Below are positions 1 through 64,000 of a DNA stretch of 64,000 nt, in pieces. Each line of letters opens with the position of its first letter. Position 1 is the stretch's first letter. Source of the stretch: Bacteroidia bacterium. GTDB lineage: Bacteria > Bacteroidota > Bacteroidia > Flavobacteriales > Schleiferiaceae. Under the pieces are notes generated by a model that made no database searches, was not told the origin of the DNA, and saw only the letters and a program-made list of their open reading frames with translations. Where the stretch lies: assembly GCA_030424545.1 (NCBI GenBank), contig JAUHWL010000007.1, positions 1 to 64,000 of the forward strand, read 5' to 3'. The position numbers and the translations under genes were made by a program.

Positions 1-248
1 GGCCAATGCTATTTTTTACCCAATTTTTGCCGCAATTACCACTCACTAAACTGTAAAAAAGCACATTTTTTAAGCTAAGTTATTAACACATTGTTAGCTA
101 TAAAAAATCAATTTTGCGAAAATCTAAGTGTTTCACGCTTTTTTGAGGTGTAAAAATAAAATTCAATGTTGCGCGAATGTTGCACAAACGCTTTTAGTAG
201 ATTATGTAAATAATTAATAACCAAATTGTTACAGCGATTTTGATACAA
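1..248. other. Left-edge AT-rich stretch without a recognisable gene
   Basis: I see no coding frame, RNA gene or clear hairpin terminator here. The stretch runs straight into the tRNA-Asp fragment at 249. The sequence just upstream of that fragment does not resemble the 5' half of a tRNA-Asp (no acceptor strand, no D-arm). It may be the end of an element lying left of the window. A further gene-free stretch, 338-541, lies between the terminator and the kinase stop codon and is also featureless. Confidence 0.5.
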
Positions 249-293
249 GCCTGTCACGCAGGGGGTCGCGAGTTCGAGTCTCGTCCAGACCGC
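249..293 (+). pseudogene. 3' half of a tRNA-Asp(GTC) gene, att-like remnant
   Basis: Positions 251-257 form the anticodon loop with anticodon GTC at 253-255, followed by the 3' anticodon strand GCAGG (258-262). Then come a variable loop, a complete T-arm (stem 268-272 with 280-284, loop TTCGAGT) and the 3' acceptor strand CCAGACC (285-291) with discriminator G292. The 5' acceptor strand, the D-arm and the 5' anticodon strand are absent, so this cannot fold as a tRNA. The homology begins at the anticodon loop and runs to the 3' end, which is the segment many tyrosine integrases use as their attachment core. The fragment is read as an integration scar rather than a functional tRNA. Confidence 0.8.
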
Positions 294-298
294 AAAAC

Positions 299-337
299 AA
301 AAAAGCTCTTCATGAAAATGAGGAGCTTTTTTGTTTT
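299..337 (+). terminator. Intrinsic terminator behind the tRNA-Asp fragment
   Basis: AAAAGCTC and GAGCTTTT pair around an inner TCAT/ATGA stem, followed by a T-rich tail. It sits directly after the tRNA fragment, as expected if this was once the tRNA-Asp terminator or came in with an att site. Confidence 0.75.
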
Positions 338-541
338 AGATTGGTTTTGGATCATTTTTTTTCTCCCTCTTTACACGTTGAGATATTTTTATCACCTAAT
401 ATGTTGTTGGCTATAAAATACCCGTCACATGTTTTAATAGTTTGGCTTTTTTGTACGATTCAAACTTATTGAAGAAAAATCTTGTTTTGTTGTACACGCC
501 ATTAAACAAGTGTTTATGATTAAATATGATGCTTAATTGAA

Positions 542-2596
542 TTAATTTTTCTTATGTGAATAGTTTTTAGAAATAAAAATATTAATAACGGTTCCGTTGC
601 TGTTAGAAATATTTTCAATTTCAATATTCTTTCCTTTCATTGATTTATATAATGCAATGATGTCTTTGAGGATTTTCAATCCTTTTCCAGTAGTGCTTGT
701 TTTTCTTTTTTTACTTTCTTCAAAACCGATTCCGTTGTCTTGAATTCGTACTGTAATAGTTGATATGTTTTCAGAAACATGGATACACAAATACCCACCA
801 TCTTTTTTAGGTCTTATACCATGCTTAATGGCATTCTCAACATACGTGAAAAGCAACTGTTTTGGTATTTCAATGGTTAAAGGGTCAATCTCTTCAGCCA
901 CTATAATTTCAAAAGAGAATTGAGATGAAGAACGCACCTCTTCAAGTTGGCAATATGTACGAATAAAGTCTAACTCTTCATATAACGTAGAGGTCATTTT
1001 ATCGCTGTTCATTAAGGTTTGATGCATGAGTCTGCTTAGTTTAACCATAAACTTATTGGCACGTTTTTTTTCGTCATTCTGGTACATGTAATCAATGCTA
1101 TTTAATGCATTTAGCGTGAAATGTGGGTCAACTTGATTTTTTATTGCAAGCATTTGATACCGATTCATTTCTAGTTCTTGGCGGTGTGCTTTATCAATGT
1201 TTTTTCTATAGAGTGAAAATGACTTAAAAGAAACTAATAAAGATAAACCAGCAAGTAATAATAAATAAGGATACTTCCATGGGTAAAAAGGGTTTGATAA
1301 ATATTGGTAATAATGATGATCTTGATTTATATAATAACCAAAATAGTTTTTCTGATTCTTAGTTTTAAATGTTAGCGAACTACTTGGATAAAAATTAATG
1401 TCATTAGATACGACATGCCTAAAATCACTAGAGATTATAATCATTTTACCATGCAGCTGGTTGTATGCAATTAGTTCTGGTTTTGTATCACCATCAATAT
1501 CGATGTAACAGTCAGTATTAAACACCAATGGATGTTCAAATTCAATTATAATATCAGAAGAGAGGTCTTCTTTTACAAAAAATAATTCTGTACTACTTGC
1601 AACTAAAAGTGTGTCTTTAGTAAATTTCAACGGTTTCACAATAGATTCGAAAGTAGTAGAATCTATAAATTTCCCTTCTAAGGTTGATTTGTATAATGTG
1701 GTTTTATCGGAGATATAATCGTCAATAAAACAATAGAGTGAACCATATGCAAAAGTGCTAGTTACGCCATTAGGATACCTTGCCATTAATCGTGGAGGGA
1801 CTACAAATTGTAGGTCTTGGTTTAGCACATATAGATACGCACCATAATCTGAATATGGAATGTCCATCCATGGTTTAAAATTTCCTGAGCCACTTCCAGA
1901 ACCTGTAAAATAGTTGTTGTTTGTTTCTTTTGTCGTGGAGTTTGCAGAAATGTTAAAAGCCACACTTGGAGAAGCGATTAACTCTTCATTTAATACGTCA
2001 AGTCGATATATTTTTCTAGGATAGATAGGGTAGGAGTTCCTCAATGAGAAAAAGATTTCATCAGTTCCATTATCGTTTATATCTAATTGGTGGCGAATTG
2101 ATAAACTCAGGTTTGCTACACCTTCATAACGCACAATTGAATCAATCGGCACTATTAAAAATGGTTCTTTAAGGTTGGGGTATTCAAAGCAGTATAGAAA
2201 TACCGAATCTTTTATTACGCCACCTAAATATACTTCTTGGCGACCATTGTGGTTGAAGTCTGCAGTAAAAAATTGATTGGAGCTAAATAATCGTTCGGGA
2301 ACATTTAATTGTTCAATCGACCGAATATTCTTAAAAAACACTGTGCTAGATTTTATGGCGCAACCATGTCGATGGATATCTCCTTGATGTTCTTTTCCGC
2401 CAGAAAAGATAACTTCATCTGAACCATCTCCCGTTATATCAGCAAATTCTACATGTTCTGCGAAAGAGTTTTCTGATTGTGTAATGACTTTCTCTACAAT
2501 GTATGGGCTAAAGGTTAATGGAATACTCAAATATAGAAGGCCAAATAAGAGCAAAGCCAATAATAGTTCTATATAGTGAGCTTTTAACCAATTCAT
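542..2596 (-). CDS. LytS-type sensor histidine kinase with FG-GAP-like periplasmic sensor
   Basis: This 684-residue membrane kinase has an N-terminal TM segment (about 9-31) and a long extracytoplasmic region. That region carries several Asp-rich repeats of the FG-GAP/VCBS type (for example DITGDGSDE, DINDNGTDE, DIDGDTKPE), which suggests a calcium-stabilised beta-propeller sensor. A second TM segment follows at about 442-461. The cytoplasmic part is of the His_kinase (LytS/YehU) family: the phospho-acceptor is His492 in QVDPHFTLNALNSI, followed by an HATPase domain with an N-box (ENAIKHG) and a G1-box (DNGIGF). The gene starts immediately after the stop codon of the response regulator upstream (TAG then ATG), so the two are cotranscribed and probably partners. 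The ligand is unknown. The FG-GAP assignment rests on motif spacing and is less certain than the kinase call. Confidence 0.85.
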   Translation of the reverse strand: MNWLKAHYIELLLALLLFGLLYLSIPLTFSPYIVEKVITQSENSFAEHVEFADITGDGSDEVIFSGGKEHQGDIHRHGCAIKSSTVFFKNIRSIEQLNVPERLFSSNQFFTADFNHNGRQEVYLGGVIKDSVFLYCFEYPNLKEPFLIVPIDSIVRYEGVANLSLSIRHQLDINDNGTDEIFFSLRNSYPIYPRKIYRLDVLNEELIASPSVAFNISANSTTKETNNNYFTGSGSGSGNFKPWMDIPYSDYGAYLYVLNQDLQFVVPPRLMARYPNGVTSTFAYGSLYCFIDDYISDKTTLYKSTLEGKFIDSTTFESIVKPLKFTKDTLLVASSTELFFVKEDLSSDIIIEFEHPLVFNTDCYIDIDGDTKPELIAYNQLHGKMIIISSDFRHVVSNDINFYPSSSLTFKTKNQKNYFGYYINQDHHYYQYLSNPFYPWKYPYLLLLAGLSLLVSFKSFSLYRKNIDKAHRQELEMNRYQMLAIKNQVDPHFTLNALNSIDYMYQNDEKKRANKFMVKLSRLMHQTLMNSDKMTSTLYEELDFIRTYCQLEEVRSSSQFSFEIIVAEEIDPLTIEIPKQLLFTYVENAIKHGIRPKKDGGYLCIHVSENISTITVRIQDNGIGFEESKKRKTSTTGKGLKILKDIIALYKSMKGKNIEIENISNSNGTVINIFISKNYSHKKN

Positions 2597-3193
2597 CTAT
2601 AAGAGTGTAAAAAGCTCGGTTGTGTTTTTACACCCTGTTTTTTGTAGAATATTACTGCGGTGTTTGTCTACGGTTGCTTTACTAATGAAAAGCTGCTCGC
2701 CAATTTCTTTGCTGCTTTTTCCTTTAAAAATTAAGGATACAATATCCATTTCGCGAGGAGTGAGTCCTTTAGAGATTAGTGCAGCTAAATCAGTTGATAT
2801 TTCATTCTCTTTACTTCGAAATCGCACGATAACCTCTTGAAATTCATCAGCATCAATAGGTTTTAATAGATAGTCAAATGCTTCTGCACGAAGAGCATCA
2901 AGAACATATTGGTCATAAGCCGTAGTAAATATTACACGACCTTTAAAACCATTTTCTTTTAGTTTGGAAAGAACTTCAAACCCACTTAAATATGGCATTT
3001 GAACATCAAGAAAAATAATTTCGGGGTTATAGTCGGGAATTATGGATAGCGCCTTTTTAGGATTGGTCCAATAGGCTATTTCGACATTTTGGTCCAAAAG
3101 GCTCTCTAATCGTCTAGCAAGACTTTTACAAGCAAGTAAATCATCATCAATGATTGCTGTTTTCAATTGATGCAGGTTTTGGGTTTGCTTCAA
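2597..3193 (-). CDS. Response regulator, REC plus LuxR-type HTH
   Basis: This 198-residue protein has a receiver domain with the acidic cluster DDD at 16-18, phospho-acceptor Asp63 (FLDVQMP) and conserved Lys111 (LLKP). A NarL/LuxR-type helix-turn-helix follows at about 142-198, with LTPRE and the recognition region SKATVDKHRSN. It is the first gene of a two-gene operon with the LytS-type kinase. Such kinases usually pair with LytTR regulators, so the LuxR output domain is a less common combination, although it is seen in Bacteroidota. It probably regulates transcription, perhaps of the divergent T9SS gene that starts 108 bp away, but that target is inference. Confidence 0.9.
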   Translation of the reverse strand: MKQTQNLHQLKTAIIDDDLLACKSLARRLESLLDQNVEIAYWTNPKKALSIIPDYNPEIIFLDVQMPYLSGFEVLSKLKENGFKGRVIFTTAYDQYVLDALRAEAFDYLLKPIDADEFQEVIVRFRSKENEISTDLAALISKGLTPREMDIVSLIFKGKSSKEIGEQLFISKATVDKHRSNILQKTGCKNTTELFTLL

Positions 3194-3300
3194 ATATAAG
3201 ATGTTGAAATCAAAATACCGATTTATCAGTATTTAAGGAAGCAATTGAAAGTTATAAATTTCATTTTTTAAAAAAAAGTAATTCTTGAGTTTTATAAAGC

Positions 3301-5805
3301 ATGAATGTTATGAAAAATGGAAAGGTAATATTTTGTTTAGCCATGATCTGGTGCTTTGTTGCTCAGGGCCAGCCTATTTTGCATGTGAAATATGATCCAA
3401 ATACTTTAGGTGATATATCAGACATTGCATGGATAAGTACTTCGGAATATTGGCTTTCAAGTACTTCTGGAATTGCACATTATACAAATTATGGTAACAA
3501 CGAAAATTTTCACTTGATTGATACAGCCGGATGGACGATTAATGCTTCATGCATAACATTCCATAATGGAGAAATATGGACTGGAGATTCGGATTCGGGT
3601 GTTTATAAATATGATGGAAGTACTTGGAGTTATTTTTTATTTCAACATGGAATGGTTAAAAGTCCAGTTATCGATATTCAATTTTTATCAAATAATGAAA
3701 TCATCGTATTGACTGAATCAGCTATCCTGAAATATGATAGCGCGATATCAAAATTTCAGTCGTTTGGTGCTGGTGGTTCATCATTGTTTATTTATAATGA
3801 CTTTGTTTACGTTGGTGACGATGTTTCAACTCAAAAGCCCGGGGTATATTATAATGGATCAATTTGGATTGATTTACCAGTTATTCCTGGTGTTCCTTCA
3901 ATGAAAAATAGATCTAAGTCTATTGTTGTAACAAATGATAGTGTGATTTACAGTTTGTCTTCATTTCGACTTAGTTATTTGAAGAATAGCATTTGGACAG
4001 ATGTAAATGGAACGCCCAATTCAGATTCTAAATTAATTGTACTAGACACAAGTGTCGCAGTTATTCTTCAAGACAGGCTTAGTTTGGTTCATGAAAGTCA
4101 AGTTGACACCATAAATGATCCAACATATAATTTAAGTAGTAGCGGATTAAAATCATTGATTGGACTACAAGGACAAAACACTCTTTCTTGCGTTGGTGGT
4201 ACTTCTCAACGACAATATCTTTTTGAGTTTAGCCCATTTTGGGATTTTAATAATTCTGTTTACCAGGAGTTGAATAATGGAAAAATTCGAGCAGGGTTTT
4301 CGCCTACAGGTGATTTGTTTAGAGATTTTCGAAATAACTCTCCAAATGACGGCTATATAGGATTTAATGCTGATGGGAAGATGTCAATTTTCGCATCAAA
4401 TCTATGGATGCTGGGAATGGACAATGATACATTATCATGTATACAACAATATCGACAATGGGGCTCCGATCAGTTTTCTGGACCAATTTCTCAAGTTTAT
4501 GATTCAGCGTACTTATCTAGATTTAATAATGTCTGGCGGGTTACTTTAAATGAAATAAATAATCATAAACAAAACTATAGTAACGCTGGATATAAAATGC
4601 CATATGGAATTGCCCAGTGGCCGGGAAATGGAGACGATACGAAAGGCGAATCGAAATTTCTTGCCCCATTTGCAGATAATAACTATAACGGCATTTATGA
4701 GCCTATGCAAGGAGAATATCCTGCAATTAGAGGAGATCAAGCAGTGTATTTTATTTTTAATGATGAGCGCGGAGTTAAGAGTGAATCACCGTCTAAATTT
4801 TTAAACATCGAAGTTCATGGGATGGCATATATCTACGACACCTTACAATTTCCTGCGTTGCATAATACATTGTTTTTGAGCTACAAATTGGTAAACAAAT
4901 CAGTTAATGATTACAACAATTTTATTGTTGGACTTTGGAATGACATCGATCTTGGCAATGCGCAAGATGATGTAATTGGTAGCGATAGCGTATATCAAAT
5001 TGCATATGCATATAATGGAGACAACAATGACGAAGGGCCACTAGGGTATGGTTCTTTCCCGCCAGCAGTTGGGCATATTGTGTTGAGTGATACTTTGGAA
5101 GGTGTTATGTATTATAATAACTCAGCGAACTCTTATTCTGGAAATCCATTGACTGTTGGGGATTTTTCAAATTATTTGAGCAGTCATTGGAAAAATGGTT
5201 TTCCGCTAATCGTAGAAAACCCGAGTGGGCCAGGGAGCACGCTCAATGGTGATGGATTTGTTCCCACAGGTATGGGACAAAGCACCAAATGGGCATATAA
5301 TGATTCCTTAAACTGGTACGAATCTCCTGCAAACCAGGCAGACAAGAGATTGTTGTCTTACTTTAATTTGGGGCAATTTAATTCAGGAACTAAAAAATGT
5401 GTTGATATGGCAATTCTTTATGCAAGAGACAGTTCCTCAACCGATTTATTGGGATCAGTAGTAAAACTTAAAGGTTATGCCTCAGATATCCGCCAATTTT
5501 ATCAGAATCAAAACTTTGAATGTCTGGGTGCCGTAATGGAAGTTAGTGAGTTGTTAGATAAAAAGAAGCTAAGTATATATCCAAACCCTGTTGGAAAATC
5601 GTGTTTTCTTACAATAGAATCAAAACAAATTCTTGATAAAATTGAATTAATTTCAATGACAGGACAGGTAGTTAGGCTTGAAATAATAGAAGGATTACTA
5701 GGCTATCAAACCCAAATTCCAAGTTCTTGTAGTTCAGGAATATATGTAATTAAGGCATATACGACTAAGCATGAGTTTATCATAAATAAAATTTCAATTT
5801 TCTAA
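3301..5805 (+). CDS. Secreted T9SS protein with N-terminal propeller-like region
   Basis: This 834-residue protein begins with a signal peptide (about 1-23, ending GQ). The first 300 residues carry irregular repeats rich in IW.G, VYKYDG and S.W motifs, like the two-component-regulator-type propeller of Bacteroidota. The middle (about 330-740) is an extracellular region of no family I can name, with several Asp/Asn-rich loops. The last 80 residues match the type A T9SS sorting domain (LSIYPNPV, then a beta-sandwich ending KISIF), so the protein should be exported through the outer membrane and cell-surface attached. It is transcribed divergently from the two-component pair. Met4 is an alternative start. 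No enzymatic motif is evident. Confidence 0.8.
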   Translation: MNVMKNGKVIFCLAMIWCFVAQGQPILHVKYDPNTLGDISDIAWISTSEYWLSSTSGIAHYTNYGNNENFHLIDTAGWTINASCITFHNGEIWTGDSDSGVYKYDGSTWSYFLFQHGMVKSPVIDIQFLSNNEIIVLTESAILKYDSAISKFQSFGAGGSSLFIYNDFVYVGDDVSTQKPGVYYNGSIWIDLPVIPGVPSMKNRSKSIVVTNDSVIYSLSSFRLSYLKNSIWTDVNGTPNSDSKLIVLDTSVAVILQDRLSLVHESQVDTINDPTYNLSSSGLKSLIGLQGQNTLSCVGGTSQRQYLFEFSPFWDFNNSVYQELNNGKIRAGFSPTGDLFRDFRNNSPNDGYIGFNADGKMSIFASNLWMLGMDNDTLSCIQQYRQWGSDQFSGPISQVYDSAYLSRFNNVWRVTLNEINNHKQNYSNAGYKMPYGIAQWPGNGDDTKGESKFLAPFADNNYNGIYEPMQGEYPAIRGDQAVYFIFNDERGVKSESPSKFLNIEVHGMAYIYDTLQFPALHNTLFLSYKLVNKSVNDYNNFIVGLWNDIDLGNAQDDVIGSDSVYQIAYAYNGDNNDEGPLGYGSFPPAVGHIVLSDTLEGVMYYNNSANSYSGNPLTVGDFSNYLSSHWKNGFPLIVENPSGPGSTLNGDGFVPTGMGQSTKWAYNDSLNWYESPANQADKRLLSYFNLGQFNSGTKKCVDMAILYARDSSSTDLLGSVVKLKGYASDIRQFYQNQNFECLGAVMEVSELLDKKKLSIYPNPVGKSCFLTIESKQILDKIELISMTGQVVRLEIIEGLLGYQTQIPSSCSSGIYVIKAYTTKHEFIINKISIF

Positions 5806-5858
5806 AATTTACAAATTGTTTTATACGATAAGATTTTTTTATTAAATCATACTATTCT

Positions 5859-6233
5859 ATGGGAAGTTCATATTACACAATAGGAGGCTGGAAGGGTCTG
5901 ACTAACAAAGGGAAGTTTAATGCGGTAGTTATTTTTTTATTCATTGCAATTATTCTATTTTTTGTATTCAAACTTTTCTATTATGGTAGGTTTGATTTTG
6001 ATTTTAAGGTTATGAATAATCTACTGTCCTATTCAGTCGCTCTTTTCGGTGCTTGGATTATTACTAGGATATCAATGTTTTTTCTAGAAAAAGTTACTTA
6101 TTTGTCCACTGAATACTTTTGTGCTGATTGTGGAAATTACTTAGGCAATTCACCTACTTCTTGTGACAGATGCGGCTGTAATAGGTATACGGAATCTGAT
6201 ACTGGTGTTGGAAGAACAGTAAGAAATAGGTGA
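5859..6233 (+). CDS. Two-TM membrane protein with C-terminal zinc ribbon
   Basis: This 124-residue protein has two hydrophobic segments (about 22-42 and 57-77) and a short cytoplasm-sized tail with Cys88-x2-Cys91 and Cys102-x2-Cys105 (plus Cys107). That is a rubredoxin-like zinc ribbon of the kind found on small bacterial membrane proteins. The start ATG is 54 bp after the preceding T9SS gene, in the same direction. The function is unknown. It could be a membrane adaptor or sensor for its neighbours. I see no enzymatic motif. Confidence 0.7.
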   Translation: MGSSYYTIGGWKGLTNKGKFNAVVIFLFIAIILFFVFKLFYYGRFDFDFKVMNNLLSYSVALFGAWIITRISMFFLEKVTYLSTEYFCADCGNYLGNSPTSCDRCGCNRYTESDTGVGRTVRNR

Positions 6234-6562
6234 ATCATTACCAGTTCTTACATGAGGACTAATTAATTACGAATAAAAATAACTTAACAACAATAACAGT
6301 TAATTTGTTTTTTTCAATTCTAGCAGCTGATTAATACTAAATTAAGGTTAATTTGACTAAGAAATAATTGTAATACTGCTCGAAATCCGAAATACCTATA
6401 TCAATTGGAATCTATACTAGATAGGGTAGTTTACAATTTTCTATAAACAGGTAAATATCATTTAAAAAATACTCATATATAGGTATTGTAGCATATTGAC
6501 AATAATAATAACTATGTATTCTGACTGTAATATGATTTGGATTAAGCCTGTCAGAAACAAAC
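6234..6562. other. AT-rich intergenic region upstream of the CHASE2/caspase operon
   Basis: No gene is visible in these 329 bases. The stretch is strongly AT-rich and presumably carries the operon promoter. A TTGACA at about 6498-6503 is followed by AT-rich sequence, but I find no convincing Bacteroidota -33/-7 pair. Confidence 0.4.
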
Positions 6563-7888
6563 ATGAAAAAATTATTAACTCTGTTTATTAAAGAACTCTA
6601 TCGAATTGGAATAATATTTTATTTGATAATAGGTGTATGTTATAGTTATCAAGTAAATGCTCAAGTAACTGATAAAGAATTCATTAAAAAGGCCTACATT
6701 AAAGCGTATAATTATTATCTAGAAGGGAAGTATAGTAAGTCGCTGGCATTTTTGGATGCCAATTCGTTCGTAAATAGGGATAAATCAAATGAGTTTTGGT
6801 ATTTAAAAATTTTAAATTTAAATGCTTCCAAGAGGTCAAGCAAGGACACTATGATATTGTTGGATTATGAATTAAAAGAATTCTTATCCACTGTCAATTA
6901 TTGGAACTTTAATTTGAAAAAATACTCTGATGTATTAAAAATAAGTATTGATCAATCTGTTTTTATTCAAAATGATAAAAAAAATTTCCAGCTTCTTTCT
7001 AAAAAGTTGACAAACAAAGATTCGATTAACTTAAAACTTAGAATGGGTTATATCTCAGCTTACATTGAAGACGTACCAAACACATACTTCAAGAATGAAT
7101 TATTGGTTATCAGTCAAGATTGTAAGGATACTTTAGAAACAATTAGAAAAACACGCAATCTGCTTGAGAAACAAGCCAGAATCAATAAAAATTTAAAGTC
7201 AATTGGGAATTTTTCGACTTTGGAATTGTCGTATTCATTTACAGGCAATAGTAATAATTTAGGAAGAATCAACAATGAAAGTGAGTTAGAGAGTTTCCTA
7301 CTAGGAAAACCTTATGGGACAAATCAACCTTTAATGCCAGATTTAGTTTGTGGAATATCTTTAATATCTTTTGATATTGATTTTCCGCAAGCGAAAAGAA
7401 ATAAGTTAGCAATAATATGGACATTGTTTGATGTTTCTTTCCATGTTTTTAAAAATAAAAATACTGAGTTTTTAAAAAGGCAAAAAAACAGCTATGAAAC
7501 TGTAAATGCATCCAAAATTTACTCTACTTTTCTTGGCACTAGAATAGGTTTAATGCATTCTATTCTGATTGGTAATAGCAAAGCAATTTCTCCTTACTGG
7601 CAATTGATTCCTGCAATAAACTTTTTAAATTATACTTACCAATACGAAATCACTGATTCACAAGGGGCACCCATTAATAGAATAGTTACAACAAATGCAC
7701 ATAAAATAGTTTTATCGAATGAACTAGGTGTTAAGTTTTATTTCAACCATCACCTATATATAAGCATGTTCGTTCAACTTCGAAATTATGGTTGGAATAA
7801 TAAGATTATTCAAGGTGTAGAAAGTGTGATTGATACTTATGAAAACTCTAAGCTTATCAATCTTTTTGGGTTTAGAATTGGCGTATAA
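6563..7888 (+). CDS. Probable outer-membrane beta-barrel protein, first gene of the CHASE2/caspase operon
   Basis: This 441-residue protein has a long hydrophobic export signal (about residues 14-34, ending NAQ). A helical region (about 35-200) includes one TPR-like stretch (AYNYYLEGKYSKSLAFLD). The C-terminal half has alternating hydrophobic strands separated by polar turns and ends in an aromatic/hydrophobic strand (LFGFRIGV), which suggests an outer-membrane barrel of about 8-10 strands. I do not recognise a named family. Its stop codon overlaps the start of the CHASE2 gene (TAATG), so the two are translationally coupled. That argues it acts in the same envelope pathway. Confidence 0.6.
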   Translation: MKKLLTLFIKELYRIGIIFYLIIGVCYSYQVNAQVTDKEFIKKAYIKAYNYYLEGKYSKSLAFLDANSFVNRDKSNEFWYLKILNLNASKRSSKDTMILLDYELKEFLSTVNYWNFNLKKYSDVLKISIDQSVFIQNDKKNFQLLSKKLTNKDSINLKLRMGYISAYIEDVPNTYFKNELLVISQDCKDTLETIRKTRNLLEKQARINKNLKSIGNFSTLELSYSFTGNSNNLGRINNESELESFLLGKPYGTNQPLMPDLVCGISLISFDIDFPQAKRNKLAIIWTLFDVSFHVFKNKNTEFLKRQKNSYETVNASKIYSTFLGTRIGLMHSILIGNSKAISPYWQLIPAINFLNYTYQYEITDSQGAPINRIVTTNAHKIVLSNELGVKFYFNHHLYISMFVQLRNYGWNNKIIQGVESVIDTYENSKLINLFGFRIGV

Positions 7889-9027
7889 TGAAAAGATTGA
7901 AAAGATATATCATTCACGCTTTAGTTTTAATAATTCTTCACGTTTTCTACTTTAATTCTTCGTGGAGTTTAGGTGGGGAGAATGAATTGATGAACATTTT
8001 AAATTTAGTAGAAACAAAAATTATTGACAATAATCAAGAATATCAAAACAACTTCATTCTAATAAATACTGCTTATAATAGGCAATTGGCAACAATTCAA
8101 CTAAAAGACGGTACACTAGGTAGTGTAGCTATAACAAATCGAAAAACGCTTGCACGTACTTTTTCGCTTTTAGATTCTTTAGGAGGAGAACATAGGTATG
8201 TGCTTTGTGATATTCAATTCGATGTCCAATCTCCAATGGACTCAGCACTTGAATCGAATCTGGTCGCATTAAATGCAAGTATATTTCCTGACAATACTTA
8301 CGGGGTTGAAACTGGTGGATTAAACAATGTATTTAGTAGTATTAATGTTGCTCCGGCTGGGTATATATCCTATAATGGTGGAGTATCAAAAATCGAGCTT
8401 TTTAATGCAAAATCATCTAGGAACACTCTTCCTCTAAAAATGTATGAGGATCTTTCTGGAAAGCAATATGTATATGATGACTATTTAACTTTTGGTGAAG
8501 GCAGTTTAATACTCAAGTACATCTTTCCGAGGTATTATATTGATAATTCTGATTGTGAAGCAAAGGCTTTAAGTATTGGTGCGTTTAACGATCTATTGGA
8601 GTTTGGTGGTTTTGAGTTTTATGAATCAAGTGTTAAGAATAAAGTTATTGTAATTGGAAATACAATTGACGATAGACATTATACTTCATTAGGCTTTTTA
8701 CCTGGTCCAATTGTTTTGTACAATACCTTTTTGTCGATTGAAAATGGCTATCATAAAGTTCATTGGATTTGGTTCGCTTTTGCATTCGTATCCTTTATTA
8801 GTCTTTTTTATTTAAGTCATTTTTGGGATTTGATACAAAAGGATCGTCAAAAAAAAGGAAAAGTTTTTCTGTTGTTTTCAGAGCTCTTAACCTTGTCATT
8901 GGCAGTTGCGGTGATAAGTTTTTTCTCTTCTTTTATTTTCAGCGTTCATGTAACTATAATTCCTGTAATAGTGTATGTGGAGTCAGCAAAGCTAATTCGT
9001 AATTATTTAAATCATGACATTTTATAA
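7888..9027 (+). CDS. CHASE2-domain transmembrane sensor without an attached output domain
   Basis: This 379-residue protein has an N-terminal TM helix (about 7-24) and an extracytoplasmic domain (about 30-290). The C-terminal part, with VIVIGN at 253-258 and then LPGPIVLYNTFLSI, matches the end of CHASE2 sensory domains. Three TM helices follow (about 293-313, 327-345 and 348-365), the topology typical of CHASE2 proteins. In known CHASE2 proteins the domain is fused to a kinase, cyclase or CHAT protease. Here the protein ends after the last TM, so any output must be by protein contact, presumably with other operon products. It overlaps the previous gene by 1 bp and the next by 14 bp. Confidence 0.75.
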   Translation: MKRLKRYIIHALVLIILHVFYFNSSWSLGGENELMNILNLVETKIIDNNQEYQNNFILINTAYNRQLATIQLKDGTLGSVAITNRKTLARTFSLLDSLGGEHRYVLCDIQFDVQSPMDSALESNLVALNASIFPDNTYGVETGGLNNVFSSINVAPAGYISYNGGVSKIELFNAKSSRNTLPLKMYEDLSGKQYVYDDYLTFGEGSLILKYIFPRYYIDNSDCEAKALSIGAFNDLLEFGGFEFYESSVKNKVIVIGNTIDDRHYTSLGFLPGPIVLYNTFLSIENGYHKVHWIWFAFAFVSFISLFYLSHFWDLIQKDRQKKGKVFLLFSELLTLSLAVAVISFFSSFIFSVHVTIIPVIVYVESAKLIRNYLNHDIL

Positions 9028-9832
9028 ACCCTATCTTTTAGTGATGTTACTTTTTATATCTAATTGTATGCTTGCTCAGCAAAATAATGATATATGCTAC
9101 ATAATGTTGGTTAGTGGAGATGTTTCTTCTGGAAATAATTATTTAGAAAAAGGCGATACTGTTTCTTTGAATCGATTAAGTAGTTTAAGCTTTTCCAATA
9201 AGGCTTATCTGACTTTATACAATAAACAGTTTGGTACATTTAAGTTTACACAAACTCTCACTAATAAACTAAAGAAAGAGTCTTTCAATTATTCAGATTT
9301 TTTCTCAGAAATTATTGGCATTAATAATGATAAAATCCCGCTTTCTTCAAGGGGCGATTGTGAATGTTTTAATTTTTCATGTTTTTATTCCAATTCGCTT
9401 ATAAACAACAAAATTCTTTTAATAGATGAAATAATATTTAAAAGTGAAAGAAGAATTCTAACAGATTATTTTGTTCAGTTTACAGATCGTGGAATAACTT
9501 ATAATCGCTTTCTCAAAAATATAAATGAGGCATACGTTATCTCTAAGGATTTATTTAAACTGAATGATTCTTCTTTGTTTTCTTTTGATACAACGGCTTA
9601 TCTCTGTGCACGATATCAGGTAAATGGAAACAATCAATTCGAAATAATTTGTGACTTAGATTTTTCAATCGTCCGAGTGGCTGATATAGAATCGCTTTAT
9701 AAAACATACAATCAGATATTATCAGGAATGGATAAAAAGCAAGTTTATGAGGAATTTATAAACGCAGTATATAAAACCTATGGCAAGCCGAATTTATGTC
9801 AAGTAAATAAAATTATTGGTTATGAAGATTGA
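9014..9832 (+). CDS. Secreted protein with N-terminal FecR-like beta domain
   Basis: This 272-residue protein has a clear signal peptide (about 1-22, ending MLAQ). Residues 28-80 have the pattern V.G.V...YLEKGDTV....LSFSNKAYLTLY, resembling the FecR-like or SH3-like beta module found in exported Bacteroidota proteins next to caspase or CHASE2 genes. Four cysteines lie in or near the middle (including CECFNFSC) and may form disulfides. The C-terminal half is mixed alpha/beta and unrecognised. The start overlaps the CHASE2 gene by 14 bp and the end overlaps the caspase gene by 11 bp, so this is an obligate operon member. Its role may be as a periplasmic ligand, adaptor or substrate of the caspase, which is inference. 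Confidence 0.6.
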   Translation: MTFYKPYLLVMLLFISNCMLAQQNNDICYIMLVSGDVSSGNNYLEKGDTVSLNRLSSLSFSNKAYLTLYNKQFGTFKFTQTLTNKLKKESFNYSDFFSEIIGINNDKIPLSSRGDCECFNFSCFYSNSLINNKILLIDEIIFKSERRILTDYFVQFTDRGITYNRFLKNINEAYVISKDLFKLNDSSLFSFDTTAYLCARYQVNGNNQFEIICDLDFSIVRVADIESLYKTYNQILSGMDKKQVYEEFINAVYKTYGKPNLCQVNKIIGYED

Positions 9833-11780
9833 AAGTGCTCGTTTGATACTGAGTTTGTTTCTTTTATTTTCTGCTCTGTTTTTAAATGCACAATTAAATG
9901 AAGTGAATTCAGAACTTTTAAAGGAAGCAGAAAAAAGCTATAATCAACAAAACTATGAAAGCAGCAAGCAGTTATGTAGCAGAATTGTTAGATATTCTAA
10001 ATCTGCAGAAGTTTATGAGTTGTTGGGCTACTCTCAAATTGCCCTAGAAGAATATGAAAATGCGAAATATAGTATGATGGAGTCTATTAGCCTTCGAAAT
10101 GAACCGGACCCGTCTTTATATTATTTATACGCAAGCGTATTGGTTAAATTAAAAGAATTTGAAGATGCTATAATTGAATACCAGAAGGCTATTGTTTACT
10201 TTCAAAAACAAACAAGTGAAAAAGAGGAAAACCCTTTTTTTCTTGAAGCGCTTGGAAATAACATGCGCTACCTGGGTAACTATATTGGTGCTGAAAGTAA
10301 ACTTAAAATTGCTATAAGGAAAGGTAACGCACTTGCATACTTAGGTCTTATTAGTACATATCTCCAACTCAATGAAATTTATAAAATTGAAAACATATTG
10401 AATTCTTTGTCAGAATCACAAGTTATTGATCTGAAAATAGATACCGTTAGCTCCATTTTTCTGGAAAATGTGAGTAAACTTGTTTCTAAAAGAATTAATA
10501 TTCAAAACATTAGTGAACTGGATTACGCAATTAATTCTTATACGGACGAAAAAGGTTTTAATGGGCTAGAAAACGATCTTTTTTATTTAAAGTATAAGGC
10601 GCTATGGCAAATTAATCGCCAATATGATGGTTATAAGGCATTGCAGCAATATGTATCAAACAACCCAATAAACAGCAAGGGGCAAGAAGAACTCAGTCAG
10701 GTTAAAATGAACCTAAACATTGATTCAAAACCACCTGAAATAGAAATCCTTAACCCATTGCTGACAGAGTTTAATTCTTCTGTACATTCGGGAAATGAAG
10801 ATTTTATTATTGTATATGGAAGGGTTCTAGACGAAAGTGGTATAAGTAATATATCGGTAAATGATCATCCCATTATAAATATTGAAAATGACGGTATATT
10901 TAGAGTGGAACTTGAACTTCACCCTGGTAGAAATGATTTTAACATTAAAGCTTCTGATATTGAAGGAAATGTATCAGATGGTTTTAGCTTTGTAATACAT
11001 TATGAAAAAAATGATGTCTCTGCAGGTACTTTGGATAATATTTCTGAAAGTGACATCCCTTTGCTTTCAAAAGGAGTAACAAATCATGCAGTTTTTATTG
11101 CAATGAATGATTATTTAGATGGCAATTTCCGCGATTTAGAAAAGCCAATTCAAGATGCTCGTGATATTAAACATATTCTAACTGGGAGATACTCTTTCAA
11201 GGAGAAGAACATTACTGAATTATTTAATGTAAATAAAAAAGCCTTGTTGGATTCCCTTACTCTAATTTCTAGCAAATTGGGGGCAAATGATAACTTGATT
11301 GTTTTTTACGCAGGACATGGAGATGTAAAATACATGAACGAAATAATTCAAGGTGGTTATATTATTCCAAGCGATGCAGAATATAATTCACCAGCTTCCT
11401 ACATATCTTCATTCGAATTGATGTCAACAATAAAAAAAAGTAGTGCAAAAAACATCTTGGTGATGGTTGATGCCTGCTTCGGAGGGGCTTTGAATCGATC
11501 CGTAAATATGTCTGTAGCTCCGGCTTATATTAAGAGATATAATTCCCAAAAAAGTAGATATATATTAACAAGCGGAAATATTGAAACTGTACCAGATAGA
11601 GGTGAGTTTATTACTAATTTGAAAAATTTTCTTGGTTCAAATACTGAATCATTTATCACGGCATTAGATATGTATGTTTATATATCAAAAAATACATCAG
11701 GGCAAAATCAACCTCAATTTGAGCGAATTGAGAATTCTGGTGATACTGGTGGTATGTTTGTTTTTTTCTTAGATGATTAA
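9822..11780 (+). CDS. Secreted TPR protein with C-terminal caspase-family (C14) peptidase domain
   Basis: I choose ATG 9822 (652 residues). An in-frame TTG six bases upstream is less likely. In order, the protein has a signal peptide (about 1-24, ending LNAQ), TPR-like helices (about 28-200), an Ig/glucodextranase-like beta-sandwich (about 300-395) and a caspase fold (about 410-652). The catalytic dyad is intact: His499 in FYAGHGD and Cys552 in VDACFGG. A DAR.I..IL motif upstream is typical of metacaspase-like C14 domains. The protein is predicted to be periplasmic or surface-located, not cytosolic, which sets it apart from the known cytosolic caspase defence effectors. It is the last gene of the four-gene operon and overlaps its predecessor by 11 bp. 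Substrates are unknown. Confidence 0.85.
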   Translation: MKIESARLILSLFLLFSALFLNAQLNEVNSELLKEAEKSYNQQNYESSKQLCSRIVRYSKSAEVYELLGYSQIALEEYENAKYSMMESISLRNEPDPSLYYLYASVLVKLKEFEDAIIEYQKAIVYFQKQTSEKEENPFFLEALGNNMRYLGNYIGAESKLKIAIRKGNALAYLGLISTYLQLNEIYKIENILNSLSESQVIDLKIDTVSSIFLENVSKLVSKRINIQNISELDYAINSYTDEKGFNGLENDLFYLKYKALWQINRQYDGYKALQQYVSNNPINSKGQEELSQVKMNLNIDSKPPEIEILNPLLTEFNSSVHSGNEDFIIVYGRVLDESGISNISVNDHPIINIENDGIFRVELELHPGRNDFNIKASDIEGNVSDGFSFVIHYEKNDVSAGTLDNISESDIPLLSKGVTNHAVFIAMNDYLDGNFRDLEKPIQDARDIKHILTGRYSFKEKNITELFNVNKKALLDSLTLISSKLGANDNLIVFYAGHGDVKYMNEIIQGGYIIPSDAEYNSPASYISSFELMSTIKKSSAKNILVMVDACFGGALNRSVNMSVAPAYIKRYNSQKSRYILTSGNIETVPDRGEFITNLKNFLGSNTESFITALDMYVYISKNTSGQNQPQFERIENSGDTGGMFVFFLDD

Positions 11781-12151
11781 AATTAGAATGTTAATACATT
11801 TTTGATGAACATAGTTCGCATTATCATTTTCAATACAGATTCAATTTCTTGGAATTGAAAAAGGTAATAATGACTTAAAATTTATTTTTAGTTTATGAAT
11901 GTCACTATGTGTTTTTGATTAGCTTTTGTATACGAATAATACAAAGACGATTTGTTAGGAAATACAGGATTATGATCGATTTAAAAAACAAACCTTGTTT
12001 TAGTTAAATTACAATTGTATTATTAACTTGCACGAGCATAATAAAGCAAAACAGTTCTTAAACATAAAAATTCCAGGTGCCCTCGCAGGTGCCTTTTAAG
12101 CAAGTAAATATCTTAAATTACTCGTTTACAGACACATAAGGTTGGTCGGAA
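11781..12151. other. Gene-free stretch between caspase operon and right tRNA-Asp fragment
   Basis: No coding frame is visible. The DNA is very AT-rich. A short hairpin at 12075-12097 may terminate the operon (listed separately). The gene-free region continues past the tRNA fragment to 12415 and there includes a second terminator and the promoter region of the ABC gene. Confidence 0.5.
12075..12097 (+). terminator. Possible terminator of the CHASE2/caspase operon
   Basis: AGGTGCC (12075-12081) and GGTGCCT (12088-12094) can pair with two G-U wobbles around a six-base loop, followed by three T residues. The stem is short and lies about 295 bp after the caspase stop codon, so this is tentative. 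Confidence 0.35.
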
Positions 12152-12172
12152 AGTCTCGTCCAGACCGCAAAA
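12152..12172 (+). repeat. Right copy of the tRNA-Asp 3'-end direct repeat, att-like
   Basis: Twenty-one bases are identical to 277-297. They cover the last three T-loop bases, the 3' T-stem CTCGT, acceptor strand CCAGACC, the discriminator and the following As. The match stops at the T-loop, a known crossover point of tRNA-targeting integrases. No other tRNA part is present upstream (12130-12151). Confidence 0.75.
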
Positions 12173-12177
12173 ATGTT

Positions 12178-12216
12178 GAAACCCTTACTATAATAATAGT
12201 GAGGGTTTTTTATTTA
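12178..12216 (+). terminator. Intrinsic terminator behind right tRNA-Asp fragment
   Basis: AACCCT and AGGGTT pair around an inner ACTAT/ATAGT stem with a short loop, followed by a T-run. The arrangement (tRNA fragment then terminator) mirrors the left end of the island. Confidence 0.75.
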
Positions 12217-12415
12217 ACCTCATCAAGTATAAATTAAGAAAACTCTTTTCGTTTTTTTTTGAGTTGTGATTCTAAACTGTTTCGTTTTTAGATACAGTTA
12301 AATTTTACTTTCTGAAATAAAAATAATGCCTTGTGTGTGAATGCATTATTATATTTAACCCAATATTATACTTACAATCAGTTTTCTTCCCTCAACTAAA
12401 CATCAAAATAAAAAC

Positions 12416-13303
12416 ATGAACAAGCTCACTATAAGTAATCTAACAAAAACCTATGGAAATGGTGTAAAAGCTTTAAATGATATATCATTAGAAATTAACA
12501 GCGGAATGTTTGGCCTTTTGGGCCCTAATGGTGCAGGAAAATCTTCGTTGATGAGAACCATTTCTACTTTACAAGAAGCAGATTCTGGAACCATAATGCT
12601 AAACGATATTGATGTAGAAAAAGAACCGAGAAGGTTGCGCCAAGTGTTGGGTTATTTGCCGCAAGAATTCGGGGTTTACCCAAATATTACTGCACAGGGT
12701 TTACTAGATCATGTGGCCGTTTTAAAGGGCATTACCAACAATGGGCAACGCAAGGAAATGGTTAATTATTTGTTGGAAAAAGTGAACTTGTACGACAAAC
12801 GAAAAAAGTTTGTAAAAAGTTTTTCAGGCGGAATGAAACAACGCGTAGGCATTGCACAAGCGTTAATTGGCAACCCGAAGCTGATTATTGTAGATGAGCC
12901 CACCGCAGGTTTAGACCCAGGCGAGAGAAACAGATTTCACAATTTGTTAGCCGATGTTGGTGAAGATGTAGTTGTGATTTTATCTACCCATATTGTAGAT
13001 GACGTTAAAGAACTTTGTGCCAATATGGCTATAATGAACCACGGTAGCCTCGTTTACAAAGGATCGCCCCAAACGGTTATAGATGACTTAAAAGGTAAGG
13101 TTTGGCGAAAATCAATCGATAGAGCATCGTTGCAAGAACACTTTACAAACTTTAATGTGATTAGCAACAAAATGGTTGCCGGAAAACCTCAAATCCATGT
13201 GTTGAGCGATGATAACCCAGGTGAAGGTTTTGCTCAAGTGGAGCCAAGTTTAGAGGACGTTTTCTTCACAAAAATTAATGATTCTGAAGCCGTTAACGCC
13301 TAA
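12416..13303 (+). CDS. ABC transporter ATP-binding protein (ABC-2 type)
   Basis: This 295-residue ATPase has Walker A GPNGAGKSS (36-44), signature SGGMKQR (from 137), Walker B LIIVDEP (156-162) and H-loop His192. It is an ABC-2-type single-NBD subunit that energises the permease encoded 11 bp downstream. The pair resembles the Bacteroidota ABC systems whose permease carries an M1 peptidase domain. The substrate is unknown. The last 60 residues form the usual C-terminal extension of these NBDs. Confidence 0.93.
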   Translation: MNKLTISNLTKTYGNGVKALNDISLEINSGMFGLLGPNGAGKSSLMRTISTLQEADSGTIMLNDIDVEKEPRRLRQVLGYLPQEFGVYPNITAQGLLDHVAVLKGITNNGQRKEMVNYLLEKVNLYDKRKKFVKSFSGGMKQRVGIAQALIGNPKLIIVDEPTAGLDPGERNRFHNLLADVGEDVVVILSTHIVDDVKELCANMAIMNHGSLVYKGSPQTVIDDLKGKVWRKSIDRASLQEHFTNFNVISNKMVAGKPQIHVLSDDNPGEGFAQVEPSLEDVFFTKINDSEAVNA

Positions 13304-13314
13304 ACCAAAAAACC

Positions 13315-16300
13315 ATGTTTAAAGAATTTTATTTAAAAGAACTCGTTCCGGGTTTAAAAAAACCAATGGTGTGGATCTTTTTTGGTCTATTTGGTTTGCT
13401 TGCTGGTGCCGCAGTTGCTAGCGATGTTGTGCAAATAGGTGGTGCTATTGGCAATATTCATAAAAACGCGCCAGATATTATTACAACATTTGTGTTGATA
13501 TTTTGCATTTTCGGGTTAATAATTGCTACAGCATTTTTTAACAATGCTGCTTTAAGAGATCATAACTACGGTTTTAACGAAATTATGTTTAGCTTGCCCA
13601 TTAAAAAGTCAGGCTACTATTGGGGCCGATTTTTAGGCGCACTTACTTTATCAACCATTCCGTTTTTAGGCATTTTTGTTGGCGTTTGGATTGGCGCTAC
13701 AATAGCTCCCATTTTTGATTGGGTAGATGCTGAACGGTTTGGCGATTTTTATTTCAGCACCATTTTTAACAATTACATGCTGTTTATTATTCCCAACATG
13801 TTTATTGGGGGCAGCATCATCTTTTTTCTTGCTCATAAATGGAAAAACACAATGGTTTCTTTTGTGGGGGCATTGGTCATCATCATTTTATACATTGTTT
13901 CGGGCAATTTATTGTCTGATATAGATAATGAAACGCTTGGCGCTTTGCTCGATGTTTTTGGAATCCGCACGTATTCTATCTACACTAAATATTGGACGCC
14001 TGCTGAGAAAAATACTATGGGCCCCGTGTTTGAAGGGCTTATTTTAACCAATAGATTGATTTGGGTTGGGTTTGCTATTTTGGTTTCGGTATGGAGTTAT
14101 AAATCATTTTCATTCACCATTAAAAAATCTAGCAGCCGTACTAAAACCAACGAAGAACCAACTTTAAAGAAAAATGTGCTTGATGTAGAAGATGTAAAAA
14201 CATGGACCAGCACCTTTAATTTAAACACCGAATGGCAGCAGTTTTTAAGTTTTTATAAAACAAATACAGTAAGCATTATTCGCAACAACGTGTTCCGAAT
14301 TTTATTTTTATTCAGTGCCATATTGCTTTTAATAAGCATGTTAGAGGGCTATGAGTTTTACGGTTTAAAAGCATATCCGCTTACGTATAAAGTTATTCAA
14401 GATATTTCTGGCAGCACGGGTATTTTCATCATCATAATTGTGGTGTTTTTTAGTGGTGAGTTGGTTTGGCGCGAAAAAATGTGCAACATCCACGAGGTGA
14501 TAAATGCAACACCTCATAAGTCGTTTTCGGCTTTGGCGGCCAAAATGTTCTCGTTAATAACCGTAACCATTTTGTTACACGCGTTTTTCGTTTTTATAGG
14601 GATTTGTGCGCAGCTTCTTTCGGGCTATACCAGAATAGAGCTAGATGTGTACATCATTAGTTTTGTGCTAGACGATCTGCCCGTATACATTTTCTATGCA
14701 GCTCTTTTCATTTTTATACAAACCATAATTGGCAACCGCTATGTAGGTTATTTTGTTAGCATCTTGGTGTTTTTTACGTGGGGTATTATTCTAAGTATGC
14801 TCGATGTTTCTTCTAATATGCTAAACTTTTCGGGTGCGCCAAGCATCATGTACTCAGACATGAATGGTTTTGGCCCTGGCCTAAAAGGTGCACTTTGGTT
14901 TAATACGTATTGGGTTCTTATTGCGGCTTTGTTGCTTTTTATTGCAGGTATATTTTGGCAAAGAAGCGTAGTAAGCGGATTTAAAGAACGGCTTAAAGTT
15001 GCACGAGGTGCGCTTGATAAAAAAATGCTTATTGGCTTTGTAGGCCTGTTTGGGGTGTGGGCTATTGTGGCCGGTTGGGTGTATTACAATACGCAAGTAT
15101 TAAACCTGTATTTATCGGGAGATGAGTACGAAGAGCTATTTGTAGCTTACGAAAAACAGCTTAAAAAGTATGAGGGCATCAACCAACCTAAAATTACTGA
15201 CGTAAACTTTTTTGTAGATATTTTTCCGAAAGAGCGCGATGTTATTGTTAAGGCCGAAATAAAAATGCAAAACTTCGGCAATAGTGCTATAGACTCTCTA
15301 CATTTTAATTTAGACGATTCTTGGGAAACGGAAATTATTATTCCCGGTGCAACCGTTGTTTTTGATGACGATTATTTGGGTTACAGAATTTATGAGCTAG
15401 AACCCCCTCTACAACCTGGGCAGCAGCTAGATATTGTGGTACACAATGCATACATCACCAAAGGTTTTGAAGATGGTATGGGCAGTACCAGCATTATAGA
15501 AAACGGATCGTTTTTAAACAGCCAAGGCATTTTGCCAGGTATAGGCTACAATGCCAACATAGAACTAAGCGATAAATACAAACGCAAAGAGTATGGTTTA
15601 AAACCAAAAAAACGTATGCCCGAGTTAGAAGAAGGCAACTGCGGCAAAAATTGCATGGTTAACTATCTATCTGATGGAACTTCGGATTGGGTGAATATGC
15701 AAACCGTAATTTCTACGTCTTCAGACCAAATTGCTATTGCGCCCGGAAGTTTGGTAAAAGAATGGAAAGAGGGAGATAGAAACTTTTTTAACTACAAAGT
15801 AGATCATCCTTCGCAGCTGTTTATGATGTTTATGAGTGCTAGATACGAGGTGGCTAGAGAAAAGTACAATGATATTGACATTGAAATCTATTACGATAAA
15901 AAACACAATTACAATATCGATATGATGATTGCCGCAGTGCGTAGATCTTTAAACTATTACGAAGAAAACTTTGGCAAATATTACCACAAGCAAGCCCGCA
16001 TTATTGAGTTTCCTAGATACTCAACTTTTGCACAAGCTTTTCCGGGAATTATGCCTTATTCAGAAGCATTTGGTTTTGTGGTAAACTTAGAAGACGAAAC
16101 CGATAACAATGTAATAGATGCCGTAATTGCACACGAAATGGCGCATCAGTGGTGGGCGCACCAAGAAGTATCTGCCAACATGCAAGGCGGCACCATGTTA
16201 ACCGAAAGTTTTTCTGAATACTCATCTTTAATGGTGATGAAAAAAGACTTGAACAATGACATGCGCATGACCAAGTTTTTAAAATATGATTACGACAGAT

Positions 16301-16899
16301 ATTTAAACGGTAGAAGCGGAGAACGCGAAAAAGAATTGCCTTTGTACAAAGTAGAAAATCAGCAGTATATACATTACGGTAAAGGTTCTGTAGCTCTATA
16401 TTCTTTGCAAGATTACGTTGGCGAAGAAAATGTAAACAAGGCTTTGCGCGATTTTCTAGATGAGTTTAAATACAAAAACCCCCCTTACCCTAGATCGGTT
16501 GATTTTTTAAAGCATTTATACGCAAACGTGCCCGATTCTATGCAATACATGGTAGATGATTTGTTTAAGCGAATTACACTTTATGATTTACGTCTAAACG
16601 AAGCCACAATGAAAGAAGTAGAAGGTAAGTACGAGGTTACTATTGAGCTTGAAGCACATAAAATGTATGCCGATAGTTTGGGTTATGAATCGGAAGCTAC
16701 CATGCATGATTGGGTTGATATTGGGCTTTTTGCTGATGAGGATGAAGAAGAATTGATAACCCATAAGCGCGTTTTAATGCACAAAAAGAATTTAACCTTT
16801 ACACTGCTTACTGATACCAAACCACTAAAAGCGGCCATAGACCCAAGGCGAGTGTTAATAGAACGCGTTATTGATGATAACATCAAAACCATAAAATAA
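13315..16899 (+). CDS. ABC-2 permease fused to M1-family metallopeptidase domain
   Basis: This 1194-residue protein has two blocks of six or so TM helices (about 15-270 and 325-590) joined by a cytoplasmic linker. An M1 aminopeptidase-like ectodomain follows (about 620-1190). The zinc site is visible: HEMAH at 940-944 with the third ligand Glu964 in TESFSEY. The spacing is one residue longer than in classical M1 enzymes, as in other ABC-M1 fusions I know. The conserved FPRYSTFAQAFPG segment lies just upstream. Together with the ATPase upstream it forms a likely exporter or envelope peptide-processing complex. The exact substrate is not known. It is followed by a strong terminator. Confidence 0.9.
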   Translation: MFKEFYLKELVPGLKKPMVWIFFGLFGLLAGAAVASDVVQIGGAIGNIHKNAPDIITTFVLIFCIFGLIIATAFFNNAALRDHNYGFNEIMFSLPIKKSGYYWGRFLGALTLSTIPFLGIFVGVWIGATIAPIFDWVDAERFGDFYFSTIFNNYMLFIIPNMFIGGSIIFFLAHKWKNTMVSFVGALVIIILYIVSGNLLSDIDNETLGALLDVFGIRTYSIYTKYWTPAEKNTMGPVFEGLILTNRLIWVGFAILVSVWSYKSFSFTIKKSSSRTKTNEEPTLKKNVLDVEDVKTWTSTFNLNTEWQQFLSFYKTNTVSIIRNNVFRILFLFSAILLLISMLEGYEFYGLKAYPLTYKVIQDISGSTGIFIIIIVVFFSGELVWREKMCNIHEVINATPHKSFSALAAKMFSLITVTILLHAFFVFIGICAQLLSGYTRIELDVYIISFVLDDLPVYIFYAALFIFIQTIIGNRYVGYFVSILVFFTWGIILSMLDVSSNMLNFSGAPSIMYSDMNGFGPGLKGALWFNTYWVLIAALLLFIAGIFWQRSVVSGFKERLKVARGALDKKMLIGFVGLFGVWAIVAGWVYYNTQVLNLYLSGDEYEELFVAYEKQLKKYEGINQPKITDVNFFVDIFPKERDVIVKAEIKMQNFGNSAIDSLHFNLDDSWETEIIIPGATVVFDDDYLGYRIYELEPPLQPGQQLDIVVHNAYITKGFEDGMGSTSIIENGSFLNSQGILPGIGYNANIELSDKYKRKEYGLKPKKRMPELEEGNCGKNCMVNYLSDGTSDWVNMQTVISTSSDQIAIAPGSLVKEWKEGDRNFFNYKVDHPSQLFMMFMSARYEVAREKYNDIDIEIYYDKKHNYNIDMMIAAVRRSLNYYEENFGKYYHKQARIIEFPRYSTFAQAFPGIMPYSEAFGFVVNLEDETDNNVIDAVIAHEMAHQWWAHQEVSANMQGGTMLTESFSEYSSLMVMKKDLNNDMRMTKFLKYDYDRYLNGRSGEREKELPLYKVENQQYIHYGKGSVALYSLQDYVGEENVNKALRDFLDEFKYKNPPYPRSVDFLKHLYANVPDSMQYMVDDLFKRITLYDLRLNEATMKEVEGKYEVTIELEAHKMYADSLGYESEATMHDWVDIGLFADEDEEELITHKRVLMHKKNLTFTLLTDTKPLKAAIDPRRVLIERVIDDNIKTIK

Positions 16900-16910
16900 T
16901 AGCGCATAAC

Positions 16911-16949
16911 AAAAAACGCCCCTGCATTTTGCAGGGGCGTTTTTTTTAT
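16911..16949. terminator. Bidirectional intrinsic terminator
   Basis: A ten-base perfect stem ACGCCCCTGC/GCAGGGGCGT with A-run on the left and T-run on the right serves both the ABC operon (+) and the convergent Cys-motif genes (-). Confidence 0.9.
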
Positions 16950-16969
16950 TTTGCTTTAGGAAGAAGAGT

Positions 16970-17641
16970 TTAATTACAAACGCAATTTCCTGTAAATCGC
17001 CACAAAGACCCATCGCCTAAGGTTAAATTGTTTGGGCAAACTTCTCCATAATAACCAAGGCGTAAATTGGTTCCTACGGCATAGCTAGTTCCTTTTCCTA
17101 TACAGGTATAATCACCTTCACAAAAATAGGATGCCAAAGAACTACTGGCTATTACCAACATGTCGTCTGGTAAAATACCCGTAGAGGCACAATGTGGCGG
17201 ACATCCATTTTCTTCTACCGTTAGTCCATTTGCAACATCGCACATTGTAGGGCATATTCCATAATTATGGGTAGAAGGCTGTACAAAGTAATCACCACGG
17301 ATTCTATCGTCTGTCATACCTGCAACCATAATGGCATTTGCATTCTCATCTTGGCCATCTATGTTTCCAAGATAAACGGCAAATCCTGTGGGTGGTTTTT
17401 CTCCATTTTGGTTTTGCGGATAATTTTTAGCTGCAGTTGCAAAAACATTAATTTGATCTTGGGTTAAATAATAATATTTAGGAAACCCTTCATAATTGGT
17501 TGCGTACTCTTGGGCGGTACTAGGATCAACTTTTATTCCGGTAAAAGAGTTGTTACTTTCAGAATGAAAATAATTGTCAGTAAAATGCCTAGTGGCAAAC
17601 CCTATAAGTAGGGCTATTAAGAAAATGATTACGTTTTTCAT
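16970..17641 (-). CDS. Exported Cys-motif protein of unknown function (longer paralogue)
   Basis: This 223-residue protein starts with a hydrophobic signal or anchor (about 3-18). Residues 30-130 are acidic and moderately conserved with the neighbouring gene (pattern P..G...YLG..DG). The C-terminal third is rich in Cys: CPTMCDVA, GCPPHCAS, then single Cys residues near YFCEGDYTC and the end GNCVCN. The even spacing suggests disulfides outside the cytoplasm. I do not recognise the family. It lies downstream of the shorter paralogue with a 35-bp gap and is presumably cotranscribed with it. Confidence 0.6.
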   Translation of the reverse strand: MKNVIIFLIALLIGFATRHFTDNYFHSESNNSFTGIKVDPSTAQEYATNYEGFPKYYYLTQDQINVFATAAKNYPQNQNGEKPPTGFAVYLGNIDGQDENANAIMVAGMTDDRIRGDYFVQPSTHNYGICPTMCDVANGLTVEENGCPPHCASTGILPDDMLVIASSSLASYFCEGDYTCIGKGTSYAVGTNLRLGYYGEVCPNNLTLGDGSLWRFTGNCVCN

Positions 17642-17675
17642 AGTTTATATATTTAAGGTTAGTTGTAGTTCTCAT

Positions 17676-18077
17676 TTACTTTCTAATTTGTGATGCTGCA
17701 TCGCAAAACGTTGGACATGTACTCATTATCCCATCACTACTTAGCACAAGTGTATTGTCCTCTATGCCAACCTTATCAGTTGTTATCAAAACATTTTGGC
17801 TTTTTCCGTTTGCATCTTTCCCAAAATAAATGCGCAAACCGCCTGCATTAGGTTTTGCCTGACGTAAAGCAGTAATGTCTTTCAATAATTCTGCATTTAA
17901 ATACATTGCGCCAAGTATTTCTTGATACGCCTGTGCGTTTTTTAAATATTCTTTATGTAAAGTGTTCCCTTCTTTTGGATCAATTGTTTTGGTGCGTAAC
18001 AGATTTGCATCAAAACCTTCGTAATAGCCAAAGGCAAATGTGCCTGCTAATAATAGAGTAAACAATAAGGTTTTCAT
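17676..18077 (-). CDS. Exported Cys-motif protein of unknown function (shorter paralogue)
   Basis: I use ATG 18077 (133 residues) because its MKTLLF start aligns with MKNVIIF of the neighbour. ATG 18107 is an alternative, and a further ATG lies at 18143. The protein has a signal anchor (about 3-18), an acidic helical segment, the shared pattern GGLRIYFGKDANG, and a C-terminal CPTFCDAA that matches CPTMCDVA of the downstream paralogue. It ends shortly after, so it lacks the Cys-rich tail. A -7-like TACTTTTC with an upstream TTGG 20 bases away (minus strand, about 18133-18164) could be the promoter of the pair. Function is unknown. Confidence 0.6.
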   Translation of the reverse strand: MKTLLFTLLLAGTFAFGYYEGFDANLLRTKTIDPKEGNTLHKEYLKNAQAYQEILGAMYLNAELLKDITALRQAKPNAGGLRIYFGKDANGKSQNVLITTDKVGIEDNTLVLSSDGIMSTCPTFCDAASQIRK

Positions 18078-18187
18078 AAGTTTTACGGTGATTGTTTTAG
18101 TTATCATAAAAGAATTAATTAAGTTGGTCAGCGAAAAGTACATTAAAATATCTTAGCCAACCAACCTAGGTTTAACAAACTATCAAA

Positions 18188-20389
18188 GTGATTTTACGCA
18201 TTTTCAACAATTTTTTATGTAAATGGCTGCTCTTATTTGTTTTGGGTTGTCTTCAATTTCAAGGTTTTGCAAGCGTAAATGAAAAATCTCTTTGGAAGAA
18301 TTATAACAATTCTAAACATTCTGTAACAGCAGAATTAAATGCGCTGAAAGAGCTGTCTAAATATTACTCTACAATAAAAGGTGATTTAGAAGCATTTGAC
18401 ACGATTACGCAAAAAACTATGCTGTTGGCCACTCAAACCAATAATGAAGATATTATTATTGAGGTTTACGATTATTATTATTCTTTAAACGATTATATCG
18501 TTTCTCAAAAAGCAGCTTACCAACATGCGCAAGAAATTGCCCGGTTAGCGCAAATTACGGGCAGCGAAAATTTGTTGTGGTATTCTCAGCATTTTCTTTC
18601 GCTTGCTCGTTTTGGTGGATTTAATTTTAAAGAGGCTTTGTTGCTTGCTAAAAAAGGTTTAGAAACGGCCAAAAATGCTGGTAATGCTTACTTTAAATGC
18701 AGAAGCTTAGTGCAAATAGGGTCGTGCTATGATAAACTAGATGATAAAAAAGAAGCATTAGAACATTTTTTACAGGCTTTAGATTTGGCAGAAAAGCTAG
18801 ACAATGATGAACTTAAAATGCTTGTTTATGATGCGATGAGTTACATGTTTTTGTTTAATAAAAACTACCTCAAGTCTCAAGAGTATAGATTACGGCATAT
18901 AGAATTATTAAAACGGCAACCTATTATAGACACGGCAACTATATTAAGCGATGAATATAGATTATTGGAGATTCAAGTGAACTTAGGCATTAATGACGAA
19001 GTGGAGCAAAAAATTGAGAGTTTGCTAAAATTCACGAAACAGAATGGATATGAAAAAGGCTATGTAGATTTATGGTCTTTGTACCGCTCTGTGCTTATTG
19101 ACAACAATAAATTTAAAAAGTTACAAGAAGTATATCTTGTACAATATCCTGAAGAATATAAAAATGTTAAAGAAAACAACCACAAGCTTTTTCATAGGTT
19201 AAAGGCATATTTTTTAGAGAATGATAAGAATATAGATTCTGCCAATTATTATTGGAAACTTGTTATAGCAGATATTGATAAAGAAAAGCACTTGTATAAA
19301 TCCACCCACATACAATTGCGCTATGCAGAGTTTTTGCTTAGAAATAAACTTTATGCAGAATCTTTAAAAATTACCTTAAAAGCTAATGCCGGTGCTATTG
19401 AGCTAAAATATTTACCCAATAGAATAAAAGCTACGCAAATCTTGGTAGAGATTTATGCCATGCAAGGTGACTATGAAAAAGCATTTCAATATAAAAATGA
19501 AAATGCCTGGTTAACATTAAAACTTAACGAAGAAACAGAACAAGAAGGATTAATGATTTTAGAATTGCAGCATCAAATTGAGCAAAGGCAATTAGAGCGT
19601 TTAAAAGAAGAGCAACAACAAATTGCCGATTTGCGAGCATCTAAAATTAAATCTAATGCTTTTGCTGGTGGGTTGATATTATTTCTGGTATTAAGTGCGC
19701 TTATTTTTAGACAGTACAAGCAAACAAGAACAGAGAAAGAAAGGTCTGATGCGTTGTTGTTAAACATATTACCAGAACAAACGGCAAGGGAACTCAAAAA
19801 AACGGGAGTAACTACAGCCCATCAGTTTGAAAATGTAACTATACTTTTTGGAGACATAGTAGGCTTTACAAAAATTGCTGAAAAACTAAATGCACAAAAT
19901 TTGGTAAAAGAAATAGATACGTATTTCCGCGCATTTGACGACATTATGGAAACGTATGGTTTGGAGAAAATTAAAACTGTTGGTGATGCCTATGTTGCAG
20001 TAGGAGGAATGCCTCATAACAATAAGGCCACAGCATCAGATGTGGTATCTGCCGCCATTGCCATGCAAGAAAAAGTTGAAGCGTTAAGTAAAGATAGATT
20101 GCGGTTAAATATGCCTGCTTTTGAATTGCGCGTGGGTTTGCATACTGGTAATGTAATTGCAGGAGTTGTAGGTTCTAAAAAGTTTCAATATGACATTTGG
20201 GGCGATGCGGTAAACATTGCAGCCCGGATGGAACAGAATAGCTTTCCTGGGAAAATTAATATTTCTGAAGATACATTTAAGAGGGTACATGAAAATTTCA
20301 CATGTATATCACGAGGGCAAATTGAGGCAAAAAATAAAGGAATGATAAACATGTACTTTGTTGAGCATCAAAAAAATATTGAGGCATAA
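18188..20389 (+). CDS. Membrane TPR protein with C-terminal class III adenylate cyclase domain
   Basis: This 733-residue protein starts at a GTG codon and has a signal peptide (about 1-29). TPR repeats follow (about 60-420), then a coiled segment, one TM helix (about 493-508) and a cyclase homology domain (about 545-725). Metal-binding Asp556 (FGDIVGFT) and Asp600 (TVGDAYVAV), the Lys of KIKTVGD, the Asp of YDIWGDAVN and the Arg of NIAARM are all present, so the enzyme should be active on ATP. The topology puts the TPRs outside the cytoplasm and the cyclase inside, a receptor-like layout common in Bacteroidota. It is transcribed divergently from the Cys-motif pair. A terminator follows. The signal sensed by the TPR part is unknown. 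Confidence 0.88.
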   Translation: MILRIFNNFLCKWLLLFVLGCLQFQGFASVNEKSLWKNYNNSKHSVTAELNALKELSKYYSTIKGDLEAFDTITQKTMLLATQTNNEDIIIEVYDYYYSLNDYIVSQKAAYQHAQEIARLAQITGSENLLWYSQHFLSLARFGGFNFKEALLLAKKGLETAKNAGNAYFKCRSLVQIGSCYDKLDDKKEALEHFLQALDLAEKLDNDELKMLVYDAMSYMFLFNKNYLKSQEYRLRHIELLKRQPIIDTATILSDEYRLLEIQVNLGINDEVEQKIESLLKFTKQNGYEKGYVDLWSLYRSVLIDNNKFKKLQEVYLVQYPEEYKNVKENNHKLFHRLKAYFLENDKNIDSANYYWKLVIADIDKEKHLYKSTHIQLRYAEFLLRNKLYAESLKITLKANAGAIELKYLPNRIKATQILVEIYAMQGDYEKAFQYKNENAWLTLKLNEETEQEGLMILELQHQIEQRQLERLKEEQQQIADLRASKIKSNAFAGGLILFLVLSALIFRQYKQTRTEKERSDALLLNILPEQTARELKKTGVTTAHQFENVTILFGDIVGFTKIAEKLNAQNLVKEIDTYFRAFDDIMETYGLEKIKTVGDAYVAVGGMPHNNKATASDVVSAAIAMQEKVEALSKDRLRLNMPAFELRVGLHTGNVIAGVVGSKKFQYDIWGDAVNIAARMEQNSFPGKINISEDTFKRVHENFTCISRGQIEAKNKGMINMYFVEHQKNIEA

Positions 20390-20426
20390 AAAAGCTCTTC
20401 TTTTTTGGAAGAGCTCTTTGTTTTTG
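20389..20426. terminator. Bidirectional intrinsic terminator
   Basis: AGCTCTTC/GAAGAGCT stem with A-run and T-run sits between the convergent cyclase and phosphoglucomutase genes. Confidence 0.85.
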
Positions 20427-20443
20427 CCATTATTCTGCAATAA

Positions 20444-22171
20444 TTAGAGGCCTAGCTCAGTAATAATTGCATCAATTTTATTATTCAATTTTGACGTGGT
20501 TGATTCAAATTCTAAACTACTAGTAAGGAGAGTATTCACACTAAAGTAGAATTTAATTTTAGGTTCTGTACCACTTGGCCTTGCTGTAATTTTATCGCCA
20601 GAGGCGGTTATAAACTGTACAAAATTGCTGCTTGGCAAACCAGTTTTGCTTTCGCTATTATTTTCTAAATTCTTAACTATACCGCTTTTGTAGTCTATGT
20701 ATGTTATTACTTTAGAACCACCCAATTCTTGTGGAGGGTTATTTCTAAAGCCTTCAATCATTGCTTGAATTTCTTCTTTGCCGGCTTTTCCTTTTTTAGT
20801 GATTGAAATTAGTCTTTCTAAGTAATAGCCGTGTTTTTCATAGATAGAAATTAATTCCTTGTACAGTGAGCTTCCGCTTGCTTTTGCCAAAGCTGCTGCT
20901 TCTGCAATAATAACAGCTGCGCCAATGGCATCTTTGTCTCTAACAAAATCGCCAATTAAATAACCGTAGCTCTCTTCACCGCCAACCATGTATTTTTCTT
21001 GGTTCTCATTTTCCCGTATAATTTCTGCTATCCATTTAAACCCTGTTAAACACTTTTTGGTTTGCACTCCATAGGCTGTTCCAATTTTCTCAATTAAATC
21101 TGTGGTAACAACGGTTTCTGCAATAAACGGGTTTGCCGGCATAGTGCCGTTTTGTTTATTCATTTTTAGCACGTAATCAACCAACAAGCAAGCAGTTTGG
21201 TTGCCATTGAGCAAGATAATATTGTTGTTTAAATCTCTAACTGCAATTCCAACTCTGTCTGCATCCGGATCACATCCAATGACTAAATCGGCATTTTCTT
21301 TTACTGCTAAGTCAACGGCCATTTTTAGGGCAGCAGCCTCTTCTGGGTTTGGCGATTCTACGGTAGAAAAATTGCCATCGGGTTTTTCTTGTTCTTTTAC
21401 GCTTAAAACGTTGGTAAAACCGTTTTCTTTAAGTGCCTTTGGTAGAAGCGTTACCGAGGTACCATGTAGAGCTGTGAATACAATTTTTAACTCATTTTTC
21501 CCTCTATTGCTCAGACTTAAGTTTTTAATTTCATCTAAGTAAGCACGATCAATGCTTTCATCAATGTATTCAATAAGATTTTTATCAAAATCAAACTTTA
21601 CGTCATTTATTGAAACCTTTCTCACTTCCGCAATTACACCATTGTCATGTGGTGGTACAAGTTGTCCGCCATCATTCCAATATACTTTATAGCCGTTATA
21701 TTCTTTTGGATTGTGGCTTGCTGTAAGTACTATGCCGCTATCGCAACCTAAATGTCTTATGGCAAAGCTAAGCTCAGGGGTAGGGCGTAAATCAGAAAAC
21801 AAGTACGCCTTAATGCCGTTGGCAGCAAAAACCTGTGCAACTTGCTTTGCAAATGTTTTGCTGTTGTTTCGGCAATCATAAGCAATAGCTACAGAATTTT
21901 TCTTGTCTTTATTTTGTTTTAAAAGATAATTACACAACCCTTGGGTAGTCATCCCTAATGTGTATTTATTTATTCGGTTGGTGCCTACGCCCATAATGCC
22001 GCGTAAACCACCTGTACCAAAGTCTAAATCGGTATAAAAACTTTCAATAAGTTCTTCAGGGTTGTTCTCTACTAAATCTTGTACACGACTTCTTGTCTCT
22101 TCATCAAAAGAAGAAGAAAGCCATTCTTGCGCTTTAGCAAGAATGGCAGGATCTACTAATATTTTACTCAT
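20444..22171 (-). CDS. Phosphoglucomutase/phosphomannomutase family protein
   Basis: This 575-residue enzyme of the alpha-D-phosphohexomutase family interconverts hexose 1- and 6-phosphates. All four signature loops are present: catalytic phosphoserine Ser152 in TASHNPKEYNGYK, the metal loop DPDADR (301-306), the sugar loop GGEESYG (397-403) and the phosphate loop RPSGTEPK near the C-terminus. The length fits the PgcA-like branch. It lies 3 bp downstream of the head-GIN gene in the same direction. The substrate (glucose, mannose or pentose phosphate) cannot be told from motifs alone. Confidence 0.93.
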   Translation of the reverse strand: MSKILVDPAILAKAQEWLSSSFDEETRSRVQDLVENNPEELIESFYTDLDFGTGGLRGIMGVGTNRINKYTLGMTTQGLCNYLLKQNKDKKNSVAIAYDCRNNSKTFAKQVAQVFAANGIKAYLFSDLRPTPELSFAIRHLGCDSGIVLTASHNPKEYNGYKVYWNDGGQLVPPHDNGVIAEVRKVSINDVKFDFDKNLIEYIDESIDRAYLDEIKNLSLSNRGKNELKIVFTALHGTSVTLLPKALKENGFTNVLSVKEQEKPDGNFSTVESPNPEEAAALKMAVDLAVKENADLVIGCDPDADRVGIAVRDLNNNIILLNGNQTACLLVDYVLKMNKQNGTMPANPFIAETVVTTDLIEKIGTAYGVQTKKCLTGFKWIAEIIRENENQEKYMVGGEESYGYLIGDFVRDKDAIGAAVIIAEAAALAKASGSSLYKELISIYEKHGYYLERLISITKKGKAGKEEIQAMIEGFRNNPPQELGGSKVITYIDYKSGIVKNLENNSESKTGLPSSNFVQFITASGDKITARPSGTEPKIKFYFSVNTLLTSSLEFESTTSKLNNKIDAIITELGL

Positions 22172-22174
22172 ATT

Positions 22175-22867
22175 TTAATTCAATGCCGTAACACTTGATG
22201 CGCCTGAAACATCTTTTTTAATACTAGGATTGCCTTTATAGCTAATCTTGCTAGCACCAGATGCGTCTATATTTAATTTGTTTGTGGCATGCACGCTAAC
22301 CTTGCTTGCTCCAGAAACATCTACGTTTACATTTTTAGCCTGCAAATGTGCAGCATTAATCATAGATGCGCCAGAACCTTCAATAAAAAGTTCACCACAA
22401 TTTCCGGTTAGTTCTAATTTGCTTGCTCCAGATAAATCTAATTCAACAGATGTATAACTCAATTTGGCGTTTATTTTACTAGCGCCTGAAGCTTCTATTT
22501 CTATGTTATTGCCGCTTAAAGTGTTTTTAGTTTCTACAACGCATGCTCCGCTAATATCCATTCCTTTTAATTCGGTAACAGTTATATAGGCTTCAAGTAC
22601 TTTTATATTGTTGTTGCTTTCCCACCATTCAGAGTCTAGTTCTATTTCAAGAACGCCATTATCTACTTCGGTTTCTACATTGTTTATCACATGGTCATCT
22701 GCAACGATGGTTAGCGCAGCTTTATCTCCTGTGCGGATAAATACTTTGAATACGCCAGAAACTTCTATATAGCTAAAGTTAGAAACAGGTCGGTCTTGTT
22801 TTTCTTGTGCTTGGCTTGCCAATAAGGCAAAGCATAAAATGGCGAGTAAATGGAATTTAATTTTCAT
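22175..22867 (-). CDS. Head-GIN domain (DUF2807) exported protein
   Basis: This 230-residue protein has a signal peptide (about 1-20, ending ASQA). It then carries the right-handed repetitive beta structure of the GIN/DUF2807 family, with the repeated motif DISGA or EASGASKI roughly every 20 residues to the C-terminus. Members are found on the surface or in the periplasm of Bacteroidota, often described as putative adhesins without biochemical proof. The stop codon is 3 bp from the phosphoglucomutase start, so they share a transcript. Confidence 0.85.
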   Translation of the reverse strand: MKIKFHLLAILCFALLASQAQEKQDRPVSNFSYIEVSGVFKVFIRTGDKAALTIVADDHVINNVETEVDNGVLEIELDSEWWESNNNIKVLEAYITVTELKGMDISGACVVETKNTLSGNNIEIEASGASKINAKLSYTSVELDLSGASKLELTGNCGELFIEGSGASMINAAHLQAKNVNVDVSGASKVSVHATNKLNIDASGASKISYKGNPSIKKDVSGASSVTALN

Positions 22868-23206
22868 GATGTTTTTGTTTGTTAGTTTAATAATTCAAAT
22901 AAACGTTCTCTAAATGATAGACACTTATTTGGGCAAAAAGGTTCCTTCTTGTTTAATTATTTTTTTCAATTTAAGAATACTCAATAATTCCATGCCTATC
23001 TCCTTTATTTTAAAACGGTAAAATGCTTACACGCGGTTGTGTATAAACACTTAAAATTATCGGAATTAGCAAGTCAACTAAGTGATTAGTACTAACAGTG
23101 TAAACCCCTACATATTAGATGGTTGCGATTATTATTTTTATTTTATTATTATATCAAATTATTTGTTTGTTTATCTAGATTTGCGACAAATCAAAAACAA
23201 AATATC
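22868..23206. other. Divergent intergenic region
   Basis: No gene is visible in these 339 bases between the head-GIN gene (-) and the giant T9SS gene (+). It must hold both promoters. The only clear motif is the -7-like TAGATTTG at 23176-23183. Confidence 0.5.
23176..23183 (+). promoter_or_regulatory. Candidate -7 element for the giant T9SS lipoprotein gene
   Basis: TAGATTTG fits the Bacteroidota -7 consensus TAnnTTTG and ends 23 bases before the TTG start at 23207, the same range as at other genes here. I find no good -33 element. Its position downstream of ATG 23123 argues against that upstream start. Confidence 0.4.
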
Positions 23207-26200
23207 TTGAAAAAATTTTACCTTTTTACTATAGTTTCGATTGCCTTATTGATTACTTCTTGTAAAGGAGATAAGCAGAATAGCGCGCAAATTAAACACG
23301 CACCTTCTCAAGCAATGCCTACAGGTGCAAATTTGCAAGATTGGGAAAGAACCAAAAATCCAGCGCTTGGACATCCAACGCCAGAAAAACTAATACCAAT
23401 TTTAGAGAAAGTAAATAATTATAGTAGCCAGGTTAAAAAAGTACCTGGTCAAATTGGTTTTCCTTGGACAGAGCGTGGCCCTTATGATACTGGAGGAAGA
23501 ACAAGAGCAATAATGTTTGATCCTAATGATGCAAATGCCAAAAAAGTTTGGGCAGGCGGTGTTACAGGTGGACTGTGGTTTAACAATGATATTACAAATG
23601 CATCTAGCAGTTGGCAAAAGGTTGATGATTTTTGGACCAATCTAACGGTTACTTGCATGGCGTATGACCCCAATAACACCAATGTGTTTTATGTAGGTAC
23701 AGGAGAGAGTTTTGCAGGTGATAGTCGTGGTGCTGGAATTTGGAAAAGTACAGATGGGGGACAAACTTGGGCTCAGATTAGCTCAACAAGTAATTTCTAT
23801 TATGTAAATGATATTGCCGTAAGAGACGAGGGTGCTACCAGTGCTGTTCTTGCCGCGGTAACCAACCGTTATTATGAAGGCACCTTCCCAACGGGTGGGT
23901 CAGCTAATGTAGGCCTACATAGATCCACCAACGGTGGAAATTCTTGGGGACAAGTATTACCAAATATTTCAGGACAATCATTTCCGGCAGCGGCTTCAGA
24001 CATTGAGATTGATGCAGACAATAATGTTTGGGTAGGAAGTAATGTGAGTCCTTATGGATTAACCAACAGAGGAGGTGGATTGATTTATAAATCTACAAAC
24101 GGTACTACGTTTAATGTAAGTTATACATCTGGTGTTTTAAATGGGAGTGGTAGAGTAGAATTGGCTTGTGCCCCAAGTGATGAAAACTACGTATATGCCA
24201 TCATAGAACAATCAGGTCAGGTTCATGAAATTGTTAAAACAACCAATGGTGGAGGAAGTTGGAATGCTGTAAACGAACCAGCAGATGCGGATAACGGAAT
24301 ACCGAACGCAGATATGTCGCGCGGTCAGGCGAGATATGATTTAATTGCTGCGGTACACCCTACAGATAGAAATCAAGTAATTGTAGGAGGAATAGATTTA
24401 TTTAGGACACCAGATGGTGGAACCAACTGGGAGCAGGTTTCTAAATGGAGTAATAACAATAATTTGGCAAGTTTAAATTGTGCATTAGTTCATGCAGATC
24501 AGCATCAATTGGTATTTAGACCAGGCTTTCCAAATCAATTGGTAAATGGAAATGATGGTGGCGTATATTTTTGTTCAGATATTACAACCGCACAGAACAA
24601 TGCAACATTTTCTGTAAGAAACAAAAATTACAATGTTTCTCAATTCTATGCCAATGCCATTAGTCCAGGTATAGGCTCTAATATACATTTAGCAGGATCA
24701 CAAGATAATGGAACAAGGTTATTTACCAGTTTTGGCAAAGCACCGGCAAGTGAAATTACGGGTGGTGATGGTGGTTTTTGTTTTATAGACCAAAATGAAG
24801 CAGATATTTTTATTACATCTTACGTATATAATAATTACTATTATTCTTTGGATGGTGGTACCACAGTAGATGTTTTATTATCAAAAAATTCGGGGTCTTT
24901 TATTAATCCTTCTGCGTATGATAATCATTTAAACATACTTTATTCTGCAGAAAGTAGCACGGCCATTAATAAAACAATCATTCCGGCAAGTCAGGGACCA
25001 TTGGGTTCAAACTCAACTATTTCGCTTGGACTTGGCGGAATTACAACGGCCATATCAGTATCGCCAAATTCTGTGGCATCATCTACGTTATATATTGGTA
25101 CTTCAAATGGAGATCTTTTTAAGGTAACCGATGCAGATGGAGGGTCTGGAACACCAACATTAACCAATATTTCAGGTAGTTCATTTCCAACAGCAACAAT
25201 TATTCATGTGTTTGTTGGAAGTACAGATTTAGAGTTGGTTGCGGTATTTTCTAATTATGGCGTTAGCTCTATTTGGCATACTACAAATGGTGGAGCATCA
25301 TGGACTGAGAAGGAAGGAGACTTGCCCGATATGCCCATTAGATGGTTTTTACAAAATCCAACACCAGGTAATAGCAATGAAGCAATTGTGGCTACAGAGC
25401 TTGGTGTTTGGCATACAACAAACTTTGGTGCGGCAAGTCCAAACTGGCTACCAAGCACCTCAGGGTTAGCAAATGTTAGAGTAGATATGTTGCAAATGAG
25501 AGACAGCGATAAACAAGTAGCAGCTGCAACTTATGGAAGAGGGTTGTTCACAAGCGATGCGTTTTCAGAACAGGCTCCTACGGCATTATTTAGTGCATCT
25601 CCAGTTTATTCAGGAGTAAATGTGCCGGTGGTTTTACAAGATCAATCGGCTGCATTGCCAACAAGTTGGGCATGGACTATATCGCCAGCAAACTACACTC
25701 TTTTAGAAGGAACTACGTTAAATTCTCAACACCCTAAAGTAGCGTTTACCCAGGCGGGAACGTACACCATTAGCTTAACAGCAACCAATAGTTATGGCTC
25801 TTCTGCGGCCTTAACCAAAACAAATTACATCAACGTAAATTCAACCAAAGCAATACCTTATACTCAAGATTTTGATGGTTTTGCAGATGCTCCAGATAAG
25901 GGAAATGATTGCTTTAATGCAGACCCATTAAGTGAAGGTTGGATTAACCTCCCCAATAGCCAAGACAATAGTGATTGGTTAACGGATGCAAATGGTACCG
26001 CCTCTAACAATACAGGGCCTAGCAATGATCATACTACAGGAGCTAATGGCAAATATCTTTATACAGAAGCTAGTGGTTGTTTTTCTGGTGGTACAATGGT
26101 TTTATACACACCACAGTTTGATTTAACTTCTAAATCGGCAGAAAACCTTGTTTTTTACTACCATATGTATGGTAGCAGCATGGGTATGCTTAGTGTTTAT

Positions 26201-28057
26201 GCTATTTCTAACGGAACTAGAGAATGCATTTGGTCATTGTCTGGAGACCAAGACAATCAATGGAATTTAGCTGAAATAGATATTACCAATTATAATGGCG
26301 GATTTGTAGGTTTTGAATTTGAAGCTAAAGACATACAAAATTTTACTAGCGACATGGCTATAGATGACTTTAGCATTACGGAGCTATTAACACCTACGCT
26401 TTTATGGGATGGTGGAGCAGCAACTAGCAATTGGTCTGATGCACTGAATTGGAGTACGGATGTGTTGCCAACAACTGTAGATAAAGTGGTTTTTGACAAT
26501 ACTTATGTCTCTGGAAGTTATATGGTTAATCTAAATGCCAATCAAGAAATATATGACCTTGATATTAACATGGGTGCAAATGCAGTTTCATTAAGCGGAG
26601 CAAACAGTTTGGAAGTTACGCACCTGATTAACCCGATTAGCGGTACTTTAAATGCAAATGGACAATTGGTATTGAAGGCAACAAGCGAATTAAATTATGC
26701 ACAAATTGCTGCTGGTGCGGGTAGCATTTTAGGCGATGTAATTAACCAATGGTACATAAACGGTGCGAGTGGCTATCGTCATCTGGCTTCGCCTGTTATT
26801 TGCAACCTGCAAGAGTTGGTTGATGATTTTAACACGATAAACTTTACAACCAACGCTACAGGAAGCATTTGGGTTTGGAACGCATCTACAAGCAATTGGA
26901 GCACTCCAACAGGAGGAAGTGCGGCTAGTTTTAACCAAGGAGTATCTGTATTTACCGGCAGCTCAAACGGTGACAATTTTTCATCATTGCCGCTCCTTAT
27001 TGATGCTACTGGTAATGTTGTAACGGGTAACCAGTCACAAAATCTGGCTTATAGCTCAGGCGCGGGTAATGGAATAGATTTTGAAAATGGCGCAGACGGA
27101 TGGAATTTTGTTTACAATCCTTATCCCTCTACAGTGCAATGGAGTTTGGTAGAAGCGGGTCCGAGTTTCCCGGTAGAGTTGGCCTCTACGTATTATTTCT
27201 GGGATGCCAATATTGGAGCTTCTGGAGCCTATGCCTCTTATAATCCAAATACAGCAACGAGTGTGAATGGCGCCACAGATTTTATAGCAAAAGGAAAAGC
27301 ATTTTGGGTGCAAGCATCGTCTACGCCTTCTGCCTCTTTAAGCTTTACAGATGCCATGAGAAACGCTACGGAATCTCCATCATTAAAAACAAATGCTACC
27401 GAGGTAAAAAATCAAATTGAAATTATCGCAGGCTTAAATTCAACTCAGGATAAGGCTGTATATGCTGAGTTTTTTGGGGCAACAGAGAAATTTGATCCGG
27501 CTTATGATCATTTAAAAATGACAAGTGGCAATGGCGTTTCAGTCTTTTTGAATCACACCGACTTTAACATGGCTTTTAATTCAACTTCGCAATATCAATA
27601 CCCATTACCTTTTGTAGTTACCAGTAAAAAAGCAGGAAATGTAAAATTGAATGTAGCGCTAGGTAATAATTTTAATGCAGAAGAACCTAATTACATTTTA
27701 GATAAAACAACAGGTAAAATACATGATTTACAGCAAGGTGAACTAGACGTTTATATAGATGCCAACAAAGTATATTATTTTGAATTGCTTCATTTTAAAA
27801 CAGATGCGAATTTCTCTGAAGAACAAAAAGCGTTTGTATATGCAGTAAAAGGCGCGTTACGCGTTCAATTGGGGCAAGAAAATGCTTTTGACAAAATTGA
27901 AATTCTTGATCTAGCAGGTAGGTTAATTAAATCAACGTCAATTCCTGAAAATAGCAGAACAATTGATATTGACCTGCAAAATAAAGGAACCTTTATTGTG
28001 AAACTTTCTGGTGGTAACGGAGATGTTTATGTAGATAGGGTGGTATTGTTAGATTAA
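23207..28057 (+). CDS. Giant T9SS-exported lipoprotein with sortilin/VPS10-like propellers
   Basis: I choose TTG 23207 (1616 residues) because it gives a textbook lipoprotein signal KKFYLFTIVSIALLITSC with the lipobox Cys. The longer frame from ATG 23123 adds an unlikely 28-residue leader. The body starts with BNR/sortilin-like propeller blades (repeats of K.TDGG.TW and STNGG.SW, about 80-790). A PKD-like domain follows (about 800-890), then a MAM-like jelly-roll region (about 900-1070), a long beta-rich region and a type A T9SS sorting domain (last 70 residues). It is expected on the cell surface. A lipobox together with a T9SS domain is unusual. No catalytic site is evident. Confidence 0.82.
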   Translation: MKKFYLFTIVSIALLITSCKGDKQNSAQIKHAPSQAMPTGANLQDWERTKNPALGHPTPEKLIPILEKVNNYSSQVKKVPGQIGFPWTERGPYDTGGRTRAIMFDPNDANAKKVWAGGVTGGLWFNNDITNASSSWQKVDDFWTNLTVTCMAYDPNNTNVFYVGTGESFAGDSRGAGIWKSTDGGQTWAQISSTSNFYYVNDIAVRDEGATSAVLAAVTNRYYEGTFPTGGSANVGLHRSTNGGNSWGQVLPNISGQSFPAAASDIEIDADNNVWVGSNVSPYGLTNRGGGLIYKSTNGTTFNVSYTSGVLNGSGRVELACAPSDENYVYAIIEQSGQVHEIVKTTNGGGSWNAVNEPADADNGIPNADMSRGQARYDLIAAVHPTDRNQVIVGGIDLFRTPDGGTNWEQVSKWSNNNNLASLNCALVHADQHQLVFRPGFPNQLVNGNDGGVYFCSDITTAQNNATFSVRNKNYNVSQFYANAISPGIGSNIHLAGSQDNGTRLFTSFGKAPASEITGGDGGFCFIDQNEADIFITSYVYNNYYYSLDGGTTVDVLLSKNSGSFINPSAYDNHLNILYSAESSTAINKTIIPASQGPLGSNSTISLGLGGITTAISVSPNSVASSTLYIGTSNGDLFKVTDADGGSGTPTLTNISGSSFPTATIIHVFVGSTDLELVAVFSNYGVSSIWHTTNGGASWTEKEGDLPDMPIRWFLQNPTPGNSNEAIVATELGVWHTTNFGAASPNWLPSTSGLANVRVDMLQMRDSDKQVAAATYGRGLFTSDAFSEQAPTALFSASPVYSGVNVPVVLQDQSAALPTSWAWTISPANYTLLEGTTLNSQHPKVAFTQAGTYTISLTATNSYGSSAALTKTNYINVNSTKAIPYTQDFDGFADAPDKGNDCFNADPLSEGWINLPNSQDNSDWLTDANGTASNNTGPSNDHTTGANGKYLYTEASGCFSGGTMVLYTPQFDLTSKSAENLVFYYHMYGSSMGMLSVYAISNGTRECIWSLSGDQDNQWNLAEIDITNYNGGFVGFEFEAKDIQNFTSDMAIDDFSITELLTPTLLWDGGAATSNWSDALNWSTDVLPTTVDKVVFDNTYVSGSYMVNLNANQEIYDLDINMGANAVSLSGANSLEVTHLINPISGTLNANGQLVLKATSELNYAQIAAGAGSILGDVINQWYINGASGYRHLASPVICNLQELVDDFNTINFTTNATGSIWVWNASTSNWSTPTGGSAASFNQGVSVFTGSSNGDNFSSLPLLIDATGNVVTGNQSQNLAYSSGAGNGIDFENGADGWNFVYNPYPSTVQWSLVEAGPSFPVELASTYYFWDANIGASGAYASYNPNTATSVNGATDFIAKGKAFWVQASSTPSASLSFTDAMRNATESPSLKTNATEVKNQIEIIAGLNSTQDKAVYAEFFGATEKFDPAYDHLKMTSGNGVSVFLNHTDFNMAFNSTSQYQYPLPFVVTSKKAGNVKLNVALGNNFNAEEPNYILDKTTGKIHDLQQGELDVYIDANKVYYFELLHFKTDANFSEEQKAFVYAVKGALRVQLGQENAFDKIEILDLAGRLIKSTSIPENSRTIDIDLQNKGTFIVKLSGGNGDVYVDRVVLLD

Positions 28058-28108
28058 ATTCTATGTAGAAGCGCTCACATAAGCCGTTTTTACATACTGC
28101 AAAAAACC

Positions 28109-28151
28109 AAAAGGCACTTTTTTATTTCACAATAAAAAGTGCCTTTTTTAA
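28109..28151. terminator. Intrinsic terminator after the giant T9SS gene
   Basis: AAAAGGCACTTTTT and AAAAAGTGCCTTTTTT form a long stem around an AT-rich loop, with a T-run at the end. Confidence 0.85.
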
Positions 28152-28223
28152 TTTATAAACTGACAATTGTCGTGTTTTATTACCCGAATTAGCTTCACCT
28201 TTAAACCAATAAAAATAGGTGAA

Positions 28224-28646
28224 ATGAAAACGCACGTTCCCATTACGCATATAATGACAAGCCAAGTTTTGTCTGTTACAAAAGAAACCCCTTTGCATGA
28301 GGTAGAGCGTTTAATGAAAAAAAAGCACATTAGACACATGCCTGTGATTCAAGGGAAAAACATAATTGGTATAGTTAGTTTAACCGATTTAGAACGGTTG
28401 AGTTTTGCGGCAAGTTTTGGCGAAGAAAGTGATGAAGATGAAGTAACGGTAATGAGTCTATTAAGTTTAGATCAGGTTATGATTAGGAAACCCTTCTCAC
28501 TTCAAAAAAACGCTACAGTGGGCGATGCCACCCAAGTATTAATAAGAATGGACTTTCATGCTTTACCCATATTAGATGGTGAAGAGCTAATAGGTATAGT
28601 TACTACAACAGATTTGTTAAAGTATTTTACCGGAGAATACGCGTGA
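28224..28646 (+). CDS. CBS-domain pair protein
   Basis: I choose ATG 28224 (140 residues). The upstream in-frame TTG at 28167 lies almost in the previous terminator. The protein is two CBS motifs in tandem and nothing else: ITHIMTSQVLSV to GIVSLTDLERL (about 6-65) and LDQVMIRKPFSL to GIVTTTDLLKYF (about 80-138). Stand-alone CBS pairs bind adenosyl nucleotides and regulate partner proteins. The partner here is unknown. The gene stands alone between two terminators. Confidence 0.88.
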   Translation: MKTHVPITHIMTSQVLSVTKETPLHEVERLMKKKHIRHMPVIQGKNIIGIVSLTDLERLSFAASFGEESDEDEVTVMSLLSLDQVMIRKPFSLQKNATVGDATQVLIRMDFHALPILDGEELIGIVTTTDLLKYFTGEYA

Positions 28647-28673
28647 GAGTTTAGTTTGGTGTTTAGTTTTTTT

Positions 28674-28717
28674 AACCGTCTTGTCTTTTAAAAATGGGTA
28701 GCAAGACGGTTTTTTTA
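28674..28717. terminator. Bidirectional intrinsic terminator
   Basis: AACCGTCTTG/CAAGACGGTT stem with A- and T-rich flanks serves the CBS gene and the convergent VOC gene. Its T-run runs into the VOC stop codon. Confidence 0.85.
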
Positions 28718-29110
28718 TGCTTTGGGTTCAATTAAATCCCAAAGGTTTCCGAAGCAATCTGCAAAAACCAAAACTTTGCCAAAATCTTCTTGTTTTGGGG
28801 CTCTTACAATTTCTATGTTGTGTTTTTTTAAGTTGGCAAAATCTCTTTCTAAATCATCGGTGTGCATAAATAAAAACACGCGTCCGCCTGTTTGGTTTCC
28901 TACATATTGTCTCTGAGTTTCGTTTTTTGCTTTGGCCAATAGCAGCGCCATGTTTGCTTTTCCTTTGGGTTTTATGCGCACCCATCTTTTGTTTTCATTG
29001 GGTAGAAAAGTGTCTTCAAGTAAATCAAAATGTAACTTCTTAGTGTAAAACTCTATGGCTTTATCGTAGTCATCAACTACAATACTTATCTGAAATATAT
29101 TTTGTTCCAT
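28715..29110 (-). CDS. VOC-superfamily (glyoxalase/bleomycin-resistance-like) protein
   Basis: ATG 29110 gives 131 residues. An in-frame TTG at 29128 would overlap the previous gene. The protein is a single VOC module: MEQNIFQISIVVDDYDKAIEFY at the start, a middle strand MALLLAKA and a C-terminal strand ending NLWDLIEP, with a Glu at the usual third metal position. The reaction cannot be predicted from this. It is most like uncharacterised VOC proteins annotated as glyoxalase or bleomycin-resistance proteins. It is coupled to the CsaA-like gene (10-bp gap). Confidence 0.82.
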   Translation of the reverse strand: MEQNIFQISIVVDDYDKAIEFYTKKLHFDLLEDTFLPNENKRWVRIKPKGKANMALLLAKAKNETQRQYVGNQTGGRVFLFMHTDDLERDFANLKKHNIEIVRAPKQEDFGKVLVFADCFGNLWDLIEPKA

Positions 29111-29120
29111 ACGTTTTTGT

Positions 29121-29468
29121 TTAACCAATTCGGGTGCCGTTCTCTACTTTTCCATCAGGCTGTAAAAGAGTAACTGTTTTGTTGTTAACGGCACCAAGTA
29201 CCAAGCATTCGCTCATAAAATTGGCAATTTGTTTTGGCGGAAAATTAATTACGGCAACAACTTGTTTACCAATTATATTTTCTGGTGTGTACAACTCGGT
29301 AATTTGTGCCGAAGTTTTTTTAACACCAAACTCGCCAAAATCTATTTTTAATTTAAGGGCAGGAATTCGGGCTTCTTTAAAAGGTTCGGCATGTAAAACT
29401 GTGCCCACACGCATTTCTACATGCATAAATTCTTGCCAGTTAAGCAAATGCTCTTTTGGGGTTTGCAT
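29121..29468 (-). CDS. csaA: CsaA-like tRNA-binding domain protein
   Basis: This 115-residue protein is a single tRNA-binding OB fold of the CsaA family: VEMRVGTVLHAEPF, ARIPALKLKIDFG, SAQIT and VVAVINFPPKQIA, then SECLVLGA. CsaA of Bacillus acts as an export-related chaperone and binds tRNA. The same fold forms the C-terminal domain of MetRS. The length fits stand-alone CsaA. It precedes the VOC gene, with which it is probably cotranscribed. Confidence 0.88.
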   Translation of the reverse strand: MQTPKEHLLNWQEFMHVEMRVGTVLHAEPFKEARIPALKLKIDFGEFGVKKTSAQITELYTPENIIGKQVVAVINFPPKQIANFMSECLVLGAVNNKTVTLLQPDGKVENGTRIG

Positions 29469-29500
29469 TTTTGTTAAATGATGTTTTTAAGGCGCGAGGT

Positions 29501-30628
29501 TTATTTATCTTTTTCTTCTAACGTTCCATCGGCATGCAAAGCAAACCTGCCTTTTGTTCTATCATGCACCTGATCGTACTTGGGCCATGGCCAACCACCA
29601 AATTTGGTTCTGTTGTAGTCTTCAAATGCATCTTGTATTTCTTGTTTAGAATTCATCACAAAAGGGCCATACTGTATGACCTGTTCACCAATTGGTCTTC
29701 CTTGTAAAATAAGTATGCTCACTTCGTTATTTCCGGCCACTAAGTGTGTTTCAACTTCGGGTTTTAATTCAACCGCATGATATTTAGAAATCTTTTCTGT
29801 GCCAATGGTCAGGGCATCGCCTTCATAAAAATAGAGGGTTCTGTTTATTTCTTTACTAGCTAGCGGAAGAGTAAACTGCGCACCGGGCTGTAACTTCATG
29901 TTGTAGATGGCCACTTCATTAAGGGCATCTGCGGCCCAAGAGTCGGGCGGAGGGGCAGGAGCGGTTGCATGGCCTAGCTTACCAGCAATAACTTCTACTT
30001 TGGTTTGTTTATCGTCCGTTGTAAAAATGGGCGTGTTTTCTCTCCACAGCATTTTAAAGTGAGGTTCAACCATTTTGCTTTTACGTGGCAAATTCAACCA
30101 AATTTGAAACAGCTCTAACGGATTTTCCCCATCGGTTTTAATAAGTGGAAACATCTCAGAATGTTGTACGCCTTTGCCAGCCGTCATCCACTGTACATCG
30201 CCATCGCCATATCGGCCAGCGGCCCCCAAACTATCTGCATGATCTACCATGCCTTTACGCACAACAGTAATGGTTTCAAAACCGCGGTGCGGATGACCAG
30301 GAAAACCAGGAACATTTTTACCATGATACATTCTAAAACCATCTTTAATAATAAAATCATCTCCTGCGTGCCGGCCCGTCAGTAGTTTTTTGTCAGGCCC
30401 CATTACTTCGTTTCCTTTAGGATAATGATCTTCGTGGTGAACACAAAACAAAAAAGGGTCTTGTGTTTCCCACTGAAACCCTAAAGGTTTAATGGATTTT
30501 ATCGGATTTATAGCTTCATTCATTTTTGTAATTGTTTTAGAAATGCCCTCAAACGGAAGAGAAACGGCAGCGCCCGTTATCAGACCTAATTTGGCTAAAA
30601 AATTTCTGCGTGGTAACTTTTCTTTCAT
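29501..30628 (-). CDS. Pirin-family cupin protein with Tat-like signal
   Basis: This 375-residue protein has N-terminal RRNFLAKLG followed by a hydrophobic stretch (about 7-27), which resembles a Tat signal. The rest is a pirin: the iron-binding set His112, His114 (GHPHRGFETI), His156 and Glu158 (GKGVQHSE) is complete, and the C-terminal cupin half contains ILQGRPIGE and a YGPFVMN segment. Pirins are usually cytoplasmic or nuclear, and some oxidise quercetin. Export of a folded iron protein through Tat is plausible but unusual. It is the last gene on this strand before the divergent operon at 30807. Confidence 0.88.
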   Translation of the reverse strand: MKEKLPRRNFLAKLGLITGAAVSLPFEGISKTITKMNEAINPIKSIKPLGFQWETQDPFLFCVHHEDHYPKGNEVMGPDKKLLTGRHAGDDFIIKDGFRMYHGKNVPGFPGHPHRGFETITVVRKGMVDHADSLGAAGRYGDGDVQWMTAGKGVQHSEMFPLIKTDGENPLELFQIWLNLPRKSKMVEPHFKMLWRENTPIFTTDDKQTKVEVIAGKLGHATAPAPPPDSWAADALNEVAIYNMKLQPGAQFTLPLASKEINRTLYFYEGDALTIGTEKISKYHAVELKPEVETHLVAGNNEVSILILQGRPIGEQVIQYGPFVMNSKQEIQDAFEDYNRTKFGGWPWPKYDQVHDRTKGRFALHADGTLEEKDK

Positions 30629-30777
30629 GCCTCACAAACTGTTGTGAAGTAACAATTTAGGGCAATTTATGTTTTTGTACTTTTTTATTTTAGACAGAGG
30701 TACAAAAGTTTTAGAAATACGCGTTAATCATTCTGGCGTAGTTGTTGAAAGTACGCAACCAATACATTCTACATCGT

Positions 30778-30785
30778 TAAATTTG
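30778..30785 (+). promoter_or_regulatory. Candidate -7 element
   Basis: TAAATTTG matches TAnnTTTG and ends 21 bases before ATG 30807. It lies inside the longer frame that starts at 30669, so it supports the downstream start. Confidence 0.4.
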
Positions 30786-30806
30786 CACGTTTTCAGAAAT
30801 AAATTT

Positions 30807-31487
30807 ATGTACAAAATATTCTTCGTTTTAGCCGCTTTGGCATCACAGTTTGCCATGGCTCAATACAACAATACAGATGCCCAGGGTCGTAAACAGGGCA
30901 CTTGGAAAAAGTATTACGACAATGAAAAATTAAGATATCAAGGAACTTTTAAAAATGACATTCCGGTAGGGACATTTACCTATTACTATGAAAACGGCAA
31001 AGAAATGGCCGTGAATGTGTATCGCAAAAACACGGGTAACTCAGACTCTAAACAATATAATGAACAAGGCGTTTTAATAGCCGAAGGAAAATATAACGGC
31101 AAAGAAAAAGATAGCATTTGGCGTATTTACAACGACAAAGGCATTTTTATAGCCGAAGAAGCCTACGCCAAAGGCATAAAAAACGGAGCATGGGTAACCT
31201 ATTTTGAAGACGGAAACGTAGCAGAACGCATTGAATATATTGATGGAAAAAAGCATGGTTTGTGGGTACAGAAATATGAAGATGGCAAAAACCATGTTAA
31301 GGGCAATTACGAAAACGGAAAGCTAAACGGCCCCTGCACGTATTTTGATGGCCTAGGAAAACCTCAAGCTCGTGGCAATTATAAAAACGGACTAAAAACC
31401 GGAGTTTGGCTTATTTACGAAGAAGGAAAGCTAATCTTGAAAGAAGAATACAAACAAGGCAAACTAATAAAGTCTACAGAAATTTAA
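30807..31487 (+). CDS. Exported MORN/YwqK-like repeat protein
   Basis: I choose ATG 30807 (226 residues). It gives a clean signal peptide (about 1-19, ending AMAQ), and the 46-residue extension from 30669 spans a likely promoter. The mature protein is about seven repeats of the YwqK/MORN-like type (G.W..YY.NGK, each about 22 residues: [52 protein letters not shown]). In Bacteroidota such proteins are abundant, exported and mostly uncharacterised. It lies 1 bp before mnmA and is probably cotranscribed with it, though a functional link is not apparent. Confidence 0.85.
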
Positions 31488-31488
31488 A

Positions 31489-32679
31489 ATGAAAAAGGTT
31501 GTTGTAGGATTATCGGGTGGAGTAGATAGCAGCGTAGCCGCACATTTGTTATTAGAACAAGGCTACGAGGTAATAGGCCTTTTTATGCGCAATTGGGTAG
31601 ATGAATCTGTAACCTTACACAACGAGTGCCCATGGGTAGAAGATAGCAATGATGCCATGATGGTTGCCGAAAAACTAGGCATACCTTTTCAAGTAATAGA
31701 TTTAAGTGCAGAGTACAAAGAGCGTATAGTTGATTATATGTTTAACGAGTATGAAGCCGGTCGCACGCCAAACCCGGATGTGCTGTGCAACAGAGAAATA
31801 AAATTCGATTCTTTTTTAAAAGCCGCTATGGCGCTTGGGGCAGATTATGTTGCCACAGGGCATTATTGCCGTAAAGGCGAGGTTGTTGTAAACGGGGAAA
31901 CAAAATATCAGTTATTAGCGGGTGTAGACCAAAACAAAGACCAAAGCTATTTTCTGTGTCAGTTAAATCAACAACAGCTTGCAAAAGCACTTTTTCCCAT
32001 TGGTGAGTTAACCAAACCAGAAGTACGAGAAATAGCACAAAACCTAGATTTGGTTACAGCTAATAAAAAAGATAGTCAAGGCCTTTGCTTTATTGGCCAT
32101 GTGCGTTTGCCCGATTTTTTACAACAGCAATTAAAGCCCAAAAAAGGCGATGTGATAGAAATTTCCGCCACACACAATGTATATCAACAGCCGGTGTTGG
32201 CATCGGGTAGCAACCAAAATAGTTTGGCCGAATTGGCAGCTCCATTTGTTTATACAAAAGATATGGGTAAGGTTTTGGGGCAGCACAATGGCGCGCATTA
32301 CTTTACCAACGGACAACGCAGAGGATTGCAAATTGGTGGTTCGCCATTGCCGTTGTTTGTAATTGCTACAGATGTAAAAGAAAACGTAATCTATGTTGGG
32401 CAAAGCGAGCAACATCCAGGGTTATACAGAAACGCGTTATTAATTAAATCTGCCGATGAACATTGGCTGCGCGAAGATTTGGCTTTAAACATTGGCGAAG
32501 AAAGAGAGTTTGATGTACGCATCCGCTACAGACAGCCCTTAGAAAAAGCTACATTATGTAAAACCGAAGACGGGTTGTATATTGTGTTTTCAAATGCACA
32601 AAAAGCCATAGCTGCAGGGCAGTTTGCCGCGTGGTACAATCAAGATGAATTAATAGGTAGCGGAGTAATTTCGGCATGA
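31489..32679 (+). CDS. mnmA: tRNA-specific 2-thiouridylase MnmA
   Basis: This 396-residue enzyme inserts sulfur at C2 of the wobble uridine (U34) of Lys, Glu and Gln tRNAs, using ATP and a persulfide. It has the PP-loop SGGVDSS (9-15), catalytic Cys100 ([12 protein letters not shown]) and the second Cys200 ([10 protein letters not shown]) that forms the active-site pair. A C-terminal OB-like region follows. The length is normal for the family. The stop codon overlaps the ATG of the downstream subtilase (ATGA). Confidence 0.96.
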
Positions 32680-34298
32680 AAAAATTAGTTTTTGTTTTAC
32701 TCATCTCTATATTTTGTACAAATGTGTACAGCCAAAATTTGGTATGGGTGTATTTTAAAGACAAACCCAATGCCGCCATTATGTTGGCCGAGCCAGAGCG
32801 CTACTTAAGCCAAAAATCAATTGCTAGAAGAGAGAAACAAAACATTCCCATTCAGTATTCAGATTTACCTGTTTCAGAAAATTATATCGCGCGGCTAAAG
32901 GGTTTAGATGTGCAAGTAAGGCAGCGCTCTCGTTGGTTAAATGCAGTGTCTGTGCACGCTACGCAAGACCAAATCGTGCAACTTAAAAAACAACATTTTG
33001 TAACAAAAATTGCCGAAGTTCATTCGCTACAAAAAACAGAAAATAATTTAGAGAATTCGTTTAGTTTGGCTGCAGTAAACAACACAGCGCCATACGAATA
33101 TGGCCCAAGTGCCAATCAGATATTCATGATGAATGGCGATTATTTGCACAACAACAATTGGCGCGGACAAAACATGCTTATTGCTGTTTTGGATGGTGGA
33201 TTTACGGGTGCAAATCAATTTATGCCGTTTGATAGTTTATGGAACAGAAACGGAGTGTTGGCCACCAAAGATTTTGTAGATGGAGATCAGGATGTTTTTC
33301 ACAACGGTAGCCACGGCATGAATGTTTTAAGCGTGTTGGCAGGAAACGTTCCCTTTCAATTGATTGGTAGTGCGCCAATGGCCAACTACCTCTTGCTTAA
33401 AAGCGAAGACCAGAGTAGTGAAACACCCATTGAAGAAGACAATTGGGTGGCGGCTGCGGAGTTTGCCGATAGCGCGGGGGCAGATATTATTACCTCTAGC
33501 TTAGGTTATGCCACATTTGATGGAGGCGTTGGAAATTATACGTGGGACGATTTAGATGGGAGAACCGCTACAACAAGCAAAGCTGCTGTAATGGCCGCAC
33601 GTAAAGGAATTTTAGTGGTAAATAGTGCAGGAAACGAAGGTAGAAGTAGTTGGCAAAAAATTATTACACCAGCCGATGCAGATAGCATTTTAGCCATTGG
33701 AGGTGTAGATGCACAGCGCAATTACGTGCTTTTTAGCAGTGTGGGGCCAACTGCCGATGGAAGAATAAAACCCGATGTTTCGGCACAAGCCCAAGGTGTT
33801 TATTTGGCATCAACAACGGGAGGCATTACCAACGGTAACGGTACATCATTTGCGGCACCTTTGGTTTCCGGGTTAAGTGCTTGTTTGTGGCAAAATCATC
33901 CCCATGCTACGGCTATGGAAGTAAGAGATGCCGTAATGCAAAGTGCACATTTATATGATGATCCGAACAACCAGTTGGGTTATGGAATTCCCGATTTTTA
34001 TTTGGCCGATTTTTTTCTAACAAACAATGAGAATTTGCCGTATTCAGACGATGATTTATCGATGATGCCGAATCCCATTGTAGACAATGTAACGCTTTTT
34101 GCACGTTTGTTGGTTTATCCTGCCATAGCAGAAATACAAGTTTTTGATGTGCTTGGAAATCGAATCGACACAAGAGAAATTAAAGTAGAATCTAGAATTA
34201 CGGTGCTTACCGAGTATCAAAATTTACCAGCAGGTGTATATGTTTTTCAAGTAAACTTAGGTTCGCTATCCTACAAAGAAAAAATGGTGAAACTGTAA
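32676..34298 (+). CDS. T9SS-exported S8 subtilisin-like serine protease
   Basis: This 540-residue protease has a signal peptide (about 1-20, ending YSQ) and an inhibitor-like propeptide (about 21-135). The catalytic triad is Asp173 (IAVLDGGF), His213 (GSHGMN) and Ser391 (NGTSFAAP), with oxyanion Asn320 (NSAGN). A type A T9SS sorting domain lies at the C-terminus (last 75 residues, starting about [10 protein letters not shown]). The domain order is the usual one for secreted Bacteroidota subtilases. It overlaps mnmA by 4 bp, a genomic accident of operon packing rather than a known functional pairing. Confidence 0.93.
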
Positions 34299-34407
34299 GT
34301 GTTTGATATTCTATGCTTTTCTTTCAAACGCATAAAAGCTAAAAATAATGTTGTGTTTTTCGTTTTATCTTGGGCCAATTATAGCACCCAGATAAAACTG
34401 ATAAAGC

Positions 34408-35358
34408 ATGAATAGAATTACACAACTTTTCAATATAAAATATCCCATTGTGCAAGCCGGCATGATTTGGTGCAGCGGCTGGGAATTAGCAAGTGCCGCG
34501 GCAAATGCAGGTTGTTTAGGCATTCTTGGTTCGGGCTCTATGTACCCAGATGTGTTGCGCGAACACATTAAAAAAACCAAAGCTGCCACCAACAAACCCT
34601 TTGGCGTAAATGTGCCCATGTTGTATCCAGACATTGATAAGCACATGCAAATTATTATAGAAGAAGGAGTAAAGATTGTGTTTACATCGGCTGGCAATCC
34701 TAAAACGTGGACTAGCCATTTAAAGGAAGCTGGTATTACTGTGGTACATGTAGTAAGCAGCGCAAAATTTGCTTTAAAAAGCCAAGATGCTGGGGTAGAT
34801 GCCGTAGTTGCCGAAGGCTTTGAGGCCGGTGGCCATAATGGTCGTGAAGAAACCACAACGATGTGTTTAATACCAAGTGTAAAAGCAGCCTTAAACATTC
34901 CGCTTATTGCAGCCGGGGGCATTGGCACCGGACGCAGCATGTTGGCCGCCTTGGCCCTAGGTGCCGATGGCGTGCAAATAGGCAGCAGGTTTGCCGCAAG
35001 TACAGAGAGCTCTGCTCACGATGCATTTAAACAAGAAATTGTATCGGCACAAGAAGGTGCAACAGCGCTTACTTTAAAGGAGTTGGCTCCAGTGCGTTTA
35101 ATTAAAAATTCTTTTTACAACCAAGTGCAAGAGGCTTATGCGGCTGGAGCAAACAAACAAGAACTAGCAGATTTGTTGGGGCGTGGCCGAGCAAAAATGG
35201 GTATGTTTTTGGGCGATCTAGAAAAAGGAGAATTAGAAATAGGCCAGATTAGCGGCCAAATAAACGCTATAAAATCTACCGAAGAAATTGTAGAAGAAAT
35301 TATTGCCGAGTACCAATTGGCACGAAAAGAATTGCTTACCGAGGCTTATAACTTCTAA
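34408..35358 (+). CDS. Nitronate monooxygenase/FabK-like flavoprotein
   Basis: This 316-residue FMN TIM-barrel protein has the NMO/FabK motifs: PIVQAGMIWCSG at the start, EGFEAGGHNGR, LIAAGGIGTGRSM and GADGVQIGSRF (phosphate-binding loop). NMOs oxidise nitronates. FabK proteins are enoyl-ACP reductases of the same fold. Since a FabI is encoded at 57886, an NMO or 2-enoyl-reductase-like role is more likely than essential FabK activity, but motifs alone do not decide. It ends 2 bp before the Nramp-like gene, so they share a transcript. Confidence 0.85.
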   Translation: MNRITQLFNIKYPIVQAGMIWCSGWELASAAANAGCLGILGSGSMYPDVLREHIKKTKAATNKPFGVNVPMLYPDIDKHMQIIIEEGVKIVFTSAGNPKTWTSHLKEAGITVVHVVSSAKFALKSQDAGVDAVVAEGFEAGGHNGREETTTMCLIPSVKAALNIPLIAAGGIGTGRSMLAALALGADGVQIGSRFAASTESSAHDAFKQEIVSAQEGATALTLKELAPVRLIKNSFYNQVQEAYAAGANKQELADLLGRGRAKMGMFLGDLEKGELEIGQISGQINAIKSTEEIVEEIIAEYQLARKELLTEAYNF

Positions 35359-35360
35359 CA

Positions 35361-36599
35361 ATGGTTCCCCGTAATTTTTGGAAAGCATTTGGGCCAGGGC
35401 TTGTTTTTGCCGGAACGGCTATTGGTGTATCTCATTTGGTGCATAGCACGCGGGCGGGCGCAGAGTACGGCTACGCACTTGTGGTTTTTGTTATCCTCGC
35501 CAACGTTTTAAAATACCCTTTTTTCGATTTTGCCCCACGCTTTGCACAAGCAACCGGCACAACGCTTTTGGCTGGTTATTATAAATTGGGTAAAAAATGG
35601 TTGGTGCTTTATCTTTTGGTAACAAGCATATCTATGTTTATTGTAACAGGCGCGGTAAGTTTTGTTACAACCGCGTTGTTGGCCAATTTGCTGCATATAT
35701 CGGCTAGCTGGTTTTCTAGCTTAGCCATTGCCTTGTACGCGTTTTGCATCTTTATATTAGTAATAGGTAGTTACAAAGCGTTAGATAGAATAATAAAAGT
35801 TATCGCTATTGCCCTTGCTGCATCTACACTATTGTCCTTTTTTTTGGTGCTTGCCGATGGCGCAACGCCCGCCACAGAACTAAACGTGTTAGATTTATTA
35901 TCCGAAAAAAAACACTGGATTTTTATAATTGCCTTAATGGGGTGGATGCCAACAGCCATAGATATGAGCGCGTGGAGTAGCATTTGGACTGTAGCACGAA
36001 TTCAAGAAACAGGTTATAAGCCTTCGTTAAGAGAGGCGTTGCTCGATTTTAGAATTGGATATATAGCCACATCGGTATTGGCGTTGCTTTTTCTGGTGTT
36101 GGGTGCCGAGGTTATGTTTGCCAACGGAGAGGTGTTTTCTAATTCGGCCGCGGGTTTTACCCAGCAATTAATGAAAATGTTTACAAGCAAGTTGGGCAAT
36201 TGGAGCTTTTACATCATTGCTATTTCTGCATTTAGCGTAATGTTAAGCACCACGCTAACTGTTTTTGATGGCTATGCAAGAACTATTTCGGAAAGTTTCA
36301 CGTTGCTGATGAGCGAAAAAAAGCGCATCAATTACTCATTATGCTTGCTTGTAATTGGCATAGGCGGATTAGTTGTTGTTTTATTTTTTACCAACCAATT
36401 AAAGGTTTTGGTTGATGCTGCAACCATACTTTCTTTTTTAATAGCGCCCGTTGTTGCCTATTTAAATTACAAGTTGATTTTTTCTAAGCACACTCCCATT
36501 GATGCAAAGCCAAAAAGGGGTTTAAAAGTGTGGAGCATTTTAGGGCTTATCTACCTAAGTTTATTTACGGTATTATTTTTTGTGGTTTCGTTGAGTTAA
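35361..36599 (+). CDS. Divergent Nramp-family membrane transporter
   Basis: This 412-residue protein has about 11 TM helices and the overall Nramp pattern, starting with FGPGLVFAGTAIGVSHLVHSTRAGA. Canonical Nramp metal carriers have DPGN in TM1 and MPH in TM6. Here TM1 reads GVSHLV and TM6 GWMPTAIDMS, so the metal-coordinating residues are not conserved. It belongs to a divergent branch common in Bacteroidota whose substrate is not established. Automatic annotation as an Mn/Fe transporter would be unsafe. Confidence 0.75.
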   Translation: MVPRNFWKAFGPGLVFAGTAIGVSHLVHSTRAGAEYGYALVVFVILANVLKYPFFDFAPRFAQATGTTLLAGYYKLGKKWLVLYLLVTSISMFIVTGAVSFVTTALLANLLHISASWFSSLAIALYAFCIFILVIGSYKALDRIIKVIAIALAASTLLSFFLVLADGATPATELNVLDLLSEKKHWIFIIALMGWMPTAIDMSAWSSIWTVARIQETGYKPSLREALLDFRIGYIATSVLALLFLVLGAEVMFANGEVFSNSAAGFTQQLMKMFTSKLGNWSFYIIAISAFSVMLSTTLTVFDGYARTISESFTLLMSEKKRINYSLCLLVIGIGGLVVVLFFTNQLKVLVDAATILSFLIAPVVAYLNYKLIFSKHTPIDAKPKRGLKVWSILGLIYLSLFTVLFFVVSLS

Positions 36600-36601
36600 C
36601 G

Positions 36602-36640
36602 AAAAGGCTTTTCTTGGCTAATTAGGGCGCCTTTTTGGGG
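36602..36640 (+). terminator. Weak terminator candidate
   Basis: AAAAGGC and GCCTTTTT can pair around a loop of about 20 bases just after the Nramp-like stop codon. The stem is short for its loop. Confidence 0.35.
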
Positions 36641-36697
36641 TGTTGTTGCTTTTGGTTGACTGTTTTTCAATCTAATTTTGAGAAAAATTTTACGGCC

Positions 36698-39600
36698 ATG
36701 TTACAACATAAAATCAAAAATCTCTTTTTTCTCATCGCATTTATTGCTGCATCAATTCCCTCATTTTCATCGCACCTTTTAGGTGGCGAAATTGTGTGGG
36801 AGTGTATGCCTTCTGGACAATATAGGTTTACGTTAACCTTGTATAGAGATTGTACAGGAATACCTTTAAACAGCACAACCGAAACATTAGCAACCAATTC
36901 AGGTGCATCTATACCCTGTACAAAGATTTCGGTAAACTATATTAATAAAGAATGTGGTGCGTTGCCTTGTGGTTCTGTGCCTAACGGATACATTGGGGCT
37001 ATAGAGCAACATGTTTATCGCAGTGCACCAGTTACGTTAAATGGAACGCCACCCGTTGGCGGATGGTATTTTTCGTGGACAGACTGTTGCAGACCGGGTA
37101 CAGTAAGCAATTTATCATCACCTGGAGGCCAGTCTTACGTTTTACGGGCTCTTATGCATCCGTATACTCCAGGTGGATCTACAAACCCTCTGCCAGCTAA
37201 TCCATGTTATGATGATTCTCCAGATTTTCTAGAAGCACCAGATATTACAGTGTGTAGCGGATTTGATTCGGAATACTTAAGCTTAGGGTCTGATAAAAAT
37301 TTAGACTCTCTTTATTATGAATGGGCCGCTCCTAAAAATGGAGGAAGCTTTCCCAATTGGACAACAGTAAACTACTTAAACAGCACATATTCTCCTACCA
37401 GTCCATTGCCGGGGCCCGTGCACGATCCCAATAACGTTGCCGCAACCTTGAACGGAGAGCTGGGGCAAATAAAATTTAAGTCGTATACAACAGGTGGATT
37501 TACTACATGTATAAAAATTTCGGAATACCGTTGTAATCAACTAATTGGTGAGGTGTATAGAGACATCCCCATTTTTGTAAAACCATGTACACCACCTACG
37601 GGGCTTTGTGGAGGTACGCCCAATAATGCGCCAACTGTGAGTTTTGGGTATGATCCCGGCTTTCCACAGCTTACACCAATTTATGTAAATGGAGTTATTT
37701 CACACTACGAAATGACTGTTTATGCCAAAACGCATATCAAATTTAAAATGACGGGGCAGGATGTAGATTTACAACCCAATTGCGTTCCGCAGCAAATAGA
37801 GTTTAAAGGAAAAGGAGGAAACTTAAGTCCGTTTCCGTACAACAATACTAGCAATTGCTCATTCCAAGCACCATGCGCTACCATTACAAGTTTAAACTCA
37901 TCTGGCACTTTTGTTTCTTCTTTAAATAATGATGTTGAGTTTAATTGGCAAACTACGTGCGACCATTTGGATTATACGCCTACATCTTGCGGTGTATCTA
38001 AAAATACGTATGATTTTTACTTTAGGTTTGAAGACAATGCTTGCCCAATACCCGCTACAAGCTATGCAACGGTAAAAATTACAGTAGAAAATTATCCGCC
38101 AATTCCGCCAGATTTAACAGTGGCCTGTATGAGTTATGATGCCAACGGTGCATTGTCGTTTGATTTTATTCCGCCTACCGATACCGGAATTCAGTTTGAT
38201 TATTACGAAGTCTATCGATCTAATAATGGTGGGAATTACGCGCCTATCGCCACGATAGCGAATTATAGTGCCACCAGTTTTACAGATTTAGCTCCACCAA
38301 CAGGTGTAAATGCATATTATATGCGTACGTATGGAGGATGTTCTTTAATCAGCGAGCCGTCTGATACTATACAATCTATACAGATATCGTTAACCGCATC
38401 GCCACCACCGCCCAACAGTTCTGTTGCCATGCTTAGTTGGAATTATAGGAATCCCAATGGAAGTAAAGGAGAGATATATCAAATTTGGCGAGAAGTATGC
38501 GGCACAAACAATTGGTCTTTAATAGATAGCACCACATCTACCACCTATAATGACACTGTGAATTTATGTGGAGATTGTTTAAAGTATCAAATCCGAATTA
38601 AAAATGCTTGTCTATCAACGGTAGATAGCGCCTATTTATCAGACCAAAATAACAATGATGTCATTGCAATAGATACAGTTTCTGTTGTGGGAGGTTTAGC
38701 TACACTTAGTTTTGATACGACTACTGTATCTAATGATGTTATTAAATACATTGTATTAAAACAAGATGCAAACGGTTCTTGGGTGCCTATTGCAGATTTA
38801 CCCAGAGGTGTTGCAATGCCTTATACCTACATGGCATCTTTGGCAAATCAAGAATCAGAAAAATACAAAGTAGTAACTATGGATAGTTGCGGAAATCAGA
38901 GTAGCGATTTAAACGCAACAGCACACGGTACACTGTTTTTAAATGTAAACTCAGACCCGTGCGATGGTTTTGTAAGCCTGCGTTGGAATGCCTATGAAAC
39001 ATGGACAAAAACAGCCGTGTCTAAATATGAGGTTTTCGCAGATATTACGCAGTCAGATGGCACTTTTCAGAAAGGTGTATTGGTTTACCAAGGTGGGCCG
39101 GCCGATTTAAATTATAAACATACAAACGTGATAAGCGGCAGTCAATATTGCTATTATGTAAAAGTTACAGACACCACCGGTCTTTATACTTCTACTTCCA
39201 ACATAAAATGTATAGATGCCCTAGTAATACAAAAAAGCAGATTATTATATATGGCCCGTGCTACCGTAAAAAATGAAAACAGCGTAGAGGTTTATGGTTT
39301 TATTGATAAAGATGCTGATGTACAAGATTATGGTATTGAGCGAGCCGATAATATAAATGGACCTTATTTTGTTTTGGGTAGAATTCCAAAACCAACGGTG
39401 GCACCTTATGAGGTTAAGTATACAGACTATACAGCATCGCCATCTACAAACAAATATTTTTACCGCATTGTGTCTAGAGATAGCTGTGGAAGTGTAGATA
39501 CCATTTCTAATTTGGGACGTAATATCTATTTATCAGTTGTAGCTCAAGGGAACCTCACCAACAAATTGGCATGGAACCCGTATGAAGAGTGGGGGGGTAC

Positions 39601-40117
39601 CGTAGATAGATACGAGATTTATAGACAGATTAATGACAATGGTAACTGGAGTTTAGTAGATCAAGTATCTGGAACAGACACCACGTTTATAGATAACATT
39701 AGAACAATAGAAAATAGCAATGGATCTTTCTGTTATTACGTAAAAGCGTACGAAGCCAACAATCCCATTGGGTTTGTAGATGAATTTGGATTGCCATTTA
39801 GCTCAGTTTCTAACCAAGCTTGCGCAGTGCAAGAAGCAAGAGTGTTTGTGCCCACGGCATTTAATCCAAACAGTGATATTAGCGACAATAAAATCTGGAA
39901 ACCCAGTAATGTTTTTGCTGAAACCAACACGTATAAATTAATTGTAATGAATAGGTGGGGAGAGAAAGTATTTCAAACTACAGATTTAAACGCGGGTTGG
40001 GATGGTAGCTATAACGGAACACAACAAACAGGTGGAGTTTATACTTATTTTATCAATTACAAATCGTTAGATGGAGTTCTGATAGAAGAACGAGGCAATT
40101 TCACACTGATTAATTAA
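36698..40117 (+). CDS. Gliding-type giant surface protein with T9SS type B sorting domain (first tandem copy)
   Basis: I choose ATG 36698 (1139 residues). The longer frame from 36635 adds a Cys-rich leader with no signal character. A signal peptide ends at FSS, followed by SHLLGGEIVWEC, the conserved mature start of this Bacteroidota family. The body has many Cys and Asn/Gly-rich beta stretches and several fibronectin-III-like repeats (about 480-1050). The final 90 residues are a type B (CHU_C) T9SS domain with RVFVPTAFNPNS, MNRWGEKVFQT and GGVYTYFINY. It is probably an adhesin or motility-associated surface protein. A closely similar copy follows downstream. Confidence 0.87.
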   Translation: MLQHKIKNLFFLIAFIAASIPSFSSHLLGGEIVWECMPSGQYRFTLTLYRDCTGIPLNSTTETLATNSGASIPCTKISVNYINKECGALPCGSVPNGYIGAIEQHVYRSAPVTLNGTPPVGGWYFSWTDCCRPGTVSNLSSPGGQSYVLRALMHPYTPGGSTNPLPANPCYDDSPDFLEAPDITVCSGFDSEYLSLGSDKNLDSLYYEWAAPKNGGSFPNWTTVNYLNSTYSPTSPLPGPVHDPNNVAATLNGELGQIKFKSYTTGGFTTCIKISEYRCNQLIGEVYRDIPIFVKPCTPPTGLCGGTPNNAPTVSFGYDPGFPQLTPIYVNGVISHYEMTVYAKTHIKFKMTGQDVDLQPNCVPQQIEFKGKGGNLSPFPYNNTSNCSFQAPCATITSLNSSGTFVSSLNNDVEFNWQTTCDHLDYTPTSCGVSKNTYDFYFRFEDNACPIPATSYATVKITVENYPPIPPDLTVACMSYDANGALSFDFIPPTDTGIQFDYYEVYRSNNGGNYAPIATIANYSATSFTDLAPPTGVNAYYMRTYGGCSLISEPSDTIQSIQISLTASPPPPNSSVAMLSWNYRNPNGSKGEIYQIWREVCGTNNWSLIDSTTSTTYNDTVNLCGDCLKYQIRIKNACLSTVDSAYLSDQNNNDVIAIDTVSVVGGLATLSFDTTTVSNDVIKYIVLKQDANGSWVPIADLPRGVAMPYTYMASLANQESEKYKVVTMDSCGNQSSDLNATAHGTLFLNVNSDPCDGFVSLRWNAYETWTKTAVSKYEVFADITQSDGTFQKGVLVYQGGPADLNYKHTNVISGSQYCYYVKVTDTTGLYTSTSNIKCIDALVIQKSRLLYMARATVKNENSVEVYGFIDKDADVQDYGIERADNINGPYFVLGRIPKPTVAPYEVKYTDYTASPSTNKYFYRIVSRDSCGSVDTISNLGRNIYLSVVAQGNLTNKLAWNPYEEWGGTVDRYEIYRQINDNGNWSLVDQVSGTDTTFIDNIRTIENSNGSFCYYVKAYEANNPIGFVDEFGLPFSSVSNQACAVQEARVFVPTAFNPNSDISDNKIWKPSNVFAETNTYKLIVMNRWGEKVFQTTDLNAGWDGSYNGTQQTGGVYTYFINYKSLDGVLIEERGNFTLIN

Positions 40118-40138
40118 ACAAGCCATTTGGTTAATGAT

Positions 40139-40167
40139 TAAAGGGAGGCAATTTGCTTCCCTTTTTA
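40139..40167 (+). terminator. Terminator between the tandem copies
   Basis: AAAGGGAG/CTTCCCTTT stem around a GCAATTTG loop followed by Ts, just after the first copy. Confidence 0.7.
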
Positions 40168-40336
40168 AGATATATATTTAGCTACAAGTGCCAATTGATT
40201 AGAATTTTTCCTTACAATTATATTCTTAGCTAACGTAGCACAATCGAAAACTAATTATGGGATGCATAATGGTGCGAATAGTAGTTTCAATTGGTCATTT
40301 CACCTTATCTTCGAGCCAAATTAAAAATCTGCCAAA

Positions 40337-43300
40337 ATGCATTTAAAGCGAAAAATCTTTGGGATCCTCATTTTCACACTTCTGTTAAGCAGCCAGTCGT
40401 TTGCCTCTCACTTGTTGGGTGGTGAAATTATTTGGGAATGCTTGCCAAGTGGTCAATATAGGTTTACGTTAACTCTGTATAGAGATTGTACGGGAGCTAC
40501 TCTCGGTACAGGAGGACAAACCTTAATTTCTAATTCTCCTGCTGGAAATATTCCATGCGCCAAAATTGCAACAAATTATATCAATAAAGAATGTGGCGCC
40601 TTGCCATGTGCTAGTTTACCAAACGGTTATATAGGTGGTATAGAGCAACATGTTTATCGCAGTGCACCCGTTACCTTAACAGGTACACCGCCAGCTGCAG
40701 GGTGGAGTTTTGCTTGGAATTTATGCTGTCGTCCTGGTACAGTTACAAATTTATCTGCACCAAGCGGTCAGGCATATACGTTAAGAGCCTTTATGTATCC
40801 TTTTACTCCTCCAGGATCAACCTCACCACTTCCTGCAAACCCATGTTATGATGCATCGCCAGACTTTTTAGAAGCACCAGATGTTACAGTTTGTACGGGG
40901 TTTGATGCAGAATATTTAAGCCTTGGTTTTGATAGTGATTTGGATTCATTGTATTATGATTGGGCTCAACCACTAAGAGCTGGAACATCACCTCTAACAT
41001 TTACACCTGTAAATTGGCAAACACCTTATGCATTTAATAATCCACTGCCAACAACAGTTCAAAACTCACAAAACGTTCCAGCAACGTTAAATAACAGTAT
41101 AGGTCAAATCTCTTTTAAATCATTTACACAAGGTAGTTTTGCTACTTGTGTGAGTATCAAAGAGTATCGTTACGGACAGTTAATTGGAGAGGTTTTTCGG
41201 GATATTCCAATTTTTGTTAAACCATGTCCTCCACCAACAGGATTGTGTGGTGGAAATGCAAACAATGCTCCGTCTTTTAGTTTTGGATGGTATCCAGGGT
41301 TTGATACATTGACACCTGTTTATGTAAACGGTAAACTGTCATATTATGAAATGACGGTATTCGCAAAAACACAGGTTAAATTTAAACTTACATCACAAGA
41401 TGTAGATTTACAACCTAACTGTGTTCCTCAAGAAATAGCATTTATTGGCCAAGGTGGTAATTTAAGTCCATTGCCAAACTATAATAACGCTAACAATTGT
41501 TTTTTCCAGGCACCATGTGCCACGATTAACTCGTTAAACTCTGGCGGTGGATTTATTTCTTCGCTAAATAATGATGTTGAGTTTAATTGGCAAACCACGT
41601 GTGATCACTTAACATATACTAGTACGTTAGGAGGGACGGCTAAAAACACCTACGAGTTTTATTTTAGGTTTGAAGATAATGCGTGTCCGTTGCCAGCAAC
41701 AAGTTATGCCACGGTAAAAATTAATGTATTAAACTATCCGCCAACACCTCCAGATTTATCTACAGCTTGCCTTGGGTATTTGCCTAATGGAGATGTGCAG
41801 TTAAATTGGATACCACCTGCGGATACAGGAATTCAGTTTGATTATTACAAAATATTTAGATCTAATAATGGTGGTAATTATATGGCTATTGATAGTGTGT
41901 ATGATTACTCTATGACAACGTATACTGACGTTAACCCGCCTGCAGGATCAAATGCGTATTACATGCGCACACATGGTGGTTGTGTATTGGTTAGTGAACC
42001 ATCAGATACCTTAATGCCAATTGATTTAACATTGGTAGCTACGCCACCTCCGCCAAACAGCTCTATAGCTAATTTATCTTGGAATGCGCGAAGTGTAAAA
42101 GGTACTCAAGGTGAATCATATGAAGTATGGAGACGGGTTTGTGGAACGCCCACTTGGGAATTGGTTTCTACCACATTAGGCTTAAGTTATGTAGATACCG
42201 TAAATGTATGCGGGGCATGTTTAGAATATGAGGTTCGCGTTGATGGTATTTGTGCCAGTACGCGTGATAGTGCTTATCTATCTGATCAAAGCAATACTGA
42301 TATTCGCATTATGGATAGCGTATCTGTTGTAGGAGGTATAGCAAACATTAGTTGGGATACAACAGGAACTGCTTCTGATGTAACAGATTACTTAATTCTT
42401 AAGAAGGATGCCAATGGATCATGGATTCAAATAGCACAAGTGCCAAGAATTACCTCAATGCCTTATGTATATACAGGTTCTTCTGCAAATACAGAATCAG
42501 AAAGCTTCAAAGTAGTTTCGATTGATAGTTGTGGAAATCAGAGCAGTGATTTAAATGCAACGAAACAGAGCACCATTTTTATGTCCATTAATTCAGATCC
42601 TTGTGATGCTTTTGTAAGGATAAGATGGAATACATACAAAACATGGCCGCAATCTGCCGTTTCTAAATATGAGGTTTTTGCCGATATAACCCCTCCAGGT
42701 GGGCCTACGCAAAATAGAGTGTTGATTTATCAAGGAACTGTAACAGACTCTGTATTTAACCATACCAGCGTACAAAGTGGTTATGAATATTGCTACTACA
42801 TTAAAGTAACAGATACAACTGGATTATATACTTCTACATCCAATAGAAAGTGTGTAACATCTTTGGTTGTTCAAAAAAGTAGATTGTTATACACGGCAAG
42901 AACCACAGTAAAATCAGATGAAAGCATTGAAGTTTGGACATTCATTGATAAAGATGCAGATGTAATTGATTACGGAATTGAGCGTGCAGAAAACCGCACA
43001 GGACCTTATGTTGTTTTGGGTAGAATACCAAAACCAGTGCAAGGCCCTTGGGAAGTAAAATACAGTGATTACGGTGCTAGCTCAAGTTCAAAAAGATATT
43101 TCTATCGTGTAGTTTCTCAAGATAGTTGCGGAGCTGTAGATACGATATCGAACATAGGAAGAAACATTTTATTGGATGTTTATGCCAACGGAAACCTTAC
43201 CAATACTTTGGTTTGGAACCCATACGAAGAATGGGCAGGAAAAGTGGGTAGATATGAAGTTTACCGTCAGGTAGATGATAATGGTGCTTGGACTTTGGTT

Positions 43301-43777
43301 ACAGATGCACTAACTGCAGACGACACCACTTTTGTAGACAATGTGCGTATGTTTAGCGATAGCAAAGGAGCATTCTGTTATTACGTACAAGCTGTAGAAG
43401 ATGCAAACCCTCTAGGATTTGTTGATGAATTCGGAAACCCAATTAGCTCTAGATCTAACAACGCTTGTGTAACGCACAATGCAAGAGTATTCGTTCCATC
43501 AGCATTTAACCCAGATAGCGAAACATTAGAAAATAGAGTGTGGAAACCAACCAATGTGTTTGCACGTTCAAATAGCTATCAGATGTATGTTATGAACCGT
43601 TGGGGAGAAAAAGTATTCCAAACAACAAACGTAGACGAAGGTTGGGATGGTACCTATAAAGGAGAACCACAGCCGCTTGGTGTATATACTTATTATATTA
43701 ATTATAGATCTTTAGAAGGATTGCCAATAGAAGAAAGAGGTAACTTTACCCTTTATAGAAACGGAGCTTCTAACTAG
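40337..43777 (+). CDS. Gliding-type giant surface protein with T9SS type B sorting domain (second tandem copy)
   Basis: This 1146-residue protein aligns with the first copy from end to end: signal peptide ending SFA, SHLLGGEIIWEC, the segments GYIGGIEQHVYRSAPV and CDHLTYTS, the Fn3-like region and the type B C-terminus (RVFVPSAFNPDS, MNRWGEKVFQT, GVYTYYINY). Differences are spread evenly in protein and codons, so this is an old tandem duplication and not an assembly artefact. A terminator lies between the copies, so each may be separately expressed. The copies may serve as alternative surface variants. Confidence 0.87.
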   Translation: MHLKRKIFGILIFTLLLSSQSFASHLLGGEIIWECLPSGQYRFTLTLYRDCTGATLGTGGQTLISNSPAGNIPCAKIATNYINKECGALPCASLPNGYIGGIEQHVYRSAPVTLTGTPPAAGWSFAWNLCCRPGTVTNLSAPSGQAYTLRAFMYPFTPPGSTSPLPANPCYDASPDFLEAPDVTVCTGFDAEYLSLGFDSDLDSLYYDWAQPLRAGTSPLTFTPVNWQTPYAFNNPLPTTVQNSQNVPATLNNSIGQISFKSFTQGSFATCVSIKEYRYGQLIGEVFRDIPIFVKPCPPPTGLCGGNANNAPSFSFGWYPGFDTLTPVYVNGKLSYYEMTVFAKTQVKFKLTSQDVDLQPNCVPQEIAFIGQGGNLSPLPNYNNANNCFFQAPCATINSLNSGGGFISSLNNDVEFNWQTTCDHLTYTSTLGGTAKNTYEFYFRFEDNACPLPATSYATVKINVLNYPPTPPDLSTACLGYLPNGDVQLNWIPPADTGIQFDYYKIFRSNNGGNYMAIDSVYDYSMTTYTDVNPPAGSNAYYMRTHGGCVLVSEPSDTLMPIDLTLVATPPPPNSSIANLSWNARSVKGTQGESYEVWRRVCGTPTWELVSTTLGLSYVDTVNVCGACLEYEVRVDGICASTRDSAYLSDQSNTDIRIMDSVSVVGGIANISWDTTGTASDVTDYLILKKDANGSWIQIAQVPRITSMPYVYTGSSANTESESFKVVSIDSCGNQSSDLNATKQSTIFMSINSDPCDAFVRIRWNTYKTWPQSAVSKYEVFADITPPGGPTQNRVLIYQGTVTDSVFNHTSVQSGYEYCYYIKVTDTTGLYTSTSNRKCVTSLVVQKSRLLYTARTTVKSDESIEVWTFIDKDADVIDYGIERAENRTGPYVVLGRIPKPVQGPWEVKYSDYGASSSSKRYFYRVVSQDSCGAVDTISNIGRNILLDVYANGNLTNTLVWNPYEEWAGKVGRYEVYRQVDDNGAWTLVTDALTADDTTFVDNVRMFSDSKGAFCYYVQAVEDANPLGFVDEFGNPISSRSNNACVTHNARVFVPSAFNPDSETLENRVWKPTNVFARSNSYQMYVMNRWGEKVFQTTNVDEGWDGTYKGEPQPLGVYTYYINYRSLEGLPIEERGNFTLYRNGASN

Positions 43778-43795
43778 AAAAATAGCATTAGATGA

Positions 43796-43827
43796 TAAAA
43801 AGCCACTGTTTTGCAGTGGCTTTTTTA
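43796..43827 (+). terminator. Intrinsic terminator after second surface-protein copy
   Basis: AAGCCACTG/CAGTGGCTT stem, loop TTTTG, then T-run. Confidence 0.9.
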
Positions 43828-43838
43828 TGGGCTAAAGT

Positions 43839-43872
43839 TTTGATTTTTCAGCTAGTTATTATTGTATATTTG
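43839..43872 (+). promoter_or_regulatory. Bacteroidota-type promoter candidate of guaB
   Basis: TTTG (43839-43842) and TATATTTG (43865-43872) fit the -33 TTTG / -7 TAnnTTTG pattern, with a spacer of 22 bases (usual 19-21). The -7 ends 32 bases before the chosen ATG. Confidence 0.45.
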
Positions 43873-43904
43873 CGCGCAATTTAATCCCAAAATTGCATCA
43901 CCAC

Positions 43905-45377
43905 ATGACTTTTCATTCATCAAAAATTAGGTACGAAGGACTTACGTATGACGATGTTCTGTTGTTACCTGCCTACTCTGAAATTTTACCCAGAGAGGTG
44001 ATTATACAATCAAAATTCACAAAAAATATTACACTTAAAACGCCTATTGTTTCTGCGGCCATGGATACTGTAACAGAATCTGCTATGGCAATTGCAGTTG
44101 CACAAGATGGTGGTATTGGCGTTCTACACAAAAACATGACCATAGAGCAACAAGCTATAGAGGTTAGAAAAGTAAAGCGTGCAGAAAGTGGAATGATCTT
44201 AGACCCTGTTACCCTGACCAAAGAAGCATTAGTAAGAGATGCAAAAAGCATGATGGCTGAATATAAAATTGGTGGTATTCCGGTAGTAGATAACAATAAC
44301 AAGCTTGTTGGCATTATTACCAACAGAGATTTGCGGTTCGAAAAGAACAGCAATCGCATGATTAGCGATATCATGTCTTCTAAAAACCTAATTACGGCTC
44401 ATCCAAATACAACCATGGAAGAAGCTGAGGTAATTCTACAAGAACATAAAATTGAAAAATTACCAGTAGTTGAAAGTGACAATACTTTAATAGGATTAAT
44501 TACATACCGCGATATTACCAAGATGCGAATTAAACCAAACGCATGTAAAGATGAGTTTGGTAGATTGCGTGTAGCAGCAGCAGTTGGGGTTACAGAAGAT
44601 ATTTTAGAAAGGGTATCTGCTTTGGTAGAATCTAACGTAGATGCGGTTATTATAGATACAGCACATGGTCATACCAAAGGTGTTGTTGTGGCCTTACAAA
44701 AGGTTAAAAAAGCATTTCCAAATTTAGATGTTGTAGTTGGTAATATAGCCACAGGCGAAGCCGCCAAATATTTAGTAGAGGCAGGTGCCGATGGAATTAA
44801 AGTAGGTGTTGGTCCGGGAAGTATTTGTACAACAAGAATTATTGCAGGAGTAGGTGTTCCTCAACTTAGTGCAGTAATAGAGGTAGCAGAAGCCATAAAA
44901 GGTTCTGGTGTGCCCATTATTGCCGATGGTGGTATTCGGTTTACTGGAGATATTGTAAAAGCAATTGCCGCTGGTGCCAATTCTGTAATGTTAGGTTCAT
45001 TACTTGCCGGAACTAAAGAAGCGCCTGGCGAAACCATTATTTACGAAGGAAGAAAGTTTAAGACATACAGGGGAATGGGCTCTGTAGAAGCAATGGAAAG
45101 CGGCAGCAAAGACCGTTATTTTCAAGATGTGGAAGATGATGTGAAAAAACTGGTTCCCGAAGGAATTGTTGGACGCGTACCTTATAAAGGAGATGTTGGC
45201 GAAGTGATGTATCAATTTATTGGCGGATTACGCGCTGGAATGGGATATTGCGGTTCTAAAAACATAGAAACATTACAGCAAAAATCTCAATTTGTACGCA
45301 TTACTTCTGCGGGTATGAATGAAAGCCACCCGCATGACGTAACCATAACAAGAGAAGCGCCAAATTATAGCCGATAA
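43905..45377 (+). CDS. guaB: IMP dehydrogenase
   Basis: I choose ATG 43905 (490 residues). The TTG at 43893 gives an odd His-rich leader. The enzyme oxidises IMP to XMP, the first committed step of GMP synthesis. Its catalytic barrel is interrupted by a CBS pair (about 100-215). Catalytic Cys308 lies in [11 protein letters not shown], with the flap region KTYRGMGS and the GGLRAGMGY segment present. It has the usual length for bacterial GuaB. It is followed by a strong terminator. Confidence 0.96.
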
Positions 45378-45398
45378 AAACGCATCGGTCGAGATTAC

Positions 45399-45430
45399 AA
45401 AACCGTTCAAAAAATGAACGGTTTTTTTTG
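45399..45430 (+). terminator. Intrinsic terminator after guaB
   Basis: AAAACCGTTC/GAACGGTTTT stem around AAAAAAT and a run of eight Ts. Confidence 0.9.
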
Positions 45431-45464
45431 TTATTAAAGGGTTTTATTGGCCCTGCTCAATCAT

Positions 45465-45472
45465 TACATTTG
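45465..45472 (+). promoter_or_regulatory. Candidate -7 element of the parvulin operon
   Basis: TACATTTG matches TAnnTTTG and ends 29 bases before ATG 45502. No clear -33 is seen at the usual distance. Confidence 0.35.
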
Positions 45473-45501
45473 CCAACCTTATAAAAAATTAATCAATAAG
45501 C

Positions 45502-47451
45502 ATGAAGAAGATACTTTTTATTTTTGCCGCTTTATTTGCAGGATTTGTAAATGCCCAAGACCAAAAACTTTTTTCTATAGATGATGATGCAGTAACGGCA
45601 GCAGAATTTAAAGCTGTATATCTAAAGAATAGAGATATCGGGAAAAATATCGATCCCAAAACTCCAGCAGAATATTTAGAATTGTTCATCAACTTTAAGT
45701 TAAAAGTTAAAGAAGCACAAGATTTAGGGTACGATACCTTAAACGCGTTTATTAACGAGTTTAACAACTACCGCAAACAATTAGCAAAACCTTATTTAGA
45801 AGATAGATCTGTAGATAGCGTGCTTGTGCACGAGGCTTATTCTAGATTGCAACTAGAAGTTAGAGCAAGCCATATTATGATAGACCTTCCGGGCAGTGCC
45901 TTGCCTTCTGATACCTTAAACGCTTACAACCAAATTATCGGATTAAGAAATCAGGTTGTAAAAAATGGAATTCCGTTTGATGTTGTTGCAAAGAAATTTT
46001 CTTCTGATGGAGGTAGTAGCGAAAAGGGTGGAGATTTAGGATATTTTACTGTTTTTGACATGGTGTACCCATTTGAAACAGCCGCATACAACACCAAAGT
46101 TGGAGAGATTTCAATGCCTGTTAGATCGCAATTTGGGTATCATATTATTAAAACGGTAGATATTAGAAAGAGTAGCGGAAGCGTAGAAGTAAAACACATC
46201 TTTTTAATCAGTAACGATAAAACCGAAAAAGAAAAAGCCGAATCGGCCGCCAAGCGCATTGAAGAAATTTACGCCAAATTACAAGCAGGCGAAGATTTCG
46301 ATCAGTTAGCACGCCAATTTTCTGATGACAAAAACACCTCAGAAATGGGTGGGCTATTAAAGCCATTTGGCATTAATGATATGATGCAAGAGTTTGAAGA
46401 CGAGTCTTTTGCGCTAAAAAACCCAGGAGATTACAGCAAACCATTTAAAACAGAAATTGGCTGGCACATTGTTAAACTGGTAAAGAAAAACCCAGTACCT
46501 AGCTTTGATGAAGTAAAAGGAACCATTGAACAAAAAATAAGCAGAGACTCTAGAAGCGCAAAAAGTAAACAAGTGTTTATTGCCAAGCTTAAAAAAGAAT
46601 ACAACTTCCATGAATATCCTAAAAGGTTAACAGAAGTTTTAAAAGTTGTAGACGATTCTTATTTAACCGGGATGTGGGATATTGAAAAAGCTTCAAAACT
46701 TAAAAAACCCATGTTTGTGTTAAATGGCCAAGAGTTTACACAGCAAGATTTTGCCATGTTCTTAACCGAAACACAAAAACGTGGAAATAAGAGCGAAAGC
46801 GTAAAACAAGAAGTATATGCGCAGTACAACAACTTTGTAAACAAATCTATCATGAGCTATGAAGACGCTAGGTTAGAAGAAAAATACCCAGAGTTTAAAA
46901 TGCTTGTACAAGAGTATAGAGACGGAATTTTGTTGTTTGATTTAACGCAAGAACGTGTTTGGAACAAAGCAAGCCAAGATTCTACTGGGCTTTATGAATT
47001 CTGGGAAGGGCATCAGGCAAATTATGTTTGGCCAGACCGTGTAGATGCAAACCTTTATAGCTGTGAATCTGAAAAGGTGGCTAAAAAAGTGGTGAAGATG
47101 ATTAATAAAGGGTCTACAACAGAACAAATAGAAGCTATGTTTAATGAAGCTTCTGAACTTGTAGTTGTGCCAGATTCTGGAAAATATAGCAAGGGCGATA
47201 ACAAAAGTGTAGATCAGGCAGCTTGGAAAACAGGTACGGTAACTATCGTTGCTGCAGACGATAGATATATTGTTGTAAAAATTAACGAGTTTCTTCCTTC
47301 AAGAAATAAAGAACTTGCTGAAGCGCGTGGTTTAATCATTAGCGATTACCAAAAACAATTAGAAGAAGATTGGTTAACCGAGTTAAAACAACGCTATACC
47401 ATCACAATTGATCAAGATGTGTTCCGTTCTTTAGAAGCTGAACTTAATTAA
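45502..47451 (+). CDS. Periplasmic parvulin-type peptidyl-prolyl isomerase with two PpiC domains
   Basis: This 649-residue protein has a signal peptide (about 1-18, ending VNAQ), a helical chaperone-like N-terminal segment and two parvulin domains (about 118-225 and 228-332). The repeated motifs are ASHIMID to GYHIIK and VKHIFLI to GWHIVKL, with G.DLGYF and GGLL.PFG. The C-terminal third is helical. Such proteins assist folding of outer-membrane and secreted proteins. It begins a four-gene operon with a foldase-like lipoprotein, SurA and MoxR. Its stop codon overlaps the next ATG. Confidence 0.9.
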   Translation: MKKILFIFAALFAGFVNAQDQKLFSIDDDAVTAAEFKAVYLKNRDIGKNIDPKTPAEYLELFINFKLKVKEAQDLGYDTLNAFINEFNNYRKQLAKPYLEDRSVDSVLVHEAYSRLQLEVRASHIMIDLPGSALPSDTLNAYNQIIGLRNQVVKNGIPFDVVAKKFSSDGGSSEKGGDLGYFTVFDMVYPFETAAYNTKVGEISMPVRSQFGYHIIKTVDIRKSSGSVEVKHIFLISNDKTEKEKAESAAKRIEEIYAKLQAGEDFDQLARQFSDDKNTSEMGGLLKPFGINDMMQEFEDESFALKNPGDYSKPFKTEIGWHIVKLVKKNPVPSFDEVKGTIEQKISRDSRSAKSKQVFIAKLKKEYNFHEYPKRLTEVLKVVDDSYLTGMWDIEKASKLKKPMFVLNGQEFTQQDFAMFLTETQKRGNKSESVKQEVYAQYNNFVNKSIMSYEDARLEEKYPEFKMLVQEYRDGILLFDLTQERVWNKASQDSTGLYEFWEGHQANYVWPDRVDANLYSCESEKVAKKVVKMINKGSTTEQIEAMFNEASELVVVPDSGKYSKGDNKSVDQAAWKTGTVTIVAADDRYIVVKINEFLPSRNKELAEARGLIISDYQKQLEEDWLTELKQRYTITIDQDVFRSLEAELN

Positions 47452-48302
47452 TGCAAAACCTTAAAACAGCCATTCTTTTTGTTTTGGCGGGTAGCCTTTT
47501 ATCGTGTAAACTCATTAGAAAAGACGATGAAATAAAACCCGTAGCCCGTGTATTTGATTCTTATTTGTACGAAGATGAAATACAAGGGTTAACCAACGGA
47601 TTAAATGCCCAAGATAGCGCTGCTTTTATTGAGAATTATATCTACAGCTGGGGTAAGGAGCAGTTACTTATACATCGTGCAGAATTCAATTTGGCAGAGT
47701 CCCAAAAAGATTTTGAAGAATTGGTGATGCAGTATAGAAATGACCTTTTAAAATTCGCCTATTTAGAAAAATATGTGAATGAGCATTTAGATACGGTTAT
47801 CTCTGACGAGTTAATTCAAACTTATTATTTAGAGCATAGCGCAGATTTTGAATTAAAAGAAAACATCTTAAAAGCAGAGTACTTTGTTTTTGATAACGAA
47901 ACCAAAGAGTTAGACAAAGCTAAAAGTTGGTGGCGTTCTGTTTCAGAAAAAAACACAGAAAGATTTTTAGAATACGCATCAATCTTTGCCAAAGAAAAAT
48001 CGGTTGGAGATACAAATTGGGTTCGCTATAACGAACTGTCTATGCGCATTCCGCTTCAAACGTACAATCAATTATCTGTACTCAACAATAATAAAAGACT
48101 GTTTTTAGAAGATAGCATCAACACATATTTTGTTTCTATAAAAGCGTTTAAAATTAAAGATGATGTTTCTCCGTTACCTTACGTAAGTAAAACGGTTAAG
48201 AGTATAATTTTAAACAAGCGCAAGCTTGAATTAATTGCTAAAATGGAGGCTAGCCTCGTAAAAGATGCATACGACAAAAAGAATTTTGAGATTTACAAGT
48301 AG
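47451..48302 (+). CDS. Lipoprotein related to SurA/PpiC chaperones, parvulin domain degenerate
   Basis: This 283-residue protein has a lipoprotein signal (lipobox Cys in SLLSCK). The region after it (VARVFDSYLYEDEI to QYRNDLLKFAYLEKYV) is like the chaperone domain of SurA-type foldases. The remaining segment does not show the HI.I and GYHI motifs of a working parvulin. It sits between two true parvulin genes, overlapping the first by 1 bp and the third by 38 bp. It may act as a non-enzymatic holdase or a periplasmic partner. Confidence 0.65.
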   Translation: MQNLKTAILFVLAGSLLSCKLIRKDDEIKPVARVFDSYLYEDEIQGLTNGLNAQDSAAFIENYIYSWGKEQLLIHRAEFNLAESQKDFEELVMQYRNDLLKFAYLEKYVNEHLDTVISDELIQTYYLEHSADFELKENILKAEYFVFDNETKELDKAKSWWRSVSEKNTERFLEYASIFAKEKSVGDTNWVRYNELSMRIPLQTYNQLSVLNNNKRLFLEDSINTYFVSIKAFKIKDDVSPLPYVSKTVKSIILNKRKLELIAKMEASLVKDAYDKKNFEIYK

Positions 48303-49647
48303 CATAATTGCCATATTTATTTATTCAATTTCTTTTGCGCAACAAACCGGTACTGTTGTAGAAGGAGTTGCCGCAGTTGTTGGGGCAAATATTGTTTTAA
48401 AAAGCGAAGTTGATTTGCAGTATGAGGGCTACCTGAGACAAGGAACCATTGCGCCCGGTTTTAGCAAATGCCAAGTTTTAGAAGAGTTGCTTTTTCAAAA
48501 ATTATTGGTGCACCATGCCGAGCTAGATTCAATAGAAGTTTCTGATGATGAAGTTGATGGCAATATGGACAGGCGTTTGCAGCAGCTTATTGCGCAAATG
48601 GGTGGCGATAGCAAAAAGCTAGAAGAGTACTACAACAAATCTATTATTGAGATTAAAGAAGAAATGCGCCCGTTAATGAAAGATCAATTAACCGCGCAAC
48701 GCATGCAGTATTTAATTACAGAAGGCATGGAAATTACACCTACTGAAGTGCAAGAATTCTACAACAAAATTCCGCTAGACAGTTTGCCACTTATCAATAC
48801 CGAAGTAGAAATGTCGCAAATTGTGAAGTACCCCGAAGTTTCTAAAGAAGCTGAATTAGCGACCATAGAAAAATTAGAAGGACTTAAAGAAAGAATAGAA
48901 AACGGATCCAGTTTCGCTAGTATGGCCATTATTTATTCTGAAGATCCGGGATCTAGCAAAAACGGTGGCGAGTATAAAGGAATAAAACGCGGCCAATTTG
49001 TAAAAGAATTCGAAGCGGTTGCTTTTAACCTGCAAAAAAATGAAGTGTCAGACCCTGTAAAAACAGAATTTGGTTACCATATTATTCAGCTACTAGAAAA
49101 ACGTGGAGAAGAGCTAGATTTAAGACACATCCTTATAAAACCAAAACTAGAGCAGGAAGATTTAGATGAAGCAGAAAGTTTTTTAGATAGCATTTTGGTG
49201 GCGATTAATGCGGGAGAATTAACATGGGATGAGGCAGCAAAAAACTTTTCTGAAGACAAGGAAACAAAGTTTAATGGCGGCTCATTATCCAACCTAGAAA
49301 CCGGCAATGCCAAGTTTGAACTTAGTGAGCTAGATAGGTTTATGTATAATGCTGTTAAAGATTTGCTACCCAACCAAATTTCTGATCCTGTTTTTTTTAG
49401 AGACAACATGGATAAAGAGGCCTTTAGATTGGTGCGCTTAGATAAAAAGGTAGAACCACACAAAGCCAACTTAGAAGAAGATTACCAGAGAATAAAAGGC
49501 TTTGCCTTACAAAAAAAACAAGCCGAAGCGGTGCAAGATTGGATTAAAGAAAAAGCTGGAGAAACCTATATAAAAATTACGCCTAGCTATTTTCCCGATT
49601 GCCAAGTAAACGAACTTTGGATTAATAAAAATACATCTGGATTATGA
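48265..49647 (+). CDS. surA: SurA-like periplasmic chaperone/peptidyl-prolyl isomerase
   Basis: This 460-residue protein has a signal peptide (about 1-25, ending SFAQ). A SurA N-terminal domain (VVEGVAAVVGANIVLKSEVD) is followed by a helical region and two PpiC domains (about 173-275 and 277-385), the first with EVEMSQIV to GYHIIQL and the second with LRHILIKP. The sequence order is that of SurA. It should guide barrel proteins to the BAM complex. The gene starts inside the end of the preceding gene (38-bp overlap) and its stop overlaps the moxR start (ATGA). Confidence 0.88.
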   Translation: MHTTKRILRFTSSIIAIFIYSISFAQQTGTVVEGVAAVVGANIVLKSEVDLQYEGYLRQGTIAPGFSKCQVLEELLFQKLLVHHAELDSIEVSDDEVDGNMDRRLQQLIAQMGGDSKKLEEYYNKSIIEIKEEMRPLMKDQLTAQRMQYLITEGMEITPTEVQEFYNKIPLDSLPLINTEVEMSQIVKYPEVSKEAELATIEKLEGLKERIENGSSFASMAIIYSEDPGSSKNGGEYKGIKRGQFVKEFEAVAFNLQKNEVSDPVKTEFGYHIIQLLEKRGEELDLRHILIKPKLEQEDLDEAESFLDSILVAINAGELTWDEAAKNFSEDKETKFNGGSLSNLETGNAKFELSELDRFMYNAVKDLLPNQISDPVFFRDNMDKEAFRLVRLDKKVEPHKANLEEDYQRIKGFALQKKQAEAVQDWIKEKAGETYIKITPSYFPDCQVNELWINKNTSGL

Positions 49648-50597
49648 ATGACGCGCAAAGTGTAGACAATCTTGTAAACCAATATAACGTACTAAAAAAA
49701 GAAATTAGCAAAGTTATTGTTGGCCAAGATGATGTAATAGACCAAGTAATTCTGTCTATTTTTTGTAAAGGTCATAGTTTGTTAGTAGGTGTGCCTGGTT
49801 TGGCCAAAACCCTACTGGTAAACACCATTTCTGATGCGTTGGGCTTGAGCTTTAACCGCATACAGTTTACGCCAGATTTAATGCCTAGCGATATTGTTGG
49901 GGCAGAAATACTTGACGAAAACCGCCATTTTAAATTTGTAAAAGGCCCCCTTTTCGCCAATATTATTTTGGCCGATGAGATAAACAGAACACCGCCTAAA
50001 ACGCAAAGTGCCTTGCTAGAGGCCATGCAAGAAAAATCGGTAACGGCAGCGGGGCATACCTACAAAATGGATTTGCCATTTTTTGTGCTTGCCACACAAA
50101 ACCCCATAGAGCAAGAAGGAACATACCCTTTGCCCGAAGCACAGCTAGACCGCTTTATGTTTAACATTAAAGTAGATTATCCTAGCTTTTTAGAGGAAAT
50201 AGAAATTGTAAAGCAAACCACAACAGATTCTGACGTAACGTTAAACAACGTATTATCTGGCCAAGAAATTCTGGATATACAAAGCCTTATAAGACGTATA
50301 CCTGTGGTAGACAATGTGCTTACCTATGCAGTAGAGTTGGCAGCAAAAACACGACCTAATACAGAAAAAGCCCCTGACTTTGTAAACGAGTATTTAAGTT
50401 GGGGAGCAGGCCCCAGAGCCAGCCAATATTTGGTGTTAGGCGCTAAGGCCCATGCGGCCATTAACGGCCGTTATAGCCCCGATAGAGAAGACGTACAAGC
50501 CGTAGCACCAGCTATACTTCGCCACCGCATTGTAAAAAACTACAAAGCCGAAGCCGAAGGATTGGATGTAGATGATATTATTAAAAGGTTGTTGTAA
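49644..50597 (+). CDS. MoxR-family AAA+ ATPase
   Basis: This 317-residue ATPase has Walker A GVPGLAKT (49-56), Walker B LADEINR (109-115), the sensor region ATQNPIEQEGTYPLPEAQLDRF and a C-terminal lid domain. MoxR ATPases act as chaperones that assemble or activate VWA-domain or metal-cofactor proteins, often with partners encoded next door. Here the partner operon ends, so no VWA gene is visible in the window. The placement directly after SurA is common in Bacteroidota. Confidence 0.93.
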   Translation: MNDAQSVDNLVNQYNVLKKEISKVIVGQDDVIDQVILSIFCKGHSLLVGVPGLAKTLLVNTISDALGLSFNRIQFTPDLMPSDIVGAEILDENRHFKFVKGPLFANIILADEINRTPPKTQSALLEAMQEKSVTAAGHTYKMDLPFFVLATQNPIEQEGTYPLPEAQLDRFMFNIKVDYPSFLEEIEIVKQTTTDSDVTLNNVLSGQEILDIQSLIRRIPVVDNVLTYAVELAAKTRPNTEKAPDFVNEYLSWGAGPRASQYLVLGAKAHAAINGRYSPDREDVQAVAPAILRHRIVKNYKAEAEGLDVDDIIKRLL

Positions 50598-50618
50598 GAG
50601 TTAACTAAAGGCTGTTTT

Positions 50619-51230
50619 TTAGTTTATTTTTTCATTCCTATTAAATTGATCATTCAGTGTTAAATAGTGAATGGCTACGATAAGCTTTATACGAATGTCT
50701 TCTATGTTATAATACCTGTGGTTTACAAGAAGACCTGTAATTAGAGAAGGTGTTAAATCTCCTGCTGCGAATATGGATTCATAGTACTGATTTATAACTT
50801 CATCTTTTCTACCCGTTTTTTTAAGAAATATTAAATATTTCCCATTTAGATTTATAGAAACTGTTCTAAAAGTGTCTTGTGGCGATTCTCTATATATTGA
50901 TTTACCGAAAGTCCAAATTTCTTGAAATGTAGATTCTGAAATTTGACTGTACATTTTTAATTGTTTGTTGAAGGAAATGTTCAGTTCAAAATTGCCAGTT
51001 TGCTCCCAGTTCTCCATTTTTTTGAAAAAATCTTTGTAACAGCTGGTTAAGGCTAAGGGCTCGAGGTTTAAGCAAATGGATTCATTGAAAAAATTGAATA
51101 TCAATTGTAGGTCTTGAATTTCTGTTTCAGAGAAAGTTTTTTTAATCGTCTTGTTATCAGCTAAGCGATTTTGTCCAATTGCGCAATGCGTCAGTCCAAA
51201 AATAAATAAGAATAGGAGTAGATGTTTCAT
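50619..51230 (-). CDS. Hypothetical exported protein
   Basis: This 203-residue protein has a signal peptide (about 1-19, ending CAIGQ). The rest is helical with conserved-looking aromatic residues and one Cys pair (SICLNLEPLALTSC). I do not recognise a family. It sits opposite to the moxR operon and next to an attC-like palindrome and a group II intron, so it is probably accessory. Confidence 0.6.
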   Translation of the reverse strand: MKHLLLFLFIFGLTHCAIGQNRLADNKTIKKTFSETEIQDLQLIFNFFNESICLNLEPLALTSCYKDFFKKMENWEQTGNFELNISFNKQLKMYSQISESTFQEIWTFGKSIYRESPQDTFRTVSINLNGKYLIFLKKTGRKDEVINQYYESIFAAGDLTPSLITGLLVNHRYYNIEDIRIKLIVAIHYLTLNDQFNRNEKIN

Positions 51231-51239
51231 ATTATCAGT

Positions 51240-51331
51240 GGCTAACGGCTAAATAAAATTTCGAGCGGGAGACGAAGACGAAGTCGAGTCCACCGTGACG
51301 AAATTTAGGGTTAAAAACGGTGACGTTGGGA
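51240..51331 (+). repeat. attC-like imperfect palindrome
   Basis: The ends can pair as CTAACG (51242-51247) with CGTTGG (51324-51329), and inside them AATTTCG pairs with CGAAATT. The outer boxes resemble, but do not fully match, the RYYYAAC and GTTRRRY boxes of integron cassette attC sites. It lies just upstream of the hypothetical gene (which points away from it) and near the group II intron. A mere hairpin is an alternative. Confidence 0.35.
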
Positions 51332-51363
51332 ACTGCCAAAGCCCCGTTTGAATTTTATTTTTT

Positions 51364-52047
51364 GTGTGTGCCTTGAATGGTAAATATAATTTTCTTTTAG
51401 AAGAAAATCCCAAAGGGTGCAAGTCCCTGATACGCTGGGGTCGTGCCCAGAAGCAAAGCAAGTCGCAAGGTTGCTAGCTGTGAAGCTAGGATTGAAGTAA
51501 GCGAGTGCTGGCGCATCGGTACAGCATCGTGCCGAACTACAAACGCCTGAACTGACGAACAGGAACGGAATATGTGGCATGGTTGCTTGGGTAAGTAAGC
51601 ACATCATTGCAAAGCCCTAAGAGTACAAAAGGGCAGCTATGTAGATTCCGCAGGATTAGACAGAAGGGTATTTATCTTACCGAGAGGGCAGAGCGTTAAG
51701 AAAATGCACGGTGTGCATTTTTAGCGAATGAGCCAGTTTGCGCGGTGGCCAGTAGCCACGAGTTGGCAGAGCGGAGAAGTCAGCAGAAGTAATAGTACCA
51801 ACAGGAAACGAGCTGCGAAAAACGCAGAGGACTCACGAAATTGGGAAGGACTGAACGTTGAGTGGCTTGAAATCCGATAAGGAAGCTATCGCAAGATTCT
51901 AGCCTTATCTCAAATTAGAGCCAAGGCATAGTTGGTGTAAAGAGCGGCTATGTTATGCTTAACGAACCGCTGTATACGAGAACCGTAAGTACAGTGGTGT
52001 GAGAGGCGCACTCCGTTCCTATTTAGGGACGGAGCCGTCTACTCGAT
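51364..52047 (+). mobile_element. Group II intron lacking its reverse-transcriptase ORF
   Basis: The 5' end is near GTGTG at 51364-51370 and is followed by the domain I motif GGGTGCAAGTCCC. The characteristic segment leading into the usual ORF (AGCAGAAGTAATAGTACCAA) is present near 51783. Domain V is at about 51965-51998 (ACCGCTGTA/TACAGTGGT helix with a CGTAAG-type tip). Domain VI (stem CTCCGTTCC/GGGACGGAG) ends CTACTCGATT at about 52048. No RT/maturase frame of useful length is present, so the intron is a deleted, presumably trans-dependent copy. It lies on the plus strand, immediately downstream of the stop codon of the minus-strand DUF6090 gene. Exact ends are uncertain by a few bases. 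Confidence 0.82.
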
Positions 52048-52057
52048 TGTGCTTTCG

Positions 52058-52789
52058 TTATTTTTTATTCATCTCAATCTTAATTAATTCTTTCAATTCA
52101 TTGACATTATTTAGCATTTGCTTTAATTCAATTATTTGTCTTTTTTCTGTGTAATTTTTAAGATATAAAGCGTTCTCAAGAGTCAATATTATTTCTGGGT
52201 AGTTTTCGGAATAATTTAAATGGCTATTTTCTTTCAAGTGATAATTATTTCTATAAAATCCTAAATTCCCTGCTTTTTGTAAATCAATTAAATAAACACT
52301 GTAATTTCCATTGGCTTGACTGACAATTTCTTCTTGTTTTCTCACAAGATTTATCAACTTTTTTCTGAAGTGAGCAGGTATCAATTTTATGTCTCCTGTT
52401 GATTCTAATGTTCCAATTGTATTAGAGTTAAATGATGGATACCAAAAAGCAAGTTTGACTTGAGTTAGTGCGTTCATCATTTCGATAAGTTCTAAGTTTG
52501 ATTCTTTAGTAAGTTGTAAATATTGTTCATAGGAAGCTATACTTTCATTAATTCGAGACATTTTGTCTTTTATGTTGTCTGTCTCATCAGCCAAGTCTTC
52601 TTCTAATTGGTAATAGTAATTTTGAATAACATTACTTTGTTTGCGGTTTTCATTCCAGTTATTAATTTGAAGCGCAATCAAAATTCCAATAACGACAAGA
52701 ATAATTTCCCCAACTGCGTATTTAAAATACTTTCCAGTTTTATTTTCCATTAGCAGGTTTTGACGGATTTTTCTAAAGAATTTTATCAT
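52058..52789 (-). CDS. DUF6090 membrane-anchored protein
   Basis: This 243-residue protein has the typical DUF6090 start (MIKFFRKIRQ, then NKTGKYFKYAVGEI) and a TM segment at about 28-44 (GEIILVVIGILIALQINNW). A coiled-coil-prone extracytoplasmic segment follows with many Lys, Glu and Asn residues. DUF6090 proteins are frequent, lineage-specific Bacteroidota genes of unknown function, often in accessory regions. The group II intron ends about 10 bp beyond its stop codon. Confidence 0.85.
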   Translation of the reverse strand: MIKFFRKIRQNLLMENKTGKYFKYAVGEIILVVIGILIALQINNWNENRKQSNVIQNYYYQLEEDLADETDNIKDKMSRINESIASYEQYLQLTKESNLELIEMMNALTQVKLAFWYPSFNSNTIGTLESTGDIKLIPAHFRKKLINLVRKQEEIVSQANGNYSVYLIDLQKAGNLGFYRNNYHLKENSHLNYSENYPEIILTLENALYLKNYTEKRQIIELKQMLNNVNELKELIKIEMNKK

Positions 52790-52983
52790 TGGTTATTGGT
52801 TGGTCATAATGAAGCACAACAATTGAATAAAAACCATTATGGCTTTTATTTCCAAATATAGCACGTAAAGCGTCACCGTTTCCGCATTAGTTTACTCAAT
52901 GCATAGCTGATATCACTAGCCGAAAATGTATAATATAATATACCACGAAAACTTCGCCCCCTATGCGATAGAAAAAGAAAATA

Positions 52984-53715
52984 TTACTTAAAAAGCCCGT
53001 ATCTAAGTATACAGTAAATGGCTCTAAACCCGTCTTTCCAGTTTATTTTTTTACCTTCTTCAAACGTGCGGCCGTAATAAGAAATGCCTACTTCGTAAAT
53101 TCTAATTTTGGGTATTCTAGAAATTTTGGCGGTTACCTCGGGCTCAAAACCAAACCGGTTTTCTTTAAGTGTTAAACTTTGTATCAAATCTCTACGGAAA
53201 AGCTTGTAGCAGGTTTCCATATCGGTAAGGTTTAGGTTGGTAAACATGTTGCTTAAAAACGTAAGAAACTTGTTGCCTATAGAGTGCCAGAAAAACAAAA
53301 TGCGGTGTGCGTTACCACCCATAAATCTAGAGCCGTAAACCACATCGGCAAAACCATCAATTACAGGTTTTAGCAAAATGTTAATCTCTTCTGGGTTGTA
53401 TTCTAAATCGGCATCTTGTATTACAATAAAATCGCCCGTAGCCTCTTTAATGCCCGTGTGTAGTGCAGCACCTTTGCCTTTGTTTACCTCGTGTTTGCGG
53501 TATTGTATGTTTAACTCCGGATTGTTTTGGCTGTACATTAAGATAGATTCTTCTGTATTATCTGTACTGCAATCATTCACAATTATGAGTTCTTTCTTAA
53601 TATCATTAAGCAGTTTTACCGCTTTAATTTTATTAAGAATATGGTGTATAGTTGGCCCTTCGTTGTAAGCAGGAATAACTATTGATAATGTTTCTACTTT
53701 GTTTGCTTCGCTCAT
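52984..53715 (-). CDS. Family 2 glycosyltransferase, dolichol-phosphate-mannose-synthase-like
   Basis: This 243-residue GT-A enzyme has the nucleotide-binding start SIVIPAYNEG, VNDCSTDNT and the metal-binding QDADLEYNPE. It resembles the Dpm1/GtrB group, which transfers a sugar from a nucleotide to a polyprenyl phosphate carrier. No C-terminal TM is present. Its ATG overlaps the stop of the polytopic glycosyltransferase gene by 4 bp. The two probably work in sequence: this enzyme charges the lipid and the next uses it outside the membrane. Confidence 0.88.
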   Translation of the reverse strand: MSEANKVETLSIVIPAYNEGPTIHHILNKIKAVKLLNDIKKELIIVNDCSTDNTEESILMYSQNNPELNIQYRKHEVNKGKGAALHTGIKEATGDFIVIQDADLEYNPEEINILLKPVIDGFADVVYGSRFMGGNAHRILFFWHSIGNKFLTFLSNMFTNLNLTDMETCYKLFRRDLIQSLTLKENRFGFEPEVTAKISRIPKIRIYEVGISYYGRTFEEGKKINWKDGFRAIYCILRYGLFK

Positions 53716-55400
53716 TGTTCAATCATTTTTCCGTCTTTCCAAATGCCGGTTTCTACGGTTCCATCAGGGTAGGTCATTGTACCTTTTCCTTCTCTAACAT
53801 GTGTGTACATGCCATCTTTTTCGGTTACGCGCCATTCGCCTCTATAGCCATGGTCTTTGTTGTAATACAGCAGGTAGGTTTCGGGTGCATTTATTTGGTG
53901 TACAACACCAAATTTTTCAGGATTATCTTGTACAATAGGTACCAAATAGCGTCCAACATCAGAGTATCCCAATTGGTCTATAATGGCATGTGTAACTCCG
54001 TTTTTGTCTAGGTTGTCTAAAAATTCGTTGTAATCGGGTGTGTTTTGCAACTTGGTTACTTTACGTGCAGCAAACAAATAAAGCAAGCTTGGTTTGCGCG
54101 TGCAGATTACGGCATCTTGTGGTAAGTTGCTGTTTGCCCATGCGCCCATTTCAAAGTAGTTTTTAAACTTGGCCGGGTAGGGCGTATCGGCTGTTTCTTT
54201 AAGGGCTTTTACTTGGGGTATAAAAAGAACAATAAAAACAAGAAATATCAAGGGGTTTATGTTTTTCTGAATAGAAATCTTTGACAACAACAACCCGATA
54301 AGTTGATACAATCCGTATAAAAACAAAAACATAAAAAACGGAACAAGCGGCAAAATAAAGCGGATGCCAAACCAAACTTCTGGCCACAAAAGCAATATGC
54401 CAAATGAGCCAATAAAATATCCGGCAACCACCCATTTGTACTTAGGTAATTTAACAATGCCCCATACTACAAGTGCGCACACTAAAATTCCAACAAAAAT
54501 GTGGCTTGGGCCATCAGGGGTATAACCAACTTCTAAATTGGGAAAAACGCTATTGGGGATTTCTTTTTCTAAATAGCGCATAAAGTTTTGTCCGAATCTA
54601 GAAAACCAATCGCCAAGCTGCATGGTTCCGTTTTCTGGGCGATATGGGTTTTTAAGAAATAACTGCGTTAAATAACTGCTTCCGCCTAACGATTGCCCAC
54701 GTAAAAACCACGGCACGCCTAAGGCTGCAAATCCGCCCAAGTAGGCCAATAGCATTTTCCAGTTTTTGTTGATGAGCATATAAAGTGCAAAACCAGCTAC
54801 CAAGGCAATACCTGCGGTGCGTATATGAAATGCAAAACTGCTGACGAAAACAAGAAGGTAAAAATTGTAGTTTTTATAAAACGGTTTTTCGGATTGCGAT
54901 TTTACGAAGAACAACATGGCCAACGTGGCAAAAAACAAAAACGGAATTTCACTCATCAAAATGGTTGAGTAACTCAGTAAATGAAAATTAAAGAGTAACA
55001 ACAACGAGGAGGCAAGCGCAAAGAGTTTATTTTCTGTAAATCGCCTTATAAGCACAAACAAAAGCATTACCGTACCGAGAAGAAAAAGTCCGTTTACAAC
55101 CTTTAATGCAGAAATACTTTGGGTAAACAACATAAATGCGGAAAGCACAACAGGGTAGCCAGGAGGAAAATGATTATGATCTGGACTGCTGGGATAATGT
55201 ATGTTTTTATAGCCCTCGCCAGAGCTCAACGCTTTGCCCAAAATGTAGTAGCCAGCGTTGTCTCCTCCTAAATTTACTTTTTCATCAAAAATATAAGGGT
55301 AGATAAAAACAAAAACCAAAGCTATGAGTGCAAACCATGTCCAATTTGGCATGGGTTTCTTGGTTGTTTCTGGTGCTTTTTTAAGTTGCTTTTTTGCCAT
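53712..55400 (-). CDS. Polytopic GT-C (ArnT/PMT-like) glycosyltransferase with C-terminal MORN-like tail
   Basis: This 562-residue protein has about 11-12 TM helices (about 20-460), an early periplasmic loop with the acidic site LGGDNAGYY and the motif HFPPGYPV, typical of ArnT/PMT-type (GT83/GT39) enzymes that use polyprenyl-linked sugars. After a globular extracytoplasmic part, the last 45 residues contain a MORN-like unit (KGTMTYPDGTVETGIWKDGK), an uncommon addition for this family. It is cotranscribed with the Dpm1-like gene. The acceptor is unknown. Confidence 0.82.
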   Translation of the reverse strand: MAKKQLKKAPETTKKPMPNWTWFALIALVFVFIYPYIFDEKVNLGGDNAGYYILGKALSSGEGYKNIHYPSSPDHNHFPPGYPVVLSAFMLFTQSISALKVVNGLFLLGTVMLLFVLIRRFTENKLFALASSLLLLFNFHLLSYSTILMSEIPFLFFATLAMLFFVKSQSEKPFYKNYNFYLLVFVSSFAFHIRTAGIALVAGFALYMLINKNWKMLLAYLGGFAALGVPWFLRGQSLGGSSYLTQLFLKNPYRPENGTMQLGDWFSRFGQNFMRYLEKEIPNSVFPNLEVGYTPDGPSHIFVGILVCALVVWGIVKLPKYKWVVAGYFIGSFGILLLWPEVWFGIRFILPLVPFFMFLFLYGLYQLIGLLLSKISIQKNINPLIFLVFIVLFIPQVKALKETADTPYPAKFKNYFEMGAWANSNLPQDAVICTRKPSLLYLFAARKVTKLQNTPDYNEFLDNLDKNGVTHAIIDQLGYSDVGRYLVPIVQDNPEKFGVVHQINAPETYLLYYNKDHGYRGEWRVTEKDGMYTHVREGKGTMTYPDGTVETGIWKDGKMIEQ

Positions 55401-55559
55401 AATATTTTAAGATGCGCAAACATATAAAAAAGCAAGGCTGTTTTGTTACTGATGCACAGCATGTGGATTGTATTTATCATTTTTTAGTTTGCAAAATCTA
55501 TCGTTAAAGTTTGGTTAAAGACAATCTGCTGATGCCCAATGCACATTACATTTGTTGAG

Positions 55560-57119
55560 ATGAAGAGGGTGAAAATAAATGCTCAGTTTTTAGTTGCGCT
55601 CATAAGTATTTCGCTTGCTGGTATTATTGGCTTGCAGTCATACTTGTTTAGGAGTGCCATTATTGTACGCCAGGCGCAGTTTACAGAGCAGGCAGCACAG
55701 GCTTTAGAGCTTGTTGGTAAACGCCTAGAAGCTATGGAGGCGCAGCGGTTTTTATCGGCACAAGTAAATGGCCCCAATATTATTTACGATGCAGGCAGCG
55801 CCATTTTTGGCGATAGTGTTTTAATTTTTGATCCCGACATGAATAGCCAGAGCCTTATTGATTCTTCGGTTTGGGAACAGCGTTCATACATCCAACATCA
55901 ATTTGAAGTTACCTTAGATACCAACGGACTAGGAAAGGATTTTGACCGTCAAATTGTAATCAGAGCAGCTGCGGCCCAAGAAAAATACAAGCGGTTTGTA
56001 GCCACCAAATTAAAACGGATAGACACCTTATTTAGACAAATGCTTGTACAAGGCATGGGCAATTTTGTTCCCTTCGAAGGTAGATTTACCAAGCAAGAAA
56101 TAGATTCTGTTTTGCAATCTGAATTAAGCCAAAAAGGATTAAACATAAATTATGAATTCGCCATTTATGAAGATGGTTTTATTTCTCCTATAAAAACAGA
56201 TGAGTTTCAGGCCGAGCAGGCAGACTTTAAAGTACCTCTTTATAAAAACGATTTCTTTTCGGGCCCTAAATGGTTGCTGATTTCTTTTCCTGACAGAATA
56301 AACTACTTGTTAAAAAGCATGTGGTTAATGCTGGCGCTATCGGGCTTGTTTACCACCTTTATTATTGTTGCGTTTGGCTACACCATCAATCAAATGCAAA
56401 AACAAAAGAAAATAAGCCAAATCAAAAGCGATTTCATCAACAACATGACGCACGAATTTAAAACGCCCATTGCTACAATTAATTTGGCTGTTGATGCGTT
56501 GAGTAATCCGAAAGTAAAACTAGACCAAAACAGAATAGACCACTACCGAAAAATAATTAGAGAAGAAAACAACCGCATGCATGGCCAAGTAGAAAAAGTG
56601 CTGCAATTGGCCCTTTTAGACAAACAAGAGCTAGAAATTAGAAAAAACGAAATTGATATAAACGAGTTGATAGAGCATAGCATAAGCCATATATACTTGC
56701 AATTAGAAGCCAAAGGTGCCGTTGTTAAAACAGATTTAGATGCAAAGCGCCACGTAGTTTCAGGAGATGAAATACATCTTGGAAATGTCATGGTAAATAT
56801 GATAGACAATGCGCTGAAGTATGCCAAGGAAGCTCCTCAAATTTTCATCAAAACTAAAGAGGTTGAAGATAGGATTGTAATTACGATACAAGATAACGGC
56901 ATGGGCATGACCAAAGATGTGCAACGTAAAGTGTTTGATAGGTTTTACAGACAAGCGGGAGGAAATATACACGATGTAAAAGGCCACGGACTTGGATTGA
57001 GTTACGTAAAAGAAATTATAGAAATGCACAATGGTGCGATTAATGTGGATAGCACACTAAACGTAGGAACAACATTTACTATTGAATTGCCACTAATACC
57101 AGAAAAAAATGAGCTATAA
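55560..57119 (+). CDS. Membrane sensor histidine kinase (HisKA/HATPase)
   Basis: I choose ATG 55560 (519 residues). The ATG at 55539 is also possible. There are two TM helices (about 10-26 and 260-285) flanking a periplasmic domain of about 230 residues. The HisKA site is His298 in NNMTHEFKTPIATI, and an HATPase has N-box NMIDNALKYA and G-boxes DNGMGM and GHGLGLSYV. The gene overlaps the response regulator downstream by 11 bp, forming a classical two-component pair. The ligand is unknown. Confidence 0.92.
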   Translation: MKRVKINAQFLVALISISLAGIIGLQSYLFRSAIIVRQAQFTEQAAQALELVGKRLEAMEAQRFLSAQVNGPNIIYDAGSAIFGDSVLIFDPDMNSQSLIDSSVWEQRSYIQHQFEVTLDTNGLGKDFDRQIVIRAAAAQEKYKRFVATKLKRIDTLFRQMLVQGMGNFVPFEGRFTKQEIDSVLQSELSQKGLNINYEFAIYEDGFISPIKTDEFQAEQADFKVPLYKNDFFSGPKWLLISFPDRINYLLKSMWLMLALSGLFTTFIIVAFGYTINQMQKQKKISQIKSDFINNMTHEFKTPIATINLAVDALSNPKVKLDQNRIDHYRKIIREENNRMHGQVEKVLQLALLDKQELEIRKNEIDINELIEHSISHIYLQLEAKGAVVKTDLDAKRHVVSGDEIHLGNVMVNMIDNALKYAKEAPQIFIKTKEVEDRIVITIQDNGMGMTKDVQRKVFDRFYRQAGGNIHDVKGHGLGLSYVKEIIEMHNGAINVDSTLNVGTTFTIELPLIPEKNEL

Positions 57120-57795
57120 CGTATTATTAGTAGAAGACGACACAAATTTTGGCGCCATTCTTAAAGATTATTTAGAGTTAAATGATTATCAGGTTACACT
57201 TGCCAAAGATGGTATAGAAGGTATAATAGAATATAGAAAAAACAACTACGACATCTGTATTTTAGATGTTATGATGCCTCGTAAAGATGGTTTTACGCTG
57301 GCAAAAGAGATTAAAAATGTAAATCAAGAACAGGCCATAATTTTCTTAACCGCAAAATCATTAAAAGATGATATAATGCGTGGCTATACCGCTGGTGCCG
57401 ATGATTATTTAACCAAACCGTTTGATAGCGATGTGTTGTTGGCAAAAATCAAAGCCATCATTTTAAGAAACAAGCGTAATGAATTGCCGGAACAAGAAAA
57501 CTACGAAGTGGGCAATTTTACTTTCGACCCAAAAATGCGCGTACTTACCGGCTACGGAGAAGACAGAAAACTATCTCCAAAAGAATCTGAGTTGCTGAAA
57601 TTAATGATACAATACAAAAACGATTTACTGCCCAGAAGCGTTGCTTTGCTTAAAATTTGGAAAGACGATAATTACTTTACAGGCCGTAGCATGGATGTTT
57701 ATGTGGCAAAATTGCGCAAGTATTTAAAACCAGATGAAAGAATTGAAATTCAAAACATTCATTCTGAGGGGTTTACTTTGATGATATCCGAATAA
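57109..57795 (+). CDS. OmpR-family response regulator
   Basis: This 228-residue regulator has a REC domain (Glu9/Asp10/Asp11 pocket, phospho-acceptor Asp53 in CILDVMMPRKDG, Lys after LT) and a winged-helix DNA-binding domain (about 130-228, with LSPKESELLKLM and RSMDVYVAKLRKYL). It is coupled to the kinase (11-bp overlap). Confidence 0.94.
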   Translation: MSYNVLLVEDDTNFGAILKDYLELNDYQVTLAKDGIEGIIEYRKNNYDICILDVMMPRKDGFTLAKEIKNVNQEQAIIFLTAKSLKDDIMRGYTAGADDYLTKPFDSDVLLAKIKAIILRNKRNELPEQENYEVGNFTFDPKMRVLTGYGEDRKLSPKESELLKLMIQYKNDLLPRSVALLKIWKDDNYFTGRSMDVYVAKLRKYLKPDERIEIQNIHSEGFTLMISE

Positions 57796-57885
57796 ATTAT
57801 TAGCGTAATTATTTATTCATTACAACAGACATCTTTACTTTTAGAATTGCTAATTTCAACGCGCTAATTATTAACTGAAATTATC

Positions 57886-58707
57886 ATGTCTTCAAATTTA
57901 CTAGCCGGAAAAAAAGGAATCATTTTTGGCGCCTTAAATAAAGAATCAATTGCTTGGAAAGTTGCAGAATCTGCACATGCACATGGTGCAACCTTTACCT
58001 TAACCAATGCACCCATAGCTATGCGTATGGGAGAAATTAATGAGTTAGCAGCAGCCACCGGCTCTGAAGTTATTCCTGCCGATGCCACAAGCCTAGAAGA
58101 TTTGGAAAACCTATTTACCAAAAGCCAAGAAATTCTTGGTGGTAAATTAGATTTTGTTTTACACAGCATTGGCATGAGTGTAAACGTGCGCAAAGGCAAA
58201 CACTATACAGATTTAAATTATGATTGGTTAGAAAAAGGCTGGGATGTTAGCGCAGTTTCTTTTCACAAAGTAATTCAAACGGCTTATAAGCAAGATGCCA
58301 TGAACGAGTGGGGGAGCATTCTTGCACTAACCTATATGGCGGCACAACGCACATTCCCAGATTATAATGATATGGCCGATAATAAAGCATACTTAGAAAG
58401 TATTGCCCGCAGTTTTGGCTACCATTACGGAGTAAAACGCAAAGTGCGCATAAACACAATTAGCCAAAGCCCAACCATGACAACGGCAGGTAGCGGTGTA
58501 AAAGGCTTTGATGGCTTTATAAGCTATGCCGAAAAAATGAGCCCGTTGGGCAATGCCACTGCGCAAGAATGTGCAGATTATTGCATCATGATGTTTAGTG
58601 ATCTTACCAAAAAAGTTACTATGCAAAACCTATTTCACGATGGCGGATTTAGCAATGTAGGCGTAAGCAATTTGGTGATGGACCAGTTTATGGGCAATAA
58701 AGAATAA
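57886..58707 (+). CDS. fabI: Enoyl-ACP reductase (NADH), FabI type
   Basis: This 273-residue SDR enzyme performs the last reduction of fatty-acid elongation. It shows GIIFGALNKESIAW (cofactor loop), Tyr150 and the catalytic Tyr160-x6-Lys167 (PDYNDMADNK) spacing that distinguishes FabI from ordinary SDRs, then SQSPTMTTAGSG. Its presence suggests the FabK-like protein at 34408 is not the main enoyl reductase. A terminator follows. Confidence 0.95.
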   Translation: MSSNLLAGKKGIIFGALNKESIAWKVAESAHAHGATFTLTNAPIAMRMGEINELAAATGSEVIPADATSLEDLENLFTKSQEILGGKLDFVLHSIGMSVNVRKGKHYTDLNYDWLEKGWDVSAVSFHKVIQTAYKQDAMNEWGSILALTYMAAQRTFPDYNDMADNKAYLESIARSFGYHYGVKRKVRINTISQSPTMTTAGSGVKGFDGFISYAEKMSPLGNATAQECADYCIMMFSDLTKKVTMQNLFHDGGFSNVGVSNLVMDQFMGNKE

Positions 58708-58728
58708 TTTATTGGAATTTACTTCTGC

Positions 58729-58760
58729 AAAAAAGCCACGTTTTACGTGGCTTTTTTGTT
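58729..58760 (+). terminator. Intrinsic terminator after fabI
   Basis: AAAAGCCACG/CGTGGCTTTT stem with TTTTA loop region and T-run. Confidence 0.9.
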
Positions 58761-58789
58761 TATTAGTAGAAGAATTAACTTTACGTTTT

Positions 58790-58805
58790 CTAGAAAAGAA
58801 TTAAC
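58790..58805 (+). repeat. Left copy of a 16-bp repeat flanking the lipoprotein gene
   Basis: CTAGAAAAGAATTAAC here and CTAGAAAAGAAATAAC at 59791-59806 differ at one base and lie either side of the lipoprotein gene about 1 kb apart. A third, partial copy (CTAGAAAAGA) follows at about 59810. Confidence 0.6.
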
Positions 58806-58849
58806 ACATAGAAGTGCTAAAAAGCCAATTAGCTTTATAATAAAATTGT

Positions 58850-59734
58850 ATGACTATGAAATCATCATGTAAACAGAATCACACTTCGGAGCGCCCCCCT
58901 CTCCTATGTGGAGAGGGGCTGGGGGTGAGGTTGTTTACAGCATTTGCCCTAGTTGCCCTACTTAGCGCAAGCTCTTGCAAACGCGATTGTGATGACCGAT
59001 CAAACCCCGATTGCGAAAATTATGACCCCTGCTACGGTAAAACACAACCAAGCGCCAAGTTTATAATGGAGGAGTCTAATCCACAGTTGGCCAATAATGG
59101 CATTTGGTATGCTGATAGTGTTTTTAAAGGTTACATGTTGCGTTTTCGATCTGAATTTACGGATAAGCAATATACACATACATGGTACGTTGGTGCAGAA
59201 ACTTTTACGTCAGCTACCACACCCGACCGTAATTTCGGACAAGAAGCACGGCCACAATACATAACGATTAGTCATGTGTTAGAATATACGCCAGATTTAC
59301 AATGTTTCTCAGATGATAACGGCAAAGACAGTGTTGCACAAACGTTTCGGTTGATAGCTTCTTATAATGAAGAATTACAAACCTATGGTACTTTTAGAGG
59401 TGCTCTGGATGGAGCTACAGATACTTTTGAAGTTAAAATAATTTCAGTAGATAAAAATAACCAACCTGCTGGGTTTAATACCCACGAGCAAGACTGGTAT
59501 ATAAACTTTCACAATAGAGGAGATACACTAACCAGCAATGGCGATTTTCATTCACCCTTGCGCCTTAATGGCTACTATTACAATCGTCAAGGTTTTTTTA
59601 TAGATCAACTGGAAGGCACAATTGTAGTAGATGCCAAAGGCCGTTTTGAAATGCATTACAGAAACGAAGGTGCAAAACTAGAATTATTAGGCGACCGCTT
59701 GTGGCATACTTTTAAAGGCAGAAAAATAGATTAA
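58850..59734 (+). CDS. Lipoprotein of unknown function with a palindromic repeat in its 5' end
   Basis: Starting at ATG 58850 the protein has 294 residues. An in-frame GTG at 58925 would give a shorter, cleaner lipoprotein signal. The lipobox Cys follows LVALLSASSC, and an acidic, Cys-rich linker (KRDCDDRSNPDCENYDPC) follows. The rest is a beta-rich extracytoplasmic domain. I recognise no family. Residues about 15-27 (RPPLLCGEGLGVR) come from a GC-rich palindromic repeat that is typical of intergenic DNA. The gene stands alone between two terminators. Confidence 0.7.
   Translation: MTMKSSCKQNHTSERPPLLCGEGLGVRLFTAFALVALLSASSCKRDCDDRSNPDCENYDPCYGKTQPSAKFIMEESNPQLANNGIWYADSVFKGYMLRFRSEFTDKQYTHTWYVGAETFTSATTPDRNFGQEARPQYITISHVLEYTPDLQCFSDDNGKDSVAQTFRLIASYNEELQTYGTFRGALDGATDTFEVKIISVDKNNQPAGFNTHEQDWYINFHNRGDTLTSNGDFHSPLRLNGYYYNRQGFFIDQLEGTIVVDAKGRFEMHYRNEGAKLELLGDRLWHTFKGRKID
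58894..58930. repeat. GC-rich palindromic repeat inside the lipoprotein reading frame
   Basis: CCCCTCTCC (58896-58904) and GGAGAGGGG (58910-58918) form a perfect nine-base stem with a five-base loop, followed by CTGGGGGTGAGG. This hairpin-plus-tail is a dispersed repeat type I know from Bacteroidota genomes, usually between genes. Here it is in the coding frame upstream of the signal peptide core. Confidence 0.7.
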
Positions 59735-59790
59735 GAACCCGATGACTTTCATTTATGTGTTATACAAAACAAAAAATTAACCCAGCTTTG

Positions 59791-59806
59791 CTAGAAAAGA
59801 AATAAC
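59791..59806 (+). repeat. Right copy of the 16-bp repeat flanking the lipoprotein gene
   Basis: Matches 58790-58805 at 15 of 16 positions. The two copies bracket the lipoprotein gene as direct repeats. Confidence 0.6.
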
Positions 59807-59828
59807 GCTCTAGAAAAGATGTACATAT

Positions 59829-59865
59829 TAAAAAAGATTCAATTTTACATTGAGTCTTTTTTTTT
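59829..59865 (+). terminator. Intrinsic terminator after the lipoprotein gene
   Basis: AAAAGATTCAAT/ATTGAGTCTTTT stem with one G-T wobble, loop TTTAC and a T-run. Confidence 0.8.
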
Positions 59866-59911
59866 GATAAAAATTTCATCAACTTTAATCAACCAAAATT
59901 AAATACATATT

Positions 59912-60286
59912 ATGCATTTAAAAAAGGACGAAATAACGTTGTTGTATAATTCTGAACGTAGCAGAGACCGCCAAGTATTGGCGTATGCAAGAACCATTAC
60001 AGATAAAATTAACAAGCAAGATTTGTGTAGTGCAAATGTGTCTTCTACACTTTTTGAGTTGATGGTTGAGATGCTTGGAGAAAAAGCCAAAAACATTTTA
60101 AACAAAGCGCATCCATATTATCAAAATGAATTGCGCGGATCAGAACTCTCTGTACGTATGTGGTTTTTGGCACTTAAAAAAAATCCAGATTTGCTAAAAG
60201 CTCCAGTAGCCATCTACAAAGGGCGCTACATTATTTGCGATACACCAACGGATATCTTAAAAATTCAAACAGAATTGAATTCTTAA
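59912..60286 (+). CDS. ArsC/Spx-like thioredoxin-fold protein without the redox cysteine
   Basis: This 124-residue protein resembles the ArsC/Spx/YffB family: an N-terminal strand ITLLYN followed by a helix, and the C-terminal signature KKNPDLLKAPVAIYKGRYIICDTP. In active members the N-terminal turn carries a catalytic Cys (NPxCSTCR-like). Here it reads NSERSRDR, with no Cys. A single Cys (KQDLCSANVS) lies further on. It is therefore unlikely to be an arsenate reductase. A binding or regulatory role is possible, as for Spx. Confidence 0.65.
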   Translation: MHLKKDEITLLYNSERSRDRQVLAYARTITDKINKQDLCSANVSSTLFELMVEMLGEKAKNILNKAHPYYQNELRGSELSVRMWFLALKKNPDLLKAPVAIYKGRYIICDTPTDILKIQTELNS

Positions 60287-60312
60287 TAGCTATAGGCTAA
60301 AAAATAGAGGGT

Positions 60313-61893
60313 TTAAAATTCACTTTTTAAATGAAACTTAATATCCGGAAATTTCTCTTTTGTCATCTGTAAACTAAACGAAGAATCGGCCATAAAAACC
60401 AAGCGGCCAAATTTGTCATCGGCCAAGTAGCGTTGTTTTATTCGGCTAAACTCAGCTAATTGTTCATGGTTACTGCTCTCTACCCAACAAGCCTTATATG
60501 CAGGGTAATTTTCGTAACTACATTTTGCATTGTACTCGTGCTCTAATCTATATTGTATTACTTCGTATTGAAGCGCACCAACAGTTCCAATAATTTTTCG
60601 TCCGTTTTGTTTTAACGTAAACAACTGTGCAACACCTTCGTCCATCAACTGGTCTATACCTTTTGCCAACTGCTTAGATTTTAGCGGATCGGCATTATTA
60701 ATAAACCTAAAATGTTCTGGAGAAAATGCAGGAATTCCTTTATAATGTAGCTTTTCACCTTGCGTAAGCGTATCGCCTATGCGCAGATTTCCGTTATCGG
60801 GTATCCCTACAATATCGCCCGGAAAGGCTTCATCAATCACCGATTTTTTAGAGGCCATAAACGCAGTAGGAGAAGAGAATTTAAAATTCTTGTTTAACCT
60901 TGTGTGCAAATAATTTGTGTTGCGCTCAAACTTGCCCGATACAATTTTTAAAAATGCAATACGATTGCGGTGGTTGGGGTCTATATTGGCATGAATTTTA
61001 AACACGAAACCAGAAAATTTATCCTCATTTGGTTTTATTAATCTTTCTTCGGCTTTTTTGGGTTGGGGCGGAGGAGCTATTTCTACAAAACAATCTAACA
61101 ACTCTCTAACACCAAAATTGTTAAGCGCACTACCAAAAAAAACAGGGCATTGTTGTGCAGCTAAATATTCTTGTGCATTAAAACTTGGGTAAACTTCGGT
61201 AACCAATTCAACTTCCTCGCGCAACAAATCGGCATCTGTATTGCCTATGAGTTTGTCAAGGTTTTCATCGGCCAAATCTTCTATGGCAACGGCTTGCTCT
61301 ATTTTAGTTTTGCTTGCACCCGAAATAAGCTGTAGGTTTTTCTCCCACATATTATATACACCCTTAAAACGCTGTCCCATTCCAATAGGCCAACTTAAAG
61401 GGCAAAGGGTAAGGTCTAGCTTTTGTTCAATTTCATCCATCAAATCAAAAGCATCTTTTCCTTCGCGGTCTAATTTATTTATAAAGATGATGATGGGCGT
61501 ATCGCGCATGCGGCACACCTGTACAAGTTTTTCGGTTTGTGCCTCAACACCTTTAGCAACATCAACCACTACAATTACACTATCTACAGCAGTTAAGGTG
61601 CGGTAGGTGTCTTCGGCAAAATCTTGGTGACCGGGGGTATCTAAAATATTTACTTGTTTGCCTTTATACTCAAACCCCATAACAGACGTGGCAACAGAAA
61701 TACCACGTTGTTTTTCAATTTCCATAAAATCTGAAGTGGCCGTTTTTTTAATCTTATTCGATTTTACCGCCCCAGCTTCTTGTATTGCGCCTCCATAAAG
61801 GAGTAGTTTTTCTGTTAGGGTTGTTTTTCCGGCATCGGGATGAGATATAATCCCGAAGGTTCTTCTCCGCTTTATTTCGTCTTCAAATTTCAT
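60313..61893 (-). CDS. prfC: Peptide chain release factor 3
   Basis: I choose ATG 61893 (526 residues). The TTG at 61902 adds three residues. This translational GTPase recycles RF1/RF2 from the ribosome after termination. It has P-loop SHPDAGKTT (17-25), DTPGHQDF (85-92) and NKLDRE, then the RF3-specific domains (for example GVQ/GVAQLF and TVGALQYEV). Normal length for the family. Confidence 0.95.
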   Translation of the reverse strand: MKFEDEIKRRRTFGIISHPDAGKTTLTEKLLLYGGAIQEAGAVKSNKIKKTATSDFMEIEKQRGISVATSVMGFEYKGKQVNILDTPGHQDFAEDTYRTLTAVDSVIVVVDVAKGVEAQTEKLVQVCRMRDTPIIIFINKLDREGKDAFDLMDEIEQKLDLTLCPLSWPIGMGQRFKGVYNMWEKNLQLISGASKTKIEQAVAIEDLADENLDKLIGNTDADLLREEVELVTEVYPSFNAQEYLAAQQCPVFFGSALNNFGVRELLDCFVEIAPPPQPKKAEERLIKPNEDKFSGFVFKIHANIDPNHRNRIAFLKIVSGKFERNTNYLHTRLNKNFKFSSPTAFMASKKSVIDEAFPGDIVGIPDNGNLRIGDTLTQGEKLHYKGIPAFSPEHFRFINNADPLKSKQLAKGIDQLMDEGVAQLFTLKQNGRKIIGTVGALQYEVIQYRLEHEYNAKCSYENYPAYKACWVESSNHEQLAEFSRIKQRYLADDKFGRLVFMADSSFSLQMTKEKFPDIKFHLKSEF

Positions 61894-62093
61894 TTTATGC
61901 AAATTGGCGGCAAATATAAATTAACGCGTTCAACCACATTCTTTTAATATCAATCAGTGTAATAAAATATTGAGTTTTAATGTAAGGATTAAGAGATTAA
62001 TACGTTTACTCATTGGTCGATGTAATGAAGTGAGTATAAAAACTCGTTTAATAAAAAGTTTAAATACTTAAACAATGTTTAAACAATAATTGT

Positions 62094-62101
62094 TAAATTT
62101 G
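62094..62101 (+). promoter_or_regulatory. Candidate -7 element of the ECF sigma gene
   Basis: TAAATTTG matches TAnnTTTG and ends 25 bases before ATG 62127. The upstream region has inverted AACAAT/ATTGTT sequences but no clear -33. Confidence 0.35.
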
Positions 62102-62126
62102 ACCCATAACTAAAACGATACACAAT

Positions 62127-62633
62127 ATGTCACCTAAAGAATTTGGATTAATACTGGACAATCAGAAAGATTTTCTTATTCAATTGGCGTTAAAACTAAC
62201 GAAGCAAATGGATGATGCTGAGGATCTTAGGCAAGACACTTATTTTAAAGCCATTAAAAATGTTGATAAATACGAGCAGGGAACAAACCTAAAAGGGTGG
62301 TTGTACACCATTATGCGAAATACATTTATCAATAATTACCGCAAAAAGAAAAATCAGAACACTTTTGTAGATGAAACCGACAATGGCTACTTTATAGATC
62401 AAGGCATTAATAATAGAGTAGAACAGGCCGATCATAATGTAGATCAAGATTACATCATGCGCCAAATAGACAGCGTAGATAAAAATTATGTTGAAGCATT
62501 TATGATGCATTTTAATGGTTATAAATACGAAGAGATTGCGGAAATTCTTGATATACCCTTGGGTACGGTAAAAAGTAGAATATTCTTGGCCCGTAAAAAG
62601 ATGATGAATAAACTAAAAGATATTCGTTATTAA
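62127..62633 (+). CDS. ECF-type RNA polymerase sigma factor
   Basis: This 168-residue sigma-70 family protein has region 2 (DDAEDLRQDTYFKAIKNVDKYEQGTNLKGWLYTI, residues about 31-64) and region 4 (EIAEILDIPLGTVKSRIFLARKKM, about 136-160). No anti-sigma gene is next to it in this window. It likely drives an envelope or stress regulon. Confidence 0.93.
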   Translation: MSPKEFGLILDNQKDFLIQLALKLTKQMDDAEDLRQDTYFKAIKNVDKYEQGTNLKGWLYTIMRNTFINNYRKKKNQNTFVDETDNGYFIDQGINNRVEQADHNVDQDYIMRQIDSVDKNYVEAFMMHFNGYKYEEIAEILDIPLGTVKSRIFLARKKMMNKLKDIRY

Positions 62634-62647
62634 TTCGGTTACAGTTC

Positions 62648-62655
62648 TATTTTTG
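62648..62655 (+). promoter_or_regulatory. Candidate -7 element upstream of idi
   Basis: TATTTTTG fits TAnnTTTG and ends 34 bases before ATG 62690. No clear -33 is seen. Confidence 0.3.
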
Positions 62656-62689
62656 AGCCCGAAATAAATGCACATTTTAATTTAGCTAG

Positions 62690-63214
62690 ATGGAACAAGT
62701 AATTCTTGTAAATGAGAACGATGAAGAAATTGGTCTCATGGAGAAAATGGAAGCACATGAAAAAGGGCTTCTACATAGAGCTTTTTCTGTTTTTGTAATA
62801 AATTCAAAAAATGAGCTCTTGCTTCAACAAAGAGCTTTTGAAAAATATCATTCAGGAGGTCTTTGGACAAACACTTGCTGTAGCCATCCGCGTAAAAACG
62901 AACGAAATATAGACGCAGCCCACAGACGCTTGGTAGAAGAAATGGGCTTTGATTGTTCTTTGGAAAAATTAACCGATTTTATTTACAAGGCAGAACTTGA
63001 TAGCGGATTAACCGAGCATGAGTTTGACCATGTATTTGTGGGCAATTGGGAGGGGAAGCCCAATATAAATCCCAAAGAAGTTGCCTCGTATAAATGGATG
63101 AATATTGATACGTTAGAAAAAGACATCGAGGCATTTCCTGAACTTTATACCGAGTGGTTTAAAATCATTTACCAAAAATTTCTCAATCACGTAAAGAATG
63201 AAAGTAACCGTTAA
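62690..63214 (+). CDS. idi: Isopentenyl-diphosphate delta-isomerase type I
   Basis: This 174-residue Nudix-fold enzyme interconverts IPP and DMAPP. It has the catalytic Cys in WTNTCCSHP (63-64), the metal-ligand Glu pair in TEHEFDHVF (109, 111) and the Nudix-like helix RRLVEEMGFD. It overlaps queD by 17 bp. Confidence 0.94.
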   Translation: MEQVILVNENDEEIGLMEKMEAHEKGLLHRAFSVFVINSKNELLLQQRAFEKYHSGGLWTNTCCSHPRKNERNIDAAHRRLVEEMGFDCSLEKLTDFIYKAELDSGLTEHEFDHVFVGNWEGKPNINPKEVASYKWMNIDTLEKDIEAFPELYTEWFKIIYQKFLNHVKNESNR

Positions 63215-63611
63215 CAGAAAGGCTCATTTTAATGCTGCACATAGATTACACAATAATAATTGGAGTGTAGAGAAAAATAGAAGCGTTTTTGGTAAATGTA
63301 ATAATGAACATTTTCATGGACATAACTACGAGTTTATTGTTTCTGTAACTGGAGAAATAGACCCGCATACGGGATATGTTGTAGACATGAAATGGCTGGC
63401 AGAGCTTTTAGAAGCAGAAATCTGCGAACGCTTTGATCACAAAAATTTAAATCTGCAAACAATAGAGTTTGAAGAAGTAAACCCAACCGCAGAGAATATT
63501 GCTGTGGCTATTTGGCATATTTTACGAGTGCATATTAATAAAAATCACAGACTAAAAATTACGCTATTTGAAACACCAAGAAACTTTGTTGAATTTGATG
63601 GTGAGCATTAA
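63198..63611 (+). CDS. queD: 6-carboxytetrahydropterin synthase / 6-pyruvoyltetrahydropterin synthase family (QueD)
   Basis: This 137-residue enzyme of the T-fold family has zinc ligands His15 (NAAHRLH), His40 and His42 (HFHGHNYE) and the catalytic Cys34 (FGKCNNE). It also has the conserved DHKNLN region and the C-terminal ETPRNFVEF. In bacteria it makes the queuosine precursor 6-carboxytetrahydropterin. The gene overlaps idi by 17 bp, so the two are cotranscribed although their pathways are unrelated. Confidence 0.93.
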   Translation: MKVTVNRKAHFNAAHRLHNNNWSVEKNRSVFGKCNNEHFHGHNYEFIVSVTGEIDPHTGYVVDMKWLAELLEAEICERFDHKNLNLQTIEFEEVNPTAENIAVAIWHILRVHINKNHRLKITLFETPRNFVEFDGEH

Positions 63612-63729
63612 ATAAAATAGTGATTAATGAAAATGTGTTTTAATTTAAACAATTGTTGCATTCGAAATTTGGTTCATTAACTTGAGGCAAGTAATATTTA
63701 AAACAAAACGATTACAATACGTACTGAAT

Positions 63730-63861
63730 ATGAGGTTATTAAAAAAAATTGGAATGATGTTTAAGTCGAAAGCCAATCAAGATAATCACCCTAAAGATGT
63801 AAAGTTAGAGCAAATTAGAAGTGAGATTGCCTTAACAGAAATTGAGTTACGCGATCGCTAG
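63730..63861 (+). CDS. Probable small protein of 43 residues
   Basis: An ATG frame of 43 codons ends in TAG at 63859. The peptide has a Lys-rich, hydrophobic start (RLLKKIGMMFKSK) and an acidic amphipathic helix-forming tail (EQIRSEIALTEIELRDR). It is short, and no homologue is known to me. It lies on the same strand as queD, 118 bp downstream. It is included as a likely small gene, not a certain one. Confidence 0.4.
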   Translation: MRLLKKIGMMFKSKANQDNHPKDVKLEQIRSEIALTEIELRDR

Positions 63862-63908
63862 GTCGAATTACGTTGTATTAACCTATACTTTTTTACAATC
63901 CTTTTTTA

Positions 63909-63948
63909 ACTGACTTTTCTCATATCATGAGAATGAAAAAGAAGTCAA
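63909..63948 (+). terminator. Inverted repeat near the right edge
   Basis: TGACTT and AAGTCA bracket an inner CTCAT/ATGAG stem, followed by TTTTG. It may be a terminator for the small ORF, with an interrupted stem. Confidence 0.4.
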
Positions 63949-64000
63949 TTTTGTTTCAAATTCTTTATTTAGAATAAATCCAAATAATTAGTTTTGCCAA

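Follow-up and report, generated by a model that had tools for sequence, protein, structure and literature searches.

The lipoprotein gene and its surroundings

The window, that is, the whole stretch of 64,000 nucleotides that was analysed, carries on its forward strand an open reading frame for a putative lipoprotein, whose translation begins MTMKSSCKQNHTSERPPLLCGEGLGVRLFTAFALVALLSASSCKRDC... (Table 1). The hallmarks of a lipoprotein, namely a signal peptide with a hydrophobic core and a Cys, were judged by eye to be present. No Pfam family was found for the protein at E <= 1, and no viral relative was confirmed, as the three pattern matches obtained were all without a tblastn hit. In the predicted structure, a poor model with a mean pLDDT of 59.5, residues 1-25 fall below a pLDDT of 50 and are followed by a helix at residues 25-41. 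The upstream neighbour of the gene is of the enoyl-ACP-reductase type (57886-58707; Pfam adh_short_C2). After it, at 58728-58758, lies a perfect 14-bp inverted repeat with a T run, which is probably its terminator.

Some other features of the window deserve mention. A group II intron-like RNA is present at 51474-52047, with RF02001 at 51474-51675 (96.1 bits) and RF00029 at 51965-52047 (38.1 bits, just below the cut-off of 40). No reverse transcriptase ORF for this RNA was found between the flanking genes. The segment just before it, 51250-51365, has several diverged copies in the genome (82-93% identity over 57-116 nt) and may be another repeat family. Two adjacent, long and similar secreted-type proteins of 1160 and 1146 aa are encoded at 36635-43777, probably through tandem duplication.

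Table 1. Features of the lipoprotein gene and of the repeat at its 5' end
Feature	Position	Strand	Basis
ORF of putative lipoprotein, 294 aa from the first ATG	58850-59734	+	ORF list, Pfam search
ATG, proposed start (ATG 58850 is an alternative just upstream)	58856-58858	+	A at -3, -6, -12 and -13; MK start like several homologues
Possible longer palindrome with outer arms TGTAAACA ... TGTTTACA, probably chance	58868-58939	+	Inverted-repeat search, DNA fold, flank test
Left hairpin arm CCCCTCTCC of the triplex-type repeat	58896-58904	+	Inverted-repeat search, triplex-site scan
Right hairpin arm GGAGAGGGG	58910-58918	+	Inverted-repeat search, triplex-site scan
Third block GGGGGTGAGG, possible third triplex strand	58921-58930	+	Triplex-site scan; TM layout after PMC4666352, Table 1
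In-frame GTG inside the repeat, rival start	58925-58927	+	Read from sequence
In-frame TTG right after the repeat, rival start	58931-58933	+	Read from sequence
Signal core LFTAFALVALLSASSC; the putative lipobox Cys is ORF residue 43	58931-58978	+	Translation; predicted helix 25-41; lipobox by eye

A triplex-type repeat read in frame

The reading frame is uninterrupted between 58850 and the stop codon and runs through a core of 35 nt at 58896-58930. This core reads CCCCTCTCC-TATGT-GGAGAGGGG-CT-GGGGGTGAGG; a GC-rich hairpin, with perfect 9-bp pairing of its arms around a 5-nt loop, is followed by a G-rich third block. When translated in frame, the repeat adds RPPLLCGEGLGVR before the hydrophobic core LFTAFALVALLSASSC. 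The sequence-only reading had described a GC-rich hairpin repeat read in frame at the 5' end of the gene, with an in-frame GTG within it, and both are indeed found here. The repeat matches a known type, the G/C-rich intrastrand triplex motif (TM or TM_ECO, earlier PIT) of Holder et al. 2015 (PMC4666352), and the formation of a triplex is predicted for it.

The repeat stands out from chance expectation. At <=3 mismatches, its right half (21 nt) has a single match in the window and is absent from all 100 shuffles. The single-stranded DNA fold of the 72 nt at 58868-58939 reaches -18.1 kcal/mol (z -4.26), with 0 of 200 shuffles as good, while the RNA fold of 141 nt around the repeat has a z of -3.46, with 1 of 200 shuffles as good. 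Triplex sites were scanned for by a rule following PMC4666352, as given there: a pyrimidine arm, a purine arm and a third strand, with stems of 6-15 nt, loops of 1-6 nt and <=1 mismatch. As found by our own script, the window repeat satisfies this rule. No other class II triplex site with stems of 9 nt (<=1 mismatch) is present in the 64 kb, and this one occurs in two overlapping registers; such sites in 30 first-order Markov sequences numbered 0.2 on average and 4 at most.

It was also considered whether the outer inverted repeat TGTAAACA/TGTTTACA belongs to the element. Of the 180 copies for which 40 nt of flank were available (those closer to the end of a locus being dropped), 8 had outer matches of >=8, as against 2.5% of 2000 mismatched pairs. 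The outer repeat is not general to the copies and was rejected as a part of the element, being probably due to chance.

Homologues of the lipoprotein

The homologue of the lipoprotein is patchy in its distribution and is present in 9 of the 88 genomes of the family, the source genome included. Comparison of orthologues had been suggested by the sequence-only reading, a leader carried by all of them being what would speak against an insertion. The leader motif was looked for in 12 homologues from the 8 other family genomes, and 0/12 carry it; they have ordinary short signal peptides. The aligned homologues match on both sides of the extra residues, with MKxS... before them and the hydrophobic core after them. 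The simplest reading would therefore be that the window gene gained the leader by insertion, and not that the others lost it. The nearest homologue is only 47% identical, so that there is no exact empty site from which the limits of the insertion could be fixed; the family search brought up no second genome from its genus. The residues invariant across a seven-sequence alignment are retained in the lipoprotein of the window.

Copies in the genome, the family and beyond

Further copies were sought with the relaxed pattern GGAGAGGGN{1,7}GGGGTGAGG, the reversed pattern serving as the control. The relaxed pattern was found at 7 places in the source genome, which is a low copy number, and at 16 places in 8 of the 88 family genomes; the reversed one had 0 matches across these 88. 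That the element is a repeat, as claimed earlier, is thus borne out. A stricter pattern finds the window copy only, and a search at <=3 mismatches finds 4 places; as the number of places depends on the stringency of the pattern, the copies must vary.

Of the 15 other places in the family, seven lie inside large ORFs (L014, L045, L052, L046, L047, L048 and L050), three adjoin a free-standing gene for a DUF559 protein (L013, L049 and L053), and four are between or near ORFs (L054, L055, L056 and L057). The remaining one, L051, is without the left arm, and its location class is left unassigned. The hosts of the in-gene copies, as named by eye, are restriction-modification and helicase genes. Comparison with solved structures gives L047 a helicase match that spans the repeat, which falls there in a variable loop, so the insertion is unproven; the match of L050 to HsdR covers only the part downstream of the repeat, and the host of L014 has no solved-structure match. 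On another contig of the source genome (L015, 1496-1577, contig C12), an ORF of 341 aa also has a partial triplex-type repeat, read in frame, at its C-terminal end (...EGEPPLLRGAGGV).

In-frame reading of the repeat is therefore not peculiar to the window copy, and the TM-type repeat is not purely intergenic in this bacterial family. The earlier statement that such repeats usually lie between genes agrees with Escherichia coli MG1655, for which 23 copies are described, always intergenic and unassociated with mobile elements (PMC4666352), but it does not hold for this family, with its seven places inside large ORFs. A scan of named genomes yielded at least 117 stretches with the triplex layout, from many phyla (by record title), including Bacteroidota, Chloroflexota, Cyanobacteria and Proteobacteria.

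Association with DUF559

A DUF559 profile was built from the five DUF559 domains matched in the source genome. One copy of the repeat in this genome borders such a domain (contig C11), and none of the five matches falls in the window or on its contig, C6. The profile matches the solved structures 3hrl (1.1e-30) and 3r3p, labelled 'Mobile intron protein' (6.4e-7), the latter of which we take to be the homing endonuclease I-Bth0305I; with a single DUF559 sequence, the match to 3r3p is only 0.045.

Among the named repeat loci, 6 of at least 117 contain a DUF559 segment, and all 6 lie within 187 nt of the centre of the repeat; none of 20000 random placements was as close as these 6 pairs. No DUF559 was detected within the stretch examined in the other 111 of the at least 117 loci. 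The control in E. coli, with its 23 TM copies, was negative for DUF559.

The association was also followed from the side of the nuclease, DUF559 being present in 222 of 395 genomes of the phylum. Thirty DUF559 loci, which are 29 from the best-scoring phylum matches together with one from the source genome (L037) and thus not a random sample, were set against 30 loci of Y1_Tnp. The repeat or the hairpin alone occurs within 300 bp on at least one side in 13/30 of these best-scoring DUF559 loci and in 0/30 of the Y1_Tnp loci (Fisher two-sided, 4.6e-5). It is present on both sides in 7/30 DUF559 loci, 4/30 having the third-strand part on both sides, and in none of the Y1_Tnp loci. No such repeat is nearby (300 bp) in 17/30 of the best-scoring DUF559 loci. 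A triplex repeat brackets the DUF559 segment in L077, L144, L155, L097 and L045.

DUF559 segments inside host genes

Several of these segments do not stand as separate genes, and in 15 of the 29 best-scoring phylum loci DUF559 is part of an ORF exceeding 300 aa. Three hosts from other searches were checked against solved structures, the others being named by eye. In the leucyl-tRNA synthetase of a member of the Cytophagales (L077), the break in the alignment at query 316/484 corresponds to 235/242 of the Thermus enzyme; a second, unrelated break is seen at query 168/229. In PriA (L144), the break is at 114/360, or 123/235 of the solved structure. The third host is the methionine synthase of the source genome (L038, contig C14), in which a DUF559 segment is read in frame at 1328-1924 and the break at 440/643 corresponds to 763/769 of the solved enzyme.

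Instead of the triplex repeat, the methionine synthase gene has direct repeats of 102 nt, which are 92% alike and 495 nt apart. As both numbers are multiples of 3, recombination between the two would leave one of them in frame. The ORF has 1119 aa here, as against 880-927 aa in 13 of the 19 other family genomes with a match. The remaining 6 of the 19 comprise three of 1227-1239 aa (probably the unsplit gene), two shorter ones and one of 1056. With a minimum length of 16, outer repeats at DUF559 insertions were absent at L179 and amounted to one 16-nt pair at L186.

Interpretation of the leader

The explanation favoured here, to which a probability of about 0.58 is given, is that a solo TM repeat entered the n-region of the signal peptide without breaking the frame and persists as a near-neutral passenger. 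Translation would still begin at the original ATG (58856, or 58850), the ribosome would read through the G/C-rich copy, and the n-region would become longer by about 15-20 residues. Signal peptidase II removes the signal peptides of lipoproteins, and it would discard the lengthened n-region along with the rest. The mature lipoprotein, from Cys43 onwards, would then be unaltered and the insertion tolerated. The low confidence of residues 1-25, followed by the helix, fits a discarded leader, though the model is poor; and since in-frame copies occur elsewhere in the family, the repeat appears to be tolerated in coding sequence. The open frame through the repeat, taken alone, is weak evidence for translation of the leader.

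What has to be weighed against it above all is that the repeat may lie in the 5' untranslated region or may itself supply the start, GTG 58925 (or TTG 58931) initiating and the upstream ATGs remaining unused. We regard this as rather unlikely, yet it is the alternative to be taken most seriously. The 12 homologues have 14-28 residues before the lipobox Cys (starts chosen by eye); the 17 from the GTG and the 15 from the TTG fit this range, while the 40 from ATG 58856 lie outside it and count against the ATG. In the source genome, two other copies stop a few bases short of a likely ATG, one in front of a DUF559 gene (L013) and one in front of an aldehyde-dehydrogenase-like gene named by eye (L054), and a published survey considers many N-terminal REPs to be probably untranslated (PMC3733652). 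The sequence context argues the other way. Ribosome profiling of Flavobacterium johnsoniae describes A at -3, -6, -12 and -13 as favourable (PMC6847099); ATG 58856 has 4/4 of these, ATG 58850 2/4, and GTG 58925 and TTG 58931 1/4 each. The genome analysed here is probably one of the Flavobacteriales, to judge from kinship labels. The 25 nt upstream are 80% A+T for ATG 58856 and 36% for GTG 58925, which sits just past a strong hairpin, with an in-frame, MK-starting ATG in good context upstream of it. Shine-Dalgarno sequences are reported not to be recognised by ribosomes of the Bacteroidia (PMC9976891), and the GGAG that precedes the GTG would accordingly be of no use to it. As ATG 58856 keeps all four adenines and begins MK like several homologues, the gene would need no new start, and the earlier suggestion that the repeat was exapted as a leader or start region does not find support; exaptation could be entertained as a possibility only. 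For the start codon, length favours GTG or TTG and context favours ATG, with translation from the upstream ATG (58856, or 58850) seeming fairly probable.

The hairpin may instead have been exapted as a regulator that tunes the translation or the mRNA stability of the lipoprotein gene. The stable predicted RNA fold around it and its position within the first 80 nt of the gene would agree with this, but it lies about 40 nt downstream of ATG 58856, beyond the -20 to +20 region described as relevant in F. johnsoniae (PMC6847099). TM motifs were without promoter or terminator activity in an earlier study, as reported by PMC4666352, and copies of the repeat occur in unrelated genes, all of which makes such a role improbable. 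It is very improbable that the gene is decaying or unexpressed, with the repeat in a degenerating 5' end: the homologue is patchy in the family, as such decay would have it, but the frame of 294 aa is intact and the invariant residues are kept.

A possible origin of the repeats

A wider proposal is put forward tentatively, as a conjecture that may well be wrong. TM-type repeats may, at least in part, be the borders of mobile DUF559 (EDxHD-type) cassettes, which would insert in frame with neither an intron nor an intein. The leader in the window and other solo in-frame repeats would then be either scars of cassettes that have lost the nuclease or non-autonomous relatives mobilised in trans. As a mover of the repeat, DUF559 cannot be the sole one, because many repeat loci are without DUF559 nearby and the E. 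coli control was negative. A DUF559 protein has also been treated as a Vsr-like repair nuclease (PMC12907096), a role that would need no mobility. Triplex repeats as borders of DUF559 were not found described in the titles and abstract openings on Bacteroidetes palindromes, DUF559, in-frame endonuclease insertions and EDxHD, a body of literature in which subscription journals are largely absent.

Taken alone, the window copy would be a known repeat that was inserted in frame, and is tolerated, in a region of the protein that is probably removed. Of more weight is that triplex repeats, so far described as intergenic and without a mobile partner, are found here in genes and bordering DUF559 segments, some of which lie within genes normally considered indispensable, e.g., that of leucyl-tRNA synthetase. 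If the cassettes are mobile, triplex repeats would have a mobile partner, for which the E. coli study had found no candidate. Proteins could then acquire nuclease domains and short palindromic peptides without splicing, and the question of how such repeats spread would have a testable answer.

Comparison with known systems

The EDxHD homing endonucleases, including I-Bth0305I, serve as one system of comparison (PMC6083498). The likeness lies in the match of the DUF559 profile to 3r3p and in a paper that places a DUF559 gene within the EDxHD homing family (PMC9403480). The cassettes here differ in being in frame within host ORFs, with repeats as borders and with no self-splicing part recognised by eye, and the repeat copy of the window is without a nuclease.

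Repetitive extragenic palindromes of the REP type, with their RAYT partners, offer another comparison. The window core (58896-58930) has no GTAG or CGTC tag. RAYT (Y1_Tnp) was considered as the mover and has three matches in the genome, but the repeat or hairpin is near 0/3 of these and, within 300 bp, near 0/30 of the phylum loci; RAYT is thus rejected as the main partner of the repeat on the sample seen. Intragenic REPs and the Rickettsia palindromic elements (RPE; Ogata 2002, as cited there) are described by Di Nocera et al. 2013 as in-frame palindromes in protein genes, some of them N-terminal (PMC3733652). The window repeat and the in-gene family copies likewise lie in frame in protein genes, a likeness at the level of description.

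The closest likeness is to the TM. The E. coli copies are intergenic and are described as not linked to mobile elements (PMC4666352), whereas the window copy is in frame inside an ORF and related copies here border DUF559 segments. In structure, the two agree: the window repeat has 9-nt stems and short loops, and it shares with the TM the three blocks, in the same order and with near-identical letters, e.g., CCCTCTCCCTGTGGGAGAGGGCCGGGGTGAGGGC in E. coli (PMC4666352, Table 1).
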